From assembly GCF_004137765.1 (NCBI RefSeq), contig NZ_NOIS01000003.1, forward strand, positions 62,001-126,000: 64,000 nucleotides of DNA. The letters run 5' to 3'. Below the pieces are notes generated by a model. The model was not told the origin of the DNA, did no database searches, and worked only from the letters and a program-made list of their open reading frames with translations. Source of the stretch: Rothia uropygialis. Its GTDB lineage: Bacteria; Actinomycetota; Actinomycetes; Actinomycetales; Micrococcaceae. Both the position numbers and the translations under genes were made by a program. Each line of letters opens with the position of its first letter. Within the stretch, counting starts at the first letter, position 1. Shown one piece after another: positions 1 through 64,000 of this stretch.

Positions 1-246
1 GGCTCCTGGGCGGCCGTGTTGCACGCCGCCCAGTTCGGGAAGATCGCAGTCGGGATTGAGGTCAATGCCACGCACCACTCCTCGGCAACCGAAGGCACCG
101 TGCGAGCGGTTGCGACGCCGATCAAGCTGGGGCGCTCGATGACCAGCCACGAAGTTGTTATGACGCACGTCGAGACCGGTCGGCGTCTCTGCACCGTTCG
201 GATCAGCAACTACCTCAAGCCCGCGCCGGAAGGGTTCTTCGACTGA
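1..246 (+). CDS. PaaI/MenI-type hotdog thioesterase, 3' part only
   Basis: The frame is open from base 1, so the start lies left of the window and only the last 81 codons are present. The visible part has the hotdog-fold signature of small acyl-CoA thioesterases: FGKIAVGIEVNATHHSSATEG followed by a strand with GVATPI-like (RAVATPIKLGRS) and RRLCTVRISNYL at the end. Such enzymes hydrolyse aromatic or hydroxylated acyl-CoA esters in the cytoplasm; PaaI members rescue CoA trapped as dead-end thioesters in phenylacetate degradation, MenI members work in menaquinone synthesis. The neighbouring beta-oxidation genes favour a PaaI-like role, but the substrate cannot be read from the sequence. It converges on the following minus-strand gene. 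Confidence 0.75.
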   Translation, partial: GSWAAVLHAAQFGKIAVGIEVNATHHSSATEGTVRAVATPIKLGRSMTSHEVVMTHVETGRRLCTVRISNYLKPAPEGFFD

Positions 247-249
247 GGC

Positions 250-271
250 ACGCCCGGACGTACCGGGGCGT
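250..271. terminator. Weak bidirectional hairpin
   Basis: ACGCCCGG, a short loop, then CCGGGGCGT forms a GC-rich hairpin with one bulged base, between the convergent thioesterase and dehydrogenase genes. No T-run follows, so a role in termination is only likely from its position. Confidence 0.35.
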
Positions 272-337
272 TGGGTGCATATCGGGCCCTGAGATGATCC
301 GATGCGCACATAACGTACCGATATGCAGCTCGAGGCG

Positions 338-1204
338 CTACTCGTACGAGTAGAAGCCCTTCCCGGTCTTCTTGCCCAGCTCACCGCGTTCGACCATGTC
401 CCGCATGAGTTGCGGCGGGCTGAAGCGCGGCCCCAGCTTGGACTCGAGGTATTCGGCGATGTCGAGGCGCACGTCCACGCCCACAATGTCCGTCAGCCCC
501 AGGGGGCCGACCGGATGCTTGTATCCCAGGGTCATCGCATGATCGATGTCCTCGGGCGAGGCGACCCCCTCCTCGACCATGCGGATCGCTTCCAGGGACA
601 GGGCGATTCCAAGTCGCGAGGACGCGAAGCCGGGGGCATCGTGCACGGTCACCGGGGTCTTGTTCAGCCCGGCCACCCACTCCCGGGTAAAGCCCTGCAA
701 TTCCTTCGACGTCCTATTCCCCACGACGACCTCTACGAGTTTGGAGGCCGGTACCGGGTTGAAGAAGTGCAGACCGCAGAACCGTTCGGGACGCTCCAGG
801 GTGTCGGCCAGCCCGTCCACGGACATCGAGGATGTATTGGTCGCGAGCCACGAATTCTCGTCCACATTCGACTCTGCCCTGCGAAGGGACTCGACCTTGA
901 GATCCCAGATCTCCGGAACGGCCTCGATCACCAGGTGGCAGTCGGCAAAGGCGGAAGCATCGGTCGCGGTCTCCAGTTTCTTGGCCCACTCGTCGGCTTC
1001 TCCGCTGATCTTGCCGCGCTCGACGGAAGCACGGATGTCCTTCTCGATGCGAGCCCGAGCGGATTGAGCGGCGTCGTCATTGACCTCGACGACGGTCACT
1101 GCCGCCCCTGAGATCAGGAACGCATGAGCTATCCCAGCCCCCATGCGGCCACCGCCAAGTACTCCTACGCGTTCGGGAACTTGCTGCTTGTCATGCGCGC
1201 TCAC
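338..1204 (-). CDS. paaH: 3-hydroxyacyl-CoA dehydrogenase (PaaH/FadB2 type)
   Basis: A 288-residue NAD-dependent 3-hydroxyacyl-CoA dehydrogenase, the usual length for the stand-alone (short) family. The N-terminal Rossmann motif is GGGRMGAGIA near residues 17-26; HFFNPVP carries the catalytic His, and the C-terminal dimerisation domain follows DAPGFASSRL. It oxidises 3-hydroxyacyl-CoA to 3-oxoacyl-CoA, the step before thiolysis. The GTG start directly abuts the TAA of the upstream enoyl-CoA hydratase, so the two are translationally linked. With a beta-ketoadipyl-type thiolase at the head of the operon, a role in phenylacetate (3-hydroxyadipyl-CoA) breakdown is the best guess; hydroxybutyryl-CoA or fatty-acid oxidation remains possible. 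Confidence 0.85.
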   Translation of the reverse strand: MSAHDKQQVPERVGVLGGGRMGAGIAHAFLISGAAVTVVEVNDDAAQSARARIEKDIRASVERGKISGEADEWAKKLETATDASAFADCHLVIEAVPEIWDLKVESLRRAESNVDENSWLATNTSSMSVDGLADTLERPERFCGLHFFNPVPASKLVEVVVGNRTSKELQGFTREWVAGLNKTPVTVHDAPGFASSRLGIALSLEAIRMVEEGVASPEDIDHAMTLGYKHPVGPLGLTDIVGVDVRLDIAEYLESKLGPRFSPPQLMRDMVERGELGKKTGKGFYSYE

Positions 1205-1975
1205 TTAGCTGCGCTCCTTCCTGCGGTCCAAGAAAGACTGCATCCGGTCGAATTTGGCGGGAGACTCGAACAAGACCGCCTGGGCGAGCTCGTCGACGTA
1301 TGGGTGCGCCTCCCGAGGCATATGGAAGACGCCTTTGGCGATCCGGACCGCGAGCGGGTCTTGCTTGGCGATCCGATCGGCAAGACCGTCGGCGGCATCG
1401 AGTAGGTCCTGTGATTCGTGGATTTCGGTAATGAGGCCCGCCGCGAGGGCCTCCTCGGCCCCCAGCGTGCGCCCTGCGAACAGCAACTCCTTGGCCAACG
1501 GTTCTCCGGCGAGTTCCTTGAGCCGCCACATGGCCCCGGCTGCTGCCACGATGCCGAGACCGGTCTCCGGCTGACCGATCTTGATCTGGGGTGTCCCGAT
1601 GCGAAAATCTGCGGCCCAGGCGAGCTCGGCACCGCCGCCCAGGGCGTAGCCGTCGAGGGCCGCGATCACGGGCATCGGAAGGCTCGCCAACCTCTCGAAG
1701 AGCCGCGAATTGATTCCGCGCAGTGCATCGTCCCGACGCCGTTCGCGCAACTGGGCAATATCCGCACCGGATGCGAAGATACCCTTTCCGTTCGTCTCCG
1801 TTCCGGAGAGGACCAGGATTTTCGGTTCGGATTCCAGGTGCGCGCAGACCCGGTGCAACTCGCCGATCATGGTCGCGTCGATCGCGTTGCGAACCTCGGG
1901 CCTATTGAGGCGAACGTGGAGCCGGTCTTCGCGCTCCTGAATCTCGATCGCCGTGAAGTCACCGGTCAATTCCAT
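1205..1975 (-). CDS. Enoyl-CoA hydratase/isomerase (PaaF-like)
   Basis: A crotonase-fold protein of 256 residues, normal for the family. [10 protein letters not shown] and the [16 protein letters not shown] stretch form the CoA-binding oxyanion hole, and QPETGLG supplies a candidate catalytic Glu. Such enzymes hydrate 2,3-enoyl-CoA to 3-hydroxyacyl-CoA, or isomerise the double bond. It is the middle gene of a three-gene minus-strand operon, starting 3 bases after the thiolase stop and ending flush against the dehydrogenase start. The context suggests 2,3-dehydroadipyl-CoA hydratase in the phenylacetate route, but paralogues of fatty-acid oxidation look very similar. Confidence 0.85.
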
Positions 1976-1978
1976 GGT

Positions 1979-3202
1979 CTATACCCTTTCGAGGAGGAGA
2001 GCGGCGCCCTGCCCGACGCCGATGCACATGGTCGCGAGGCCCTTCGAAGCACCCTCGCGCTCCATTCGACCCAACAGTGTGATGGTGATTCGGGAGCCGG
2101 AAGAACCGAGAGGGTGTCCCAACGCAATCGCTCCGCCGTCCCTGTTCACGAGGTCCGGATCCAGGCCGAGTCTACGGATCGAGGCGAGAGACTGGGTCGC
2201 GAAGGCTTCATTGATTTCGATGGCACCCAAGTCCCCGATGCCCCACCCTGAACGTTCCAGGACCTTCTGACTCGCGGGGACGGGCCCGATGCCCATGATT
2301 TCCGGAGGCACACCGGCGGATGCACCGTCCACGACCCGGGCGCGAGCCTCCAATCCGTATTTCTTCACAGCTTTCTCGCTGGCGACGATAATCGCCGAGG
2401 CGCCGTCGTTGAGGGCAGAGGAGTTGCCGGCCGTGACCACGGATCCGCCTTTGACGACCGGATTCAGCTTGGCCAGAACTTCGGTAGTGGTACCCGGGCG
2501 CGGGCCCTCGTCGGTCTCGACCAGATTCACCTCGCCCTTACGACCGGTAACTTTGACGGGCACGATTTCGTTCGCGAACCTGCCCGCCCGGATCGCCGCG
2601 TTGGCCTTCTCCTGGGAGCGCGCCGCGAATTCGTCTGCCTCCTCGCGCGTGATTCCGTCCACGCGAGCAACCTCCTCCGCGGTCTCCGGCATCGAATACG
2701 TAGCCTTGCCGTTACGGGACAAAGGACCGTCCACAAATTTCGAATTCACGAAGCGCCAGCCGATCGAAGTATCGAAGACCTCACCGGGCTTGGAGAACGG
2801 TTTGGTCGGCTTTTCCATGACCCAGGGCGCGCGAGACATCGATTCCACGCCGCCGGCGACCACAATATCCGCGGCACCGGCCTTGATCATCTGGGAGGCG
2901 ATCGTGATCGCGGACATCCCCGAGGCACACAACCGATTCACCGTCATCCCCGGTACCGAATCCGGGTAACCGGCCAGCAACCAGGCCAAACGGGCAACAT
3001 TCCGGTTCTCCTCACCCGCCCCGTTGGCGTTGCCCAGAATGACTTCATCGACGTCGGCCGGGTCGATTCCCGCCTCCTCAACGACGGTGCCGATGCACAG
3101 CGCCGCGAGGTCATCAGGGCGAACCGAGGAGAGTGAACCGCCGTATCGACCCACCGGAGTGCGGGCTCCACTGACGAGGAAGGCTGCGGGCATTTCGGGC
3201 AT
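1979..3202 (-). CDS. paaJ: Acetyl-CoA acyltransferase (beta-ketoadipyl-CoA thiolase type)
   Basis: A thiolase of 407 residues when started at the ATG at 3202, which follows an AGGAG with five-base spacing; the open frame extends further upstream but that part has no thiolase similarity. [16 protein letters not shown] near the N-terminus is typical of PcaF/PaaJ beta-ketoadipyl-CoA thiolases. NRLCASGMS holds the nucleophile Cys92; [13 protein letters not shown] and MCIGVGQG complete the active site. It cleaves 3-oxoacyl-CoA with CoA, giving acetyl-CoA plus, in the phenylacetate or protocatechuate pathway, succinyl-CoA. It heads the operon and has an inverted-repeat operator just upstream. A general fatty-acid thiolase is the alternative. 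Confidence 0.85.
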
Positions 3203-3230
3203 AAGAACTCCTGGGTGGGACAGACTTCGA

Positions 3231-3254
3231 ATTACTGACCATTCGTTCACTAAT
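3231..3254. promoter_or_regulatory. TetR-type operator upstream of the thiolase operon
   Basis: ATTACTGACC, four bases, then GTTCACTAAT form an interrupted inverted repeat with 8 of 10 arm positions matching. It lies 29 bases upstream of the thiolase start. TetR regulators such as PaaR bind operators of this general shape. No tetR gene is in the window, so the regulator would be encoded to the left or elsewhere. Confidence 0.55.
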
Positions 3255-3401
3255 ATGGCATCCGGTGTGACATGCGTCAATTCCACTCCATTCGCATCGT
3301 GCACCAGGGTTACGGACTTTGACGGTCAGCGGTTCATGTCCCGCAACAGTCCCTCGCGAGTTGGAGCCCTTGGAGCACACGGGATTAACTGGAAAGGAAA
3401 A

Positions 3402-3529
3402 CCATCCAGAGCGACCGAGAGACCTGGCTCGATGACGTCGCAGCAACCCATCTCCACGGTGATCCTTCGCCCCGACCGGCGGACAGATCCTCCGCGGACG
3501 AGCACGGTGCTAACGCCAGGACTCGATGG
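3402..3529 (+). promoter_or_regulatory. SAM (S-box) riboswitch
   Basis: The leader of the ABC transporter operon carries the S-box core: CAGAGCGACCGAGAGACC, then GGCTCGATGACGTCGCAGCAACC in two overlapping pieces, and later GGTGCTAACGCCAG. Helix P1 can form from CCATC (3402-3406) and GATGG (3525-3529), and P2 from GCGAC (3411-3415) and GTCGC (3437-3441). The 3' strand of P1 overlaps the GGAG ribosome binding site (3528-3531) of the downstream gene, so SAM binding would hide it. The stretch 3203-3540 between genes otherwise holds only the TetR-type operator and about 145 bases (3255-3400) in which I see nothing definite. Confidence 0.85.
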
Positions 3530-3540
3530 AGTGATTGATT

Positions 3541-4383
3541 GTGGCCTCGACGCACCCGACGGAACGTGCGCAGGAAGCCCGGAGGAAAGCGGCTTCGGTT
3601 CGGTTCCACAGCGTCGGAAAGTCATTCCCGGGATCCAGGCGCGGCACTGCCGGGTCCGAAGTTCTCCGTGACGTGACCTTCACCGCGGAACCAGGGGAAA
3701 TCGTCGCGGTGCTCGGCCCTTCGGGCTGCGGGAAGTCGACTCTTCTGCGTGCAGCGGCCGGACTCGACACCGCGAGCGCAGGATCCGTCACGATTGATGG
3801 AACGCCAGTACGTGAAATTGATCCCCGGTGCGCTGTGGGATTCCAGGAACCACGGCTTCTGCCGTGGCGTTCCGTCACGGACAACGTTGTCCTCGGTCTG
3901 CCGAAGAATGCGAGCAAGAACGGCGGACGCAAACGAGTCGCCGAGCTGATCGACCTCGTGGGCTTGGGAGAGCACGCGAGCCATCGCCCCGGGGAAGTCT
4001 CCGGGGGCATGGCTCAACGCGCGTCCCTGGCCAGGGCCCTGGCACGCAACCCCAGAGTGCTCCTCCTCGATGAGCCTTTCGGGGCCCTGGATGCCCTGAC
4101 TCGCCTGAAAATGCAGGACCTGTTGCTGGACATTCACGGTCAGGACCCCACCACCGTTCTCCTCGTGACTCACGACGTCGACGAGGCCCTGTACCTATCC
4201 GACCGTGTGGTCATACTCGGCCGCACGGCACCGGGAGTACCGGCGGGGATTGTCGAAAGCATTGAGGTCGGTTTGCCGCGTCCTCGTTCCCGTGAGGACG
4301 CGCAACTGGTCCGAATGCGCGGCCACCTCTTGGGTCTGCTGGGCGTGGACACGACCGCACATGAGGCATTTCGGGACGTGTGA
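3541..4383 (+). CDS. ssuB: ABC importer ATPase, nitrate/sulfonate/taurine type
   Basis: An ABC ATPase of about 280 residues. Walker A is GPSGCGKST, the Q-loop is GFQEPRLLPWRS, the signature is SGGMAQRASLARAL and Walker B is RVLLLDEPFGALD, followed by the THDVDEA switch. This pattern is typical of SsuB/TauB. It should power import of an alkanesulfonate or a similar sulfur source from the cell membrane. I chose the GTG at 3541 because GGAG lies nine bases upstream; a TTG at 3535 is in frame but too close to that site. The S-box riboswitch directly ahead of it ties expression to the SAM pool, so the transported compound likely feeds methionine or cysteine supply. Confidence 0.88.
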   Translation: MASTHPTERAQEARRKAASVRFHSVGKSFPGSRRGTAGSEVLRDVTFTAEPGEIVAVLGPSGCGKSTLLRAAAGLDTASAGSVTIDGTPVREIDPRCAVGFQEPRLLPWRSVTDNVVLGLPKNASKNGGRKRVAELIDLVGLGEHASHRPGEVSGGMAQRASLARALARNPRVLLLDEPFGALDALTRLKMQDLLLDIHGQDPTTVLLVTHDVDEALYLSDRVVILGRTAPGVPAGIVESIEVGLPRPRSREDAQLVRMRGHLLGLLGVDTTAHEAFRDV

Positions 4384-4462
4384 CCCGCTGCGCCAACGCG
4401 GCCCGCGCCCAAGGTTTCCTCGTTCATCCCCTCCTCGACTTCCTCGCAAGGACCCCAACCTC

Positions 4463-5506
4463 ATGATCAATCTTTCCCGTCGAGACGCAGTGCGGGCCGC
4501 CGGCCTCGGCGTCGTGACCCTGGCCCTGTCCGGGTGCATGCCCGGCGAGGGCGCTGGACGCGGCGTCATCAACGCGGACGCGACCAGCAGCATCACCCTC
4601 GACTATGCGACGTACAACCCGTTGTCTCTGATCATTCGCAGGAAGGAATGGCTCGAGAAGGCCGCGGCCGATCTGGGGCAATCGGTCACGTGGCTCAAGT
4701 CGGCGGGTTCGAACAAAGCCAATCAGAACCTCATCGGCGCAGCCATAGACGTCGGGTCTACGGCGGGCTCGGCCGCTCTTCTGGCACGAGCGAACGGGGC
4801 TCCGCTCAAAACCATTGATCTCTTCTCACAACCGGAATGGTCGGCCCTCATGCGCACGCCGGAATCGTCGATTCGACGGGTCGAGGACCTGGCAGGCCGG
4901 TCCGTCGGGGCGACGCTGGGGACGGACCCATATTTCCTGTTAGTTCAGGCCCTCAAAGCGGCCGGTATGAGCACGGACGACGTCACGGTCGTGAACTTGC
5001 AGCATGCCGACGGTCGGGCCGCGCTCGATACCCATCAAGTCGATGCGTGGTCAGGGCTCGACCCGATCATGGCGACTGCAGAGGATGAAGGCGGTGACGT
5101 CTTGTTCTACCGGAATCTGGAGTTCAACACGTGGGGTTTCCTCAACGCTCGGGAAGAGTTCCTGCAACAGAATCCGGAGGGTGCTCAGCTCGTCGTCGAC
5201 GTCTATGCGTACGCCAGAGAGTGGGCCCTGAAGAATCCGAGCGAGGCGACGCGATTATTCGCCGAAGAAGCAGCCGTTTCCGGTGGGGTCGCTGAGAAGG
5301 TCTGGGACCGAACTCATTTGGATATCGACCCCGTACCAGGCGAAGAGCAACTCAAAGTGCTCAGCAATGTTGCACCAATCCTCGTGGATTCCGGAGACGT
5401 CTCGGAGCGCAAGGACGTCGACGACGCCGTGGCCAACATCATCGACAAGCACTACGCCGAGGCAGCGGATGCGCGTTCCGCGGCCAGACGGATTGAGGGG
5501 AAGTAG
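4463..5506 (+). CDS. ssuA: ABC importer substrate-binding lipoprotein (SsuA/TauA type)
   Basis: A 347-residue solute-binding protein. The N-terminus has SRRDAVRAAGLG, a weak twin-arginine pattern, a hydrophobic stretch and the lipobox LSGC with Cys25 as the probable lipidation site. The mature part resembles NMT1/THI5-like sulfonate-binding proteins (IDVGSTAGSAALLARANG, VEDLAGRSVGATLGT). It would capture the substrate outside the membrane for the adjacent ATPase and permease. The open frame extends back into the ATPase gene, but ATG 4463 with AAGGAC upstream starts directly at the signal peptide. It lies 79 bases after the ATPase and 3 bases before the permease. The exact ligand is unknown. 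Confidence 0.87.
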   Translation: MINLSRRDAVRAAGLGVVTLALSGCMPGEGAGRGVINADATSSITLDYATYNPLSLIIRRKEWLEKAAADLGQSVTWLKSAGSNKANQNLIGAAIDVGSTAGSAALLARANGAPLKTIDLFSQPEWSALMRTPESSIRRVEDLAGRSVGATLGTDPYFLLVQALKAAGMSTDDVTVVNLQHADGRAALDTHQVDAWSGLDPIMATAEDEGGDVLFYRNLEFNTWGFLNAREEFLQQNPEGAQLVVDVYAYAREWALKNPSEATRLFAEEAAVSGGVAEKVWDRTHLDIDPVPGEEQLKVLSNVAPILVDSGDVSERKDVDDAVANIIDKHYAEAADARSAARRIEGK

Positions 5507-5509
5507 AGC

Positions 5510-6295
5510 GTGAAATTCCTTCCGAGAAATCGTTGGGCCTTAGGCGGCCTGGGCTTGGTCCTACCATTGATCATGTTGCTGGTGTGGCATCTGCTCTCCT
5601 CGACCGGTGTTTTCTCACCGATTCAGCTTCCGGCCCCATCGGCTGTGGTCGATGCCGGTGTCGAGTTGGTTCAGCGCCACGAGCTGTGGCAGCACGTGGG
5701 GATCTCGACACAACGGGTGATCCTGGGTTTCCTCATCGGAAGCGCCCTCGGGCTGGCGATTGGTGCGTTGATCGGTCTCTCACGCTGGACGAACGTCTTG
5801 GCCGGTCCGACCGTGGGAGCGGTGCGAGCGGTGCCGTCTCTGGCCTGGGTCCCCTTGATGCTGCTCTGGGTCGGCGTGGGCGAGAACTCCAAGGTCATTC
5901 TCGTCGCGATCGGTGCATTCTTTCCCGTTTACACCACGGTCGCCGGTTCGCTGAAACACGTCGACCGCCAGCTGATCGAGGCCGCCCGCTCATTTGGGAT
6001 CACTGGCCTACGACTTTTCACGACGGTTCAGCTTCCGGCGGTCATGCCGTCCGTGGTCTCCGGTCTCCGACTCGCCCTGGCCCAGGCATGGCTTTTTCTG
6101 GTGGCCGCAGAGCTCGTAGGAGCTTCGATGGGCCTGGGCTTCCTGCTGACCGATTCGCAGAGCAACGGCCGGACCGACCGCCTGATTCTGGCGATCATTC
6201 TCTTGGCAATACTGGGCAAAATCACTGACGCCCTGATAGGAATCTTTGAACGATGGACCCAACGCCGATGGGGCACTGCCCCGGAAAACGCGTGA
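5510..6295 (+). CDS. ssuC: ABC importer permease (SsuC type)
   Basis: A 261-residue integral membrane protein with about six hydrophobic segments and the EAA loop EAARSFGITGLRLF, which contacts the ATPase. This fits the SsuC/TauC branch of binding-protein-dependent permeases (AVRAVPSLAWVPLMLLWVG is typical). It starts with GTG three bases after the lipoprotein gene, completing an ATPase-lipoprotein-permease operon under the S-box riboswitch. No monooxygenase (SsuD) or flavin reductase (SsuE) is next to it, so desulfonation enzymes, if used, are elsewhere. Confidence 0.87.
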   Translation: MKFLPRNRWALGGLGLVLPLIMLLVWHLLSSTGVFSPIQLPAPSAVVDAGVELVQRHELWQHVGISTQRVILGFLIGSALGLAIGALIGLSRWTNVLAGPTVGAVRAVPSLAWVPLMLLWVGVGENSKVILVAIGAFFPVYTTVAGSLKHVDRQLIEAARSFGITGLRLFTTVQLPAVMPSVVSGLRLALAQAWLFLVAAELVGASMGLGFLLTDSQSNGRTDRLILAIILLAILGKITDALIGIFERWTQRRWGTAPENA

Positions 6296-6321
6296 AGGAT
6301 CCGCAACGGATAGGAACGATC

Positions 6322-8493
6322 ATGACTCTTCCGACAAATTTTGTCTTCTCTGACCCTCACAAGCCGACCCCGAATCCCGCCACGATCTCCGACGCGGCCC
6401 GCGTTGATTTCTGGGAGAAGCAGGCAGGTCGCCTGTCCTGGGCCGAACCTTGGCACACCGCGCACCGGTTCGAGAAGCCGCGGCCCATAGGAACTGACCA
6501 GGACGGAGCACCGGAGTTCAGCGTGCCCGAGATCGCCTGGTTCGAAGGCGGCAGACTGAACGCGGCCTATAACTGCGTAGACCGGCACGTCGAGGCGGGA
6601 CGCGGTCAGCACGTTGCCCTGTACTTCGAGGGAGAGCCCGGAGACCGGGAGGTCTACACGTACGCTCGGTTGCAGACGGAAGTCTCCCGTGCCGCGAATG
6701 CTCTGCTCGATCTGGGGGTCGAGAAAGGAGATCGCGTTGTGATCTATCTTCCGGTCATTCCGGAGACCGTCATCATCACGCTTGCCTGCGCTCGGATCGG
6801 GGCCGTGCATTCGCTCGTATTCGGCGGATTCTCCGCCGAGGCGCTCAAATTTCGGGTCGAAGACACCGGTGCCAAGGTTCTGGTGACCACGGACGGTCAG
6901 AACCGAAAGGGCAAGGTCGTTCCCGTCAAGCAGAACGCCGACGAGGCCTGCGCGGGAGACAACTCGATCGAACACGTCGTGGTGGTCCGTCGGACCTCAC
7001 GCCCTGGCCGCAAGACACCCGCGGGTGTTCCGCTCTCCCCGTCCGACAAAGGCTTCCGTTCCAAGGACGAGCAAGCCGTGCCCTGGACGACCGGACGCGA
7101 TGTGTGGTGGCACGACCTCATCGAGAGCGCATCCGATGTGCACGAGCCGGAATTCTTCGAAGCCGAAACCCCTCTGTTCATCATCTACACCTCCGGAACG
7201 ACCGGCCGCCCGAAGGGACTTGTCCACACGACCGGCGGCTACCTCACCCAGACGGCATACACTCATGCCCTGTTATTCGATCTCCTTCCCGAAACCCTGG
7301 ACGAGAGCGGGGAAGTCCGTCCGGATGAGCTTTCCGCGGAGAATGACGCGGGCAAAGTCGATTCCACGGTTCACTGGTGCACCGCCGATCTCGCCTGGGT
7401 CACGGCCCACACCTACGAGATCTATGGTCCGCTCCTCAACGGGGTATCCGAGGTGATCTACGAGGGGACGCCCAACACCCCGCATTTCGGTCGCCATTTC
7501 GAAATCATCGAACGGTACGGCGTCACGAATTACTACACCGCGCCGACCCTCATCCGTTCCTTGATGGGCGCTTTTCCGCAGGGCCTTCCCGCGAGCTATA
7601 ACCTCGCGTCCGTGCGGCTTCTGGGATCAGTCGGTGAGTCCATCAATCCGGAAGCGTGGCGCTGGTTGCGCGACAACGTGGGCGCCGGCGAGGTTCCGTT
7701 CATCGATACATGGTGGCAGTCCGAGACCGGAGCGACCGTGTGTTCCCCGAGACCCCATGATCCGCAGTTCGCACCTGCCGGTTCGTTCCCGGACGATGCA
7801 CCGCACACGCGGGTCAAACCAGGTTGCGCAACTCGGGCGGTTCCGGGGATTTCGACGCGGGTTGTGGACGAGTCCGGCCAGGACGTCGAGCCGTCGACCC
7901 AGGGATTCATCGTGGTGGACAAAATCGGCCCCTCGATGGCGCGCACCGTGTGGGGCAATCCTCAGCGGTACTTGGATTCGTACTGGAAGCACTACGGCGA
8001 GCGCGGTTGGTTCCTCGCCGGGGACGGCGCCAAGGTCGACGACGAAGGCGACACCTTCATCCTCGGCCGGATCGACGACGTCATCAACATCTCGGGGCAC
8101 AGACTCTCGACCATCGAGATCGAGTCGGCTCTGGTGACCCACGAAGCCGTCGTCGAAGCAGGTGTCTGCCCCGTCGAGGACGAGCTCACGGGGCACTCCG
8201 CCATCGCGTTCGTGACCGTCGCGGGCGACCGGGCCCCGAATGAGAGTGAGCTCCGGGAAACCCTGAGGGCCCACGTGAGCCGGGAGATCGGTCCCATCGC
8301 CAAGCCGAAGGAAGTCATCGTGGTCAAGGACATCCCCAAGACCAGGTCGGGCAAGATCACTCGGCGCCTTCTCGGAGAGCTGTACCAAGGGCGGGAACTG
8401 GGAGATCGGTCTTCGCTTCAGAATGAGGAAGCGTTGGACCACATCGCCGAGGTGCTTACGCGACGCCAAACAGGCGAAGGACCGCGCAGGTAG
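6322..8493 (+). CDS. acsA: Acetyl-CoA synthetase
   Basis: An AMP-forming acetate-CoA ligase of 723 residues, longer than the usual 650. Motifs are TSGTTGRPKGLVHTTGG (ATP binding), DTWWQSETG with the Trp that limits the acyl pocket to acetate, and PKTRSGKITRR with the lysine that is acetylated in regulated family members. Extra length comes from about 25-30 residues inserted between the TAYTHALLFDLLPE helix and HWCTADLAWVT, and from a longer hinge before the PWTTG segment. ATG 6322 follows AGGAAC; the frame extends upstream into ssuC but lacks similarity there. It may be read through from the ABC operon. Its last 38 bases overlap the convergent azlD. Confidence 0.88.
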   Translation: MTLPTNFVFSDPHKPTPNPATISDAARVDFWEKQAGRLSWAEPWHTAHRFEKPRPIGTDQDGAPEFSVPEIAWFEGGRLNAAYNCVDRHVEAGRGQHVALYFEGEPGDREVYTYARLQTEVSRAANALLDLGVEKGDRVVIYLPVIPETVIITLACARIGAVHSLVFGGFSAEALKFRVEDTGAKVLVTTDGQNRKGKVVPVKQNADEACAGDNSIEHVVVVRRTSRPGRKTPAGVPLSPSDKGFRSKDEQAVPWTTGRDVWWHDLIESASDVHEPEFFEAETPLFIIYTSGTTGRPKGLVHTTGGYLTQTAYTHALLFDLLPETLDESGEVRPDELSAENDAGKVDSTVHWCTADLAWVTAHTYEIYGPLLNGVSEVIYEGTPNTPHFGRHFEIIERYGVTNYYTAPTLIRSLMGAFPQGLPASYNLASVRLLGSVGESINPEAWRWLRDNVGAGEVPFIDTWWQSETGATVCSPRPHDPQFAPAGSFPDDAPHTRVKPGCATRAVPGISTRVVDESGQDVEPSTQGFIVVDKIGPSMARTVWGNPQRYLDSYWKHYGERGWFLAGDGAKVDDEGDTFILGRIDDVINISGHRLSTIEIESALVTHEAVVEAGVCPVEDELTGHSAIAFVTVAGDRAPNESELRETLRAHVSREIGPIAKPKEVIVVKDIPKTRSGKITRRLLGELYQGRELGDRSSLQNEEALDHIAEVLTRRQTGEGPRR

Positions 8494-8794
8494 CCATCCC
8501 GAGGATCACGCAGATGAGAAGGGGCACTTTGACGATTGCGGCGATGATTCCGACTGAAGTTCCGATGATGCGCGCGGGCCCGGCGATGTCCTGCCCCTCG
8601 AAGACCATGGTGGTCGCGGCGACTGCACAGATCAGGACCACGGTGGCCCGGTCCATCCAAAGGCGAGCGGTCGTGGGTTCTTCGGTTTCCTCGTCCGTAC
8701 CGGACATCGAACCGATTCTCACACCCACATACCGCAGGATGTAGGTTCCGATGACCAGACCGGCCAAGGCGATCACGAAGGGAATTGTGCTCAT
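8456..8794 (-). CDS. azlD: AzlD-family branched-chain amino acid exporter subunit
   Basis: A 112-residue membrane protein with three to four hydrophobic segments and the N-terminal YILRYVGVRIGS typical of AzlD (T-Y-x-x-R). AzlD is the small partner of AzlC; together they export branched-chain amino acids or azaleucine. Its ATG overlaps the TGA of azlC (ATGA), which suggests coupled translation. The 3' end runs 38 bases into the convergent acetyl-CoA synthetase gene, leaving no room for a separate terminator. Confidence 0.83.
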   Translation of the reverse strand: MSTIPFVIALAGLVIGTYILRYVGVRIGSMSGTDEETEEPTTARLWMDRATVVLICAVAATTMVFEGQDIAGPARIIGTSVGIIAAIVKVPLLICVILGMATCAVLRLFGVA

Positions 8795-9531
8795 ACCTCG
8801 CCTCCTTCGGCGCTCGTGTGGGATTGGCGAATGTGGCCTTTGGCCCAGATAAATCCGGCCGCCGGAATCAGGATCGCGAGCGACGCGACGGCTCCGAGCC
8901 CCAGGGGCAACACAGGAGTGGCCGCGATCGCGAGTATCGCTCCTCCGCCGGCGATGATTGCGACGAGGGGATTCTTGAGGTCCTGAACCACGAGGCAGAA
9001 CAGAATGATGGGAAAGGCGGCGTCGAGGCCGAGTGCGTCGGCGTCGACCACAGACCCGAGTAATTGGCCGAGCGCGGCGCCGCCGACCCAGGCGGGAAAC
9101 AGAAGTACGGCCATGACGACGAAATGCTGCCAGCGGGCTGTACGCCCTCTCACCGATCGGGCAAAAGCGACGGTTTCGTCGTTGACCATGTGAGATGCAA
9201 GGAGTCGGCGCCAGCCTCGGGGCACGTACTCCCCCGCGCTGAGACCGAAAGCGAAATTGCGGGAGTTGACCAAAAGCCCTCCCAATACCGCGAAGATCGG
9301 GGCTCCTCCCGCAGCGATCACGCCGACAAAAGTAAGCTCCGCCGCGCCACTGGTTGCAAGAGCAGCCAAGAGAACGGTTTGCCAGATCGCGAATCCAGAG
9401 GATTGCGACAGCGCACCGTAGGAAAGCCCCACGGCACCGAGGGTCAGGAAGATCGCCATCGCATTGCGACGCTGGGTCGGCGCCACGGTATCGGAGAAGT
9501 ACCGCGGGACCGTTCTATAAATCGAACGCAT
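8791..9531 (-). CDS. azlC: AzlC-family branched-chain amino acid exporter
   Basis: A 246-residue membrane protein of AzlC type. Seen are SYGALSQSSGFAIWQT, SGAAELTFVGVIAAGG and NSRNFAFGLS, all conserved in the family, and about seven to eight hydrophobic segments. It should form the main body of an amino acid exporter with AzlD. The gene is transcribed away from an XRE-cupin regulator, and the 66-base gap contains a perfect inverted repeat, so regulation by that protein is likely. Confidence 0.85.
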   Translation of the reverse strand: MRSIYRTVPRYFSDTVAPTQRRNAMAIFLTLGAVGLSYGALSQSSGFAIWQTVLLAALATSGAAELTFVGVIAAGGAPIFAVLGGLLVNSRNFAFGLSAGEYVPRGWRRLLASHMVNDETVAFARSVRGRTARWQHFVVMAVLLFPAWVGGAALGQLLGSVVDADALGLDAAFPIILFCLVVQDLKNPLVAIIAGGGAILAIAATPVLPLGLGAVASLAILIPAAGFIWAKGHIRQSHTSAEGGEV

Positions 9532-9557
9532 GGGTATTATGGTGCATCTTTGCCCGA

Positions 9558-9581
9558 ACGTTCGTCAAGAAATACGAACGT
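9558..9581. promoter_or_regulatory. Inverted-repeat operator between azlC and the XRE-cupin regulator
   Basis: ACGTTCGT (9558-9565), eight bases, then ACGAACGT (9574-9581) form a perfect inverted repeat. The left arm is itself part of CGAACGTTCG, a ten-base palindrome at 9555-9564, and CGAACGT recurs exactly 20 bases (two helical turns) downstream. A dimeric helix-turn-helix protein is the natural reader; the divergent regulator at 9598 is the obvious candidate. Confidence 0.55.
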
Positions 9582-9597
9582 CCAATATATTGATGAC

Positions 9598-10197
9598 ATG
9601 AACTTCGACGTCGAACTCCCCGACTCACGCCACACCGATGGGCCCGAGGAACCGGATGCGCAAAAACTGCGCATGGCGCAGGCACTCCAACGCGAGAGAG
9701 CCCGGCACGGTCTGAGTCTGAGCGAGGCGGCCAAGAGGGCCGGGGTCAGCAAGTCGACGCTCTCTCAGCTAGAGGCCGGATCCGGGAACCCCAGCGTCGA
9801 AACCATGTGGGCGCTGGCCACCTCGTACGGGGTGCAGCTAGCACAACTGCTCGACCCTCCCCGCGGTCGCATCTCCCTCGTGAGACTCCAGAATTTGCCT
9901 CAGCTCCCCTCTTCGAATGCCAGCTATTCGGCCGCGCTTCTATCCGCAGGCCAGGTGGGGGTTCGGCGCGATGTCTATCTCATCAGTGCCGAGCCCGGCC
10001 GGCCCCGGGAATCCAGCCCTCACCCCACGGGAACCGTCGAACATATTGTGTTGGCGGCAGGAAAAGCGCGGGCGGTCTGCGACGGAGAGGAAGCCGTACT
10101 CAATCCGGGTGACTTCCTGACGTTCGCGGGCGACGTCGAGCACAGTTTCGAGGCACTCGAACCGGGTACCCGCGCGGTTTACGTCATCGACAGTTGA
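9598..10197 (+). CDS. XRE-family regulator with C-terminal cupin domain
   Basis: A 199-residue two-domain regulator. Residues about 28-82 form a lambda-repressor-like helix-turn-helix (LSEAAKRAGVSKSTLSQLEAGSGNPSVETMWALA). The C-terminal half is a cupin sensor with GTVEHIVLAAG, NPGDFLTFAGDVEHSF. Proteins of this layout repress adjacent export or catabolic genes and sense a small ligand in the cupin barrel. It is divergent from azlCD and shares a short operator region with it, so it probably controls the exporter in response to an amino acid. The start follows the last of three closely spaced ATG-like triplets and has only a weak ribosome binding site. Confidence 0.83.
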   Translation: MNFDVELPDSRHTDGPEEPDAQKLRMAQALQRERARHGLSLSEAAKRAGVSKSTLSQLEAGSGNPSVETMWALATSYGVQLAQLLDPPRGRISLVRLQNLPQLPSSNASYSAALLSAGQVGVRRDVYLISAEPGRPRESSPHPTGTVEHIVLAAGKARAVCDGEEAVLNPGDFLTFAGDVEHSFEALEPGTRAVYVIDS

Positions 10198-10386
10198 TCG
10201 CTGCTCATCCGCCAGTGAAGACGTTCACTGCCGCTTGAGCACGGTGCCACGGCGAGCCGGCGTCACAGCCGTGAACTGCCGCTGCACAAGTGCGCAACGA
10301 CACCCGGCGCGCGATAAGGTCATCAACCGCACCCTGCCCCGGCAAGCAACTTCGAATCATCCAGGAGTTGAATTCCCGGACAGCAC

Positions 10387-10418
10387 AAGGCCCGCATCCG
10401 AAACCAGATGCGGGCCTT
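10387..10418 (-). terminator. Rho-independent terminator
   Basis: AAGGCCCGCATC and GATGCGGGCCTT form a perfect 12-base-pair stem with an 8-base loop, 22 bases past the stop of the minus-strand lipoprotein gene. It can also stop transcripts coming from the regulator on the other strand. The stretch 10198-10386 shows no other recognisable element. Confidence 0.75.
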
Positions 10419-10439
10419 TGGCGATTCGGGAAACGAATT

Positions 10440-11159
10440 TCAGAAGTCTTCGGAATCGACGAACTGATTGCCGTCCCAGTGGTGTTCCCGCTCTTTACCG
10501 TCTTCTGAATACGTCATGGTCGGTTCCCCGGAAGGGTCGATATGCAACGATGCATTTTTGAAAGGGTTGGTCCCGCTGGGCATCGAATCATAGGAGTTGT
10601 ACCCCTGATCGGTCGGGGTGAGAACGGTTACCCCGCCGTTGTAGCTGAGGTAAACATTGCCGTATTTGTCCACGTTGGATCCGTTTTCGAGATTCCACAC
10701 GTCTGAGTTGGCCTGATCAACCGGCCTGGCACCGAACCAGAGAAGCTTTTGATTCGGATCCTCCACGTAGCCGACGGCCTTATCGTGTTGGTACAAGGCA
10801 TAAGCGGCATTCCCTGCGGGCGAACCGTTGTCATCGGCTCGCTTGTTCCAGTACGGAATCACGGTCATCGGGCCGAAAGCAGGATGTTGGACCTCAATGG
10901 TTCCGCCCTTGATGCAGGAATTCGCGCACGGATCATCGATGACGTCCAACTGTCGGTGTTGGCCCGTGGATCCACTCGGCGAGCTTGCATCACCCGATGC
11001 GGAGCCCTCGGATGGCTCCGTCGGAGAGGTGCTCGTCTCAGCGGGCAGGCTGGCCACACTGGAATCACTCGTTGCTCCTGTGCAACCCGAAAGGACCGGC
11101 ATGGAGAAGGAAATCAACAGCACGCTGGCGACAGCGGTCCTGCATTTCGACGGAGCCAC
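10440..11159 (-). CDS. Putative secreted lipoprotein of unknown function
   Basis: A 239-residue protein with a signal peptide ending in the lipobox LSGC, Cys26 being the expected lipidation site. Residues about 30-68 are a Ser/Thr/Pro-rich linker, as often seen between a lipid anchor and a folded domain at the surface of Gram-positive cells. The rest contains DDPCANSCIKGG with two cysteines that could pair, and many aromatic and Asn/Asp residues. I do not recognise a family. It is a single gene with its own strong terminator, between two unrelated genes. Confidence 0.7.
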   Translation of the reverse strand: MAPSKCRTAVASVLLISFSMPVLSGCTGATSDSSVASLPAETSTSPTEPSEGSASGDASSPSGSTGQHRQLDVIDDPCANSCIKGGTIEVQHPAFGPMTVIPYWNKRADDNGSPAGNAAYALYQHDKAVGYVEDPNQKLLWFGARPVDQANSDVWNLENGSNVDKYGNVYLSYNGGVTVLTPTDQGYNSYDSMPSGTNPFKNASLHIDPSGEPTMTYSEDGKEREHHWDGNQFVDSEDF

Positions 11160-11294
11160 GGTCCCACATCCCTAAATCCATAACCGACCAGTGATAATGC
11201 TTATATTGAGAATTTCAAGCAGTTATCGGTAAGTCAACGGGTTCGCCCCAAGTTCAGCAAGAATCCACTGTCTGAGACGCCCCGGAATGGGATT

Positions 11295-12095
11295 CTAATA
11301 ACCGAGTTTTGCGTTTTTCAGGACAGGGATCGATTTTTCTGCTTGCTCGACCACAGCCAGATCCAGTTCGATGACCCGCAATTCTTCTGCCTCCCCGAAC
11401 GAGGTAATGACGTGACCGAATGGGTCGGAGACGATGCTGTGTCCGACGCCGGTCGGAGCCTTGGGATTGACGTTGACGCCGGAGACCTTCGGGTCGGCCT
11501 GATCCACCGCGACGACGATCGTGTTGCTGTCCAGGGCGCGGGCACGAGCCAGGGTTTCCCATTGCTCCACCTTGCCGCTTCCGGCGGCCCATGACGCGGC
11601 CACCAAGGAAACCTGTGCGCCCTTGCGGGACAATTCGGCAAACAACTTGGGGAACCGGATGTCGTAGCACAGGGACATGCCCACCGAGACTCCCCCAATG
11701 TTGACCACGAGCGGGTGCTTACCAGGGGCCACGTCGTCGGACTCCGTGAATCCGAACGCGTCGTAGAGGTGAATCTTGGCGTAATCGAGTCGCTCGCCCG
11801 AAGGCGTGTACACGGCCAGGATGTTTTGTACTTTGCCGTCCTCTGCGGGAGCGAATTCGCCAGTCACCAGGGATATCTCTTGTTCCGCGGCGAGCCACTG
11901 CATTTCGGTCTTCCACATCTCGGCATGTTCGGTTGCTGCTGCGAAAAGGTCGCTGCCGAAAGCAGACATGGTAGCTTCCGGGAAGACGACGAGTTCCGCG
12001 CCTTCTTCTCGAGCGCGGCGCGTACAATCTTGCACCTTGCTCAGGTTTTCGCTGACAATCTCGCTGCTGTTGATCTGCGCGATAGCAATTTTCAT
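11295..12095 (-). CDS. Carbon-nitrogen hydrolase (nitrilase superfamily)
   Basis: A 266-residue enzyme with the Glu-Lys-Cys triad of the superfamily: Glu40 in FPEAT, Lys107 in AKIHLYDAFGF, Cys143 in SLCYDIRFPKL. The KxHLYDAFG pattern and length fit the omega-amidase/NIT2-like branch, which hydrolyses 2-oxoglutaramate or other small amides; deaminated glutathione amidase is another possibility. No signal peptide, so cytoplasmic. It stands between a lipoprotein and a HAD phosphatase, all on the minus strand but separated by gaps above 100 bases, so it may be its own transcript. Confidence 0.82.
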   Translation of the reverse strand: MKIAIAQINSSEIVSENLSKVQDCTRRAREEGAELVVFPEATMSAFGSDLFAAATEHAEMWKTEMQWLAAEQEISLVTGEFAPAEDGKVQNILAVYTPSGERLDYAKIHLYDAFGFTESDDVAPGKHPLVVNIGGVSVGMSLCYDIRFPKLFAELSRKGAQVSLVAASWAAGSGKVEQWETLARARALDSNTIVVAVDQADPKVSGVNVNPKAPTGVGHSIVSDPFGHVITSFGEAEELRVIELDLAVVEQAEKSIPVLKNAKLGY

Positions 12096-12206
12096 GCTGG
12101 CTCCTTACGGATAACGTCCTGTCTCCGAGCTTACGGCCAACGCCGACGACGGTGCGCTCTGGGTGTAAGCAACAATCTGTTTCTGCGCACGGCCGGTGGT
12201 TCCTCC

Positions 12207-13064
12207 CTAGTCCAGCAGGCTGCGCAGGATGTGCGCGGCGCCGTCGTCGTAAACCGACGAGGTGACCTCGGAGGCGACGTCGATGACTTCCTCCGGAGCC
12301 TGTCCCATGGCGACGCCGCGAGCTGCCCATTCGAGCATCTCGATATCGTTCCGACCATCGCCCATCGCGATGGTGTGGGCGGGGTCGACACCGAGATTCT
12401 TGCGGATCTGTTCGAGGGCGGATGCCTTGGAAACTCCGTGAGCGGCAATATCCAGCCAGGGAGTCCAGCCCACCGAGTAGGTCACACCGTGCAGGCCTAC
12501 TTCGTCGATGATTTCGGCGAAGGAATCGATGTCCGTTTCGGTCGAGAAAACCACCACGCGGACGGCTTCCATGTCGAGAATTTCTTCGAGGGAAACGGTC
12601 TGCGCTTCCATGCCGAAGCTCCGGTCCTGGAAGTGGGCCGTCGAGAAGAACGACCCGTCGGCGGCCTCGAGAGCAAATTTTGCGCCGGGCAGTTTTTCGT
12701 GGAGAGCCGCGAGCGCCTTGGCCGGTCTGAAGGTCACCGCGTCGATGATTTTATAACCGTCCACGTATTGCTTGCCGATTTCGAGTGTCACGCCGCCGTT
12801 GGAGCTGACCGCGTAGCCGGACTCGATGTCGGCGAGTTCCACGATCGGCAAGGTCGCGCCCTTCGAACGGCCGGTCGAGACCACGATGTGGTGCCCTTCC
12901 TGGGCAACGGATCGAACGGCTTCCTTGACGTCTTCTGACATGTGACCGTCGTGGTCCACGAGGGTCCCGTCGACGTCGAGGGCTACCAGGTATTTCACCC
13001 CTGCTTCTTTGTGCCAGCGCACCTGCACCGGCGGGTGAATTGTTTCTTGAGTCATTATTTCCAT
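12207..13064 (-). CDS. HAD-superfamily phosphatase, Cof type
   Basis: A haloacid-dehalogenase hydrolase of 285 residues. Motif I is DVDGTLVD with nucleophile Asp30 and Asp32, motif II is VVSTGRS, and the C-terminal motif is MGDGRNDIEML. This is the Cof subfamily, which dephosphorylates sugar phosphates or pyridoxal phosphate; the substrate is not predictable. The start is uncertain: ATG 13064, ATG 13055 or a GTG at 12998 just before KYLVALDVDG, where most relatives begin. A perfect 14-base palindrome lies 17 bases upstream of the longest start. Confidence 0.82.
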   Translation of the reverse strand: MEIMTQETIHPPVQVRWHKEAGVKYLVALDVDGTLVDHDGHMSEDVKEAVRSVAQEGHHIVVSTGRSKGATLPIVELADIESGYAVSSNGGVTLEIGKQYVDGYKIIDAVTFRPAKALAALHEKLPGAKFALEAADGSFFSTAHFQDRSFGMEAQTVSLEEILDMEAVRVVVFSTETDIDSFAEIIDEVGLHGVTYSVGWTPWLDIAAHGVSKASALEQIRKNLGVDPAHTIAMGDGRNDIEMLEWAARGVAMGQAPEEVIDVASEVTSSVYDDGAAHILRSLLD

Positions 13065-13080
13065 ACTTTCATCTGATCCA

Positions 13081-13094
13081 CCCGTTATAACGGG
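13081..13094. promoter_or_regulatory. Perfect 14-base palindrome upstream of HAD gene
   Basis: CCCGTTATAACGGG is fully self-complementary and sits 17 bases before the first possible start of the HAD phosphatase gene. This is a fitting place for a repressor operator overlapping the promoter. The regulator is unknown. Confidence 0.4.
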
Positions 13095-13100
13095 TATGCA

Positions 13101-13128
13101 CCGATTCCGCGAATTCGCGGTGAATCGG
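13101..13128 (-). terminator. Hairpin downstream of serS
   Basis: CCGATT, the palindrome CCGCGAATTCGCGG, TG, then AATCGG can fold into a long stem about 105 bases after the serS stop. No T-run follows on the minus strand, so it may be a terminator, a processing site or part of the HAD gene control region. Confidence 0.3.
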
Positions 13129-13232
13129 CGGTTAAGAATTCTCGTTAAATTGGGACGCCGCCCGACTTGGCCCTGGTCTCACGCCTTCGGAGCGATGCGA
13201 CGGGCAAGTTCGGACGGCGGCCGGTTGCTGGA

Positions 13233-14543
13233 CTATTTCTGCCCAACCACTGGGATGACCTCGAGCCCGCCCATATAGGGGCGCAGTGCTTCGGGGATAC
13301 GGACCGATCCGTCCTTCTGCTGGTGAGTTTCCAAGATCGCGACCAACCAACGCGTTGTGGCGAGCGTGCCGTTGAGAGTAGCGACCGTCCGGGTCCCGCC
13401 CTTTTTGGTCTTGCCGTTGGCGGAGACGACGTCAGGCTTGCGTTCTCGAATGTTCAGCCGCCGGGCCTGGAACGTCGTGCAATTCGAGGTCGAGGTCAAT
13501 TCCCGGTATGTGCCTTGGGTGGGAATCCACGCTTCGCAATCGAACTTCCTCGCTGCCGAAGAACCCAAATCGCCGGCCGCGGTATCGATCACCCGGTAGG
13601 ACAAGCCGCACTTGGACAGCATTTCCTCTTCCCAGGCCAGCATTTTCTCGTGCATGCCTTCCGCTTCTTCTACGGGGCAGTACACGAACATTTCTGCTTT
13701 GTTGAACTGGTGTACGCGAATGATGCCGCGAGTATCCTTGCCGGCGGATCCGGCCTCACGTCTGTAACACGTGGACCACCCGAGATATTTCCGGGGTCCG
13801 CCGTCGAAATCGATGATCTCGTCCGCGTGGTAACCGGCAATCGCAACCTCGGATGTTCCCACGAGGTAAAGATCGTCCCGCTCGAGCCGGTAGATCTCAT
13901 CGTCGTGCTTGACGTTGAAACCCGTTCCGGCCATGGTTTCGGGGCGGACGAGCGTCGGGGTAGTCAGCATCGTGAAGCCGGCCTTGGTGGCTTGGTCCAG
14001 TGCCATCCACAGCAAAGCCTGCTCGAGGCGAGCAACGGTGCCTTTCAAGAAGTAGAAACGCGCACCGGAGACTTTGGCCCCTCGGGCCATATCGATGCCG
14101 TCGAGAAGCTCCCCGATCTCAAGGTGATCCCGCGGTTCGAAGCCTTCGGAAGCGAAATCCCGGGGCTCGCCAACCGTTTTCAAGGTGACGAAGTCGTCCT
14201 CGCCACCGGTGGGCACACCGTCGATGATGAGGTTCTCCATGCGCGAGAGGAGTTCGTCCTGGCTCGCCTGGGCCTCGTTCAAGGCGTTCTCCGCGGCTTT
14301 GACCTTCTGCGAGAGCTCTTTGACCTCGGCCAAGAGGGCAGTCTTCTCCTCGCCAGTGGATCGAGATACCTTCTTGCCGAAAGACTTCTGTTCCGCTCGC
14401 AGGGATTCGAAATCGCTAATCGACTGCCGACGATTGGCGTCAGCTTCGAGGATGTGGTCCACGAGCTCGACGTCGGATTGGCGGGCACGCTGAGAAGCCC
14501 GAAACAGGTCTGGATTTTCACGCAGAAGATTAATGTCGATCAC
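13233..14543 (-). CDS. serS: Serine-tRNA ligase
   Basis: Seryl-tRNA synthetase of 436 residues, the usual bacterial size. The start is GTG 14543, giving the family N-terminus of the form (M)[11 protein letters not shown]; the open frame continues far upstream but that part is antisense to the divergent acetyltransferase gene. Residues about 30-105 form the tRNA-binding coiled-coil arm. Class II motifs are visible: [10 protein letters not shown] (motif 1 region), [21 protein letters not shown] (motif 2, shown as overlapping parts) and [20 protein letters not shown] (motif 3). It charges tRNA-Ser (and tRNA-Sec where present) in the cytoplasm. No T-box leader is evident. Confidence 0.95.
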
Positions 14544-14639
14544 GCCCCTTAACCTACCGCAACGCTCGCGAGGTTCCCACGTCGGGTACATCGCTGTGGA
14601 TAACGATGCTCCGAACTGGTCACCCGATACGGTAGGGCC

Positions 14640-15269
14640 ATGACGGAATTCGACACCATCCCAACGCCTCCAACCGACCTGGGCGCGCCTACGCTCACGG
14701 GCACGTCGGTCCAGCTCGAACAGCTTTCCCTCGACCACTGCAAGGATCTTCAGGAGGCAACCCGCGACGGCGAGCTGTGGAACCTTTGGTACACCTCGGT
14801 ACCCCGTCCGGAAGGCATCGAGTCGGAGATCCACCGGCGTCTCGAGCTCCAGCGGAACAAGGCCATGATCCCTTTCGCGGCCCGCCGTCTCGCCGACGGA
14901 AAGATCACTGGCATGACGAGCTATTACGATCTTGACTGGAGCGCGCCGAGGGTCGATATCGGGTACACCTGGAATGCCGCGTCGACGCAACGGACCGGGA
15001 TGAACATCGAGTCGAAGAAGCTCCTGCTCACCTATGCCTTCGAAACCCTCAAGTGCATCAGCGTGCGTTTCGAAACCCATAAACTGAACCGACAGTCCCG
15101 CCGAGCGATCGAAGGTTTGGGAGCGCAACTGGACGGCGTGCTACGCAACGACCGGCGTATGGAGGATGGCTCGATCCGGGATACCTGCAGTTATTCGATC
15201 GTGCGCGACGAGTGGCCCGCGGTTCGTAATCACTTGGCTCACCGGCTGAATCGCGCTCAGGACCGGTAA
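14640..15269 (+). CDS. GNAT-family N-acetyltransferase (RimJ/RimL type)
   Basis: A 209-residue GNAT protein of the RimJ/RimL group. It has [21 protein letters not shown] at the start (the typical first strand-helix pair), [16 protein letters not shown] as the acetyl-CoA binding region, and [24 protein letters not shown], where the N-Q-S-R-R-A-I-E pattern is characteristic. Such enzymes acetylate protein N-termini or small amines. The gene is divergent from serS with a 96-base gap and lies 10 bases ahead of the lipid kinase gene, with which it is probably co-transcribed. The target is unknown. Confidence 0.83.
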
Positions 15270-15279
15270 CCTGGAAATT

Positions 15280-16440
15280 ATGCGACCTTCCGGAAAAGCC
15301 CTAGGTGTGGTGGGCTTCCTGAGCCTGGCCGCCGCCGCTGCCGCCAGCGTCGTCACGTCGTGGCGCGGGCGGCCCCCTGTACTAACCCAGCCCGTGCCGT
15401 GGCGCCCCCGCCTCGAACCGGGGAGCCCACGTCAGGTCGGTGTCGTGTACAACCCGGTGAAGTCGCTCGCACACTTCTCGTGCGATGCTCTGGCACACGC
15501 AACTCGTAAAATCGACTGGCCGGAACCGAAGTTCTACGAGACGACGACGGAAGATCCCGGCCGCGGTATGGCCGAACAGGCGGTGACCGACGGCTGTGAT
15601 CTCGTCATTGCCATGGGTGGGGACGGCACGGTCCGCCAGGTGGCTGGCGTCCTGGAGGGCACCACGACGGGGATGGGGATCGTGCCGTTGGGCACTGGCA
15701 ATCTGCTCGCACGCAACCTGGAAATGAGCATCTCGGATCTGCATTCCTGCATCGATACGGCGCTCCACGGCAGGCCGCGACGCATCGACATGATCGGTCT
15801 TCGAGCGACGCGGCAAGACGGGATCCATGAAGAGCTGTCGTACCTGGTCATGGGCGGAGCGGGCTTCGACGCCCAAATCATGACCGACACCAAGGACGAC
15901 CTGAAGTCGAGATTGGGGTGGCTGGCCTACGTCGAGGCCGGTCTGCGCAATTTGGTCTCCGTCAGACGTCCGGTTGCCATCCAGATCGACAACGATGAAC
16001 CGATCCGCAGGAGGATTCGCGCAGTGCTCGTCGCCAACTGCGGGGAAATCACGGCGGGTCTCCATCTGGCTGCGGACTCCTCAGCGGACGACGGCCTTCT
16101 CGAAGTCATCTTGCTGACCCCCCGCAACCTGATCGGGTGGGTGTCCTTGACCAGACAGGTTGTCACGCGGAAAAGAAACGGTCTTCCGGTCATCGAGCAT
16201 CTTCACGGGAAGAAAGTCGTACTGGACTTCGGAGGCAGTCCGCAACCGGTAGAGGTCGACGGCGACCTGATCGGCACCTATGGTCGCCTGGTGGCCGAGG
16301 TCCGACCGGCTGTCCTGGCCGTCAACACCTACCCGGAGAACATCACACCGTTCCGCAGTTTGGCGAACCTCCGAAAGACAAGCGCTCTGGGACAGTCCCG
16401 TTTGAACTGGAGGCGGTTCGTCAACCCTACGGTGAGTTAG
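15280..16440 (+). CDS. Diacylglycerol/lipid kinase family protein
   Basis: A 386-residue DAGK-catalytic-domain protein. An N-terminal hydrophobic segment (about residues 8-24) may anchor it to the membrane. VVYNPVKS, then AMGGDGTVRQVAG with the nucleotide-binding GGDGT at 113-117 and PLGTGNLLARNL are hallmark motifs; VEVDGDLIG is seen near the end. It should phosphorylate diacylglycerol or a related lipid using ATP, recycling lipid in phospholipid or lipoglycan turnover. It follows the acetyltransferase gene at 10 bases and is convergent with a small membrane protein gene, 14 bases apart. Confidence 0.87.
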   Translation: MRPSGKALGVVGFLSLAAAAAASVVTSWRGRPPVLTQPVPWRPRLEPGSPRQVGVVYNPVKSLAHFSCDALAHATRKIDWPEPKFYETTTEDPGRGMAEQAVTDGCDLVIAMGGDGTVRQVAGVLEGTTTGMGIVPLGTGNLLARNLEMSISDLHSCIDTALHGRPRRIDMIGLRATRQDGIHEELSYLVMGGAGFDAQIMTDTKDDLKSRLGWLAYVEAGLRNLVSVRRPVAIQIDNDEPIRRRIRAVLVANCGEITAGLHLAADSSADDGLLEVILLTPRNLIGWVSLTRQVVTRKRNGLPVIEHLHGKKVVLDFGGSPQPVEVDGDLIGTYGRLVAEVRPAVLAVNTYPENITPFRSLANLRKTSALGQSRLNWRRFVNPTVS

Positions 16441-16454
16441 TCACTTTATTCCGG

Positions 16455-16748
16455 TTATTCCGGGCGAGACCGGACAGAAGATGCGGCTTCCGCTTCTTGC
16501 CTTCGGGCCACCAGCGCTTCGCGGAAAACATGCCTTTCCCAAAAGATCCCGGAGATGGTCATACCGAGGCCGACAACGAGGAGGGGGACGGAGGCAAGCA
16601 TCATGATGGGCGAAGCGATCTTGGCCCCGCTGTCCGCATCCGTGTCCTGGCCCAGAGCGAGCGCCCAAATGCCGACCCCGTAAGCTCCCACGAAGATGCC
16701 CAGGACAAGCATGATGATGCCAGCCTGCAACCAACCGGTAACTCGCAT
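16455..16748 (-). CDS. Small membrane protein of unknown function
   Basis: A 97-residue protein starting at ATG 16748, with AGAAGGGG upstream; a longer frame to 16793 lacks a binding site. Two hydrophobic segments (about residues 7-32 and 46-70) are separated by a short acidic loop containing DTDADSG, and the C-terminus is charged (RRQEAEAASSVRSRPE). This is the look of a two-pass membrane protein with cytoplasmic tail. I do not recognise a family. Confidence 0.6.
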   Translation of the reverse strand: MRVTGWLQAGIIMLVLGIFVGAYGVGIWALALGQDTDADSGAKIASPIMMLASVPLLVVGLGMTISGIFWERHVFREALVARRQEAEAASSVRSRPE

Positions 16749-16864
16749 GTGGTTTCCCCTTCTATTCTTCGACCTTAAGTGTTCAGTATCCACCGGAACG
16801 GGTCAAACGCCCACAGATTCCCTCGACGGCGACTCTGCGGGTGACGTCTCGTCACCGCGGCGCG

Positions 16865-17788
16865 TCAGAGGTTGTCTACCCACTCGTCTGCACGGGAAAA
16901 AGCTTCGTCCGAATGATGCGGATCGAGAAGGGGCTCCTTCCGATCGGCGCGAGGATACGAACCCAGAAACTTCACGCCCGGTGATACCCGATGCAGGCCA
17001 CGCAGGGCGTTGCGCATTCTCAGGTTGTCCAGGTGGCCTTCGGCGTCGATGGAGAAGAAGTATGAACCCAAGGACTGCCCCGTCGGCCGCGATTCAATGC
17101 GCGAGAGATTCACCCCTCGCGCCGCGAACTGTTCCAAGAGGTCCATCAGCGCGCCCGCACGGTCCTCGGGGAGCGGGATGACCAGGGTGGTCTTATCCGC
17201 CCCGGTGGGTTCAGGGGTCGGCAGGCCGTCATGGGCCGTGGTCACCAGAATGAATCGGGTGATCGCATTGGCGTTGTCCCCAATGTCTGTTGCCAGCAGG
17301 TTCAGCTCCGGATGCTGTTCGGCGACAATCGGCGAGCATACCGCAGCTTCATACCCCGGGTTGTCCTGGTCGAGGAACGCGACGGCTGCCGCGGCCGTGG
17401 AGCTCGAAGGCACGTAATCAGCATTGGGCAACGCCTCACCCATCCATTTCCGGACCTGCGCCCAAGCGTGGGAATGCGTCGACACCACTCGGACCTCGTC
17501 GAGCGTCAGTCCCGGGGCGCCAACGAGGATGAAGCGGATGGGGACCAGCACCTCCCGTACGATGCGCAAGTCATCTCCGTCCGCGATGGCATCAAGAGTT
17601 GCCGTGACTCCGCCCTCTACGGAGTTCTCGATCGGGACCATCGCCGCGTCGACCTTGCCCTCGCGGACCATGGCCAGGGCGGCCGGAACGGACGTGGCCG
17701 GTATGCGTTCGGCGGCATCCGAGCCGGGGACGGAAAGTAGTGCGGCCTCAGAGAACGTGCCCTCGGGGCCGAGATATGTGTACTTCAT
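16865..17788 (-). CDS. pheA: Prephenate dehydratase
   Basis: A 307-residue monofunctional prephenate dehydratase. It begins MKYTYLGPEGTFSEAAL at ATG 17788. The catalytic region includes VPIENSVEGGV, and DNANAITRFILV carries the T-R-F motif needed for activity. The C-terminal ACT domain (about 190-275) shows GALMDLLEQFAARGVNLSRIESRP, the usual phenylalanine-binding GALxxxL and ESRP motifs. It converts prephenate to phenylpyruvate and is expected to be inhibited by phenylalanine. It starts 14 bases after the rhodanese gene, which suggests one transcript. Confidence 0.93.
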   Translation of the reverse strand: MKYTYLGPEGTFSEAALLSVPGSDAAERIPATSVPAALAMVREGKVDAAMVPIENSVEGGVTATLDAIADGDDLRIVREVLVPIRFILVGAPGLTLDEVRVVSTHSHAWAQVRKWMGEALPNADYVPSSSTAAAAVAFLDQDNPGYEAAVCSPIVAEQHPELNLLATDIGDNANAITRFILVTTAHDGLPTPEPTGADKTTLVIPLPEDRAGALMDLLEQFAARGVNLSRIESRPTGQSLGSYFFSIDAEGHLDNLRMRNALRGLHRVSPGVKFLGSYPRADRKEPLLDPHHSDEAFSRADEWVDNL

Positions 17789-17802
17789 ATGTGAATGCCT
17801 GA

Positions 17803-18132
17803 CTACCGAACCTGCGGCGTCTGGCCGTTCTCGGAGACCATGGGCTTCTCGGCGTCCTGCCATGCACCCATACCACCGACCACGTTGAATGCGTCGAATC
17901 CGTACTGGTTGAGGTAGGCGGTCGCGCGCAGCGAACGGCCTCCGCTCCGACAGATGACGTAGACGTCCTCATCCAGGGGGACCTCACCATACCGTTCCGG
18001 GACTTGGTCCAGCGGGAGATGCTGAGCCCCTTCGATGTGCCCTTCTTCCCATTCATAGTCTTCGCGGACATCGAGGATCTTGGCGCCCTCGGGGATCTCC
18101 TCGACCTTCACGTTGGGAACGTTCTCGTCCAT
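17803..18132 (-). CDS. Rhodanese-like domain protein
   Basis: A single rhodanese domain of 109 residues. The active loop is CRSGGRS with Cys61, which would carry the persulfide; DVREDYEWEEGHIEGAQHLPL is the usual N-terminal part. Small proteins of this type transfer sulfur from thiosulfate or other donors in the cytoplasm. GTGAGGAG provides a strong ribosome binding site. It lies directly upstream of pheA on the same strand; the functional link is not obvious and may only be shared transcription. Confidence 0.88.
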   Translation of the reverse strand: MDENVPNVKVEEIPEGAKILDVREDYEWEEGHIEGAQHLPLDQVPERYGEVPLDEDVYVICRSGGRSLRATAYLNQYGFDAFNVVGGMGAWQDAEKPMVSENGQTPQVR

Positions 18133-18363
18133 GGTTTCTCCTCACTCGAGGCGGCGATCCGCCCGTATTCGCTTCTTCCTTATCTAACTTACCGCCCACG
18201 TCGGAAGGCTCACGAAGAAATCCACAACCGTCCCAGATCGCGGAAATGCGACCGGTCGTCCCAAGATTCGGGACGACATGCGACATAAGCTTGCCAAGTT
18301 CATGATCACGGGTGTTATGTGTGGGATCAAGCTACATAAAATTTCAAAACAGAGGAACTGGTC

Positions 18364-19392
18364 ATGGAGACAACACCTTGGATGGGACGCGACGAGGGTC
18401 CGGGAGCAATCCACACCCGTTGGCACCACATGGTGTACGCCGGGAAGATACAGAAGGAAGACGAGGCCAAAGGTCTGGCGATCTTCGGTTTTGCTTCCCA
18501 CGAGGGCACCATTCGCAACCAGGGGCGCCCGGGTGCGGCCAAAGGGCCATTCCACATTCGGCATGCGCTGGCTCAGTTGGCCTTTCATGGCGGACAAATC
18601 GTCCATGATCGCGGCGACGTCACCGTGGACGGACACAACATGGAAGAGGCTCAGGCCAAGGCCGGGGAACAGCTCGGCCGGCTCATCCCGGAGCACAGCC
18701 TGACAGTCGTCCTGGGCGGAGGGCACGAGACCACCTATGCGGCATATCAGGGGCTTGTCTCGTCCGGATCTCTCGACGAGGTGAAAAAATGGGGCGTCAT
18801 TAGCCTCGATTCTCATTTCGCGATTCGCAACACTCCCCAGCCCACGGCGGTCACTGCACTGCGCCAAATCATCACGGATGAGAAGAAGTCCGAGCGCGAG
18901 TTCCGCTACAGCGTTCTCGGAGTCAGCGAGGCTGATAACGTACGAGCGCAATTCGAGCACGCCCAGGATCTCAACGTCTCCTACCTGAAGGATGACCAGT
19001 GCGCCGAATGCCGCATGCAGAACGTCCTCGATTTCGTCGACCAGCAGCTGGCAGACCTGGATCTGGTCTATCTCAGTGTTGATCTCGACGTTCTTCCCGG
19101 ATACCAGGCGCCTGGAGTCAGCGCGCCGTCCGCCCTCGGCGTCCCGATGATCGTCGTCCAAGAAGTGGTCCGACGCGTCGCCGCGAGCGGCAAGATGGCC
19201 ATGATGGACGTCGTCGGTCTCAACCCTGAATACGATCTCGATGAGCGCACCGCCCGCGCGGCCGCACGCCTGATCGACGGCTCGACCCGCGCTGCCTTCA
19301 ATCGGCCCGCCGCAGACGCCGCCGATTCACCCGAGCAACGTGAATTCCTGGCCCAACGCCAGCGTGCGCTCCATGCCCAGGGCTTGTCCTAA
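18364..19392 (+). CDS. HutG-like ureohydrolase with altered active site
   Basis: A 342-residue arginase-fold protein closest in style to formimidoylglutamase: FASHEGTIRNQGRPGAAKGP, YSVLGVSEADN and SVDLDVLPGYQAPGVSAP are HutG-like. Metal ligands His121 (GGGHE), Asp149, His151, Asp240 and Asp242 are present. However the third ligand of the usual DAHxD motif is Ala153 (DSHFAIR), and the Glu of the C-terminal A-E-L-N-P motif, which faces the substrate, is Gly285 (VVGLNP). No hutU, hutH or hutI gene is near. It could be a formimidoylglutamase with reduced metal binding, a related amidinohydrolase with another substrate, or a non-catalytic relative. AGAGGAACTGGTC precedes the ATG. Confidence 0.78.
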   Translation: METTPWMGRDEGPGAIHTRWHHMVYAGKIQKEDEAKGLAIFGFASHEGTIRNQGRPGAAKGPFHIRHALAQLAFHGGQIVHDRGDVTVDGHNMEEAQAKAGEQLGRLIPEHSLTVVLGGGHETTYAAYQGLVSSGSLDEVKKWGVISLDSHFAIRNTPQPTAVTALRQIITDEKKSEREFRYSVLGVSEADNVRAQFEHAQDLNVSYLKDDQCAECRMQNVLDFVDQQLADLDLVYLSVDLDVLPGYQAPGVSAPSALGVPMIVVQEVVRRVAASGKMAMMDVVGLNPEYDLDERTARAAARLIDGSTRAAFNRPAADAADSPEQREFLAQRQRALHAQGLS

Positions 19393-19405
19393 GGAATCAG
19401 GACAT

Positions 19406-19450
19406 CTGCCCGACGCCGGACGCGCAACCACCGCAACCGGCGTCGGGCAG
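19406..19450 (+). terminator. Terminator after the ureohydrolase gene
   Basis: CTGCCCGACGCCGG and CCGGCGTCGGGCAG make a perfect 14-base-pair stem with a 17-base loop, 14 bases after the stop codon. It lacks a clear T-run. Confidence 0.6.
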
Positions 19451-19566
19451 ACGAGGACTGATCGGCCGCCGGTGACGGTCGAGGCGTAAGAACCAGCCGG
19501 GTGTGGACGGTGAGGCGATAAGCCCCTCGTAGCCCCAGCTCAGCTTTTTCGGGATAGGTTTAAGTC

Positions 19567-21201
19567 ATGGCTAACCGCGCAGGAACCCCCGCTCAACCAC
19601 AAGACCTTGTTGATCTCAAGGAATTGACCGACGCCTACTATTCGGTCGTCCCGGACTCGGGACATCCTGACCAGCGTGTCGCATTCGGCACGTCAGGCCA
19701 TCGCGGCAGTTCTTTGAAAGCGTCGTTCAATGAGGCTCATATCGCAGCGATCACACAGGCGATTGTCGAGTATCGAGCAGGTCAGGGCTACAAGGGTCCT
19801 CTCTACATGGGCCGTGACACCCATGCGCTGTCCGGTCCGGCCCAAGAGACTGCTTTGGAAGTTCTGGCAGGCAATGAAGTCCACGTCTTAGTGGATTCCA
19901 ACGACGGCTACGTTCCCACTCCGTCCCTGTCCCACGCGATACTGACGCACAACGCGAAGCCTTCGGCAGAGCGCGCGGACGGCATCGTCATCACCCCGAG
20001 CCACAATCCACCCACAGACGGCGGTTTCAAATACAATCCACCGCACGGTGGACCTGCGGATTCGGACGCGACATCGTGGATTGCGAATCGCGCGAACGAA
20101 CTCCTCGAGAACGATCTCGCGGGCGTCAAGAGGTTGCCGCTGGCACGGGCCAAAGCTGCGGACACGACCGGGCGCTTCGATTTCATGACCTCCTACGTCT
20201 CGGCGCTTCCCGAGGTCATCGACCTCGAAGCGATCCGCGATTCGGGGTTGCGCATCGGCGCCGACCCCATGGGCTCGGCCGCCGTCGAGTATTGGATCAC
20301 TATCTCGGAGCGATTCGGCCTCAACATGACCGTGGTCAATCCCGAGGTCGACCCCAGATGGTCATTCATGACCCTGGATTGGGACGAGAAAATCCGCATG
20401 GACTGCTCGTCGCCCAATGCCATGGCTTCCCTGATTTCCTCGCGGGACAAGTACGACATCGCGACCGGGAACGACGCCGATTCGGACCGGCACGGAATCG
20501 TCACCCCGGACGAAGGGCTGATGAACCCCAATCACTATCTGGCGGTCGCCATCGACTATCTGTACAGCCACCGACCTGACTGGCCGGGGACCGCAGGCGT
20601 CGGCAAGACCCTGGTTTCCTCATCCGTCATCGACAAGGTCGCCGCATCCCTGGACCGCCCCTTGGTGGAAGTTCCCGTGGGCTTCAAATTCTTCGTCGCC
20701 GGCCTCATGGACGGTTCTCTGGGCTTCGGGGGTGAAGAATCCGCCGGTGCTTCCTTCCTGAGAAAAGACGGCTCGGTCTGGACAACGGACAAGGACGGGA
20801 TCATCCTGGCCCTGTTGGCGGCGGAGATGACGGCGGTCACAGGCAAGACCCCGTCTCAGCGTTACGCGGAGCTGACGGAGGAGTTCGGTTCACCCAGCTA
20901 CGCGCGCATCGACGCACCCGCGAACAGAGAGCAAAAAGCAAAGCTCAAAAAGCTTTCCGCCGCGGACGTCACCGCAACCGAGCTCGCAGGAGAACCCATC
21001 ACCGCGACTTTGACCGAGGCACCTGGAAATGGAGAACCCATCGGCGGCCTGAAAGTCGTCACGGAAAACGCGTGGTTCGCTGCCCGCCCGTCAGGGACCG
21101 AGGACGTCTACAAGATCTACGCGGAATCTTTCAAGGGTGACGAGCATTTGGCCGAGGTGCAGAAGGAAGCCAAAGCCTTGGTCGACGGAGCCCTCAGCTA
21201 A
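19567..21201 (+). CDS. pgm: Phosphoglucomutase (alpha-D-glucose-specific)
   Basis: A 544-residue phosphohexomutase of the Pgm type. [13 protein letters not shown] is the N-terminal signature; [12 protein letters not shown] holds the phosphoserine Ser145; [12 protein letters not shown] is the magnesium loop; [10 protein letters not shown] is the sugar-binding loop and [16 protein letters not shown] the phosphate-binding loop of the last domain. It interconverts glucose 1-phosphate and glucose 6-phosphate, linking glycolysis to glycogen, trehalose and cell-wall sugar nucleotides. It stands alone and is convergent with the following gene. Confidence 0.95.
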
Positions 21202-21298
21202 GGCGGAGACGGCCGGAAGATGGTCACGCACCGCTTTGCTCTCGATCAGATCGGGAAGGCATATGGGTTTTTCGCCAGCCCCGCGACCCGTGGTGAGG

Positions 21299-22912
21299 TC
21301 AAGGTCGTGCTTTCCCGCCAATAATTCGTCGCGCGTTCCCATCTGATCTGCCCCTCGCCCCGTCCGCGAGCAGGTACCTTCTGCGGTGGCTGCGGGGCGG
21401 GGCAGTCGGCAGGACCTTTCCCGCGTCGATCATCTTCTTCAGGAGACGGTTGGCTGCGGATTGCGAGAGGCACAGAGCGTCCTGAATGCGCTGACTCGTG
21501 ATCGGCGCGCTCCGCCGGGCCATGAGTTCAATGAGCTCCTGCTCATGCGAATCGGCATTGAGCGCTATCCGGGCGCGCTCGTGAACTTCCGTACGCGGCT
21601 GCGAGTGGGGTACGGAACTCGAGGAACGAACCGGTGCCAGACGAAGTATCACGGTCACCGAGGTTGGCGTCACTCGGAACTCCGGCGCTGGCTGGCCAGC
21701 TTGTTCCATCGCGAACGCCATGCGGGCGATACCTGACCCACGATTTTCACAGACCGACGTCCCAGTTCGGGGCATCTCGACTTCTTCGAGCAATTTCGCC
21801 AGGGCCGCGTTGCGCGACGACGATGTGAAAACACGCCCTAGCTCCTCGACCCGGATTCCGCCGTACAGGCCCCCGGGATTGCGTATTTCCAGACGATCCG
21901 AATACAGCTCCATCTGGACCTGTATTCCGCGAGCATAAGGGCTGTAATCCCGATGCATGAGGGCGTTGGTCATAGCTTCTCGGACGGCGACGTCGGGGAA
22001 GTCGTAAACATCCCTCCGGCCCGCACCCGTGATGATCGCCGCTCGATTCGAGTTCCGCCGCACAGCGTCTACCGAGGCGGTGATCAGCGTTGGAATGGGC
22101 CCGTTGAACGACTGGTTGTCCGTGAAAGCGACGCCGCCCGCGTCCACCTCACCGAGCGATGTCCCCGGGACCGCCACGAACGTTACATTGAGCTGGGGAA
22201 AAAACTCTTGGGGATACACGCCGAGAGCCAGGAGACCGGCGAGCGTCGGCCGGGCCCGACGTGTGGATTCGTGCGTAACGTTGAGCCTCTTGAGAGCGAT
22301 CCGAGGCTCGACCCCGCTGAAGGCGGCGGGGGTGCGCGCGCAGGCTTTCTCGAGAAGGTTGTCGACGGCTTGGGCGTTGAGCGTCTCCTGGTTCCCGTTT
22401 TCCACAGCTTCCCGGTCGTAGCCGGGTTGTACGCGGTTGTCCCGCAATTGCGTGACCTCGTACTCGGAGAGCTTGTGGTCGCCTTCGCCGATCCGTATAT
22501 ACGAGCCCCCGTACGCTCCTTTGCTAGCCACGAAACAGGGCTTGTCGAAGTACGGAAGCTCCTCGACATCGGCCCTGACGACCCTGATGCCCTCGAATTC
22601 CTCGACCGAGAGCTCGACGGCCGGATGCGGCGTGAGCTTGGCCCTGACCGCATTGGACACCGCGTCGTGAACGCGTTGCGCGTCGAAACCTTTGACAGGG
22701 CGAAACGTTTTGTCGGTGAGGCCGAAGAGAATGGTTCCGCCGGTTCCGTTCGCGAACGCGCTCATTGTCTCCACGGCGGACTTGGGAAAGCCGTGGAGGC
22801 CGGATTTGACCTCGACCTCGGTCGATTCCGAGCCCGATGCCCTGAGTTCCTTGATGAGCTGTCTCGTGCTCTTCATAGTCATGATGCTAGTCACATAGTC
22901 GCTCATCGTCAT
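21299..22912 (-). CDS. AlbA_2/Schlafen-type ATP-binding transcriptional regulator
   Basis: A protein of up to 537 residues. The N-terminal part (about 20-155) matches the AlbA_2 or Schlafen-type domain: ESTEVEVKSGL, SAFANGTGGTILFGLTD and SYIRIGEGDHKLSEYEV. The middle has FPDVAVREAMTNALMHRDYS and NPGGLYGGI, the RecG-like HATPase_c_4 ATP-binding part, followed by ENRGSGIARM. The last 90 residues look like a winged helix (ITSQRIQDALCLSQSAANRLLKKMI). Such proteins are putative DNA-binding regulators, sometimes linked to defence islands. The start is uncertain: ATG at 22912, 22906, 22882 or 22876, none with a clear ribosome binding site. Repeated TAGTCA motifs overlap these starts. Confidence 0.8.
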   Translation of the reverse strand: MTMSDYVTSIMTMKSTRQLIKELRASGSESTEVEVKSGLHGFPKSAVETMSAFANGTGGTILFGLTDKTFRPVKGFDAQRVHDAVSNAVRAKLTPHPAVELSVEEFEGIRVVRADVEELPYFDKPCFVASKGAYGGSYIRIGEGDHKLSEYEVTQLRDNRVQPGYDREAVENGNQETLNAQAVDNLLEKACARTPAAFSGVEPRIALKRLNVTHESTRRARPTLAGLLALGVYPQEFFPQLNVTFVAVPGTSLGEVDAGGVAFTDNQSFNGPIPTLITASVDAVRRNSNRAAIITGAGRRDVYDFPDVAVREAMTNALMHRDYSPYARGIQVQMELYSDRLEIRNPGGLYGGIRVEELGRVFTSSSRNAALAKLLEEVEMPRTGTSVCENRGSGIARMAFAMEQAGQPAPEFRVTPTSVTVILRLAPVRSSSSVPHSQPRTEVHERARIALNADSHEQELIELMARRSAPITSQRIQDALCLSQSAANRLLKKMIDAGKVLPTAPPRSHRRRYLLADGARGRSDGNARRIIGGKARP

Positions 22913-22932
22913 CCAAAATCTTGATGACTATG
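22874..22932. promoter_or_regulatory. Cluster of TAGTCA motifs over the AlbA_2 gene start
   Basis: CATAGTCAT (22874-22882) and ATGACTATG (22924-22932) are a perfect 9-base inverted repeat. Between them are CTAGTCAC (22887-22894) and CATAGTC (22894-22900). The cluster covers all possible start codons and the bases just upstream, a good place for autoregulation by the encoded winged-helix protein. Confidence 0.4.
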
Positions 22933-23097
22933 AGCCAACGAAATGGCGTCGTGTGGGCGCAGGCGGTCGGTGATCGCCCCGGCTCCCGCCGGATCCCACA
23001 CAGGCTCATACCAAAGCTAAGTATGCGCCGCTTCACACTTTGGGGTTAGAGTTGCGGACGGCATACTTAAAATCCTATCTACGAACGGTGCTATCCG

Positions 23098-24573
23098 ATG
23101 TCTAGTCACGTCGCTGAAGGCACGGAGGTAGACCCTCGGAATCCGAGCGGCAAGACCTTCTTCGGCCACCCCCGAATGCTCGCTAATCTCTTCTCTGTTG
23201 AGATGTGGGAGCGTTTCTCCTTTTACGGGATGCAAGGCATCCTCGTTTACTACCTGTACTACTCGGCCGCGGACGGCGGCCTCGGCCTCGATCAGGCCGC
23301 AGCCACAGGGATCATCGGCGCATACGGCGGCATGGTTTACCTCATGGCCATTCTTGGCGGCTACTTGGGCGACCGAGTCTTCGGCCCCGAACGAACCCTG
23401 TTCTATTCCGCGATTGCCATTATGTTCGGGCACCTCGCGCTGTCCCTGATCCCCAACTTCGCCGGTGTGATCATCGGCCTCGTGCTGATCGCCGTGGGCT
23501 CGGGCTGCCTCAAGACAAATGCGTCCGTCCTGGTCGCCTCCCTCTATGACACGAAGGACATGCGCCGCGAAGCGGGGTTCACGGTCTTCTACATGGGCGT
23601 GAATATCGGCGCCCTCGTGGGACCCCTGTTCACCAATACCGGCTGGGGCATCCTCGGTTTCCACTTCGGGTTCCTGCTAGCCGCGATCGGCATGGCCCTG
23701 GGTCTTCTGCAGTACATGTTGACCCGCAAGAACCTTCCCGAGACGGTCCACCACGTCAACAATCCGGCGAACAGCCGGCAAAAGGGCATGTTCGTCGGCG
23801 GTCTTCTCGTCGCCGTTCTGATCGTCCTGGTTCTGTGCCTCACGGGTCTCATCACGCCAGGAAACATCTCCAACTGGGTCATCGGAATCACCTTGCTCGG
23901 GGCGATAGTCCTGGGCACGATCCTGATTCGCAGCAACAAGACCAGCGAGACCGAACATTCGAGGGTTCTGGCCTTTGTCCCGCTGTGGATCGGCAACGCA
24001 GTGTTCTGGGCCCTATACCAGCAGCAGTTCACGGTCATGGCCGTCTACTCGGATAGCCGTCTCGATTGGCATTTGTTCGGGCTGGAGTTCAAGCCGGGCA
24101 TGTTCCAGTCGATCAACCCGGTCTTCATCATTCTTTTGGGAACAGTGTTCGCGACCATGTGGACCAAGCTCGGCAATCGCCAGCCATCCACCGTCACCAA
24201 GTTCTCCTTGGGCATGATCGGCGTGGGCGTCGCATTCCTGATCTTCCTGCTGCCGGCCGGACATCACATCGTGAGCCTGTGGTGGCTCGTGCTGATTCTG
24301 TTCGTCTGCACGGTTGCGGAGCTGACGCTTTCCCCGACCGGGACGTCCGCGACCACGCGCTTTGCCCCTGAGGCACACAAGTCTCAGATGATGGCGTGGT
24401 ACTGGACATCGGTCGCAATGGGTACCGCCCTTTCCGGCTGGCTTGCTCAGTTCTACTCGGAACAGGCGGAAGTGCCTTACTTCCTGACGATGGGCCTCAT
24501 CAGCGTCGTAGCCGGCGTGATTCTGTGGCTCGTCCGCAAACCGATCCTCAGGATGATGCGCGGCCTCAAGTAG
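23098..24573 (+). CDS. dtpT: POT-family proton-coupled peptide transporter
   Basis: A 491-residue major-facilitator protein of the PTR2/POT family. The defining ExxERFxxYG motif is present as EMWERFSFYG near residue 36, followed by GGYLGDR and FYMGVNIGALVGPLF, both family signatures. About 12 to 14 membrane segments are visible. It should import di- and tripeptides with protons, supplying nitrogen and amino acids. It is a monocistronic gene with a weak ribosome binding site and a strong terminator. It is divergent from the AlbA_2 regulator, separated by 185 bases; shared regulation is possible but not shown. Confidence 0.92.
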   Translation: MSSHVAEGTEVDPRNPSGKTFFGHPRMLANLFSVEMWERFSFYGMQGILVYYLYYSAADGGLGLDQAAATGIIGAYGGMVYLMAILGGYLGDRVFGPERTLFYSAIAIMFGHLALSLIPNFAGVIIGLVLIAVGSGCLKTNASVLVASLYDTKDMRREAGFTVFYMGVNIGALVGPLFTNTGWGILGFHFGFLLAAIGMALGLLQYMLTRKNLPETVHHVNNPANSRQKGMFVGGLLVAVLIVLVLCLTGLITPGNISNWVIGITLLGAIVLGTILIRSNKTSETEHSRVLAFVPLWIGNAVFWALYQQQFTVMAVYSDSRLDWHLFGLEFKPGMFQSINPVFIILLGTVFATMWTKLGNRQPSTVTKFSLGMIGVGVAFLIFLLPAGHHIVSLWWLVLILFVCTVAELTLSPTGTSATTRFAPEAHKSQMMAWYWTSVAMGTALSGWLAQFYSEQAEVPYFLTMGLISVVAGVILWLVRKPILRMMRGLK

Positions 24574-24589
24574 GTTGCTCTCAGCTCAC

Positions 24590-24633
24590 CAGAGGGTGGG
24601 ACTCTCATTCGAGAGCCCCACCCTCTGCGTTTT
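24590..24633 (+). terminator. Rho-independent terminator after dtpT
   Basis: CAGAGGGTGGG and CCCACCCTCTG flank an inner CTCTC/GAGAG stem with an ATTC loop; GCGTTTTCC follows. It ends the peptide transporter transcript and could also stop the convergent MFS transcript. Confidence 0.85.
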
Positions 24634-24671
24634 CCGCTCCGTTCATCCGGAAGGGCTCCACAGCGCTTCCC

Positions 24672-25922
24672 TCATCGCGGCCCGGAGACTGCGCCCACAA
24701 CGTCGCTCTTTGGGACCGACGCCGGTTTCTGAGGCCTTCCGCCCGGCAATGCGATCGAGATGGCAAAAACGAGCACGGCTACCAGGGACAATCCGGCCCC
24801 TATCCACAACGCAGACGCGTATCCCAACCCCAAAGAGATTCCGATCCCGGACAGCCAGGCGCCCATGGCGTTGCCTATGTTGAAAGCCGCAATGTTGGCC
24901 CCAGACGCGAGAGTGGGGGCGTCACCGGCATGGGAAAGAATTCGATTCTGCAGCCCTGGCACGATTGCGAAACCGAAGAGACCCATCAGCATCAGGAACA
25001 GCACCGCGGTGACCTTGAACTGTGCCGTCAGGGCGAAGAGAGACATAACGATCACCAGGGCAACGAGCACGGTCAGGATCGTCACGTGATTGTTGCGATC
25101 CGCCGCACGACCCCCGTAGAGATTGCCGGCAAAGAGCCCCACCCCGAAAGCAACCAACAGCCACGGAACCCAGGCCGACGGGAACCCGGATACGCCGGTC
25201 AAAATGTACGAGATGTAGGTGAAGGCGCCGAACATTCCGCCGAATCCGAGAACGGTGACGAGAAGGGAAAGCAAAACCTGTATGCGTGTAAAGGCATACA
25301 GTTCTCGCCGAATCCGGACGGACGCGGATTCATTGCGCTCGACGGAGTTCGCCTGAGGCCTCGTTGAAGGCATGGCCGGAACGAGCGCGGCGATGGCAGC
25401 AAATGCACCGATCCCGATCATCGTGATGATCCAAAATGTGGAACGCCACCCGAAGGCCTGCCCCACCAGGGTCCCTAACGGAACTCCGAGGACGTTTGCT
25501 GTTGTCAACCCGCCAAACATGAGGGCTATCGCCCCGGATTGCTTGGATGGTGCAACCATTGATGCGGCGACCACGGAACCGATACCGAAGAATGCACCAT
25601 GACAAAGGGCCGCCAGAATTCGGCCGGTCAGCATCAGACTGTAGGTTCCGGCCAGGGCAGATATGAGGTTGCCGGCAATGAACAGAATCAGCAGCCCCAG
25701 GAGAGCAACCTTCCGCGGCACGGTATTCAGGAGCAGAGTCAATACGATCGCTCCCACAGCAACGGCAAGAGCGTAGCCGGAGATCAGGCCTCCAGCCTTC
25801 GCTTCATTGACGCTGAAGTCCTGAGCAACCTCGGGCAGAAGGCCGGCAATCACGAATTCGGTCAGGCCGATGCCAAAACCTCCAATCGCCAGCGCCAGGA
25901 GGCCTAAGGGCATATTTTTCAT
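24672..25922 (-). CDS. MFS exporter, DHA1 family (AraJ/Bcr-like)
   Basis: A 416-residue drug:H+ antiporter-1 type transporter with 12 hydrophobic segments. GIGLTEFVIAGLLPEVA at the N-terminus, then GRILAALCHGAFFGIG and NVLGVPLGTLVGQ, are typical of the arabinose-efflux/chloramphenicol-resistance branch. It would expel a sugar, sugar derivative or drug. It is divergent from a MarR regulator with a shared repeat-rich gap, the classic arrangement of a ligand-induced efflux pump and its repressor. The native substrate is unknown. Confidence 0.88.
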   Translation of the reverse strand: MKNMPLGLLALAIGGFGIGLTEFVIAGLLPEVAQDFSVNEAKAGGLISGYALAVAVGAIVLTLLLNTVPRKVALLGLLILFIAGNLISALAGTYSLMLTGRILAALCHGAFFGIGSVVAASMVAPSKQSGAIALMFGGLTTANVLGVPLGTLVGQAFGWRSTFWIITMIGIGAFAAIAALVPAMPSTRPQANSVERNESASVRIRRELYAFTRIQVLLSLLVTVLGFGGMFGAFTYISYILTGVSGFPSAWVPWLLVAFGVGLFAGNLYGGRAADRNNHVTILTVLVALVIVMSLFALTAQFKVTAVLFLMLMGLFGFAIVPGLQNRILSHAGDAPTLASGANIAAFNIGNAMGAWLSGIGISLGLGYASALWIGAGLSLVAVLVFAISIALPGGRPQKPASVPKSDVVGAVSGPR

Positions 25923-25978
25923 GGGGATACCTCACGTGGGGAGCAATGAATGCCGCGTTGAGTTGTACGAGCGTTTAT

Positions 25979-26018
25979 ACGGCGTATGCAAACAACGGCG
26001 TATGCAAAACTAGTTGCA
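25979..26018. promoter_or_regulatory. Tandem MarR operator region
   Basis: ACGGCGTATGCAAA occurs twice in direct repeat (25979-25992 and 25995-26008, period 16). The second copy runs into TGCAA-AACTAG-TTGCA (26003-26018), an inverted repeat, and another TTGCAA follows at 26030-26035. These TGCAA half-sites between the divergent MFS and MarR genes are probable binding sites of the MarR protein. Confidence 0.55.
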
Positions 26019-26055
26019 GACGCCCGATATTGCAACCTCTTGGTATCATGGCTCC

Positions 26056-26490
26056 ATGTCCATCAGTAACGATGCCCTCGAAATCCGTGCCCAAGGGTGG
26101 CTCCGACTCGCGGCGCTTCACCATCTGATCGAGGGCGAGTTGGAGAAGGATCTCGATTCCGAGCACCAGCTGTCGGTGGTCGAGTACAACGTCCTGGAGG
26201 CCTTGAGCCGACAAGACGGATGGCATATGCGCATGTCCCAGCTCAGGCGCGCCGCAGCCCTGTCTCCCAGCGCGACCACACGGCTCGTCAACCGCCTCCA
26301 AGACCGCGGCCTTCTGACCCGGATCTTGTGCGAAGACGACCGACGCGGCATCTACACCGAACTCACGCCGAGCGGCAGAAAAACCCTCAATGAGGCCAAG
26401 CCCACGCACGATGCCGCCCTGGAACGCGCCGCCCAAAAGGCCCGCGAAACCCCCGAGCTGACGGAACTTGCCGAGGAGATCCTCGGTTAG
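26056..26490 (+). CDS. MarR-family transcriptional regulator
   Basis: A 144-residue MarR protein. The winged helix is clear: MRMSQLRRAAALSPSATTRLVNRLQDRGLLTRILCEDDRRGIYTELTPSGR (quoted in part: SPSATTRLVNRLQDRGL and the wing DDRRGIYTELT). I chose ATG 26056 since the upstream in-frame codons overlap the operator. As with most MarR genes next to an exporter, it is expected to repress the divergent MFS gene and itself, and to let go on binding a phenolic or similar ligand. Confidence 0.88.
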   Translation: MSISNDALEIRAQGWLRLAALHHLIEGELEKDLDSEHQLSVVEYNVLEALSRQDGWHMRMSQLRRAAALSPSATTRLVNRLQDRGLLTRILCEDDRRGIYTELTPSGRKTLNEAKPTHDAALERAAQKARETPELTELAEEILG

Positions 26491-26632
26491 ACCTATTTCA
26501 TTTCCCCGAGGCACAGAGTGCGGCCAACCGTTCCTGCCCTCTACGACTACGTAGAATTGATGAAGCCCGGCGTCGACCGATGCCTACGCAAGGGCCCGCA
26601 AGTCGATAATCGAACCTCATCCAGGAGTCAGC

Positions 26633-27991
26633 GTGAGCTCTGCACCCCCATCCGACTCGACTGCCCAGAGAATGGGGCTCAGATGGACGCTTCACGGCGA
26701 CGGAAAACATGTCGCCCCAGGTCAGGTGGTGGCACCGCAGGAACGCCTTGCATGGGGACGCACCATCAGCATCGGCGCCCAGCACGTCGTTGCGATGTTC
26801 GGCGCCACTTTCCTGGTGCCCTTGCTCACCGGTTTTCCTCCGGCAACCACGCTGTTCTTTTCCGGGGTCGGCACAATCCTGTTCCTGCTCCTCACGGCTG
26901 GTCGTGTGCCCTCGTACTTGGGCTCCTCCTTTGCATTCATCGCGCCGATCGGTGCGGCCATGAACCAATACGGACCAGGCGGTGCGCTCGGCGGCGTCGT
27001 CATGTCCGGACTGACCCTGTTTGTTATTGGGCTCATCGTCCAAATCGCGGGCACCGGATGGCTCCAGACGTTGATGCCGCCACTCGTGACAGGATCGATC
27101 GTCGCATTGATCGGCTTCAACCTCGCGCCGTCCGCCAAAGAGAATTTCATGAAGGCACCCGTAACGGCTTTGGTGACGCTCGGATCGATCATTCTGATCT
27201 CGGTGCTTTTCCGGGGTATCTTTGGTCGCCTGTCGATTCTGCTGGGCGTGCTCATCGGATACGTCACGGCAATAGTTCGCGGTGAGGTCGACTTCAGTTC
27301 TATTCAGAAGGCCTGGGATTCCGAGGGCCTGTTCGGGCTGCCGCAGTTTCATGCTCCGGAGTTCCATCTGGCTCTGGCCGGCCTGTTTGTGCCCGTGGTT
27401 CTCGTTCTGGTCGCGGAGAACATAGGCCACGTCAAGTCCGTGGCCTTGATGACCGGGAACAACCTGGACCACTACGCCGGTCGCGCGATCATGGCCGACG
27501 GATTGGCGACGACCATCGCGGGCACGGGTGGAGGATCCGGCACCACAACCTATGCCGAAAATATCGGCGTCATGGCCGCCACCAAGGTCTATTCGACCGC
27601 GGCCTACTGGGTCGCTGCCATGTTTGCACTGCTGCTCTCCGTGATGCCGGTCTTCGGCGCGGCGGTAGCCACCGTGCCGGAAGGCGTCCTCGGAGGCGCC
27701 GCGACCGTCTTGTACGGAATGATCGGCATGCTCGGCGTACGCATTTGGGTTCAGAACCGCGTGGACTTCTCCAATCAGGTCAACCTCACGACTGCGGCCG
27801 TAGCCCTGATCGTGGGTATCGCGGACTACACGTGGGACATCTTCGGATTGCAGTTCGCGGGAATCGCCCTCGGCACGGGAACCACACTGGTGGTGTATCA
27901 CCTCATGGCGTTCATTGCCCGACGTCGCCGGTCGGTCGGAAGCGACCCACTCGATCCGGACGCTACGGAACACCCCTCGCCGCTGGGTTAG
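26633..27991 (+). CDS. NCS2 nucleobase permease (uracil/xanthine type)
   Basis: A 452-residue nucleobase:cation symporter-2. It starts at GTG after CCAGGAGTCAGC. The AQHVVAMFGATFLVPLLTGF opening (first segment), AENIGHVKSVALMTG and GGGSGTTTYAENIGVM motifs are those of UraA/RutG-like uracil permeases rather than xanthine permeases. About 12 to 14 membrane segments. It imports uracil or a related base with protons for salvage. It is monocistronic. The 142-base leader shows no PyrR-type or purine riboswitch structure that I can recognise. Confidence 0.88.
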   Translation: MSSAPPSDSTAQRMGLRWTLHGDGKHVAPGQVVAPQERLAWGRTISIGAQHVVAMFGATFLVPLLTGFPPATTLFFSGVGTILFLLLTAGRVPSYLGSSFAFIAPIGAAMNQYGPGGALGGVVMSGLTLFVIGLIVQIAGTGWLQTLMPPLVTGSIVALIGFNLAPSAKENFMKAPVTALVTLGSIILISVLFRGIFGRLSILLGVLIGYVTAIVRGEVDFSSIQKAWDSEGLFGLPQFHAPEFHLALAGLFVPVVLVLVAENIGHVKSVALMTGNNLDHYAGRAIMADGLATTIAGTGGGSGTTTYAENIGVMAATKVYSTAAYWVAAMFALLLSVMPVFGAAVATVPEGVLGGAATVLYGMIGMLGVRIWVQNRVDFSNQVNLTTAAVALIVGIADYTWDIFGLQFAGIALGTGTTLVVYHLMAFIARRRRSVGSDPLDPDATEHPSPLG

Positions 27992-28119
27992 TGTTGGTCA
28001 GGCGCAGACCCAGAAGTGGATAACGCCCCTTGACAGGGTTCTATCTCCCCAAAGCGCGGCAGCAACCGACATCGCGTGTGAGGCGGGAGCGTCGCGCGAC
28101 CCGGCGGGCTTCCCCTCGC

Positions 28120-29187
28120 TTACTCCCCCAGCACGTGCTTTCGCTGTTCCTCGAAGAACTCGCGATCAGCCGGCTCGGGACGATCCATACCGTTCATGAG
28201 TCGGTGCCACAGCGGGTAGTATGCGGGCAGTTGCGACGCCTCGGTGATACGCTCGCGCGCTTCAGCCGGCAGAGTCAACTCGGCCGCGTCGAGGTCCTCC
28301 GTGAACTGGCCGAAATCGCGTGCCGCAATCGCGACACCGTCAATCCCCGGGCGTCCCATGATCCAGGCGATGACCACCTGGGGCAAACTCCATCCCAAGT
28401 CGCCAGCGATGTCGTCGAAGAGTTCGATGAGGTCATAGGCACGTTCCCAGTCCGTGACATGGGGTTCCGGCCAACCGGCGCCCTGCCTCGTGTCCGATGG
28501 GGTTTCCTGTCCGCGTCGAACTTTGCCATTCAAGAGGCCCTCGCCCAGAGGCGACCAACCCCACGTACCTACTCCTAGATCACGAGCGGCCGGCAGAATC
28601 TCGTATTCGATCTCCCGCGCCTCAGGTGTGTAGTAGACCTGCTGCTCGATCGGCGGGTTCAGCCCCAAGGCCTTGGCCTCATAGACGGTCTTGGTCAGCT
28701 GCCATGCGCTGTAATTGGAGACGCCCCAGTACCTGATTTTCCCGGAACGAATCAGTTCGTTGGCGGTCTCGATGGTCTCCCGGATCGGGGTCTGCCCGTC
28801 CCACTGGTGCATATACAGCAAATCCAGATGATCGGTCCCGAGTCTCGTCAGACTGTCCTCAACGGCCCGGGTCAGATGGTAGCGGCTCGCGCCGGAATCG
28901 TTGGGGCCATCGCCCATCGAGGTGCGGGCCTTGGAGGTCAAGACGACCTCGTCGCGCTTCTTGCCCAGGGCCTGGCCCAGAATTTTCTCCGAATCGCCGC
29001 CATTGTAAATATTCGCGGTATCGAGGAAATTGACGCCACGACCGAACGCTTCGTCCAGCTGTTTCTTGGCTTCTTCGACGCCCAAGCCGGAGATCTTCTC
29101 GAATCCTCCACCCTGGCCATAGGGGATGGTTCCAAGTGCTACGCGGGACACGTACAGGCCGGAATTGCCTAGACGGGTGTACTCCAT
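28120..29187 (-). CDS. Aldo/keto reductase
   Basis: A 355-residue NADPH-dependent aldo/keto reductase with the complete catalytic tetrad: Asp56 (LDTANIY), Tyr61, Lys86 (TSKAR) and His127 (YMHQWD). GWSPLGEGLL and IPG-like IDGVAIAARDFGQF mark the cofactor-binding end. The size and sequence fit the YajO/Tas-like (AKR-11/12) branch that reduces various aldehydes and ketones. Single gene, preceded by AAGGAGTAACGCT. The physiological substrate is unknown. Confidence 0.88.
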   Translation of the reverse strand: MEYTRLGNSGLYVSRVALGTIPYGQGGGFEKISGLGVEEAKKQLDEAFGRGVNFLDTANIYNGGDSEKILGQALGKKRDEVVLTSKARTSMGDGPNDSGASRYHLTRAVEDSLTRLGTDHLDLLYMHQWDGQTPIRETIETANELIRSGKIRYWGVSNYSAWQLTKTVYEAKALGLNPPIEQQVYYTPEAREIEYEILPAARDLGVGTWGWSPLGEGLLNGKVRRGQETPSDTRQGAGWPEPHVTDWERAYDLIELFDDIAGDLGWSLPQVVIAWIMGRPGIDGVAIAARDFGQFTEDLDAAELTLPAEARERITEASQLPAYYPLWHRLMNGMDRPEPADREFFEEQRKHVLGE

Positions 29188-29374
29188 AGCGTTACTCCTT
29201 CACGAGTCCTATATCGCAGCCATGGTGTGCACGTGCTCGAAGAAAAAGCGACAGTTTGCGGCGGTCGGCGAACAAGGCAGATCCCGATGACGACGCCACC
29301 GGCACCCGGAAAGACTCCTTTGTCGGTCATTCAGCTGCCGCGGGCAGCCCTACCGGAACGCAAGCTCCCCAGCG

Positions 29375-30172
29375 TCAGATGCCGGCGACAACGTCCCTCG
29401 CCAAGTCGGCCCGGTTCGTGACGATTCCGTCAACTCCAAGGGCCACGAGCCTTTTCATTTCTTCCGGATCGTCGATGGTCCAAACGTCCACACGCAGACC
29501 GCAAGCGTGCGCGGCCTCGACAAATCGCCGTTCCGCGACCGGAATCTTGAAGGGGCCGATCTTCTGGGAGACCGGGATCTGCACAGCCTCGAAGCGGGCG
29601 ACCCACGGACTTATCGCTCTGCGCACCCAAGGCCAGACCTTCACACATACCCTGAGCGGCATAAGGGCACTGACCAGCCGAAACACTGCAATTCCGGTGT
29701 AACCTGCGCTCGAGGGAACGCCATCTGGGACGTGACGCAGTGCCCTGCGGCGTCTCGATTCGGAGAAGGACGCGATCAGCACTCGGTCCCATGCCCCAAC
29801 CCGACTGACGGCCCGGGGCAGGGCGAGCACGGAGGCTTCGTCCTTGATGTCGACGTTGAATCGTAGCTCTGGGAATTTCTCGAGGGCCGAGACCATCGTC
29901 GGAACATGTTCCCCCGCGCGCAACCGGATCGTCGCGAGATCCTCTGAATCCATCGCCGTAACGTAGCCACTAGTCCCAGCGACTCGCTCGAGGTCCGGAT
30001 CATGAATAGCCATGACCACGCCATCCGAGGTGGTGTTGACGTCCGTTTCAACCCATTGAATCCCCAAAGCGGCGGCGGCGCGAAAGGCACTCAAGGAATT
30101 CTCGTCCGTATCCAACGCCAAGCCGCGATGGGCAAGGATCCTGACCGGTTCTCCTCGCAGACGGTCACCCAC
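29375..30172 (-). CDS. Glycerophosphodiester phosphodiesterase
   Basis: A GDPD-family protein, 265 residues from GTG 30172, which overlaps the stop of the preceding HAD gene by eight bases; a start at 30205 is possible. The catalytic His is in LAHRG, the metal ligands in VETDVNTTSDG and the second His in AIHDPDLERV; VDVWTIDDPEEM and GVDGIVTNRADLA close the barrel. It hydrolyses glycerophosphodiesters to glycerol 3-phosphate and an alcohol. No signal peptide, so probably cytoplasmic. It is the last gene of a tightly overlapping four-gene operon with a sugar kinase, a PEBP-like protein and a HAD phosphatase. Confidence 0.87.
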   Translation of the reverse strand: MGDRLRGEPVRILAHRGLALDTDENSLSAFRAAAALGIQWVETDVNTTSDGVVMAIHDPDLERVAGTSGYVTAMDSEDLATIRLRAGEHVPTMVSALEKFPELRFNVDIKDEASVLALPRAVSRVGAWDRVLIASFSESRRRRALRHVPDGVPSSAGYTGIAVFRLVSALMPLRVCVKVWPWVRRAISPWVARFEAVQIPVSQKIGPFKIPVAERRFVEAAHACGLRVDVWTIDDPEEMKRLVALGVDGIVTNRADLARDVVAGI

Positions 30173-30968
30173 GTTCGAGCAGCTCCTCGATAACTTGGGC
30201 GACACCGTCTTCCTCGAAGGCAGGGCAGGTTCTTCCGACCTCTTGGATCACTTCCGGCCACCCGGAGGCCATCGCGTAGCCTCGGCCGGCCCATTGAAGC
30301 ATGGTCGTGTCATTGGGCATGTCACCGAATGCGACGACTTCGTCTGCAGCGATCCCTTCGGACGCGCACCATCGGGCCAGAGTACGGCCCTTCGAGAGCC
30401 CGGCCTGCCCTATTTCCGTCAGAGGCATATTCGCGACTGCGTGAGTTACGGATACCTGGTTCTTGGCTTTGTCCTGGACCGTTTCATATAAAGTCCGCGG
30501 ATCCATGGATTCGTCCCTGACCAGGAATTTGATGATCTGGGAGTCCGCGGTCAGCAGCTCGCCCAGAGGCCCGATGGTGCGCTGCCCGGTTTCGAGGAGA
30601 TTCGTTTGCGGCCACCCCGGCTCGGAGACGACCCCTGCCAAAGTCTCAACCGAGTAATGAGCGCCTGGCAGCGTCTCGCGCAATGTGGCGTGAAGGTCCA
30701 GAATCATATCTGTCGGGACTGTTTCGGCATGCAGGACTTCACCCTGGGCGACGTCGTAAATCACCGCGCCATTAGAACAGATAGCCACCGATTCATATTC
30801 GAGCTGCTCCCGAACCGGCTCGATCCAGCGATGCGGCCGCCCGGTGACGTAGACGATTTCGACACCCGCGGACCGGGCCGCACGCAACGCTTCGAGGGTG
30901 CGATCGCGAAATCTGAAGTCGGGCCCGAGAACGGTCCCGTCCAGATCCGTTGCGATCAGTTTGATCAC
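30165..30968 (-). CDS. HAD-superfamily phosphatase, Cof type
   Basis: A 267-residue Cof-type HAD hydrolase. DLDGTV carries Asp8 and Asp10; YVTGRP is motif II; SKGRTLARWC and FGDMPNDTTML are the C-terminal motifs. It should remove phosphate from a small phosphorylated metabolite. It overlaps both neighbours: its ATG overlaps the stop of the PEBP-like gene and its stop overlaps the start of the GDPD gene, indicating translational coupling. The link with a kinase and a GDPD suggests turnover of polyol or sugar phosphates, which is inference. Confidence 0.86.
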   Translation of the reverse strand: MIKLIATDLDGTVLGPDFRFRDRTLEALRAARSAGVEIVYVTGRPHRWIEPVREQLEYESVAICSNGAVIYDVAQGEVLHAETVPTDMILDLHATLRETLPGAHYSVETLAGVVSEPGWPQTNLLETGQRTIGPLGELLTADSQIIKFLVRDESMDPRTLYETVQDKAKNQVSVTHAVANMPLTEIGQAGLSKGRTLARWCASEGIAADEVVAFGDMPNDTTMLQWAGRGYAMASGWPEVIQEVGRTCPAFEEDGVAQVIEELLERG

Positions 30969-31492
30969 TCGGTGACCTCGTACGTGCCGGTCAAGAACGC
31001 CCGACCGATGCCGTGGAAGAAGAGATTGAAATTGACCACGGCGGGGCTCGCGCTCTCGTCGATGTCCAGTTGCTCGGTATCCACAGCGGTCACACAGAAG
31101 ATGTAACGGTGGACGCCATGCCCTGGAGGCGGTGCCGCACCCGTGAATTCACGGTTTCCTCCGTCGTTGAGATGTTTGATGGCTCCCGCGATCTCCTCCG
31201 CGGCCCAGCCTGTCTTCAACTCGGTCACGTTCGCGGGGATGTTGGACACACACAAATGCCAGAAACCTGAGGGGGTGGGAGCATCCGGGTCGAAACAGGT
31301 CACGACGTAGCTCTTGGTGCCTTCCGGGGCTCCTGACCAGGCGAGATGCGGGGCGGTATCCTTTCCGCCCTCAATACCCATCGCGCCGGAGGCTTGATCC
31401 AGGCCCAAGGGTTGATTGTCGGTAACGTCGGTCGAGGTCAGGTTGAATCCTGGGAGCTGCGGCAGAGCAGCGTACGGTTCACGATCCAGCAT
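30965..31492 (-). CDS. YbhB/YbcL-type phosphatidylethanolamine-binding-like protein
   Basis: A 175-residue PEBP-family protein. Hallmarks are CFDPDAPTPSGFWHLCVSNIP and PPGHGVHRYIFCVTAVD, the ligand-pocket D-P-D-A-P and G-x-H-R-Y elements of bacterial YbhB/YbcL. Start at ATG 31492, which overlaps the 3' end of the sugar kinase gene by 14 bases; the longer upstream frame is within that gene. Bacterial members have no well-established function; small-molecule phosphate or nucleotide binding is suspected. It is co-translated with the HAD gene (ATGA overlap). Confidence 0.85.
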   Translation of the reverse strand: MLDREPYAALPQLPGFNLTSTDVTDNQPLGLDQASGAMGIEGGKDTAPHLAWSGAPEGTKSYVVTCFDPDAPTPSGFWHLCVSNIPANVTELKTGWAAEEIAGAIKHLNDGGNREFTGAAPPPGHGVHRYIFCVTAVDTEQLDIDESASPAVVNFNLFFHGIGRAFLTGTYEVTE

Positions 31493-32444
31493 TTTCGTTC
31501 TCCTTCTCTGGCTTCTCGTACTCTTCCAAATCCTTACGGGTGGGCAAATCCGCGCCTTCCCGCGAGACGGTGATCGCGGCCGCACGAGCTGCACTGTTCA
31601 GCACGGTGCGCAAGTCATCCGCGCCGAGCTCATCGAGTTTTGCGCGCGTTCCTTTGCCCGATATTCCGCGGTCGATCAAGGCAGACAGCAAAGCAGCCAT
31701 GAGGGAATCTCCTGCACCGACGGTGTCCGCAACCTCCACGTGAGGCGGAACGACCCGGACCCCCTCCGGGCCGGTAGCGCGGGTGATGCCCCACGGGCCC
31801 CACTCGCCTCGCGTCACCACAACGAGTCCGACCCCGGCTTCGAGCCAAGCCCGCGCGGTCGCTTCGACGGTTCGATTTGGGTATAGCCACAACAGGTCCT
31901 CGTCCGAGGCCTTGACGACGTCCGCGTTGGCAACCACGGACTCGGCCCAGCTTCTGGCTTGGGCGGAGTCAGGAATGATCGTAGGACGGCAGTTGGGGTC
32001 GTAGGAGATCAGGGCGTGTGGCGCTGCCAGCCGTACGGCGTCCAGGACCGTTGAGGCACCGGGTTCGAGCATGGCCCCGATTGAGCCGACGTGCAACAGG
32101 TCGGTTTCCGCCAGGAGATCTTCGATGTGGTCTCGGGCCGCTTCGAGGTTCCATTCCAGCTGGAAATCATACGAGACCGAGCCTGCTTCGCCGAGGTTGG
32201 ATTCCGCCACCGAGGTCGGTGCGTCGTCTGGTTCGACAGGCAGTTCGACACCGGAGTTCCGAAGGTGTTCGTCGATGACGTTTCCGTGTTCGTCCCGACC
32301 ATACCTTCCGATGAATCGGGTGCGATGGTCGAGCCGCGAGAGACCCACGGCGACATTGAGCGGACTGCCACCTGGGTGGGTCCTGGGGATGGCGCCTTCC
32401 TTCTTCACGATGTCTACGAGGGCCTCGCCGATCACAGTTAACAT
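31479..32444 (-). CDS. PfkB-family carbohydrate kinase (fructokinase-like)
   Basis: A 321-residue ribokinase/PfkB kinase. GEALVDIV and HPGGSPLNVAVGLSRL at the start, SYDPNCRP in the middle and DTVGAGDSLMAALLSAL with the catalytic Asp mark the fructokinase-like branch. It phosphorylates a sugar, probably fructose, at the expense of ATP. It heads the kinase-PEBP-HAD-GDPD operon. Although the inositol island needs an IolC kinase of this superfamily, this protein lacks IolC-style N-terminal features and lies 15 kb away, so I do not assign it there. Confidence 0.85.
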   Translation of the reverse strand: MLTVIGEALVDIVKKEGAIPRTHPGGSPLNVAVGLSRLDHRTRFIGRYGRDEHGNVIDEHLRNSGVELPVEPDDAPTSVAESNLGEAGSVSYDFQLEWNLEAARDHIEDLLAETDLLHVGSIGAMLEPGASTVLDAVRLAAPHALISYDPNCRPTIIPDSAQARSWAESVVANADVVKASDEDLLWLYPNRTVEATARAWLEAGVGLVVVTRGEWGPWGITRATGPEGVRVVPPHVEVADTVGAGDSLMAALLSALIDRGISGKGTRAKLDELGADDLRTVLNSAARAAAITVSREGADLPTRKDLEEYEKPEKENENAGS

Positions 32445-32673
32445 GACCTCAGTCTACCGAGACCTCGCGCCAAACAACCATGACCGACGTCGGGCGTGAA
32501 TATATCGAAAAATCAGTGTGTCCGGCACCACGTTGTTTTCTGCCCCCAAACCCCACATTTCACAAAAAACGATCCCTCGGATCATCTACGCTAGAGAATG
32601 CTCAGCACATGCATGCGTTCAAACATCACGTCCGGGTCAGTGAAGCCCTGGGCGAGAAAGTGAAGGTCAAACA

Positions 32674-34113
32674 GTGACCAGCCCTGTCACCCCCACCGAG
32701 TGGTCCCGCCGCGAAGAACTTGCCGAAGCCATGATTCCGCTGATTGGGCGGTTGCATCGCGAGAACCGCGTGGTCGTCAATATTCATGGCCGTAGCCTCC
32801 TCAACCAATCCGTCACGGACATCATCAAAGCCCACCGTTGGGCTCGTCAGATCGATACGGTCGAGTTGAGCCTTGAAGAGACATTCCCGCTCGTGGAAGC
32901 TCTGAGCAAACTCGAGCTCGGCCCCGCGTCGGTCGACTTGGCTCGGCTCAACAAATTGCACAAGACCCAAGGGAACGACACCGACGTGGACGGTTGGCTC
33001 CGTGAGCAACTCTCCGAGGTCGTCGGTCGGCAGGGTCAGGAAGAGCACCACGGTCAGGACATCGTGCTCTACGGATTTGGGCGAATCGGGCGTCTGCTGG
33101 CTCGAATCCTCGTCGAAAGAGGGCTGGGCTCGGGTTTGAACCTCCGCGCCGTGGTGGTCCGGAAGAACGGAGATCAGGACCTCTTCAAGAGAGCCTCGCT
33201 CCTGCGCCGCGACTCGGTGCACGGCGCTTTCCGCGGGACCATTCAGGTCGATCCGGACACCAACGTCGTGACCGCCAACGGTGTTCCCATCCAGTTCATC
33301 TACTCTTCGGACCCGGCCACCGTGGACTACACGGAATACGGAATCGAGGATGCCCTCGTCATCGACAACACCGGTCGCTGGCGCGACGAAGAGGGACTGT
33401 CTCAGCATCTCAAGTCCAAGGGAGTCGCGAAGGTTCTGTTGACGGCTCCCGGCAAGGGAAGTCTGAAAAACGTGGTCTGTGGCGTCAACGATGACATCAT
33501 TTCCGCCGATGACAAGATCATTTCCGCCGCATCCTGCACCACCAACGCGATCACACCCGTCCTCAAGGTTCTGGACGACGAGTACGGCGTTTCACACGGT
33601 CACGTGGAGACGGTTCACTCCTTCACCAATGACCAGAACCTCATCGACAACTTCCACAAAGGCGATCGACGTGGCCGCTCGGCTGCGCTGAACATGGTTC
33701 TGACAGAGACCGGCGCGGCGAAAGCCGTTGCCAAGGCTCTTCCCCAGTTGCAGGGCAAGCTGACCGGCAACGCGATTCGGGTCCCCACCCCGGATGTTTC
33801 GATGGCGATCCTGAACCTCCAGCTCGAGAAGGCACCGGAGTCCAAGAGCTCTCTCAACGCATATCTGCGCGATATGTCCTTGAACTCGACGCTCCGCAAG
33901 CAGATCGACTACACCGATTCGCACGAGGTCGTCTCGACCGACTTCGTGGGATCACGCCGAGCCGGCATCGTGGATGGCTTGGCCACCATTGTTTCCGGCA
34001 ATTCCGTGGTCGTTTACGTGTGGTACGACAACGAGTTCGGCTACTCGTGCCAGGTGATTCGAGTGGTGGAGGAAATGGCCGGGGCTCATCCGGCGAGCTT
34101 CCCCAAGGACTGA
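32674..34113 (+). CDS. gap: Glyceraldehyde-3-phosphate dehydrogenase, long (GapX/GapB-like) form
   Basis: A 479-residue GAPDH, about 140 residues longer than the usual 335. The extra N-terminal part (1-125) has no Rossmann motif; the normal enzyme begins at IVLYGFGRIGRLLAR. SAASCTTNAITPV contains the catalytic Cys288, and WYDNEFGYSCQV closes the domain. This long form is known from Corynebacterium and relatives, where it serves gluconeogenesis. The GTG start follows GAAGGT. It is monocistronic with a strong terminator. Cofactor preference (NAD or NADP) cannot be judged here. Confidence 0.92.
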   Translation: MTSPVTPTEWSRREELAEAMIPLIGRLHRENRVVVNIHGRSLLNQSVTDIIKAHRWARQIDTVELSLEETFPLVEALSKLELGPASVDLARLNKLHKTQGNDTDVDGWLREQLSEVVGRQGQEEHHGQDIVLYGFGRIGRLLARILVERGLGSGLNLRAVVVRKNGDQDLFKRASLLRRDSVHGAFRGTIQVDPDTNVVTANGVPIQFIYSSDPATVDYTEYGIEDALVIDNTGRWRDEEGLSQHLKSKGVAKVLLTAPGKGSLKNVVCGVNDDIISADDKIISAASCTTNAITPVLKVLDDEYGVSHGHVETVHSFTNDQNLIDNFHKGDRRGRSAALNMVLTETGAAKAVAKALPQLQGKLTGNAIRVPTPDVSMAILNLQLEKAPESKSSLNAYLRDMSLNSTLRKQIDYTDSHEVVSTDFVGSRRAGIVDGLATIVSGNSVVVYVWYDNEFGYSCQVIRVVEEMAGAHPASFPKD

Positions 34114-34131
34114 CCGACACGCCTAGCTACG

Positions 34132-34173
34132 ACGCCGTGGGGCCTCCTGAATCGGAGGGGAGCCCCACGGCGT
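34132..34173 (+). terminator. Rho-independent terminator after gap
   Basis: ACGCCGTGGGGC and GCCCCACGGCGT form a perfect 12-base-pair stem with an inner TCC/GGA extension, followed by TCGTTTG. It also separates the convergent aminopeptidase gene. Confidence 0.85.
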
Positions 34174-34198
34174 TCGTTTGTAGACGCGCCGAGCAGGC

Positions 34199-35524
34199 TT
34201 ACTCGACCCGGTAGAAGCTCTCGAGCGCCCGGCCAAGAGCCGCGAGGTCGCCAACGTGACACATCTCCCGGGCGGAGTGCATCGAAAGCAGCCCCAGGCC
34301 GACGTCGATGGTTCGGATTCCCAGACGGGTGGCAGTGATCGGTCCGATGGTCGATCCACAGGGCACATCGTTGTTGGACACGAACTCCTGGTACTCAACG
34401 CCTGCGTCCGTACATGCCCGGGCCCAGATCGCGGCACCAACGGCATCCGTTGCGTAACGCTGGTTCGCGTTGATTTTGAGGAGCGGGCCGGCTCCCGGCT
34501 GCGGTTGGTTGTTCGGATCATGGTGCCCGGGATAGTTCGGGTGAACGAGGTGTCCGGCATCCGAGGAAAGGCACACAGAATTCGCGAGAGCGCAACGATA
34601 GTCTTCGGCGCCACCACCGCGACTTCCAGAGATTCGCACTAAGACGTCTTCCACGATGGGCCCGGCCGCCCCGGAGCGGGAGGTCGAGCCTATTTCCTCG
34701 TGGTCGAAGGCGGCCAACACCAGAGTCTTGTCCCCGTCGACCTCACCAGCGGAAGCACGGGTCAGGGCTTCGACGCCTGCATGGACCGAGGAGATGTTGT
34801 CGAGACGTCCTGACGCGAGGAATTCGCCGTTCGCCCCGAATACCCGAGGAGGCTGGGTATCTGCGAGGACGATGTCATAACCCAGAATCGTCTCCGGGTC
34901 GATGGCCTCACCGTCGACGGCGTGGGAGGCCACGTAGGCGAGCACGTCGCCGGGAGCCTCCCCCGCGCCCCAAATGGGTTGGACATGGGTCTGCCGATCC
35001 AGCTTGAGACCGTCATTGACCCCCCGATCGAGATGAATCGCCAATTGAGGGATTCGGGCAACCGGGCCGGTGGTCACGAGCCTCTCGCTGATCAGGCCGT
35101 CCTCCCGTGTGGTGAGGCGCCCGGCGAGACACAGTTCGCGATCGAGCCACGAGTTCAGCAGGGCGCCGCCGTAGACCTCGACACCGATCTGATGCCATCC
35201 GAAACGGTCGATCGAGGATTTGGGTTTGAGCTTGAACGAGGGCGAATCCGTGTGCGCTCCCACGATGCGAAATCCGCTGCTCGACGTCGCAGCTTCCGGC
35301 GTGTACCAGGCGATGAGCGCGCCATCTCGAATGATGTAGCGCCCGCCGGGGGACGGGTTGAAGTCCGCGGTTTCTGCTTGCTCATCGAATCCTGCCGCGT
35401 CCAGACGACGGGCAGCCTCTCGAACCGCGTGATACGACGAGGGCGACGCCGCAACGAATGCCGCGAGATCCTCGGCATTTGCGGCGGGGTCGAAAGTGGT
35501 CAGCGAGTTGCTGTGTTCGGTCAT
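34199..35524 (-). CDS. apeB: M18-family aminopeptidase
   Basis: A 441-residue zinc aminopeptidase of family M18 (aspartyl aminopeptidase type). GAHTDSPSFKLKP holds the first zinc His and the conserved Asp, ASGRLDNISSVHA the bridging Asp, FDHEEIGS the catalytic Glu pair, and LLSMHSAREMCHVGD the last zinc His. Start is ATG 35524 after CCAGGAGGACAGC. It trims N-terminal acidic residues from peptides in the cytoplasm. Its start overlaps the stop of the upstream CAAX-type protease gene, suggesting a two-gene operon. It may work with the nearby peptide importer in peptide use, though the loci are 10 kb apart. Confidence 0.92.
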   Translation of the reverse strand: MTEHSNSLTTFDPAANAEDLAAFVAASPSSYHAVREAARRLDAAGFDEQAETADFNPSPGGRYIIRDGALIAWYTPEAATSSSGFRIVGAHTDSPSFKLKPKSSIDRFGWHQIGVEVYGGALLNSWLDRELCLAGRLTTREDGLISERLVTTGPVARIPQLAIHLDRGVNDGLKLDRQTHVQPIWGAGEAPGDVLAYVASHAVDGEAIDPETILGYDIVLADTQPPRVFGANGEFLASGRLDNISSVHAGVEALTRASAGEVDGDKTLVLAAFDHEEIGSTSRSGAAGPIVEDVLVRISGSRGGGAEDYRCALANSVCLSSDAGHLVHPNYPGHHDPNNQPQPGAGPLLKINANQRYATDAVGAAIWARACTDAGVEYQEFVSNNDVPCGSTIGPITATRLGIRTIDVGLGLLSMHSAREMCHVGDLAALGRALESFYRVE

Positions 35525-36762
35525 GCTGTCCTCCTGGGGATCATGTGTGTCGAGGCCTCGGGAATTCGTGCCCCGGCATTGTGCAATGCCCAGGCTGGCC
35601 ATGCCGGCCAGCTCGTGGCGGGGTTACGGCGAGTGGTGAGGTGGCGACGGCGCGATGCCCAGAGCACGAGAACGGCGTAGAGCCCGTCCACCACAAGAGT
35701 CACGAGGGCGTCCATGGGGCCTGGGTCGACCGCCCCGAAAGGGTCTGCGAAACCGAAAAGTCCGAGCAAAACAGTGGTCACGTTGTTGCTGACGTGCAGA
35801 CCGATAGAGGCCTCCAAACCGCCCGTGGCGATGCACAGGATTCCGGCGATCACGGCCAGAATTCCGACGCTGAGCAACCCCCAGAGCCCATACCCGTGGC
35901 TGAGAACGAAGAAAGGCGCGGGCAGGATCACGGCCCAGATCGGATGTTTGAGCCAGCGTCCCACCGCCTGCATGAGAAATCCTCGGAACGCCATTTCCTC
36001 GGCAGCGCATTGCAACGGGACCACAATCAGGATGATGGCCAGTATCCACCAGCCCGTGGCCGGGTCGAAACTTGCCGAAACCGGTTCCGCGCCGGATGCC
36101 GCCGAGACCCAGACGCTCAGTCCTTGGAAAATGACAAAGAGAGCAAGACCAAGTCCCAAACACGTCGCCAGCCACTTCCACCGCAGCTTTCCGGCAACCG
36201 AGAACAGGAGGCCCAGCGGCTTGGGACCCATGATGAGCCTCGCCAAGAGGACGCAGGGCGCCATGACCGCAATGCTGAGAAACATGAACAGGAAAAGCAC
36301 CGGGTGGGAAAACATCCCCTCCGGGTAACCGTTCGGACCCAGCGTGAGCGGTTCAGAACCGCTCACAAAAGGCAACAGGAACATAGGTATAGAAATGACT
36401 AGCGCGAGGACGAAATAAAGAGGGCCCGATATGCAGAACTCGACCAGTGGTTTCCACCACCCGTGAAAAGGATCGGCTCGCCAGAGCCGGTGATACGGCA
36501 ATGGCGAGAGAGGCACATCATTGAGACGCGGCGCGCCCGCGACCCTGTATGCGTGAGCAGCCTCGAGGCTCCCTGCCTCGTCAATCGACCGGGCATCAGG
36601 CCCCGCGGGATAGGCCTTCGAGCCCCACTGCCGGTCATTCGGCGCATCAGGTATTTCCGGGTTCGTCGAGGATCGCGAGGTGGATGCGGGTTCTTCCATG
36701 CTCTCTACCCTATGCGCTCGCGGCAGAGAAGTGACGTGGGGCTTGAACCGGGCAGTTGACAT
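35521..36762 (-). CDS. CPBP-family (CAAX-type) intramembrane metalloprotease
   Basis: A membrane protein of 413 residues from ATG 36762, which has AAGGTGA upstream; ATG 36699 (392 residues) is an alternative. The first 100 residues are hydrophilic and low in complexity, then about eight hydrophobic segments follow. AAEEMAFRGFLMQ supplies the EExxxR motif, and LSHGYG and GLHVSNN the later His/Asn motifs of CPBP (Abi) proteases. Relatives process or protect peptides, or act in protein export. Its stop overlaps the start of apeB by four bases (ATGA), so both are probably made together. Confidence 0.83.
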   Translation of the reverse strand: MSTARFKPHVTSLPRAHRVESMEEPASTSRSSTNPEIPDAPNDRQWGSKAYPAGPDARSIDEAGSLEAAHAYRVAGAPRLNDVPLSPLPYHRLWRADPFHGWWKPLVEFCISGPLYFVLALVISIPMFLLPFVSGSEPLTLGPNGYPEGMFSHPVLFLFMFLSIAVMAPCVLLARLIMGPKPLGLLFSVAGKLRWKWLATCLGLGLALFVIFQGLSVWVSAASGAEPVSASFDPATGWWILAIILIVVPLQCAAEEMAFRGFLMQAVGRWLKHPIWAVILPAPFFVLSHGYGLWGLLSVGILAVIAGILCIATGGLEASIGLHVSNNVTTVLLGLFGFADPFGAVDPGPMDALVTLVVDGLYAVLVLWASRRRHLTTRRNPATSWPAWPAWALHNAGARIPEASTHMIPRRTA

Positions 36763-36918
36763 CAATTCATCACCTTTTGGCTCTCTGGAGCTACCGTCAA
36801 ATAATTCCGCATGATTCAGCGAAGACCTAATTTTCGCCAAACGAGTTATCAGCATTCTTTGAAACTTCGTGTCACAATTGAATCGTCAATCACATAATTT
36901 TACTAAGGAATCGTCCTC

Positions 36919-38184
36919 ATGGCACTTCGATTCAATCCTCCGCCCCATTGGCCTCAGCCTCCGGAAGGCTGGTCCCCGGATCCAGGATGGCGCCCGGATC
37001 CCAGTTGGGGGCCGGCGCCGCAAGGATGGATTTTCTGGACCGACGAGAACGGCAATCCTGTCCCTTCGGCACACCCCGAGGACCCATCGTTCATCCCTGA
37101 CGAACCGCGGCAGGCACCACAACCGGACCAGTCACAACCGCGCGACGAGCATCAGGGCGATCAAGCTCCCGCTTCCACGCAGAATGACTGGGGATCCCCG
37201 CAGGCCGATGGTGCAGGGAATTATCAGACGGAAGGGCCGGCTCCCACACGCCAGTACCAGCAGCAGCAACCCGGCGGTTGGGAGACTCAGGGGCAGGGAA
37301 CTCCGCCTCCGCAAGGAGGCGGATGGAACAGCAATCCGTGGAATCAGACTCCTCGCAAAAAGAACTTCTTTGCGTCCCCGGCCGGTATTCTTTCGATCAT
37401 CGGCGCTATTCTTCTCGTCCTGGTCATAGGTTTGGTTCTCGCTCTGACAGGGGTCTTCGGTAACACGCAGGATTCAGGGGAGACGAATGCGGCGACATCG
37501 AGCTCTGCGTCGAAATCCGGCCATGCCTCCGACAGCGCGACCGGCTCTCCGAAGGCTTCCGCTTCGGGCGACGGGCCGTCGGGGATGCGACCCGAGCAGG
37601 TCAATATTCCGGCCAATGACGCCGACCCCGTCGTGGAGTTCACCGGGGAAGGCTCTCAGAAGGTCAAAACGGACAAGCTCGAGGACGGGCAGGTCTACTA
37701 CGTCGAGTACTGGTACCAGGGTGATTCGAACTTCGCCTTGTGGGGACTCGATAACAAGGGCGAGGACGCCGGACTGTACGCCAATGACATCGACGAGACC
37801 TCCGGTTCCAGCTGGATCGATATGGATGGCCTCTACGGAAACCCCAAGGGATTCGACGTCGATGCCACGGACGGTAAATGGGAGATCAAGGTCTACGACG
37901 GCAATGCCATCAAGTCGGCAGGCGATAAGACGATGCAGAGCAACGGAACCGTCGCATTCGTGTACCAAGGACCCAAGAAGTCCGCGACCTTCGAGAACCT
38001 GGGCGATGATTCCTTCGAGGTGGAAGCATACGATCTCAAAGGGGATTCGGTATTCCACGAAAACGTCACCAAGGGCAACAATGCGAATGTGAATTTCCCC
38101 GACGCGACCAAGGACGAGGCCAATATTCTGGTCCAGGTCAAGGTGACGGACACGAAAGCACAATGGAAAATGTCCTTCAAATAG
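36919..38184 (+). CDS. Membrane-anchored protein with Trp/Pro-rich N-terminus
   Basis: A 421-residue protein in three parts. The cytoplasmic part (1-150) opens with a tandem Trp/Pro repeat (PPEGWSPDPGW, RPDPSW, PAPQGW; residues 15-37) and goes on into a Gln/Pro-rich disordered stretch. One membrane segment lies at about 153-180. The outer part has a Ser/Ala-rich linker (190-225) and a beta-rich acidic domain to the end. This Trp/Pro opening is common in actinobacterial membrane proteins of unknown role. It is monocistronic, starts with AAGGAATCGTCCTC before ATG, and sits divergent to the CPBP protease. Confidence 0.8.
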   Translation: MALRFNPPPHWPQPPEGWSPDPGWRPDPSWGPAPQGWIFWTDENGNPVPSAHPEDPSFIPDEPRQAPQPDQSQPRDEHQGDQAPASTQNDWGSPQADGAGNYQTEGPAPTRQYQQQQPGGWETQGQGTPPPQGGGWNSNPWNQTPRKKNFFASPAGILSIIGAILLVLVIGLVLALTGVFGNTQDSGETNAATSSSASKSGHASDSATGSPKASASGDGPSGMRPEQVNIPANDADPVVEFTGEGSQKVKTDKLEDGQVYYVEYWYQGDSNFALWGLDNKGEDAGLYANDIDETSGSSWIDMDGLYGNPKGFDVDATDGKWEIKVYDGNAIKSAGDKTMQSNGTVAFVYQGPKKSATFENLGDDSFEVEAYDLKGDSVFHENVTKGNNANVNFPDATKDEANILVQVKVTDTKAQWKMSFK

Positions 38185-38333
38185 TCGCTGAGCAGGGCCT
38201 GGACATTTCTCTTTCGCGATCGTCCGCTTCGGATTGATTCTGGGGCGGCCAGTCGCCTGTGGACAAGCGTCCGGAAGGCTATCGGCTCGATTACCATGGG
38301 ACGGGTGGAGGCGAAGAAACGACAGGAGCCGCG

Positions 38334-40052
38334 ATGCCAGAACACAACCGCCGGCAGGTGCAGCGTGCAGGTCGCTCCGCGCTTTTGATCGATTGCGGTG
38401 GGATCGACGACGTCCTGGACCTCCACACCGCGCTGACGGAGAATCCATTGCCGGATCAGCTCGAATTGGTCCCGGCGGCCACGACCCTCCTCGCTCGCTT
38501 TCGTTCGCCCTTGGGCCCTGCCAGGGCACGCGAGCTGTCAATCGAGTTGTCCACCATGGCCGGCCGCCACGGCAGCTCTTCCCGGGCGCGCGAGGTCGAA
38601 ATCCCCGTCCGCTACGACGGAGAGGATCTTGAGGACGTCGCGGCTCACCTCGGCATTTCCGCGGATGAAGTCGTCGAACGCCACACGGGGACGGCCTGGA
38701 CGGCGGCCTTCTCCGGTTTTTCCCCCGGCTTCGCGTACCTCGTTGGCGTCGGGCCCCAGCCAACAACCGATCTTACGGTCCCGAGGAGGGACAGCCCACG
38801 GACCAAAGTTCCTGCGGGTTCCGTCGCTCTGGCCGGAGAATTTTCTGCCGTGTATCCCAGCGCTTCACCCGGTGGGTGGCAACTGATCGGCACGACGAAC
38901 GCACCCGTGTGGGACCTCGATCAGGAGGTTCCTGCCTTGATCACGCCGGGGACCGTGGTCCGCTTCTCGCGCGTTCGGGATTCGATGGAATTACAAGAAA
39001 AGAAGGCAGAATCCGGGAGAAACGGCCAGCAGGAGAAAAAAGCTTCAGCGGAGATGACGGACCCAGTTCAGGGCACGACCGAAGCGCTTCGCATCGACGC
39101 CCCAGGACTCGCGACCATGGTGCAGGACCGGGGCAGAGAGGGACATACGGACTGGGGCGTGAGCCCTTCCGGCTGGGCCGACGCCGTGGCCGCCCAGTCC
39201 GCGAATCGGCTCGTGGGCAACGACCCTGAGGCGAGCGTCCTCGAGAACACTGCCGGCGGGCTGACGGCAACTGCACTGACGGATACCGTCCTGGCCGTCA
39301 CCGGTGCAGAAGCCGAACTGACCGTCCAGACCGATGGCACCAGTTTCCGGGTTCCTCGGAACCGACCATTTGCCTTGCGCTCGGGCCAACGGCTCACCAT
39401 CGGTCCGGCCGTTCGTGGACTGCGGATCTACCTGGCCGTACGCGGAGGAATTCGCGTGAATTCGGTCCTCGGGAGTACCGCCACGGATACCCTGGCCAAG
39501 CTGGGGCCCGCCCAGATGGTCAAGAACGCCGTCGTGCGCATCGGGCCCGAGCCCCGACGGGCCGTCGAGTTGGACGAAGGCGGGGCGGAGCTGCCGCATC
39601 CCCATGAGGTCACGGACATTCCGGTTTCTCCCGGTCCACGAATCGACTGGTTCACTTCCGAGTCCGTTCGCGAGACCTCACGGACCGTATGGGCCGTCAC
39701 GGAAGAAAGCAACCGGGTAGGCGTGCGCCTCGCGAGACCCACCCATGAACCCGACGAGGATCCGCTTCCTTCTCCGCTGACCCGCACGGCAAAGGCCCAA
39801 GGTCGCGAATTGCCCAGCGAAGGCATCGTCGCCGGAGCCATCCAAGTGCCGCCCAACGGAAACCCCGTCGTTTTCATGGCCGACCACCCCGTAACCGGTG
39901 GTTATCCGGTGATCGGAGTCGTTGAGCCGGAATACTTGCGTCTCCTCGCACAGTCGCCGCCAGGCACGCTGGTCCGCCTCGTTTTCGACGCCGCCGAAGA
40001 GCCCATTCAAAACACCACATACCCCGGAGAATCCCCATGCGCAAAGTCCTGA
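38334..40052 (+). CDS. 5-oxoprolinase PxpB-PxpC fusion (KipI-KipA)
   Basis: A 572-residue fusion. Residues about 5-210 are the PxpB/KipI (allophanate hydrolase subunit 1-like) domain with FSGFSPGFAYL and VPAGSVALAG; about 215-240 is a Lys/Glu-rich linker; about 245-560 is the PxpC/KipA (subunit 2-like) domain with APGLATMVQDRGREGHTDWG and RIYLAVRGGI. With PxpA (LamB/YcsF), these subunits cleave 5-oxoproline to glutamate with ATP. ATG 38334 has CAGGAG seven bases ahead. It overlaps the biotin carboxylase gene by 16 bases. No pxpA gene is in the window, so either it is elsewhere or the fusion has another amide substrate. Confidence 0.87.
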   Translation: MPEHNRRQVQRAGRSALLIDCGGIDDVLDLHTALTENPLPDQLELVPAATTLLARFRSPLGPARARELSIELSTMAGRHGSSSRAREVEIPVRYDGEDLEDVAAHLGISADEVVERHTGTAWTAAFSGFSPGFAYLVGVGPQPTTDLTVPRRDSPRTKVPAGSVALAGEFSAVYPSASPGGWQLIGTTNAPVWDLDQEVPALITPGTVVRFSRVRDSMELQEKKAESGRNGQQEKKASAEMTDPVQGTTEALRIDAPGLATMVQDRGREGHTDWGVSPSGWADAVAAQSANRLVGNDPEASVLENTAGGLTATALTDTVLAVTGAEAELTVQTDGTSFRVPRNRPFALRSGQRLTIGPAVRGLRIYLAVRGGIRVNSVLGSTATDTLAKLGPAQMVKNAVVRIGPEPRRAVELDEGGAELPHPHEVTDIPVSPGPRIDWFTSESVRETSRTVWAVTEESNRVGVRLARPTHEPDEDPLPSPLTRTAKAQGRELPSEGIVAGAIQVPPNGNPVVFMADHPVTGGYPVIGVVEPEYLRLLAQSPPGTLVRLVFDAAEEPIQNTTYPGESPCAKS

Positions 40053-41839
40053 TTGCCAACCGTTCGGAGATCGCGGTTCGCGTGATCCACGCATGCGCCG
40101 AACGCGGCATCGGCACCGTTGCCGTCTACGCCGCCTCCGATGCAGAATCCCTCCACGTCCATCTCGCCGACGAGGCCTACGCGCTCGAAGGCAACGCCCC
40201 CACGGACACCTACCTCAATATCGAAAAGCTCCTCGACATAGCGCGACGATCCGGGGCAACGGATGTCCACCCCGGGTACGGCTTTCTGGCCGAGTCCGCG
40301 GATTTCGCGCGAGCCGTGGTCAACGCGGGCCTGACGTGGATAGGCCCCACCGCCGAGACGATTGAGGCCCTCGGCGACAAAATTCAGGCCCGTTCCATAG
40401 CAACGGCCGCCGGAGCACCACTGGCTCCCGGGACGGACGGGCCGTTGGCGAACGCCCATGAAGCTCGGGACTTCGCCGAAGAGCACGGATTGCCGATCAT
40501 CATCAAAGCCGCACACGGTGGTGGCGGTCGCGGTATGCGCGTGGTCCGAGACGTCGATCAGGTCGAGTCGGCCTTCGAATCCGCCGCTCGCGAGGCCCAC
40601 AGCGCCTTCGGCCGGAGCGAATGCTTCGTCGAGCGCTTCCTCGAGAAGCCTCGTCACGTCGAAGCGCAGGTTATCGCGGATTCGCACGGAGGAGTCGTCG
40701 TGGTGGGAACCCGCGATTGTTCTCTGCAGCGCCGCAACCAGAAGCTCGTGGAGGAAGCACCGGCGCCGTTCCTGAGTGAGGAACAGCTGGAAAATATCGA
40801 GAAAGCATCCGCGGCGATCTTTCGGGAGGCCGGCTACGTCAACGCGGGAACGGTGGAGTTCCTGGTCGGCGCGGACGGACTGATCTCTTTTCTCGAGGTC
40901 AATACCCGCATCCAGGTCGAGCACCCTGTTACGGAAGAGACGTTCGGCGTCGACCTCTTAGGCATGCAGCTCGACGTCGCCGCTGGCGAACGCCTGCCTT
41001 TTGAGAGTGCCCCGAAAGCACAAGGACACTCCATCGAGTTCCGCATCAATGCGGAAGATCCCGGACGGGGTTTCCTCCCTGCCGGCGGTACGGTAACAGG
41101 CATCACGGTTCCCACGGGCCCGGGAATTCGATGGGATGCCGGAGTTGTCACGGGTTCCGAGGTTGCCGGGGATTTCGATTCCCTTTTGGCCAAACTCATT
41201 GTGACCGGCCCGACTCGCGATGCCGCCCTGGCTCGAGCCCGTCGCGCCCTGGCCGAATTGACGCTCAGTGGAGTCTCGACCACTCTTCCATTCCACCGTG
41301 CCGTCCTCGAGCACAAGGACTTCACGTCCTCTCCCTTCAACGTCTACACGACCTGGATCGAGGACGTTCTGACCCCGGTCCTGGAATCCGACGGCGGCTA
41401 CAGTGCTCCGCGCTATGCGGACAGGACACTGTTCGGTGAGTCCGCTTCCGACGCCACGGCCTCCGTCACTGCGGGGATCGAAATCGAAGGCCGGCTGACC
41501 AAGGTTCGTTTCCCTGCCAAAGCACTCGCGAGAATCGGTGCTGGGCTCGCTGATGGGCTCGGAGGAGTCCAATTCTCGGGAACCAGCGGCGCTCAGACGG
41601 ACGCGCCGGGGTCGAGCGACGTCGAGGTCACCGCAACGCTCAGCGGCTCATTGGTTCGTTGGGAGGCGGAAGATTCCGCGACCGTAGAGGAAGGGCAGAG
41701 GTTGGCGATAGTGGAGGCCATGAAGACCGAGATGCCGCTAGAATCTCCGGCGACCGGCGTCTTTCGTCGTGAGCCCGTGGAACCGGGGCACAAGCTATCG
41801 GCCGGAATGATCTTGGGCCGGGTCGAAACAGCGAACTGA
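40037..41839 (+). CDS. Biotin carboxylase with biotin carboxyl carrier domain
   Basis: A 600-residue acyl-CoA-carboxylase alpha subunit-like protein. The biotin carboxylase part (1-450) has IANRSEIAVRV, HPGYGFLAE, AAHGGGGRGMR (ATP lid) and EVNTRIQVEHPVTE. The last 80 residues are the carrier domain with EAMKTEM, Lys563 being the biotin site. It carboxylates biotin with ATP and bicarbonate. It overlaps the PxpBC fusion, an association seen in many bacterial genomes where biotin carboxylase genes sit in pxp loci. No carboxyltransferase subunit is next to it, so its partner must be encoded elsewhere, or it serves a housekeeping carboxylase. Confidence 0.9.
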   Translation: MRKVLIANRSEIAVRVIHACAERGIGTVAVYAASDAESLHVHLADEAYALEGNAPTDTYLNIEKLLDIARRSGATDVHPGYGFLAESADFARAVVNAGLTWIGPTAETIEALGDKIQARSIATAAGAPLAPGTDGPLANAHEARDFAEEHGLPIIIKAAHGGGGRGMRVVRDVDQVESAFESAAREAHSAFGRSECFVERFLEKPRHVEAQVIADSHGGVVVVGTRDCSLQRRNQKLVEEAPAPFLSEEQLENIEKASAAIFREAGYVNAGTVEFLVGADGLISFLEVNTRIQVEHPVTEETFGVDLLGMQLDVAAGERLPFESAPKAQGHSIEFRINAEDPGRGFLPAGGTVTGITVPTGPGIRWDAGVVTGSEVAGDFDSLLAKLIVTGPTRDAALARARRALAELTLSGVSTTLPFHRAVLEHKDFTSSPFNVYTTWIEDVLTPVLESDGGYSAPRYADRTLFGESASDATASVTAGIEIEGRLTKVRFPAKALARIGAGLADGLGGVQFSGTSGAQTDAPGSSDVEVTATLSGSLVRWEAEDSATVEEGQRLAIVEAMKTEMPLESPATGVFRREPVEPGHKLSAGMILGRVETAN

Positions 41840-41906
41840 CTGCTGCCGGGCCACGTGATGCGGCGACCAGGGCCGCGAGGCCTCTCCGAGAAGGCCACTC
41901 GCGCGT

Positions 41907-41944
41907 GAATCGTTGGGAAAGGGCTGTCCCCTTCCCAACGATTC
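41907..41944. terminator. Bidirectional terminator
   Basis: GAATCGTTGGGAAAGGG, a short loop, then CCCCTTCCCAACGATTC form a 17-base-pair stem with one mismatch between the convergent biotin carboxylase and Nramp-related genes. Confidence 0.75.
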
Positions 41945-42019
41945 AGGAGCATTGGTCACAGGTGCGGCTCTGGTTGATGCCGCGTCGGTAGCCTTTGGCC
42001 ACCGGGATGTTTAGGCGCG

Positions 42020-43333
42020 CTATCCGTTCCACAGGGTCGAAAGCTGACCCACGGCGCTGGCCCCCAAGTACAAGGTCAACAACCACACCAGCACGCCCAC
42101 GACGATCAACCACTTCGGGTATCTGTAACCGCTCAGCAAATCTCGCCGGAAAATCGCAACGATCAAGATCACGGTGAACCCCAGAGGGAGGATCAGACCA
42201 TTGATAGTGCCGGCGATGACCAACAACGTTCCTGGCGCCTTGCCCAAGGAGAAGAAGACGATCGTGGAGAGCACGATCATGCCGACCGTCAGCACGTTGC
42301 GAATCCAAGTCTTGGTGTTCCGTGTGGTCATGAACGAAACGGATGTATAAGCGGCGCCGATCACCGAGGAAATCGATGCGGCCCACAGGATCACGCCGAA
42401 GAGACGCAGCCCGATTTCGCCCGCTGCGTGCTGGAATGCCTCCGCCGCGAGATTGGAGCTGGTCAGCGTCACACCTCCGGCGACAACCCCGAGGATCGCG
42501 AGGAAAAGAAGGTAACGCATCACACCGGTGACCACGATCGAAGTGATGGACGCGTTGGAGATGGATTTGACGTCGTCGACTCCGGAGACGCCGGCGTCGA
42601 TCATGCGGTGTGCGCCGGCGTAGGTGATGTAGCCACCCACGGTTCCGCCGATCAAGGTCGTGATCACGGCCAGATCGACGTTGTCCGGGAAAACGGTCTG
42701 GCGCAGAGCGTCGCCGATGGGCGGGCCCGACACCACCGCAACATATCCGGTGATCAGGATCATCAGGACGCCTAGCACGACCACGATCTTGTCCAAGGCC
42801 ACTCCGGCTTTCTTTGACAAGAACACGAGGACCGCCAACACTGCCGTGATGATTCCTCCCCAGGTGGTGTCCAGTCCCGTCATCGCGTTGATGCCGAGCC
42901 CTCCGCCGGCAACGTTGCCGACGTTGAACACGAAACCGCCGAAAACCACGAAAACGCCGAGAAGGATGCCCACACCGGGCAAAATTCTGTTGCCGAGCTC
43001 GCTGGCTCTCAGACCGCTGACGCCGATCACACGCCACACGTTCAGTTGAACGGCGATATCAACAAGAATCGACAGGAATATCGCGAAGGCGAAGGCGGCA
43101 CCCATCTTGACCGTGAAGGTCGCCGTCTGCGTAATGAAACCCGGGCCGATCGCCGAAGTCGCCATGAGGAACAACGCGCCCAACAAGATGGAACGCTTCG
43201 ACTCGGCTTGGGGCAGCTTGCTTTTGACGACGGCGTCGCCAGCGGCCGTCTCAGGGCGTCCCTCTTCCGCGTCCCCTGAAGAGCTTGCCCAGGGCAGATC
43301 GGGCTTTTCCCCGGAAGGTCTGTTGTCTGTCAT
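42020..43333 (-). CDS. Nramp-related transporter without metal-binding motif (YcsG type)
   Basis: A 437-residue membrane protein of the Nramp fold with about 11 hydrophobic segments after a 50-residue hydrophilic N-terminus. The first helix reads SAIGPGFITQTATFT, where true metal transporters have D-P-G-N; helix 6 has GGYITYAGAHRM in place of the metal-coordinating Ala/Met-Pro motif. It is therefore unlikely to move divalent metals. The closest known arrangement is Bacillus ycsG, which lies with kipI/kipA/ycsF (pxpBCA). Convergent placement next to the PxpBC fusion suggests that it imports the substrate of that pathway, such as 5-oxoproline or a related organic compound; this is inference. 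Confidence 0.82.
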   Translation of the reverse strand: MTDNRPSGEKPDLPWASSSGDAEEGRPETAAGDAVVKSKLPQAESKRSILLGALFLMATSAIGPGFITQTATFTVKMGAAFAFAIFLSILVDIAVQLNVWRVIGVSGLRASELGNRILPGVGILLGVFVVFGGFVFNVGNVAGGGLGINAMTGLDTTWGGIITAVLAVLVFLSKKAGVALDKIVVVLGVLMILITGYVAVVSGPPIGDALRQTVFPDNVDLAVITTLIGGTVGGYITYAGAHRMIDAGVSGVDDVKSISNASITSIVVTGVMRYLLFLAILGVVAGGVTLTSSNLAAEAFQHAAGEIGLRLFGVILWAASISSVIGAAYTSVSFMTTRNTKTWIRNVLTVGMIVLSTIVFFSLGKAPGTLLVIAGTINGLILPLGFTVILIVAIFRRDLLSGYRYPKWLIVVGVLVWLLTLYLGASAVGQLSTLWNG

Positions 43334-43496
43334 GTGAGCCTCTCAAAGGGCGGAAACACTGGACCGAGCTGAACCAGCGACGAAATAGTACCAGAGAGTT
43401 CGTTAGCTACGGCACAACGATCCGATCTCCGCACAAGAGCCACGAGAAGCTCCCATGTCAGGAGATTCTACGGGGTTCCTCACGGCGATTCTCGGA

Positions 43497-44516
43497 TCAA
43501 ACGGCCTCCTGCGAGCGGGCCGTTTTCAGAGCATTGCGGTAGGAACGGGCGGCACGAACGGCGTCAATGATCAGGACGAGAATCGCGAGCCAGACGATGC
43601 CAAACCCGATCCAGCGGCCCGTTGACATCTCCTCCCCAAGGAGCAGATACCCCGCCAGAAACTGCATGATGGGGGTGAAATACTGCACCATTCCCACATA
43701 TGACAGGGGCAAACGAGTAGCGGCACCTGCGAAAGCCAGGAGCGGGATCAGGGTGATTAATCCGGTGCCCACGAGCAATGCGGTTTTGAGGGGGCCGATT
43801 TGGCTGAAAGCAAGACCACCACCCACCGTTCCGACCAGCGCCAGAACGACGACCGAGGGGATGAACAACCACGCCGTTTCGAAGGTCAGACCCGTCAACG
43901 AGTCGACGCGTCCACCGACGTTCTTCTTGACCAGGCCGTACAGCGCAAAACTGCCCGCGATCAACAGGGACATCCACGGAAGCGACCCGTATTCGACCGT
44001 GAGGACAACGATGGCGACCAGACTGATTCCCACCGCGATCCATTGAAGTCTGCGCAATTTCTCATGCAGAACGAAAACCCCGAGGACGATCGTCGCGACG
44101 GGATTGATGAAGTATCCGAGGGAAGCTTCGAGGACGTGCCCGGTCGTCGTCGCAAAAATATAAACCAGCCAGTTGATGGAAACGATGCCCCCGGCCATGC
44201 CCAAGGTCAGGTTCACACGTCGGTCCTTGAAAGCCGTCGCAACGCGCCCCCACGATCGCGTCGCGGTCACCAAAAGTACGCACAGACACAAGGAGAAAAC
44301 GATGCGCCACCCCAAGATTTCGAAGGCGCCCGTGGGCTTGATCGCGGCGAAGTACAGGGGAAGGAAACCCCAGAGGCCGTACGCGATGAAAGCGAGAAGG
44401 AAGCCGGTCTTGAGGTCTTTTCGCGGGTTACGACCCGCCGACTCGTCCGGAACGATGACCTCGGGCAAGGCACCCGTGATCGTCGGTGGTTCCTGCCTCG
44501 ACCCGGCAGAGTTCAC
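43497..44516 (-). CDS. rarD: RarD-type EamA transporter
   Basis: A 339-residue protein started at GTG 44516, preceded by GGAGGGCTCGGAG; the frame remains open far upstream but that part is antisense coding of the epimerase region. About 35 hydrophilic residues precede ten hydrophobic segments. GFLLAFIAYGLWGFLPLYFAAIKPTG (seen in part as YGLWGFLPLYF) and EILGWRIVFSL are the RarD signature. RarD proteins are members of the drug/metabolite transporter superfamily, annotated from chloramphenicol-sensitive mutants; substrates are unclear. It is 62 bases after the epimerase gene and may share its transcript. Confidence 0.87.
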   Translation of the reverse strand: MNSAGSRQEPPTITGALPEVIVPDESAGRNPRKDLKTGFLLAFIAYGLWGFLPLYFAAIKPTGAFEILGWRIVFSLCLCVLLVTATRSWGRVATAFKDRRVNLTLGMAGGIVSINWLVYIFATTTGHVLEASLGYFINPVATIVLGVFVLHEKLRRLQWIAVGISLVAIVVLTVEYGSLPWMSLLIAGSFALYGLVKKNVGGRVDSLTGLTFETAWLFIPSVVVLALVGTVGGGLAFSQIGPLKTALLVGTGLITLIPLLAFAGAATRLPLSYVGMVQYFTPIMQFLAGYLLLGEEMSTGRWIGFGIVWLAILVLIIDAVRAARSYRNALKTARSQEAV

Positions 44517-44578
44517 CTCCGAGCCCTCCGGGCGGCTATCCGATGTTCTGCCGTTGCCGGAGGGGGCATGCTCTGGGG

Positions 44579-46036
44579 TCAACGATTGGTCCTTCCCAAA
44601 GTGTGCCGGAGTGCCGATTCGATCTCTGCGAATCGGAACGAGTACCCGTGGTTTTCCAGAACACGGGGCACCAAAGCGGCGGAACTCAGTGCGAGCTCGC
44701 GAGCGCCTTGCTTTCCAAGAAGCAGACCCGGCGCCTGTTTGGGCGTGGGTACGATGCTCGGACGCCGAAGAATCGAGGCCAATGTCTTGGCGAATTCCTT
44801 CTGCCGGACCGGGTGAGGGGCCGCGGCATTGACCGGGCCGGATAGTTCGGGGTCGGCTATCGCGAACGCGTATACCTGGGCGAGATCTTCCACGCTGATC
44901 CACGGTTGCCACTGTTCTCCCCCGCCGAGGGGGCCACCTGCTCCGGCCAAGTACAGAGGCAGCTGGGCGGCCAGAAGCCCGCCGGACGAGCTGAGCACCA
45001 GTCCCGTCCGGACGAGGACGACACGCGTTCCGAAGTCTTCGGCTTTCCGCGCGGCGGCTTCCCACTGGGTGCAGACTTCGGCCAAGAAATCCTGCCCCGG
45101 ACCGTCGGTCTCCGTGACGACGTCGGCCTCGTGCCCGTAATATCCGCTCGCCGAGGCGTTAATCAGGATCTTGGGTCCGCCGCTGTCCGTGACCTCCCGC
45201 ATCGCGGCAACGATGGTCTCGGTGCTCTTGAGACGGGATTCGAGCACCGCACGACGGTGCTTCTCGGTGAAAGGTCCGGCAATTCCGGCGCCGGCCAGAT
45301 TGATGACGGCGTCCAGACCGACGAGGTGTTGAGGGTCCAGGGTTTGCTGTTCCGGATCCCAAGCAATTTGCCCCTCGCCGATGGTTCCACTGAAGCCCTG
45401 ACGGCGTTTAAGGTGGATGACCTCATGTCCCGCTGCGCGCAGAAGAGCCGAAACCTGCGTTCCGACGAGCCCGGATGCACCGGCAATCGCGACTTTGAGC
45501 TTTCCGGTGCCCTGCCCCTTGCTCTCACGGTGGTCGTCCAAGTACGAAGCGAAGTCCAGATCCGCTTGCGTCTGATCCGTACGGAATGCGAAGACGCGCT
45601 CAAGTTCTTTATCGAAAGCATTGGCGCTGAATTTGAAACGATTCTCCAACCCACCCGGCAATTCGTAATTCACGGTATCGGAGACCATCGTCTGGCCCTG
45701 TTCCACGTCCGTGAATTGGTGCTGATGCTTCCAGGACTTGAGCGGGCCTCTCTTCATCTCGTCCGTGAAGCTCGCGCCCGGCACATACTCGGTATGTTCT
45801 GCAGTCCAGCGCGTTCCTGGCCTGATCGGTATGTTGCCGGGAAGCAACCCTTCGGCCCACTGCACCCCCATGAGCAATTCCGTTTTCGAACCGACCTCGA
45901 GTCCGTGGGTCGGTTCGGTCAGGACCTTGGAGTTCCACGGCGGGGTGAGCCTGACCACCGCCCCCGGCCTGCCGTACCACTCGGTCACGGCGGATCGAGG
46001 ATGAGCGATGTGCGCGTTGTGTTCAAATGTGGTCAT
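44579..46036 (-). CDS. TIGR01777-family epimerase with N-terminal SRPBCC domain
   Basis: A 485-residue fusion. Residues about 1-150 look like a START/SRPBCC lipid-binding-type domain (SAVTEWYGRPGAVVRLTPPW); residues about 185-485 are an NAD-binding extended SDR of the TIGR01777 (YfcH/SulA) type, with VAIAGASGLVGTQV, NLAGAGIAGPFTEKHR and NASASGYYGHEAD. The ATG overlaps the stop of the upstream glycosylase gene (ATGA). Family members are widespread but have no settled substrate. The fusion layout is common in actinobacteria. Coupling with a DNA repair gene may be incidental. Confidence 0.86.
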   Translation of the reverse strand: MTTFEHNAHIAHPRSAVTEWYGRPGAVVRLTPPWNSKVLTEPTHGLEVGSKTELLMGVQWAEGLLPGNIPIRPGTRWTAEHTEYVPGASFTDEMKRGPLKSWKHQHQFTDVEQGQTMVSDTVNYELPGGLENRFKFSANAFDKELERVFAFRTDQTQADLDFASYLDDHRESKGQGTGKLKVAIAGASGLVGTQVSALLRAAGHEVIHLKRRQGFSGTIGEGQIAWDPEQQTLDPQHLVGLDAVINLAGAGIAGPFTEKHRRAVLESRLKSTETIVAAMREVTDSGGPKILINASASGYYGHEADVVTETDGPGQDFLAEVCTQWEAAARKAEDFGTRVVLVRTGLVLSSSGGLLAAQLPLYLAGAGGPLGGGEQWQPWISVEDLAQVYAFAIADPELSGPVNAAAPHPVRQKEFAKTLASILRRPSIVPTPKQAPGLLLGKQGARELALSSAALVPRVLENHGYSFRFAEIESALRHTLGRTNR

Positions 46037-46644
46037 AGGTCGTCTCTCACTTTCTCCCACGGCTCGATATCGCCGGGGATAACCCTAAACAGGGGGTGGT
46101 TCTTGAGGGTCGCATTTCGCAGGTCGGATTCGAGGCGTCCGACGAGTTTGGGGGCGCGCATGCGCAATTTGAACGTCAACAGCTCGGCCTCGTAGTCAAG
46201 TTGGCCCTGAGTCACGGGGATCGCCGGAACCGTACGGGAAGCGTCCGATATCGAGGTATTTCCTGAGGCTGGCGGCAAGACCTGCGGCTCGGCCTCGCCG
46301 TCGGAATTGCCTGTGGGACTCGCCTCCGCACTGGGTTCAGACAGATCGACCCAGTCCGGACCGGGCTGGGTAAGCTCGGTCTCCCCGGAAAGCAACGGCC
46401 CCTTGACGATTTTTTCGACGTCGAACCTGTAGCCGCGCGACGTAGCCTCTCTATGGATTCCCCTGAGAAAAGCAGACAATGCCGCTCGAGGGGCCTCACT
46501 CTGTCGGAAGCGGATCAGCTGGGGGTGCTGCCGGTAACCATGGGTGGCCCCCGCCAGAACTTTTTGCGCCAGCAGCGCTTCCCTCCAGGCGGCCACGAGT
46601 CCTTTTGCATCCAAGTAGGACGGGTCGAGGGACCAAAGCCTCAC
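46033..46644 (-). CDS. Pyrimidine-dimer DNA glycosylase (endonuclease V-like)
   Basis: A 203-residue protein starting at GTG after ACAGGAGGTCTGC. MRLWSLDPSYLDAKGLVAAWREALLAQKVL (quoted in part: RLWSLDPSYLD and LVAAWREALLAQKVL) and THGYRQHPQL are the family hallmark of pyrimidine-dimer glycosylases related to phage T4 DenV. It would start repair of UV damage by cutting the N-glycosidic bond. Residues about 85-140 are a low-complexity Ser/Glu/Pro-rich insertion that most relatives lack, with the family C-terminus (YEAELLTFKLRMRAPKL) afterwards. It heads an operon with the TIGR01777 epimerase. Confidence 0.82.
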   Translation of the reverse strand: MRLWSLDPSYLDAKGLVAAWREALLAQKVLAGATHGYRQHPQLIRFRQSEAPRAALSAFLRGIHREATSRGYRFDVEKIVKGPLLSGETELTQPGPDWVDLSEPSAEASPTGNSDGEAEPQVLPPASGNTSISDASRTVPAIPVTQGQLDYEAELLTFKLRMRAPKLVGRLESDLRNATLKNHPLFRVIPGDIEPWEKVRDDL

Positions 46645-46755
46645 GCAGACCTCCTGTGGCGGTTCGAAGACCGGGACCGAAAATGCCCCGGTGTCGCCTG
46701 CCCCACATTACTCGTTCCAGGTCCTGGCGTCGCGCTTGTTTTCGGCGGCTTGACG

Positions 46756-48183
46756 TTATGCCTCGCGGAACTCCATCTCGATCCGCTCGAGTGATTTGTC
46801 TTTGGTCTCCGGGGCCTTGAGTCGGACCCATACGAGAGCCAGAATCTGCAAGACGACGAATATCGCGATCGTCGAGCCGAATCCGAGCGCTGCGGAGAGC
46901 AAAGGGAAGAGCAGGGCTACTAAGAAGTTCACGCTCCACTGGACGCCCGTGCTGATCCCCATCGCCACCCCTCGAACCGTCAACGGGAAAATTTCGGACA
47001 TGTACAACCAGGTCATCGTGCCGATGGCGCATTGGGAGATGCCCACAAAGATCACGATCGAGAACAATATGATCCACCGCTTCGCGGACGCATCGTCGCT
47101 CATGAGTATCGATGTCGTAGCCAGGATGGAGAGCATGACGATGGTTCCGGTCAGTCCCGAACTCAACATGAGTTTGCGCCGGACGTGCGGCATGATCACC
47201 AGAGCCACCCCCACTCCGACGACCCCGGCAAGACCGATCAGAAGGTTCACCACGAAAGCAGTATTCCCCACAAAACCGGCGTCCGTCAGAATGGTGACGC
47301 CGTAGTACTGAACCACGTTGATCCCGGAAATCTGGTTGATGACCGCCATTCCGACACCGATGAACAGGATCCTCCGGATCCACGGCGTCCCGAACACGTC
47401 ACCGAGGGTCCCCGACGCCGCCTGCTCGTCCTTTGCGGCAAGTTCTTTGACTTCCTCGAGCTCGTCCGATGAGAACGTGTGCTCGCGAACTTCGCGGAGC
47501 ACTTCCAGCATTTCGTCGATTCGCCCGCCACGAGCCAACCATCGGGGAGATTCCGGGACGGCAATCATTCCTGCCCACAGAACGATGGCCGGCACAATGC
47601 ATATCGCAAGCATCCACCGCCACGTATTGGCTTGCCCAGCGTCGGTGACGCCCGCGATGCCCGCATTGAACCCGAAGGCCAGGAGCTGGCCGAAGACCAC
47701 CATGAATTCATTCTGAGAAATAACCCTCCCTCGCAGATGAGTGGGCGCAAGTTCCGCCAAGTAAACGGGCACGGTGACGGATGCACCGCCGACGGCCAGA
47801 CCCAGGACGACCCGGAAGAGGGACAGGACCCACCAGGTTGGGGCCAAGACCGAGCCGATCGCCCCGAAGGTGAAGAGAGCGGCCACCACAACGACGGTCC
47901 GGTGCCTCCCATGGCGGTCGGAGAAGCGCCCGCCGAAAACGGCACCGAATATCGCGCCGAATTGGAGGGCAGAGGTCACGAAGCCCTCGTACTCCTCGCC
48001 CATACCGAAGTCGGCAGCCATGGATGGCAAGGCCCCGTTGATGACACCGGTGTCATAGCCGAAGAGCAGCCCACCCACCGTGAGGATCATGGCTGCCGCC
48101 CGCATTTTCCCGGTCAGTTTCTTCTCCGATGCATCCGGAGCTGTGGTATCGGGACGAACCTGCGATTCGGAACTGGGCGCCAT
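46756..48183 (-). CDS. Sugar-porter MFS transporter, probably for inositol
   Basis: A 475-residue sugar-porter family protein with 12 hydrophobic segments. GGLLFGYDTGVINGA, the G-R-x-x-D-R-H-G-R-R loop as GGRFSDRHGRHRT, VPESPRWLARGGR and the QISGINVVQYYG motif mark the XylE/IolT group. Placed at the edge of the inositol island and divergent from a GntR regulator, it is most likely a myo-inositol:H+ symporter. GAGGAGGG is the ribosome binding site. The shared gap holds two inverted repeats that could control both directions. Another cyclitol or pentose is possible as substrate. Confidence 0.86.
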   Translation of the reverse strand: MAPSSESQVRPDTTAPDASEKKLTGKMRAAAMILTVGGLLFGYDTGVINGALPSMAADFGMGEEYEGFVTSALQFGAIFGAVFGGRFSDRHGRHRTVVVVAALFTFGAIGSVLAPTWWVLSLFRVVLGLAVGGASVTVPVYLAELAPTHLRGRVISQNEFMVVFGQLLAFGFNAGIAGVTDAGQANTWRWMLAICIVPAIVLWAGMIAVPESPRWLARGGRIDEMLEVLREVREHTFSSDELEEVKELAAKDEQAASGTLGDVFGTPWIRRILFIGVGMAVINQISGINVVQYYGVTILTDAGFVGNTAFVVNLLIGLAGVVGVGVALVIMPHVRRKLMLSSGLTGTIVMLSILATTSILMSDDASAKRWIILFSIVIFVGISQCAIGTMTWLYMSEIFPLTVRGVAMGISTGVQWSVNFLVALLFPLLSAALGFGSTIAIFVVLQILALVWVRLKAPETKDKSLERIEMEFREA

Positions 48184-48304
48184 AACGGCAAACCCTCCTC
48201 ACATGAAATACGGCGGTGACTTCTCATATCTAGTCGAAGTCAGTATGTTCTGCCTCATCCATCCTGCTGTATGACAGATCAGACCTGGTCAACGCGGGAT
48301 TCTT

Positions 48305-48318
48305 GGGTCGTTCGACCC
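48305..48318. promoter_or_regulatory. Inverted repeat GGGTCG-TT-CGACCC
   Basis: A perfect inverted repeat of six-base arms with a two-base centre in the gap between the sugar-porter and GntR genes, extended by TCTT on the left and AAGA (one base offset) on the right. A second regulator site or a start-proximal hairpin are both possible. Confidence 0.4.
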
Positions 48319-48348
48319 GAAGAGTGCCCGCCATGCTACGCTTAAATC

Positions 48349-48373
48349 CTATTGTCCTTACAAAGAACAATAG
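48349..48373. promoter_or_regulatory. Probable GntR (IolR-like) operator
   Basis: CTATTGT and ACAATAG form a perfect inverted repeat with an 11-base centre, 26 bases before the GntR start. The stretch TGTCCTTACA inside (48353-48362) differs at one position from the IolR consensus KGWCHTRACA reported for Corynebacterium glutamicum. It suits autoregulation of the GntR gene and control of the divergent transporter. Confidence 0.5.
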
Positions 48374-48398
48374 TAGGGAACCAACGACGGAGTAACCC

Positions 48399-49136
48399 AT
48401 GACAGCCTCAATCGACGTCACGATCGACCGCTCATCGCCCGTGCCGCTGTACCATCAGCTGGTCCATGGCATCGAGACGGCCATCGCCGAGGGCGTCCTT
48501 CCCCCGGGGACCATGCTCGACAACGAGCTTTCCCTGGCCAAGGACCTTCACCTGTCCCGACCCACGGTGCGCAAGGCCATGGACGAGCTCGTCCGTTCGG
48601 GGCTCCTGGTCCGCAAACGAGGCGTCGGGACGCAGGTCGTAGCCTCGGAGATTCGACGCTCCGTCGGATTGACCTCGCTGTACGAGGACCTGAGTGACGA
48701 CCACGCCCAGCCCACCACCGAGGTTCTGGAATTCAAGGAAACCAAAGCCCCGGACGACGTCGCCGAGCGGCTCAACCTCGCGTCGGGAGACCCTGTGTAC
48801 TACTTCAAGCGTGTGCGCAGCCGTTCAGGCACACCGCTGGCGATCATGGAAAATTGGGTTCCCCTCGAGATCGCGGACCTTAGCCGCGAAGGGCTCGAAT
48901 CTCGCGGGCTGTACACGATTCTGCGCCAACAAGGGATCAATTTCAGGCTCGCACAGCAGAAGATCGGCGCTGCGGTGGCCACCAATGAGCAGGCCAAACT
49001 GCTCAAGACGAGCACCGGATCGGCCCTGGTAACCATGTCCCGGACCGCAACCGACGATATCGGCAGACGAGCCGAAACCGGTCGACACGTCTATCGCGCG
49101 GATTCATATTCCTTCGAGATGACCCTCTCCGCCTGA
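48399..49136 (+). CDS. GntR-family regulator with UTRA domain (IolR-like)
   Basis: A 245-residue regulator. Residues about 12-78 are the GntR winged helix (PVPLYHQLVHGIETAIAEG, SLAKDLHLSRPTVRKAMDEL, GLLVRKRGVGTQV). Residues about 95-235 are a UTRA ligand domain (PVYYFKRVRSRSGTPLAIMENWVP). This HutC-type layout and the place next to iolB and the sugar porter suggest an IolR-like repressor that senses an inositol intermediate. It probably heads the GntR-iolB-TSUP transcript, with 48 bases to iolB. Confidence 0.86.
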   Translation: MTASIDVTIDRSSPVPLYHQLVHGIETAIAEGVLPPGTMLDNELSLAKDLHLSRPTVRKAMDELVRSGLLVRKRGVGTQVVASEIRRSVGLTSLYEDLSDDHAQPTTEVLEFKETKAPDDVAERLNLASGDPVYYFKRVRSRSGTPLAIMENWVPLEIADLSREGLESRGLYTILRQQGINFRLAQQKIGAAVATNEQAKLLKTSTGSALVTMSRTATDDIGRRAETGRHVYRADSYSFEMTLSA

Positions 49137-49184
49137 CCACAAGACTTCAACCGTCCGGAAACACCTCCCCGAAAGGATGCAACG

Positions 49185-50075
49185 ATGACGAACTGGGTTT
49201 ACCCCGCAGGCACAGCAACCGATGGCCCTTGGAATGTTTCCCTCGGTGCGTATGATTCCGCACAGCAGGTCGACGGCTGGGAGCATACCGGCCTCAAGAC
49301 CGCGACTTTCGCAGGTGAGACCATCTCCCTGGATGCCGTTCCGGAAGAACGCATCGTCATCCCGCTGACGGGCGATGTCGCCGCGGTGGTCGACGGTCAG
49401 AATTATGAGCTCTCGGGCCGCGAATCCGTTTTCCACGGCCCTACGGATGTCCTGTACACGGGGGCCAACAAGGCCGTAGAACTCTCCGGAGCTCAGGGCG
49501 TTCGCTTTGCCGTCGCCTCCGCACCGGCCAAGAATGAGTACCCTACTCGCCTGATCACCAAGGACGAGGCCCCGCTCGAATTGCGCGGTGCAGGCAACTG
49601 CTCGCGGGAGGTGCGGAACTTCGGAACCCCCGCGTCCCTTGAGGCCGACCGATTTATCGTCTGCGAAGTCCTGACCCCTGCCGGCAACTGGTCTTCCTAC
49701 CCTCCCCACAAGCATGACGAGGAAAAAGAGGGCGTCGAGACCCAACTCGAGGAGATCTACTACTTCGAGACGCGAGTGACTCCGGGTGCCCCGCAAGAAG
49801 CCACCGACTCGATCGGATACCAGCGTGTCTACGCCTCCGACGACCGTCCCATCGACGTCAATGCCGAAGTTCGAACCGGCGACGTCGTGCTGGTCCCTTA
49901 TGGCTGGCACGGTCCGGCTATGGCCCCTCCAGGATACGACCTGTACTACCTGAACGTCATGGCCGGTCCCGGGCCGGTCCGCAAGTGGCTCATCAGCGAC
50001 GACCCTCATCACGGATGGGTCCGTCAGCAGTGGGAAGAGCAGGATATCGACTCGCGCTTGCCTTTCGGCGGCTAG
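49185..50075 (+). CDS. iolB: 5-deoxy-glucuronate isomerase
   Basis: A 296-residue IolB. The tandem cupin fold shows TFAGETISLDAVPEERIVIPL at the N-terminus (typical strand pattern) and the metal site YPPHKHDEE, EEIYYFETR and YGWHGPAMAPPGYDLYYLN. IolB converts 5-deoxy-D-glucuronate to 2-deoxy-5-keto-D-gluconate, the step after IolD in myo-inositol breakdown. AAAGGATGCAACG precedes the ATG. It is on the plus strand behind the GntR gene, apart from the other iol genes on the minus strand, so two regulators may control one pathway. Confidence 0.93.
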   Translation: MTNWVYPAGTATDGPWNVSLGAYDSAQQVDGWEHTGLKTATFAGETISLDAVPEERIVIPLTGDVAAVVDGQNYELSGRESVFHGPTDVLYTGANKAVELSGAQGVRFAVASAPAKNEYPTRLITKDEAPLELRGAGNCSREVRNFGTPASLEADRFIVCEVLTPAGNWSSYPPHKHDEEKEGVETQLEEIYYFETRVTPGAPQEATDSIGYQRVYASDDRPIDVNAEVRTGDVVLVPYGWHGPAMAPPGYDLYYLNVMAGPGPVRKWLISDDPHHGWVRQQWEEQDIDSRLPFGG

Positions 50076-50081
50076 AGCTCC

Positions 50082-50831
50082 GTGCTGCCCGAATTGACGT
50101 TGCTCGCTTGGACCGGACTGGCCCTGGCGGCCGTATTGGTGGGGTTCTCTAAGACTGCGCTGCCAGGGATCAATACCCTCGCCGTGGCAATCTTCGCAGC
50201 GGTACTGCCCGCGAGGCCGTCCACGGGAGCGCTCCTGGTCCTCTTGCTCGTCGGTGACGCATTCGCTTTGTGGACCTACCGCCGACACGCCGATTGGCCG
50301 ACCCTCATCCGCATGATTCCCGCCGTCCTGATCGGTCTGGCGGCAGGCGGTGTCTTCCTGGCATTCGCAGGCGACGCCGTGGTGCAGCGTGTGATCGGCA
50401 TATTGCTGCTGATGCTGATGGGACTGACCCTGTGGCAGCGTCGAAAAAGGGCCAAAACCACGGGGGATCCCGTACCCGCATCTTGGGGCGCGGCCACCGG
50501 TTACGGATCCTTGGGCGGTTTCACGACCATGGTTGCCAATGCCGGCGGGCCCGTCATGTCCATGTATTTCCTCGCGGCTCGATTCCCCGTGAATGCTTTC
50601 TTGGGCACGGCCGCGTGGTTCTTTGCGACCATGAATGTGCTCAAGCTCCCGGTGTCTATCAGCTTGGGACTCATCACCTGGAACACGCTGCTCATGGATC
50701 TGATTCTGGTTCCCGCTGTGGTCGTTGGCGCCCTCTTTGGTCGGTGGGCCGCCCAGAAGATTCGACAGAAGACCTTCGACCTCGCCGTGATCGTGGTGAC
50801 GATCCTGGGCGCCGTCTACCTCTTAATATAA
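50082..50831 (+). CDS. TSUP-family (TauE/SafE) permease
   Basis: A 249-residue membrane protein of the sulfite-exporter/TSUP family with about eight hydrophobic segments: GFSKTALPGINTLAVAIFAA in the first half and GGFTTMVANAGGPVMSMYFL in the second form the two pseudo-repeat signatures. TSUP members move sulfite, sulfoacetate or organic acids. It starts at GTG six bases after iolB, so it is very probably co-transcribed. Its role beside inositol genes is unclear; export or uptake of an organic acid from the pathway is a reasonable guess. Confidence 0.83.
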   Translation: MLPELTLLAWTGLALAAVLVGFSKTALPGINTLAVAIFAAVLPARPSTGALLVLLLVGDAFALWTYRRHADWPTLIRMIPAVLIGLAAGGVFLAFAGDAVVQRVIGILLLMLMGLTLWQRRKRAKTTGDPVPASWGAATGYGSLGGFTTMVANAGGPVMSMYFLAARFPVNAFLGTAAWFFATMNVLKLPVSISLGLITWNTLLMDLILVPAVVVGALFGRWAAQKIRQKTFDLAVIVVTILGAVYLLI

Positions 50832-50877
50832 TTCCGCCCGCGGCATGACCTTTGGGCCTTGCACGATCGAAAGATAG

Positions 50878-50896
50878 AGTGAGGTAAGCCTAATCA
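50878..50896 (+). promoter_or_regulatory. IdeR/DtxR iron box
   Basis: AGTGAGGTAAGCCTAATCA matches the TTAGGTTAGGCTAACCTAA iron-box consensus at most core positions (AGGT-AG-CTAA). It lies 20 bases before the siderophore-interacting protein gene, the usual position for iron-dependent repression. Confidence 0.65.
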
Positions 50897-50915
50897 AACC
50901 GAGGATTGGAGTCCT

Positions 50916-51731
50916 ATGACAGCCCCCAAACGCAAACCCCAAACCGTCCTCGAGGTCCTCGAACGCCGCCAACTCACCCCCAATATGGTCCGACTCATTC
51001 TGGGCGGTTCAGGGTTCGCTTCATTCCAGAACAACGGATGCACCGACCAATACGTCAAACTGGTCTTTGCGAAACCCGAGCTGAACCTCACCGCGCCCTT
51101 CGACATGATGGAAATGCGGGAGAAGCTTCCCCCGGAAGACGTTCCCGTGACCCGGACGTACACCGTGCGGAGCGTGGACGAAGAAGCGGGCACGCTGACC
51201 ATCGATTTCGTGACCCACGGTGCCGAAGGGCTCGCGGCCCCGTGGGCCGCCTCCGCGTCCCCAGGGGACCAGTTGCTGTTGATGGGCCCGGGCGGCAAGT
51301 ACAACCCGGATCCGACCGCAGACTGGTATCTCTTCGCCGGGGACGCCTCTGCTCTGCCCGCTATCGGCGCGGCCATCGAGGCCCTGCCAGAATCGGCCCG
51401 GGGGTACGCGTTCATCGTTCTCGATCATGAAGAAGATCGGCAGGAGCTGGCCGCTCCCACCGGTCTGGATATCGTATGGAATGTCAAGGAAGGAGCTGGA
51501 GCTGATCCGAACCGCCTGGCGCAATTGATGACCGAGAGGCAGTGGCCCGACGGCAAGGTTGATGTCTTCGCCCACGGAGAGCGCGAATCGATCAAACAGG
51601 TGCGCCGTCTCCTCAAGGAACGTGAAATCCCGCGTGATCAGATCTCGATCTCCGGCTACTGGGCCTTCGGACGCACCGAAGACAAGTTCCAGGCCGAAAA
51701 GCGCGAACCGATCGGAAAGATCGAGGACTGA
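50916..51731 (+). CDS. Siderophore-interacting (ferric-siderophore reductase) protein
   Basis: A 271-residue SIP-family flavoprotein. The FAD-binding barrel has VTRTYTVRSVDEE (R-x-Y-S/T-x-R type) and HGAEGLAAPWAASASPGD; the C-terminal NAD(P)H part has FAGDASALPAI and ISGYWAFGRTED, a SIP signature. It reduces ferric siderophores in the cytoplasm and frees iron. The iron box just upstream indicates IdeR/DtxR control. It interrupts the inositol island and is convergent with iolG, with only 7 bases between stops. Confidence 0.9.
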   Translation: MTAPKRKPQTVLEVLERRQLTPNMVRLILGGSGFASFQNNGCTDQYVKLVFAKPELNLTAPFDMMEMREKLPPEDVPVTRTYTVRSVDEEAGTLTIDFVTHGAEGLAAPWAASASPGDQLLLMGPGGKYNPDPTADWYLFAGDASALPAIGAAIEALPESARGYAFIVLDHEEDRQELAAPTGLDIVWNVKEGAGADPNRLAQLMTERQWPDGKVDVFAHGERESIKQVRRLLKEREIPRDQISISGYWAFGRTEDKFQAEKREPIGKIED

Positions 51732-51738
51732 GATTTCA

Positions 51739-52749
51739 TCAGGAGTCCAGGTCGACAGCGACCTTCCGACCGGTTTCGGCTGATTTCTGAGCGGCATCGG
51801 CGAGGATTAACGCGGCGCGCCCGTCTTCGTACGTGGGGCTCCGCGATTCCTCGCCCTTGATCCATTTCACGAATTCTTCCAATTCAAGAAGGTACGCCGC
51901 GGCGTACCGCTCCAGGAAAAACTCCTGATAAGTGGCCTTGGACTCGACCGACACCGCGTTGGACAGGGTGACCAGCGACGTGGACGAGTTGAGCACATTG
52001 AGTGCCCCTTCGGATCCGAAAGCTTCCAAGCGCTGATCGTGCCCTGTTGCGCTGTGACGAGAATTGGTGATCGAGATCAGCTTTCCGTCCCGTGAGGTCA
52101 GGGTGACGACCACGCTGTCGAAGTCCCCGTGCTGACGAGCACCCTCGTCGAAGAGGCACGATCCCGTCGCACTCACGTCCACGATGTTGGGGGCGAAATA
52201 CCGTGCCATGTCGAAGTCGTGGATGGTCATATCCCGGAAGATCCCGCCGGAAACACCCAAATATGCAGCGGGAGGCGGCGCCGGATCGCGGCTGATGATG
52301 GTCACCTCTTCGAGGTTCCCGATCTCGCCGGCCTGGACCCTTTGCCGCACCTCGGCAAATGCCGGATCCATTCGCCGATTGAACCCCAACGCCACCGGAA
52401 CCTGGGAGGCAGCCACTTTGCCCCTCAGGGCATTAACCCGCCCGATATCCAGGTCAATCGGCTTTTCGCAGAGGACCGCAACCCCGGCGTCGACCGAAGC
52501 CTCGATCAATTCCACGTGCGTGGGGGTCGGGGAGGCTATGACGACTCCGTCCACCTCACCTGAATTGATCAGTTCGAGAGGGTCCGCCGTGACCTTGGCC
52601 CCAATGGTCTCCCCCAATGTGCGAGCCGTATCCGGGAAGGCATCTGCAATCCAGGTCAGTTCGATGTCCGGCGATGCGGTCAAGTTCTGGAAGTGAACCT
52701 GCCCTATACGACCGGTCCCGATCAGGCCGATGCGAATTTTCTGAGCCAT
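51739..52749 (-). CDS. iolG: Inositol 2-dehydrogenase (Gfo/Idh/MocA family)
   Basis: A 336-residue Gfo/Idh/MocA dehydrogenase. GLIGTGRIGQVHFQNL binds NAD; LCEKPIDLD carries the conserved Lys of the EKP motif, and GGIFRDMTIHDFDMARYF the catalytic Asp/His pair of IolG. It oxidises myo-inositol, or a related inositol, to 2-keto-myo-inositol. AAGGAACTGT precedes the ATG; it lies 12 bases after the IolE-like gene and is the last gene of the MocA-SDR-IolE-iolG operon. Confidence 0.88.
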   Translation of the reverse strand: MAQKIRIGLIGTGRIGQVHFQNLTASPDIELTWIADAFPDTARTLGETIGAKVTADPLELINSGEVDGVVIASPTPTHVELIEASVDAGVAVLCEKPIDLDIGRVNALRGKVAASQVPVALGFNRRMDPAFAEVRQRVQAGEIGNLEEVTIISRDPAPPPAAYLGVSGGIFRDMTIHDFDMARYFAPNIVDVSATGSCLFDEGARQHGDFDSVVVTLTSRDGKLISITNSRHSATGHDQRLEAFGSEGALNVLNSSTSLVTLSNAVSVESKATYQEFFLERYAAAYLLELEEFVKWIKGEESRSPTYEDGRAALILADAAQKSAETGRKVAVDLDS

Positions 52750-52761
52750 ACAGTTCCTTCC

Positions 52762-53622
52762 TCAGATCAGTTCTTTGATGAACTGGGCGGAGTAGCGGGC
52801 ATCCTCGTGGGCCTTGGCGGCGTCGTCTTCCGTATCCAGAACTGTGTCCTGCTCGAGTACGTACCAACCCTGGTAACCCGTGTCCTGGAGGCCTTTGACA
52901 ATTTCTGCGATCTTCGCGTCGCCCTTGCCCAGCGCTTGGTACATTCCGCGGCGGCATCCTTCTCGGTAGTCGCAATCCCCGTCGGCAACCTGCTGAGCTA
53001 CGGAAAGGTCCACGTCCTTCAAATGGATGTGCGCGACCCGATCCGGGTGCTTACGGACCAGATCCAGCGGATCACCGCCGGCAAGAGTGTAATGCCCGGT
53101 GTCCACACAGAGGCCGATGGTCGACCCTGCGAGGACGCGCTCGGTTTCCTCCGGGGTCTGCACCAGGGTTCCCATGTGCGGATGCAAAGTTGTGGTGACA
53201 CCCACGGCGGCGGCTACCTCATTGATGGTGTTGAGGTTGCCCAGGAGGGTCTCCCATTCGGAATCGCCGAGGTCGGGACGAGTATCGTATCCCGCCTTCC
53301 CGGAATTCGCCGACAGAACCATGACGTCCGCCCCTGCCGCCGCGTACGCTTCAAGTTCCTTGCGAATCTGCGGCAGCGGATCCTGGTCTTCACGATGCAG
53401 AACCGCAGGAAAGAAGCCGCCGACGGCCGAGAGGCCGTGTTCTTTCAAAACCCTTGAACGGCCCTCGGGATCGTCTGGCAGAAAGCCCTCCGGTCCGAAC
53501 TCGGTCGCCGAGAACCCGAGCCCCCTCATCTCCGTGAGGACTTGCTCTGGCCTGAGTTGGACTCCCCAGTCTGGGACCTCGATAACGCCCCAGGTAATGG
53601 GGGCGGTGGCCAATTTCGTCAT
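52762..53622 (-). CDS. Sugar phosphate isomerase/epimerase-like protein (IolE/IolI type)
   Basis: A 286-residue TIM-barrel protein of the AP-endonuclease-2 superfamily. It starts at ATG 53622 (TAPITWGVIEVPDWGV); a longer frame upstream is not similar to anything. Metal-site segments TTTLHPHMGTL, LCVDTGHYTLAGGDP and AHIHLKDVD, and Glu in WYVLEQDT, match the inosose dehydratase (IolE) and 2-keto-myo-inositol isomerase (IolI) group. In this operon IolE, dehydrating 2-keto-myo-inositol to the substrate of IolD, is needed and is the best call; IolI cannot be excluded. Confidence 0.82.
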   Translation of the reverse strand: MTKLATAPITWGVIEVPDWGVQLRPEQVLTEMRGLGFSATEFGPEGFLPDDPEGRSRVLKEHGLSAVGGFFPAVLHREDQDPLPQIRKELEAYAAAGADVMVLSANSGKAGYDTRPDLGDSEWETLLGNLNTINEVAAAVGVTTTLHPHMGTLVQTPEETERVLAGSTIGLCVDTGHYTLAGGDPLDLVRKHPDRVAHIHLKDVDLSVAQQVADGDCDYREGCRRGMYQALGKGDAKIAEIVKGLQDTGYQGWYVLEQDTVLDTEDDAAKAHEDARYSAQFIKELI

Positions 53623-53651
53623 AATGTTCCCTCTTCCGTGAGGCATGTTTT

Positions 53652-54434
53652 TCAGTCGTGCGTTCCCGGAATCATCTGATCCCAGTCGATGATCGATCCC
53701 GTGACAACACCGCTGCGTTCCGAGAGGAGGAAGACCACGGCGTCCGCGATTTCGTCCGGCTGCCCCAATTTGCCCATCGGCTGTGAATCGGACGCCTCCT
53801 TCAGCCAAGAGTCCGAAGCATCGTGGAAGGTTTTTTGGATGGCTTCTTCGCCCGGAGTCTGCGTCCACCCGATGTTCAGCCCATTGATCCGGATCCTGTC
53901 CCAACGGTGGGAATAAGCAGCATTCTTGGTCGCCGCGGCCAGCCCGGCTTTAGAGGCTACGTACGGCGCAAGGTAGGGCTGTCCGCCGTGCATCGACATA
54001 GTGAGGATGTTGAGGATGGTTCCCGGCTCCCCGCGACCCTTCATATCGGACACAGCAGCCTGCATCGTCATGAACGGTGCGACGAGGTTGACCGCGAGAT
54101 GCTGGCCAAGGAGCTCACGGTCAGTGTTCTCCAGCGAACCCCGTGTGGTGACCCCCGCCGCGTTGACCAACGAATCGATCCGACCGAACCGGCCGACGGT
54201 TTCGGCGACGACGCGCTCGGCCTCCCCTGGAACCTCCAGATCCGCGACGATGCCCAAGGTCTCGGCAGCGAATTCGCCGAGGCCTTTCTCCGCGTCGGCC
54301 AGTTTTTGCCCGTTACGTCCAACGATTGCGACACCACGGGCCCCTTCCCGAGCCGCGGCCCGCGCTATGGCGAGCCCCAGGCCTTGAGAACCGCCCGTGA
54401 CCAGAACGATTTTGTCCTTCAAAAGATCTTGCAT
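53652..54434 (-). CDS. SDR-family oxidoreductase
   Basis: A 260-residue classical short-chain dehydrogenase. LVTGGSQGLGLAIA binds the cofactor, NAAG is the structural motif, and Ser (LTMSMHG) with YVASKAG make the catalytic Ser-Tyr-Lys set. VVGRN after the second strand favours NADP. It lies two bases after the Gfo/Idh/MocA gene and 29 bases before the IolE-like gene. In an inositol cluster it may oxidise a stereoisomer or methylated inositol, or reduce an intermediate; the substrate is not known. Confidence 0.85.
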   Translation of the reverse strand: MQDLLKDKIVLVTGGSQGLGLAIARAAAREGARGVAIVGRNGQKLADAEKGLGEFAAETLGIVADLEVPGEAERVVAETVGRFGRIDSLVNAAGVTTRGSLENTDRELLGQHLAVNLVAPFMTMQAAVSDMKGRGEPGTILNILTMSMHGGQPYLAPYVASKAGLAAATKNAAYSHRWDRIRINGLNIGWTQTPGEEAIQKTFHDASDSWLKEASDSQPMGKLGQPDEIADAVVFLLSERSGVVTGSIIDWDQMIPGTHD

Positions 54435-54436
54435 GA

Positions 54437-55660
54437 CTATTTCCTCCCCTGACCCTGCGCGCTGGTGTTGGAAACCTGCTCGACGTTCTGCCAGCTGCCG
54501 CTTTCGGCTGATTTCTCCGCCGCGGAAACCACGCGGTTGGCCGCCAAACCGTCCTTGATGTCTGCGTGCTGCGAGTCCTGCCCCAGGAAAGCGAGCAGAA
54601 ATTTCTTGGCCTCGATGGTCTTGAGGTCGTCATATCCCATGGGGGTTCCGGCACCCGGTTGGAAGACCGAGAAGTCGCCGAATTCCGCGCCAGCCATGAC
54701 CGTGGTGTAACCAACGTGGGGCGCGGTATTGAGCGCGAGCTGGAGCTCATTCATGCGTTCGAAGTCCCAACGGAAAGACCCTTCGGTTCCGTAGACCTCG
54801 ATGCCATAGGAGGCACGCGGTCCATTGGCCACACGAGAGGCTTCCAGCGTTCCGATGACGGGCGATGCCGACCCCGAAGAATCGGGTTGGGTGTAACGGA
54901 CGATCATCGAAGCGTAGTCCTCGTTCTCCACGGGCTTCATCTCGCCATTCTCGACAATCGCGAAATGGGTCCCGCTGCCCATAGGAAGTTCAGGGCGCTC
55001 GGAGTAGACCGTCGAGGTCGCGGCCGTGACCTCTTCAACGGGTCCCACCACATAGTGCGTCAGATCGATCAGATGCCCCATGAGGTCTCCGAGGACGCCC
55101 GACCCCGCCAGATCGCGAACGAAGCGCCACGACAGAGCCCCCCGGGGATCCGCCGAGTAGTCGGCGAAGAACGCGCCGCGGATGTTGGTGATTCGCCCCA
55201 ATTTGCCGTCCGCCACGAGCTGCCGCGCGTACTCGATGGCGGGCGCATTGCGGTAGTTGAACCCCACGGCACTGACCACGCCGGCCCGATCCGCCGCGTC
55301 GGAAATGGCTTGCGTCTCCTCCGCCGACCGTCCGGCGGGCTTTTCGAGCCAGAAAGCCTTGCCAGCGGCCGCCGCGTCCTGGGCAATCTGAGCGTGCAAG
55401 AAGTTCGGGGCACAGATCGAGACAACATCCACGTCAGGGTTGTTGAGGACCTCGTGGTAGTCGGTGGTTCCCTTCTCAAAACCCAAGACGTCCACAGCGT
55501 ATTCGGCACGGTCCTCGGCGGTATCGGCGGCGATCACCAAGCGAGGTTTGATCCCTAGCTCCGGGTAGAAGACAGGAATGTTGGCATACGCCCGAGAATG
55601 GACCTTTCCCATCCAACCAACGCTGATGAGCCCCACTCCGACGGTTTGCTGTTCTGCCAT
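54437..55660 (-). CDS. Gfo/Idh/MocA-family oxidoreductase (second inositol dehydrogenase)
   Basis: A 407-residue dehydrogenase, longer than IolG. VGLISVGWMGKVHSRAYAN is the nucleotide-binding start, WLEKPAGRS the EKP motif, and GSGVLGDLMGHLIDLTHYV the active-site helix with Asp and His. Proteins of this length and style are annotated as scyllo-inositol or chiro-inositol dehydrogenases or as other sugar dehydrogenases. It heads the second catabolic operon, 36 bases behind a LacI-type operator and a recognisable promoter, with AGGAGAAATC as ribosome binding site. Confidence 0.83.
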   Translation of the reverse strand: MAEQQTVGVGLISVGWMGKVHSRAYANIPVFYPELGIKPRLVIAADTAEDRAEYAVDVLGFEKGTTDYHEVLNNPDVDVVSICAPNFLHAQIAQDAAAAGKAFWLEKPAGRSAEETQAISDAADRAGVVSAVGFNYRNAPAIEYARQLVADGKLGRITNIRGAFFADYSADPRGALSWRFVRDLAGSGVLGDLMGHLIDLTHYVVGPVEEVTAATSTVYSERPELPMGSGTHFAIVENGEMKPVENEDYASMIVRYTQPDSSGSASPVIGTLEASRVANGPRASYGIEVYGTEGSFRWDFERMNELQLALNTAPHVGYTTVMAGAEFGDFSVFQPGAGTPMGYDDLKTIEAKKFLLAFLGQDSQHADIKDGLAANRVVSAAEKSAESGSWQNVEQVSNTSAQGQGRK

Positions 55661-55695
55661 GATTTCTCCTCATTGAGATCGCCCGACCGGAGTAT

Positions 55696-55707
55696 TGGAC
55701 CGGTCCA
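55696..55707. promoter_or_regulatory. LacI-type operator O1 (TGGACCGGTCCA)
   Basis: A perfect 12-base palindrome with a central CG, as expected for LacI/GalR proteins. It lies between the -10 region and the start codon of the second catabolic operon, where binding would block RNA polymerase. The same sequence occurs twice more upstream of the first operon. Confidence 0.75.
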
Positions 55708-55716
55708 TATCGATTC

Positions 55717-55746
55717 AGCTTATTTTTCAGATTGTTCTAATGTCAA
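55717..55746 (-). promoter_or_regulatory. Probable promoter of the MocA-SDR-IolE-iolG operon
   Basis: On the minus strand TTGACA (55746-55741) is followed after 18 bases by TAAGCT (55722-55717). The -35 element is perfect, the -10 is weak. The LacI-type operator starts nine bases downstream. Confidence 0.5.
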
Positions 55747-55799
55747 TACAAATTATGGGAAAGCGGCTTCCCCGCGGCTGGATACCGCTCTTCTCAGGC

Positions 55800-56732
55800 C
55801 TACGCCGTGGCAGCGGGTTGACCACCGTCCAGAACGGCACGGACCGCCAAGGCCGCATCGTGGAAGGTCGCGCTAGCCGCATTCTTGCTCAGTCCCATCA
55901 CATGCGGAGTCAGGACCGTCTTGGGATGCTGGTACAGAGGGTGGTCCTGGGCCGGCTCAGGGTCGAAGGCATCCAGGCCGGCTCCGGCGATACGTCCTTC
56001 TTCCAGGGCTTCCAGGAGCGCGTCCTCGTCCACAATCCCGCCGCGACTGACGTTGATCAGAACCGCCCCGGGTCGCATGATGTTCAAGGCATCTCGGTCG
56101 ATGAGGTTCCTGGTTTGCTCGACCAACGGCAGGTGGAGAGAAACGACGTCGGAACCCTTGAGGAGTTCTCCCACGGTTTCCGCACGAATCTCCGAATCAA
56201 CCGTGGCCACGGGATCGTAGGCCAGGATCTCCATTCCGAAGGCCTGAGCGATATGCGCCACACGTCGACCGATACGTCCATAGCCCACGATGCCCAGGGT
56301 CGCGCCTTCGAGATCACCCACCGGAACTCCGGCTCGCTCGGACCAACGGCCTTCGCGCACCAACCGGGTCAGTGGGTCCAAAGACTTGACCAAGTGCAGG
56401 ATGTGGGCGAAAGCCCCTTCGGCTACGGCATTGGTATTGGTTCCCGGGGTTATGGCAACCGGGATACCGCGCCTCCCGGCAGCGGGAACGTCGACGTCGT
56501 CGACCCCCACTCCCGTTCGGGCGATGACCTTGAGCTCGGGCATGCGCGCGAGCTCCGCTTCACCGACCGTCACCGCGGCGCGGACTATCGCGCCCTCCGC
56601 GACGGCAAGGTCCTGCGGACCCGGATCGGCGACAAAATCCACGTCGGCCCCGAGGACTGTCTCGACCTCCTCGGGCGGCACCGGGCCCAATCCTATGACG
56701 ACGTGGCGATTCCGCTGTGTGGATTCAGTCAT
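55800..56732 (-). CDS. D-2-hydroxyacid dehydrogenase (SerA-like)
   Basis: A 310-residue D-isomer-specific 2-hydroxyacid dehydrogenase. GIVGYGRIGRRVAHIA is the NAD site; Arg in NVSRGGIVDED, Glu in DAFDPEPAQ and His in LTPHVMGLS are in catalytic places. It starts at ATG 56732 behind GGGAGGGG and overlaps the aldolase gene by eight bases; a longer frame upstream is antisense to nothing useful and was not used. It could reduce or oxidise a hydroxyacid made by the aldolase, for example hydroxypyruvate or tartronate semialdehyde-like products. Such an enzyme is not part of the textbook inositol route. Confidence 0.85.
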   Translation of the reverse strand: MTESTQRNRHVVIGLGPVPPEEVETVLGADVDFVADPGPQDLAVAEGAIVRAAVTVGEAELARMPELKVIARTGVGVDDVDVPAAGRRGIPVAITPGTNTNAVAEGAFAHILHLVKSLDPLTRLVREGRWSERAGVPVGDLEGATLGIVGYGRIGRRVAHIAQAFGMEILAYDPVATVDSEIRAETVGELLKGSDVVSLHLPLVEQTRNLIDRDALNIMRPGAVLINVSRGGIVDEDALLEALEEGRIAGAGLDAFDPEPAQDHPLYQHPKTVLTPHVMGLSKNAASATFHDAALAVRAVLDGGQPAATA

Positions 56733-57510
56733 GGCGAGCCCCTCCCAACCGAGCGGCGACGTCGCGAGCCGCATTTGCCAAGAGGGTCGAGTCCGACCCG
56801 ACCGGCAGGAACGTGAAACCCTGCGCGGCCCGCTTTTCCGCGAGGTCGGCATTGGCACTGAGAATTCCTGCCGAGATCCCGGCATTCCGTGCGGCGCCGA
56901 GAACACGGTCCACGGCGTCCTTGAATTCCTCCGATTCGAAATTGCGCGGGGTTCCCAAAGCGTAGGAGAGGTCCAGCGGCCCGATGAACAGGACATCGAC
57001 TCCGTCCAGGGCGGCAATCTCTTCCACTTCGTTGAGCGCGCCAAGGGTTTCGATCTGGACGATGCACAGGGCTTCGCGGTTCGCGGTATCCAGCGCACCC
57101 GTGTCAAGACCCCACCGAACGGAACGGTTGTACGTGGCCACTCCGCGCATACCCTGAGGAGGGTACCGGAAATAGCGCAACGTCTCCTCAACCTGGATGG
57201 CATCGTTGATTCGGGGCAGCATGATCCCTGCGGCACCTGCGTCCAGCGCCCGACCAATGCGAATGCGCTCCAAGGATTCGACGCGCACCAGAGTCGCCGT
57301 ACCGTAGCCGCCCGTGGAAGCGACGACCTGACCGATGTGGGACTCGTCGGATCCCCCGTGTTCGAGGTCCAGCAGAACCCAGTCCAGGCCGGCAGCTGCC
57401 ATGATTTCCGCCGCCGCGGGATGTCCTATGCCACAAAAGGCACCATGCGTCAGCTCGCCCGAGCGGATGCGTCGAGCCAGCTTTCCCTGGTCCAATGGAG
57501 TCGAGCTCAT
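56725..57510 (-). CDS. HpcH/HpaI-family aldolase
   Basis: A 261-residue class II pyruvate aldolase of the HpcH/HpaI (GarL-like) family. DWVLLDLEHG, VRVES, GIMLPRINDA, IVQIETLGALN and LFIGPLDLSYALG show the metal-binding Glu and Asp and the general base region. These enzymes split 4-hydroxy-2-oxo acids, releasing pyruvate and an aldehyde. The ATG at 57510 overlaps the iolD stop (ATGA), so the aldolase is coupled to IolD. Standard inositol pathways use the unrelated IolJ on a phosphorylated substrate, which makes this gene notable. Confidence 0.86.
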   Translation of the reverse strand: MSSTPLDQGKLARRIRSGELTHGAFCGIGHPAAAEIMAAAGLDWVLLDLEHGGSDESHIGQVVASTGGYGTATLVRVESLERIRIGRALDAGAAGIMLPRINDAIQVEETLRYFRYPPQGMRGVATYNRSVRWGLDTGALDTANREALCIVQIETLGALNEVEEIAALDGVDVLFIGPLDLSYALGTPRNFESEEFKDAVDRVLGAARNAGISAGILSANADLAEKRAAQGFTFLPVGSDSTLLANAARDVAARLGGARHD

Positions 57511-59444
57511 ACATGCCACCTCTGATCCCGCAGCCCCTCTTCGTAGTCCGCCCGCAAGGGCGGGACCCACTCCTGCTCACTGACTTCAGCCGGAGCCACG
57601 TCCCAGAAAACTTCCGATCCGGGCAGATCCACCAGGGGAATGGTGGGGACAACGATCATGACTGGGCCCTCATGGCTTCTGGTGTCGTCCAAAGCGGTGC
57701 GAACTTCCTGAGCAGAGGTCGCTCGAATCACCTTGGCACCGAGCCCTTCCCCGATGCTCTCGAGCCCCACCTGAAGGTAATCGCCCGAGAGCCGCCCCTG
57801 ATCGTCGTGGCCGCGGTACCGGAAGTCGTTTCCGAATTGTTCGCCGAACTTCATCATCTGAAGACGGCGGATCACCTGGAAACCGTGGTTTTCCGAAACC
57901 ACGTAGGTCACCTTGAGACCTTCTTGGGCCGCGGTGAGGATCTCCGTCGGGTTCATGAGGAAAGTCCCGTCCCCGATGAACACCGAGACGCGCTTTTCTT
58001 CATCAGGATTCGCCAGACGTACCCCGATGCCGGCAGGAATCTCGTACCCCATGCACGAGAAGCCGAATTCGAGATGCGCATGGCGCCCTTCGGTCGCGTC
58101 CCAGACCTTGAGGAGGTCACCGGGAGGGCCGCCTGCCGCCGCGATCACGACGTCGCCGCTCTGGGAGTGCTCCTGCATCAAGCCGATCAGCTGACCCTGG
58201 GTCAGCACGGCATCCGTGTCCGGGATATTGAGGTCGGCGTGTTCGGGTGCGTTCTTGTCGAACAGAGTGTCAGGGTCCAACGCTGCGGCGCGCTGCGGAC
58301 GCCACTCGTCCTTCTGACTGCGGATCTCTTCGGACCAGTCCTGGGATACACCGTAACCGCTGAGTTCGGACAACAATTCTTCGATGCCTCGTCGAGCGTC
58401 GGAGACGGCTGCGATCCCGCCCTGTTTAATGGCGTCGATTTCTGCAATGTTGATTGCGGCGAACCGCACATCGGGGTTCTTGAACATGGTCTGGGATCCC
58501 GTGGAGAAATCGGTCAGGCGGGTACCGATCGACAGGACCAGGTCGGCCTGGGCCACGAGCCGGTTGGTGGCCGGGTTTCCCTCCAGGCCGAGTCCGCCGA
58601 GGAACCAGTCTGCATCGTGCTGAACGGCGCCCTTGCCGCCGAAGGTTTCGGCAACGGGGATGCCGGTCGCCTCCCCGAGCTGCTGCAACTTTTCCTGGGC
58701 CAACGAATAGTGGATCCCGCCACCGGCAACGATCAGGGGTTTTTCTGCACCGCGGATCGCCTCGGCGATCGCCTGGATCTCTTCCTCCTGGGGTGCTGTG
58801 CGACGAATCGGCCAGTCCCGCTCGCGGAAGAGCTCGACGGGGTAGTCGTACGCCATGGACTGCAGATCCTGCGAGACCGAGAGCACGACGGCCCCGGTCT
58901 CGACCGGGTTAGCGAGGACCCTGAAGGCTTGTGGCAGGGAGGTAATGAGCTGCTCGGGTCGACTGATCCGGTCGAAGAAGCGGGACACGGGCCGGAATGC
59001 GTCATTGACGGTCAGGCCTGGGTCACTGGGGTCCTCGAGTTGCTGCAAGACCGGGCCCTGGCGCCTCGTCGCGTAGGTATCCCCTGGCAGAAGCAACAAG
59101 GGCAACCGGTTGACGGTCGCCAAGGCTGAGGCCGTCACTAGGTTCATGGCCCCGGGCCCGATCGAGGCCGTCACAGCGAGGGTCTGGCGCCGCTGGGTTG
59201 CTTTGGCGAGGCCCGAGCCGATGTGGCCGAGGGACTGCTCATTGCGTCCCTGGATGAACGGGATCGAGTCCGCGTACTGGGAGAATGCCTGGCTGAAACC
59301 AGACACGTTCCCGTGTCCGAAGATCCCTCCGGCGGCCGGGATGAAACGGCGCCGTTCGCCGTCCATGATCGAATACTGATTACTGATGAATTTGACGATG
59401 GCTTGAGCGACGGTGAGTCGGATCGTCGGGTCCTGATGAGTCAT
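57507..59444 (-). CDS. iolD: 3D-(3,5/4)-trihydroxycyclohexane-1,2-dione acylhydrolase
   Basis: A 645-residue thiamine-diphosphate enzyme. RNEQSLGHIGSGLAKA holds the activating Glu, SIGPGAMNLVTASALA the N-terminal fold and IGDGTFLMNPTEILTA the ThDP-binding motif; FGFSCMGYEIPAGIG is typical of IolD. It opens the ring of trihydroxycyclohexanedione to 5-deoxy-D-glucuronate, the substrate of IolB. ATG 59444 has AAGGAAGCATC before it; ATG 59459 is less likely. It lies 49 bases after the aldehyde dehydrogenase gene in the first catabolic operon. Confidence 0.93.
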   Translation of the reverse strand: MTHQDPTIRLTVAQAIVKFISNQYSIMDGERRRFIPAAGGIFGHGNVSGFSQAFSQYADSIPFIQGRNEQSLGHIGSGLAKATQRRQTLAVTASIGPGAMNLVTASALATVNRLPLLLLPGDTYATRRQGPVLQQLEDPSDPGLTVNDAFRPVSRFFDRISRPEQLITSLPQAFRVLANPVETGAVVLSVSQDLQSMAYDYPVELFRERDWPIRRTAPQEEEIQAIAEAIRGAEKPLIVAGGGIHYSLAQEKLQQLGEATGIPVAETFGGKGAVQHDADWFLGGLGLEGNPATNRLVAQADLVLSIGTRLTDFSTGSQTMFKNPDVRFAAINIAEIDAIKQGGIAAVSDARRGIEELLSELSGYGVSQDWSEEIRSQKDEWRPQRAAALDPDTLFDKNAPEHADLNIPDTDAVLTQGQLIGLMQEHSQSGDVVIAAAGGPPGDLLKVWDATEGRHAHLEFGFSCMGYEIPAGIGVRLANPDEEKRVSVFIGDGTFLMNPTEILTAAQEGLKVTYVVSENHGFQVIRRLQMMKFGEQFGNDFRYRGHDDQGRLSGDYLQVGLESIGEGLGAKVIRATSAQEVRTALDDTRSHEGPVMIVVPTIPLVDLPGSEVFWDVAPAEVSEQEWVPPLRADYEEGLRDQRWHV

Positions 59445-59493
59445 GATGCTTCCTTGCATTCAACGGGTGGTCTGACAGTTGGGCGGGCCCGGG

Positions 59494-60942
59494 TTACTGG
59501 TCCCAGGGCTGGCCGTGCAGGACCACGGCCTTTTCTTCGGTCATCTCGGCTACGGCGGCCCGAGGACCTTCCTTGCCGACGCCGGAAGCCTTCAGCCCTC
59601 CGTACGGCATGAGGTCCGCACGCCACAAGGGTGTCCAGTTGATGTGCACGACGCCTGCGTCAATCTCACGCGCGGCACGGACCGCATTGTTGTTGTCACG
59701 GGTGAACACACCGGCTGCGAGGCCGTAATCGGTCGAATTCGCCAGATCCAGTGCTTCGCCGACGTCCTGGGCCACGGAGACGGCCACACCGGGACCGAAG
59801 AGTTCTTGCTGAGCAATTGAGGACCGCGGGTCGACGTTGGAGAGGATCGTCGGTTGCACGATCGCACCATCCCGCTCGCCACCCTGAGCCAAAGTCGCGC
59901 CTTCGTCGACGGCTAGGCGGAAAGCCTGTTCCACACGCTGGGCCTCTTGCTCGTTGATGAGCGTGCCCACGGTTGTCGTGCCGTCCGATGGGTCGCCGGT
60001 GCGATGCTCTGCAACCTTGGCCTTGAGGGCATCCAGGAAATCGGTTGCGACATCGCGATGTGCGACGACTCGTTGAACCGAAATACATACCTGGCCCGCG
60101 TTGATGTAGCCGCCCGCCGCAACGGCGCTGGCCGCGAGCTCGATGTCGGCATCCGGCAGAACGACCACGGGCGCGGAGGACCCTAGTTCGAGGGATAGCT
60201 TTTTCACGCCGGCCGTAGCAGCTATGTGCTGCCCAACCGCTGTGGACCCGGTGAAACTGATCTTCCGGACCCTGGGGTCCGAGGTGAGCGCGTCGCCGAT
60301 GGTCTTACCCGACCCGGTGAGAACCGACAGGACACCTTCGGGCAGACCCGCATCCACGAAACACTCCGCGAGCGCGAGCGCGGTCAACGGGGTGGCCCCG
60401 GCGGGCTTGAGGATGACGGCGTTGCCCGCAGCCAGAGCGGGGGCGATCTTGTGGTTGACCAGGAGAGCCGGGTAGTTGAAGGGACTGATCGCGGCGACCA
60501 CTCCCACTGGCTGCCGGATGGTGAATCCGAGCTTCTCCAGGCCGGTGCCTCGGTTGGCGTCCAGTGGCAGGGACTGACCGTAAAGCTGCGTACCTTCGAA
60601 TGCGGCAAGACGGATAATGTCCCCGGAGCGCTTGGCTTCGCCGATGGCCTCGCCCAGCGTCTTTCCGTTTTCTGCACTCAGTACGCGGCCGATCTCCTCG
60701 GAGCGCTGGTCCGCCAGGTCAGCGGCTTTGAGGAGAATGTCCGAGCGCTCGTATGCCGGGGTCCGACGCCATTTCGCGGCGCCGTGTTCCGCCGCACGGA
60801 TGGCCTTTTCGACGTCGCCGGAACCGGCAGAGGCCACCTGCCCGACGATTCGCCCGTCGAAAGGCGACGTCACTTCCCGAGGAGCGGAACCGTTACTCGC
60901 TTTCTCCCAGATGCCTCCGATCAGGAGTTCCTTGCTGACCAT
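59494..60942 (-). CDS. NAD(P)-dependent aldehyde dehydrogenase
   Basis: A 482-residue aldehyde dehydrogenase, starting at ATG 60942. SPFNYPALLVNHKIAPALAAGN, FTGSTAVGQ, LSLELGSSAPVVV (Glu) and INAGQVCIS (catalytic Cys) are the family motifs. It does not show the extra features of CoA-acylating IolA/MmsA, and looks more like lactaldehyde or semialdehyde dehydrogenases. In the LacI-controlled operon it could oxidise malonate semialdehyde or the aldehyde released by the HpcH-type aldolase. It is the first gene of the operon, behind two TGGACCGGTCCA operators. Confidence 0.86.
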   Translation of the reverse strand: MVSKELLIGGIWEKASNGSAPREVTSPFDGRIVGQVASAGSGDVEKAIRAAEHGAAKWRRTPAYERSDILLKAADLADQRSEEIGRVLSAENGKTLGEAIGEAKRSGDIIRLAAFEGTQLYGQSLPLDANRGTGLEKLGFTIRQPVGVVAAISPFNYPALLVNHKIAPALAAGNAVILKPAGATPLTALALAECFVDAGLPEGVLSVLTGSGKTIGDALTSDPRVRKISFTGSTAVGQHIAATAGVKKLSLELGSSAPVVVLPDADIELAASAVAAGGYINAGQVCISVQRVVAHRDVATDFLDALKAKVAEHRTGDPSDGTTTVGTLINEQEAQRVEQAFRLAVDEGATLAQGGERDGAIVQPTILSNVDPRSSIAQQELFGPGVAVSVAQDVGEALDLANSTDYGLAAGVFTRDNNNAVRAAREIDAGVVHINWTPLWRADLMPYGGLKASGVGKEGPRAAVAEMTEEKAVVLHGQPWDQ

Positions 60943-60993
60943 GGTGTGTGCCTTTCGGTTGACGACGACGTCGCGCGGATACGTCATTGCAGC

Positions 60994-61011
60994 TTTTGGA
61001 CCGGTCCAAAA
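60994..61011. promoter_or_regulatory. LacI-type operator O2, 18-base perfect palindrome
   Basis: TTTTGGACCGGTCCAAAA is a full palindrome with the 12-base core TGGACCGGTCCA at 60997-61008, 52 bases before the aldehyde dehydrogenase start. It is the longest and best of the three copies. Confidence 0.8.
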
Positions 61012-61053
61012 TTGGATTCCACATCACCCTTGTCTATCGAGTCGAGGTGGATA

Positions 61054-61065
61054 TGGACCGGTCCA
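61054..61065. promoter_or_regulatory. LacI-type operator O3 (TGGACCGGTCCA)
   Basis: The second copy ahead of the first catabolic operon, 57 bases centre to centre from O2 and 60 bases after the lacI-type gene stop. Paired sites at this distance allow a tetramer to loop the DNA or to cover the promoter. Confidence 0.75.
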
Positions 61066-61124
61066 ACACACTTTAGGGTGACCCAACCCACAGGTCAAGA
61101 CGTGAATTTCCGAATCCCCGGGGC

Positions 61125-62153
61125 TTACCCCGTCGTGGACCGACGGACCACCAATTCCGGCATCAGAGTTACGCTTTCGCCGTGGTGGCCGGGCTGCGCT
61201 ACCGATTCCGCAACCGTATCCGCCGCCAGGCGCCCGATGTCTCGATTTCTGGGATCGACCGAGGTCAACGAGATACGGGACATTGCCGCAATCGAGGTGT
61301 TGTCGAATCCTGTGATGGCAAGATCTTCCGGAACCCGCAGTCCCATGTGGTCGGCGGCGGACTGCACACCCAGAGCCACCAGATCGCTGACCGCTACGAT
61401 CGCCGTCGGGCGGGAGTCAGAAGTCAACATCGCAGTCGCGGCCTCGAAACCCTCCTCTTCCGAGAAGGCCGCCTTCATGGCCCGCTCGGGCAGTCCGCAC
61501 TCGCGAACGAACCTCAGATACGCGGCGTGGCGCCCCCTCGAGACCCCGCCTCCCTCACCTCCGACAAAACCGATGTCCCGGTGTCCCTGTTCGATCAAGT
61601 GATCCATGACCAAACGGATACCCGCTTCGTCGTCCGCTCGGACGGAAGGGTGGTCCGACCCGTGCACTGCCGTGGCACTGGCAAAAACCACCGGCATCCC
61701 GACCGGAAGGCGGGCATCTTCGACGGATGTTCCCACAATGACGAGGCCACGCGGACGGAGGTCACGAAACATATCGAGAACCTGTTCGTTGATCTCCCCG
61801 TACCTGTCCCCCCGGTACGCTGCACCGGCAGCGGTCGCGCTGGCCACCAAGCCGTATTGGCCGTGCTCGTGCAAAGCCACCCTCGCGGCCTCGGCAATTT
61901 CGGTCAGGACGGGGTTCTCCAGGTCGACGACCAGGATCCCGACAAAAGGAGACCCCTCCGTCGCGAGTGTGCGAGCCAAAAAATTCGGGCGGTATCCGAG
62001 GTTCTCGGCGGCGGCATGAATCCTCTTGAGCCGCTCCGGACCCACGCGTGAAGCGTCTTGGAATGCCAAGGAAACCAAGGACTTGGAGACTCCCGCTTCG
62101 GCCGCCACATCGCGGATCGTCGGGCGATCATTCCGGTCAGAGGTCTTTTCCAT
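61125..62153 (-). CDS. LacI/GalR-family transcriptional regulator
   Basis: A 342-residue LacI-family repressor starting at ATG 62153. The helix-turn-helix is TIRDVAAEAGVSKSLVSLAF and the hinge ENLGYRPNFLARTLA; the periplasmic-binding-protein-like sensor fills the rest, with DEAGIRLVMDHLIEQGHRDIGFVGG and the usual ITGFDNTSIAAMSRISLTSV region. It lies directly upstream of, and in line with, the catabolic operon it likely controls through TGGACCGGTCCA. It probably senses inositol or a pathway intermediate. Confidence 0.9.
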   Translation of the reverse strand: MEKTSDRNDRPTIRDVAAEAGVSKSLVSLAFQDASRVGPERLKRIHAAAENLGYRPNFLARTLATEGSPFVGILVVDLENPVLTEIAEAARVALHEHGQYGLVASATAAGAAYRGDRYGEINEQVLDMFRDLRPRGLVIVGTSVEDARLPVGMPVVFASATAVHGSDHPSVRADDEAGIRLVMDHLIEQGHRDIGFVGGEGGGVSRGRHAAYLRFVRECGLPERAMKAAFSEEEGFEAATAMLTSDSRPTAIVAVSDLVALGVQSAADHMGLRVPEDLAITGFDNTSIAAMSRISLTSVDPRNRDIGRLAADTVAESVAQPGHHGESVTLMPELVVRRSTTG

Positions 62154-62268
62154 GTTCCATATCCTGGCACAGGATCCCCCGCGCGACCGGAGCCAAGGTA
62201 GGCACCGCACGCTTTTCCGGGGCTTCGCCGAGGTACCCGCGGCGGGCAGACCGACACACGATGTGCGG

Positions 62269-62931
62269 CTATCGCCCCAGGAGATTCGGGTAGATTCCGC
62301 GCATCACGTTCACGAGCTCGTCCGCCTGCTCGGGTGAGACCGCGAGGTCGAGGATGGCGAATTCGTACCACGTGATCGTCCCGTAGGCTGCACCGAACAT
62401 GGACTCGAAATCCGGCTTGTTGCCGGCCGACAGGTCCCCGAACGCACGCTTGGTGTTGACCGTCAGATGGCTGTTCGCTCCGTCGAAACTGGCGATGAGA
62501 ACCACATTCCGGTCGCGCGATTCGACATGGATCAGATCCTTGTCACGTTGCAGAGAGTAGGTCCCTGTCCTCTGTATCCGGCACGGTCCGAAGTCCGCGA
62601 TGGGTCCCGTCTGCCCCGTGCAGGAAAAGACGCCGATCATCGTGAAAGCCGCGGCCCGCGAGTGCCGGAAGACAAATTGCCCTGATTGATAGGACCCCTT
62701 GGTGATCTGCAATCCGTTGCCGTCCGCGCTCTCGACGACTCGCACGTCCGCGGGCGTGGTCCGGACGGCGGCCGTGCGGCTCAGACCCATGGCATCGGGA
62801 ATCCGGCTGGGATCCTCAGGGTTGACGGTGGATGCGACCCAGCGCGCAGCAACGGGCACTCCGAGATCCGGCAGAAGGTACTCGGCCAGGTTATTCGTGA
62901 TTTTCGATTGAGTCCGAATCATCGTGGTCAT
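62269..62931 (-). CDS. LamG/concanavalin-like beta-sandwich protein
   Basis: A 220-residue protein from ATG 62931, preceded by AGGAG that overlaps the stop of the upstream beta-helix gene. Alternating short hydrophobic strands (AFTMIGVFSC, YSLQRDKDLIHV, VVLIASFDGANSHLTVN) and the ending YEFAILDLAVSPEQADELVNVMRGIY are typical of LamG-like lectin domains. No signal peptide. Such domains bind or decorate polysaccharide. The pair with the beta-helix protein suggests an exopolysaccharide-related or tail-spike-like module; I do not recognise the exact family. Confidence 0.6.
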   Translation of the reverse strand: MTTMIRTQSKITNNLAEYLLPDLGVPVAARWVASTVNPEDPSRIPDAMGLSRTAAVRTTPADVRVVESADGNGLQITKGSYQSGQFVFRHSRAAAFTMIGVFSCTGQTGPIADFGPCRIQRTGTYSLQRDKDLIHVESRDRNVVLIASFDGANSHLTVNTKRAFGDLSAGNKPDFESMFGAAYGTITWYEFAILDLAVSPEQADELVNVMRGIYPNLLGR

Positions 62932-62941
62932 GAATTTTCTC

Positions 62942-64000
62942 CTAGTCCGAGACCTGATCGAGAATCCGTCCGTTGCCGAGAACATAGTTCCGGCCGGTGG
63001 CACCGCCTCTGATGACTTCGCCAGAGGGGCGCTCATTGGTCAGTGAGCGGTGGGACACCGTGATCATGTTTTCCCGCGCCTCAGGGCCGAAGGCAAGGGC
63101 ATGCTTCTGCCATCCGTAGAACGACCCAGGAGCCTGTTGCGCGGCCGTGGTCGACGAAAGGTTCAGAACATTCCTCGACCCTTCGACGAAGGCACCGACG
63201 TGCCCGGCGGGTGTTGTAGCTCTTACTGGGTTGCTGACCCGAGTCCGCCCGTCATCACCATAGACTTGAAGGGCTTGGTTCTCTTCGTTGGTCAACCACG
63301 GCTCCAGGTCATCGTCGGCCCGCATGGCCCACGGCGGAACGAGGTTGTTCGCGTCCACGGACATCTGGATATTCGCTCCTTCCGTTCCCGGGGAAATCCA
63401 CAGACCGTGCCCCGAATGATTCTGGGAAGAAGACGACGAAACGGTGACGTCGGCTCCATTCCCGTGGAACTCCCAACCATTGGCCCACCTCCGTCGATAC
63501 GCATTGCCGTCCGGCGCCGGGTGATTGAGAACCGCTGTTCCGGACATCCAGGTCTTGAGGTTCGAATAGTTCACGGATCCGTGCAGTGAACGGACCCCGG
63601 CGAATTCCGCTTGCCCCACGGTGCAATCGGACCAGGAACAATCAGGCGGAGAAATGAATCCGACGCCGGGCCGAATGGCCACCACATTGTGGAAGACGGT
63701 TCCTCCGTTCCCGCCCAGCCCAAAGACCGCCGTACCGTAGACATCGTTGATTCTCACGTTGACGACCAGGTTGTAGAGATCGAGACCTTCGTCGTCCTGG
63801 TCGGGCTTGGGCTCCGACCGTGCAATCCAAATTCCATGAGGCATGGCGCTGGCGTGACCCAGGGAGTTTCGGGCCCATTCCCGCCCCTTGGACCACACCG
63901 TTTGGTTGAAACGGTTTCCCTCCAACGTCACATCGCGAATTTCACTGCGATAGTTCTTGCGCCCGGAGGCGGATGGGGTCACGGCAATGATGGGTCTGTT
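62942..64000 (-). CDS. Right-handed parallel beta-helix protein, 5' end outside window
   Basis: At least 353 residues, open to the right edge, so the N-terminus is missing; an in-frame GTG at 63982 is probably internal. Short strand-turn repeats rich in Gly, Asn and Val (LYNLVVNVRINDVYGTAVFG, FHNVVAIRPGVGF, CSWSDCTVGQAEFAGVRSLHG) recur about every 22-25 residues, as in pectate-lyase-like beta helices. Such proteins cleave or bind polysaccharides, or act as phage tail spikes. It ends 10 bases before the lectin-like gene. No phage structural gene is visible within the window. Confidence 0.65.
   Translation of the reverse strand, partial: NRPIIAVTPSASGRKNYRSEIRDVTLEGNRFNQTVWSKGREWARNSLGHASAMPHGIWIARSEPKPDQDDEGLDLYNLVVNVRINDVYGTAVFGLGGNGGTVFHNVVAIRPGVGFISPPDCSWSDCTVGQAEFAGVRSLHGSVNYSNLKTWMSGTAVLNHPAPDGNAYRRRWANGWEFHGNGADVTVSSSSSQNHSGHGLWISPGTEGANIQMSVDANNLVPPWAMRADDDLEPWLTNEENQALQVYGDDGRTRVSNPVRATTPAGHVGAFVEGSRNVLNLSSTTAAQQAPGSFYGWQKHALAFGPEARENMITVSHRSLTNERPSGEVIRGGATGRNYVLGNGRILDQVSD

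Follow-up and report, generated by a model that had tools for sequence, protein, structure and literature searches.

A candidate second inositol-type pathway, without IolB, IolC or IolJ, encoded by a conserved gene block in Rothia uropygialis

The window, a stretch of 64,000 nt, contains near its right end a compact block of genes on the minus strand, flanked by a regulator gene on one side and by iolB on the other:

61125..62150, minus strand: LacI-family regulator, a probable repressor, adjoining the block (Pfam LacI and Peripla_BP_3)
61054..61065, no strand: operator-like palindrome TGGACCGGTCCA, exact match, between the LacI gene and the ALDH gene
60997..61008, no strand: operator-like palindrome TGGACCGGTCCA, exact match, upstream of the ALDH gene
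59494..60942, minus strand: aldehyde dehydrogenase (ALDH) of the hydrolytic type (PF00171, 518 bits); proposed to oxidise C1 of 5-deoxyglucuronate
57507..59459, minus strand: IolD2, trihydroxycyclohexanedione hydrolase, a paralogue of canonical IolD (TIGR04377, 755 bits; cut-off 715)
56725..57510, minus strand: HpcH/HpaI class II aldolase (PF03328, 132 bits); proposed 3,4-dihydroxy-2-oxoadipate aldolase
55801..56732, minus strand: D-2-hydroxyacid dehydrogenase, probably of the NAD type (PF02826 and PF00389); proposed role, oxidation of a deoxyhexarate at its C2 hydroxyl
55696..55707, no strand: operator-like palindrome TGGACCGGTCCA, exact match, upstream of a putative second transcription unit
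54437..55660, minus strand: a relative of levoglucosan and scyllo-inositol dehydrogenases in the Gfo/Idh/MocA family (NF052479, 304 bits, below the cut-off of 650)
53652..54434, minus strand: SDR oxidoreductase, accessory (NF004847, 357 bits; cut-off 240)
52762..53622, minus strand: IolE-like inosose dehydratase (TIGR04379, 181 bits, below the cut-off of 290; PDB IolE 3cny)
51739..52749, minus strand: IolG inositol 2-dehydrogenase (TIGR04380, 367 bits, cut-off 355; PDB 3euw)
49185..50075, plus strand: iolB (TIGR04378, 270 bits; cut-off 205)

Profile matches agree with a first-pass annotation that had recognized IolD, IolB, IolG, a second Gfo/Idh/MocA dehydrogenase, an SDR, an HpcH aldolase and a D-2-hydroxyacid dehydrogenase. 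The coupling of the aldolase gene to iolD, also described there, is an ATGA overlap at 57510-57507, and the end of the HpcH gene is overlapped in turn by 8 nt of the start of the hydroxyacid dehydrogenase gene. The protein annotated as IolE/IolI-like is IolE-like by its score and by its best solved relatives, which carry the name IolE, but it does not reach the family cut-off. For the second Gfo/Idh/MocA protein, the best curated family is levoglucosan dehydrogenase, and the best solved relatives are 6a3f (“putative dehydrogenase”) and 5ya8 (scyllo-inositol dehydrogenase). The ALDH is not IolA/MMSDH (260 bits versus a TIGR01722 cut-off of 448.5), as had been suspected, and the window cluster has no CoA-acylating IolA. 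There is no IolB, IolC or DKGP aldolase in the same transcription unit as the block; iolB, which had been placed within 51739..60942, lies outside that interval and on the other strand. A family scan of the window block genes shows no sugar-acid dehydratase.

The reported lack of IolC, IolJ and IolA holds for the window but not for the genome. A canonical inositol operon is located on the same contig, 40-45 kb beyond the window, with iolC (356 bits, cut-off 300), iolA (726 bits with the MMSDH profile TIGR01722), a second iolD (824 bits) and a gene for a Cgl0159-like aldolase. From its position in the operon, the Cgl0159-like protein is likely a stand-in for IolJ; the aldolase check covered Cgl0159-like proteins and DUF2090, the latter being absent from the genome. 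IolD2 is 43% identical to the canonical IolD, and a tree places it on a separate side. The iolB gene in the window is the sole copy in the genome, and no exact copy of the palindrome lies beside it. In relatives G480, G321 and G500, GntR-IolB adjoins the canonical operon; iolB adjoins the block in three of 20 genomes (G000, G393 and G488), as a divergent neighbour. In R. uropygialis, iolB probably works with the canonical operon beyond the window rather than with the block.

Exactly three exact copies of TGGACCGGTCCA occur genome-wide, all of them upstream of block genes. Of the 20 block stretches compared, eight contain the exact palindrome and 12 lack it, whereas none of 12 canonical-operon stretches contains it. 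When mismatches are allowed, the palindrome is no commoner than controls: up to two mismatches give 5 sites in the window versus 4.86 expected, and up to one mismatch gives 9 sites in the genome, equal to the reversed pattern. In 16 of the 20 genomes, a match to the LacI regulator is found within the block or next to it. The block is apparently under control separate from that of the canonical operon, and LacI-type control of its own, with the LacI protein presumably binding the palindrome, is probable. Intact, co-regulated iolC, iolA and aldolase genes elsewhere had been named as the finding that would speak against a separate pathway; such genes are present, but the palindrome search of the 12 canonical-operon stretches gave no sign of their co-regulation with the block.

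The gene block recurs in relatives. ALDH, iolD and HpcH genes are contiguous in 19 of the 20 genomes examined (the exception is G608), the iolD and HpcH genes share 4 nt in 16 of 19 cases, and the D-2-hydroxyacid dehydrogenase gene is in the block in 18 of 20. Of the other two genomes, G594 has a contig end at this point and G608 gives no more than a 55-residue match. The SDR is matched in 12 of the 20 stretches, and extra dehydrogenases occur in relatives' blocks. In the 20 block stretches read, no iolC or Cgl0159 match lies inside a block; the stretches were matched against a panel of 28 proteins only, so a dehydratase there is possible. Sixteen family genomes have two iolD matches, and 13 of these have the block. 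As for the others, one iolD of G425 is of a third type that lacks HpcH, both copies of G500 are canonical, and so is the one G356 copy in the sample; the 103 single-iolD family genomes are outside the context survey. The block is patchy, with no match in any of the four other same-genus genomes listed. Four distant HpcH relatives (G074, G086, G038 and G169; 38-40%) have no iolD match within the 20-kb stretches read, indicating that only the close group has the iolD-HpcH linkage. A search of genome contigs with HpcH gave only two relatives, at 34%, and among plasmids there were three haloarchaeal hits, all below 41%.

The first-pass annotation had raised the prospect of the block recurring without iolC. 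Among the 15 block genomes tested (G460, G423, G494, G508 and G509 were left out), the block was never met without it: in 14 of them iolC passes the cut-off, and in G594 there are two partial matches below it. Replacement of the canonical route by the block in some species is therefore unsupported, and the block looks like an extra branch.

In the ALDH, Cys286 and Glu252 are invariant in 19 of 19 aligned rows, and the enzyme keeps a Glu that canonical IolA lacks. In the HpcH protein, D48, H51, R76, Q152, E154 and D180 are invariant (20/20 rows) and align with the catalytic residues of HpaI, from which we take over their metal-binding and catalytic roles. HpaI is the closest curated family by score, but the protein is below the cut-offs for HpaI (181/369), GarL (153/407) and PRK10128, 2-keto-3-deoxy-L-rhamnonate aldolase (128/441). 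Block HpcH proteins resemble E. coli GarL in having a GSD motif and a loop that is shorter by one residue than the loop of RhmA and of the four distant paralogues. In the hydroxyacid dehydrogenase, R230, E259, H277 and D173 are invariant (18/18 rows); the first three correspond to the Arg-Glu-His catalytic set of D-2-hydroxyacid dehydrogenases, and D173, by a rule that we assume applies here, points to NAD.

Further evidence comes from relatives with IolA in the block. There are eight blocks of the G480/G490 type, and five of them have a full or near-full IolA gene at the 3ʹ end (G480, G490, G460, G508 and G509); of the other three, G321 retains a remnant of 64 residues, the contig of G423 stops after 71 residues, and that of G494 ends earlier still. 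The remaining 12 of 20 blocks, including that of R. uropygialis, show no adjoining IolA within the sequence read. Two block IolA copies were scanned with the MMSDH profile (cut-off 448.5), and both reach 707 bits. G490, G480 and G321 each have a further IolA in the canonical operon, and in an IolA tree the five block copies fall in two places, next to canonical copies; the canonical IolA of G480 is nearly the same as the block copies of G480 and G508. Block copies thus were apparently recruited from canonical ones, by separate recruitment or gene conversion. That two separate groups have IolA in the block suggests that malonate semialdehyde is made there. It also means that the hydrolytic ALDH needs another substrate; a role for the ALDH as the malonate semialdehyde enzyme is disfavoured since some blocks hold both enzymes and the ALDH keeps its hydrolytic-type Glu.

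What pathway might the block encode? IolG and/or the second Gfo/Idh/MocA dehydrogenase would produce an inosose, which the IolE-like enzyme would dehydrate, and ring opening by IolD2 would yield 5-deoxyglucuronate or an epimer. The ALDH would then oxidise the C1 aldehyde to a deoxyhexarate, the D-2-hydroxyacid dehydrogenase would oxidise its only alpha-hydroxyl (C2) to give 3,4-dihydroxy-2-oxoadipate, and HpcH would cleave this between C3 and C4 to hydroxypyruvate and malonate semialdehyde, the latter being converted to acetyl-CoA via IolA. We give an even chance to the block encoding such a pathway, the second in this genome for an inositol-type compound, apparently with regulation of its own and running without IolB, IolC and IolJ. 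Also in its favour, the G480 block, the one whose import genes were scanned, encodes a sugar-type binding protein and a permease. The gene identities, their tight linkage and conservation, the palindrome at the block and the IolA of some relatives' blocks are features of the DNA itself; from them we infer every substrate, the order of the ALDH, dehydrogenase and HpcH steps, and the starting cyclitol. The gene set, its conservation, the palindrome and the relatives' IolA support the earlier suggestion that HpcH cleaves an unphosphorylated intermediate in concert with the ALDH and hydroxyacid dehydrogenase. The order of steps proposed there should be revised: HpcH needs a 2-oxo acid, and hence the other two enzymes probably act before it, bypassing 2-deoxy-5-ketogluconate. 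That compound is not a 2-oxo acid, and its cleavage by HpcH is ruled out by chemistry; the same objection, raised in the first-pass annotation, is met by 3,4-dihydroxy-2-oxoadipate. Products of the block could feed the canonical route.

An alternative explanation, which we consider rather unlikely, is that the block only opens the canonical route to further cyclitols. IolD2 would then supply 5-deoxyglucuronate to the enzymes encoded elsewhere (IolB, IolC, Cgl0159-like aldolase), and the ALDH, HpcH and hydroxyacid dehydrogenase would deal with a side group or side product of the substrate. The presence of iolC above the cut-off in 14 of the 15 block genomes tested and in pieces in the other, its position just across from the block in G114, and the three genomes in which iolB adjoins the block are consistent with this. 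However, HpcH lies directly behind iolD, iolC and Cgl0159 have no match inside a block in the 20 stretches read, where iolB is only ever a divergent neighbour, and the block IolA of two separate groups points to malonate semialdehyde being made by the block. The same cleavage could also occur with the hydroxyacid dehydrogenase acting after the aldolase, another enzyme providing the 2-oxo acid. Relatives of the dehydrogenase include glyoxylate/hydroxypyruvate reductases, so it could equally reduce hydroxypyruvate, to D-glycerate; nonetheless, the family scan of the window block revealed no sugar-acid dehydratase to make the 2-oxo acid, and the probable NAD preference suits oxidation, such that we regard this order as improbable. 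Least credible, in our view, is that the substrate is a different ring compound (an amino-, deoxy- or O-methyl-inositol), with an aldehyde acid other than 5-deoxyglucuronate released by IolD2 and other aldolase products. The binding protein of the G480 block scores best with the rhizopine uptake family, at 173 bits against a cut-off of 420; extra dehydrogenases and the sub-threshold IolE-like protein would also suit such a substrate. Yet IolG and IolD score above inositol-specific cut-offs, the canonical IolE of this genome is likewise below threshold (147/290), and the near-identity of the G480 and G508 block IolA to a canonical copy makes malonate semialdehyde still the likely product.

We tentatively propose, with slightly less than even confidence, that the block represents a new actinobacterial, non-phosphorylative inositol route via ALDH, D-2-hydroxyacid dehydrogenase and HpcH, under its own LacI-type control and independent of IolB, IolC and IolJ. 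Inositol breakdown from the IolD product has been described as one route, via IolB and IolC, and a literature search at the level of titles and abstract openings found no description of such a branch; PMC9603128 likewise gave nothing relevant. If it exists, this kinase-free branch would give a concrete role to three generically annotated enzymes and provide an aldolase acting on a 3,4-dihydroxy-2-oxo acid. Controlled construction of that motif is called a long-lasting goal of aldolase research in one paper, and HpcH-family enzymes able to use hydroxypyruvate as nucleophile, as the proposed cleavage requires, are known from it: 19 among 571 class II aldolases screened (PMC7610986).

How does the proposed pathway compare with known systems? 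It would have in common with the canonical Iol pathway (IolG-IolE-IolD-IolB-IolC-IolJ-IolA) the first three enzyme types and the exit through malonate semialdehyde and IolA, but would use ALDH, D-2-hydroxyacid dehydrogenase and HpcH in place of IolB, IolC and IolJ, with probable LacI-type control of its own. The oxidative inositol pathway of Thermotoga, via 5-keto-L-gluconate and tagaturonate, likewise breaks down inositol without IolC or IolJ; in contrast to the block, it is not known to use IolD or an HpcH cleavage to malonate semialdehyde. HpaI, the 4-hydroxy-2-oxoheptanedioate aldolase, is of the same family and has aligned catalytic residues, and it forms pyruvate and succinate semialdehyde, homologues of the two products that we propose for the block enzyme. 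The proposed block substrate is one carbon shorter and 3-hydroxylated, and the block enzyme is no member of HpaI by the curated cut-off. The E. coli galactarate/glucarate pathway (GarD/GudD-GarL-GarR-GarK) also has no known sugar kinase ahead of cleavage, and uses an HpcH-family aldolase, GarL, whose loop the block HpcH proteins share, to split a C6 2-oxo-dicarboxylate into a semialdehyde and a three-carbon 2-oxo acid. In the block, the substrate would come from IolD and ALDH, a 2-hydroxyacid dehydrogenase would replace the dehydratase, and hydroxypyruvate would replace pyruvate.

The window is C3:62001-126000 of the source genome (2.96 Mb), and its putative cyclitol block comprises two gene rows separated by a 140-base gap:

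minus strand, first row, in order: LacI-family regulator, ALDH, IolD, HpcH aldolase, D-2-hydroxyacid dehydrogenase
minus strand, second row, in order: Gfo/Idh/MocA dehydrogenase, SDR, IolE-like protein, IolG

The end of iolD overlaps the HpcH start as ATGA, and the HpcH and hydroxyacid dehydrogenase genes share 8 nt. At 96%, the protein nearest to this HpcH belongs to Kocuria sp. TGY1127_2. Of 297 genomes of the order, 6, including the source genome, carry a close HpcH relative at ≥53% identity (10 of 297 have matches at E≤1e-40), as do 2 more of 396 phylum genomes. HpcH lies next to a second iolD in 12 more family genomes, giving a set of 20 block genomes. The distribution is patchy: at E≤1e-40, HpcH matched nothing in the four other genomes of the same genus listed in the order search.

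We read the relatives' loci against a panel of 28 source-genome proteins, and genes with no counterpart there are mostly unnamed. ALDH, IolD and HpcH are contiguous in 19 of the 20 block genomes, the D-2-hydroxyacid dehydrogenase is present in 18, and the iolD stop overlaps the HpcH start by 4 nt in 16/19. In G608 (C140:1-14000), the exception to contiguity, neither IolD nor ALDH matches the 1.5 kb ahead of HpcH, and the hydroxyacid dehydrogenase match spans just 55 residues. Block and canonical IolD of the source genome share 43% identity. Block IolD forms one side of a branch (support 93/100) in a tree whose 20 block rows took in G425, an HpcH-less long branch. The G425 locus (C1:196001-216000) encodes a third IolD type (41% to block IolD) and a different ALDH (32%), with other dehydrogenase genes around and no HpcH match. 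The block is genuine and forms a unit of its own.

The first-pass annotation found none of iolC, iolJ and iolA in the window and took the pathway to lack IolC and IolJ. As a claim of absence this fails, as iolC and iolA both lie on the same contig beyond the window, with a second iolD:

C3:166057-167490, iolA (profile, 726 bits)
C3:167582-169483, second iolD (profile, 824 bits)
C3:170509-171438, iolC (profile, 356 bits)

A Cgl0159-like aldolase (396 bits) adjoins iolC and, from this position, is likely the DKGP aldolase. The contig outside the window also carries iolE-like and iolG-like genes and a sugar transporter. A second MMSDH-type gene (C4:254015-255448, 660 bits) possibly serves valine breakdown. 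A probable PfkB-type sugar kinase (window 31671-32372, minus strand) was rejected as iolC: its IolC-profile score is 93 bits, against a cut-off of 300.

The genome's sole iolB match is inside the window, apart from the block, grouped with a GntR regulator and a TauE/SafE-type permease (48399-50831, plus strand). Since iolB lies within the canonical operon in G114, G184 and G518, and a GntR-IolB pair adjoins it in G480, G321 and G500, the copy in the window most likely works with the canonical operon. G500 has two canonical-type operons ~1.1 Mb apart; in the part of the second that was read, nothing matched canonical IolE. Of the 20 block genomes, 15 were tested for iolC: it exceeds the cut-off in 14, and G594 has two partial pieces, both below it. 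Hence, the branch was not seen standing alone in these 15.

Eight related blocks are of the G480/G490 type, in which an IolA gene marks the block end. It is full or near-full in five (G480, G490, G460, G508 and G509); in G423 it leaves the contig after 71 residues, and in G494 the contig ends first. G321 retains a 64-residue remnant (L155, 1972-2163), apparently a decayed gene. No IolA was seen in the other 12 blocks within the stretches read. Two block copies scanned each score 707 bits as MMSDH, and G490, G480 and G321 each have a further IolA in the canonical operon. On the IolA tree, the five sit at two separate positions, each beside canonical copies, consistent with separate recruitment or gene conversion. 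Either points to malonate semialdehyde as the substrate of the block copies too. In G480 and G508, the block IolA barely differs from the canonical one of G480, a sign that duplication or gene conversion was very recent.

The palindrome TGGACCGGTCCA has three exact copies in the genome (window 55696, 60997 and 61054), all upstream of the two block rows. Allowing one mismatch gives 9 genome sites, six of them elsewhere, and the reversed control pattern also gives 9; two mismatches give 5 window sites versus 4.86 expected. Thus, only the exact sites are telling. They occur in 8/20 block stretches versus 0/12 canonical-operon stretches. We infer that the LacI protein binds the palindrome. G480 has two copies ahead of genes for a binding protein (best family rhizopine uptake, 173 bits, under the cut-off of 420) and a permease; ~1 kb of unnamed sequence and then ALDH follow.

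The canonical IolD product is 5-deoxyglucuronate. We propose that block IolD also yields this compound, and that ALDH would oxidize its C1 aldehyde to the acid. ALDH has the hydrolytic pattern (Cys286 and Glu252) in 19/19 rows; canonical IolA has no Glu at the latter position. The acid's one alpha-hydroxyl is at C2; with a D-gluco substrate, its configuration is D. The D-2-hydroxyacid dehydrogenase (NAD-type Asp, D173) would oxidize it to 3,4-dihydroxy-2-oxoadipate. This is a 4-hydroxy-2-oxo acid, the class cleaved by HpcH enzymes, and retro-aldol cleavage would give hydroxypyruvate and malonate semialdehyde. All substrates of this route are inferred. According to one published account, HpcH-family members accept hydroxypyruvate, with 19 found in 571 class II aldolases (PMC7610986). 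No description of such a route was found in literature coverage that leaves out most subscription journals and preprints. The window HpcH keeps the residues aligning with the HpaI catalytic set. Block HpcH proteins share with E. coli GarL a GSD motif and a loop that has one residue more in RhmA and the four distant paralogues.
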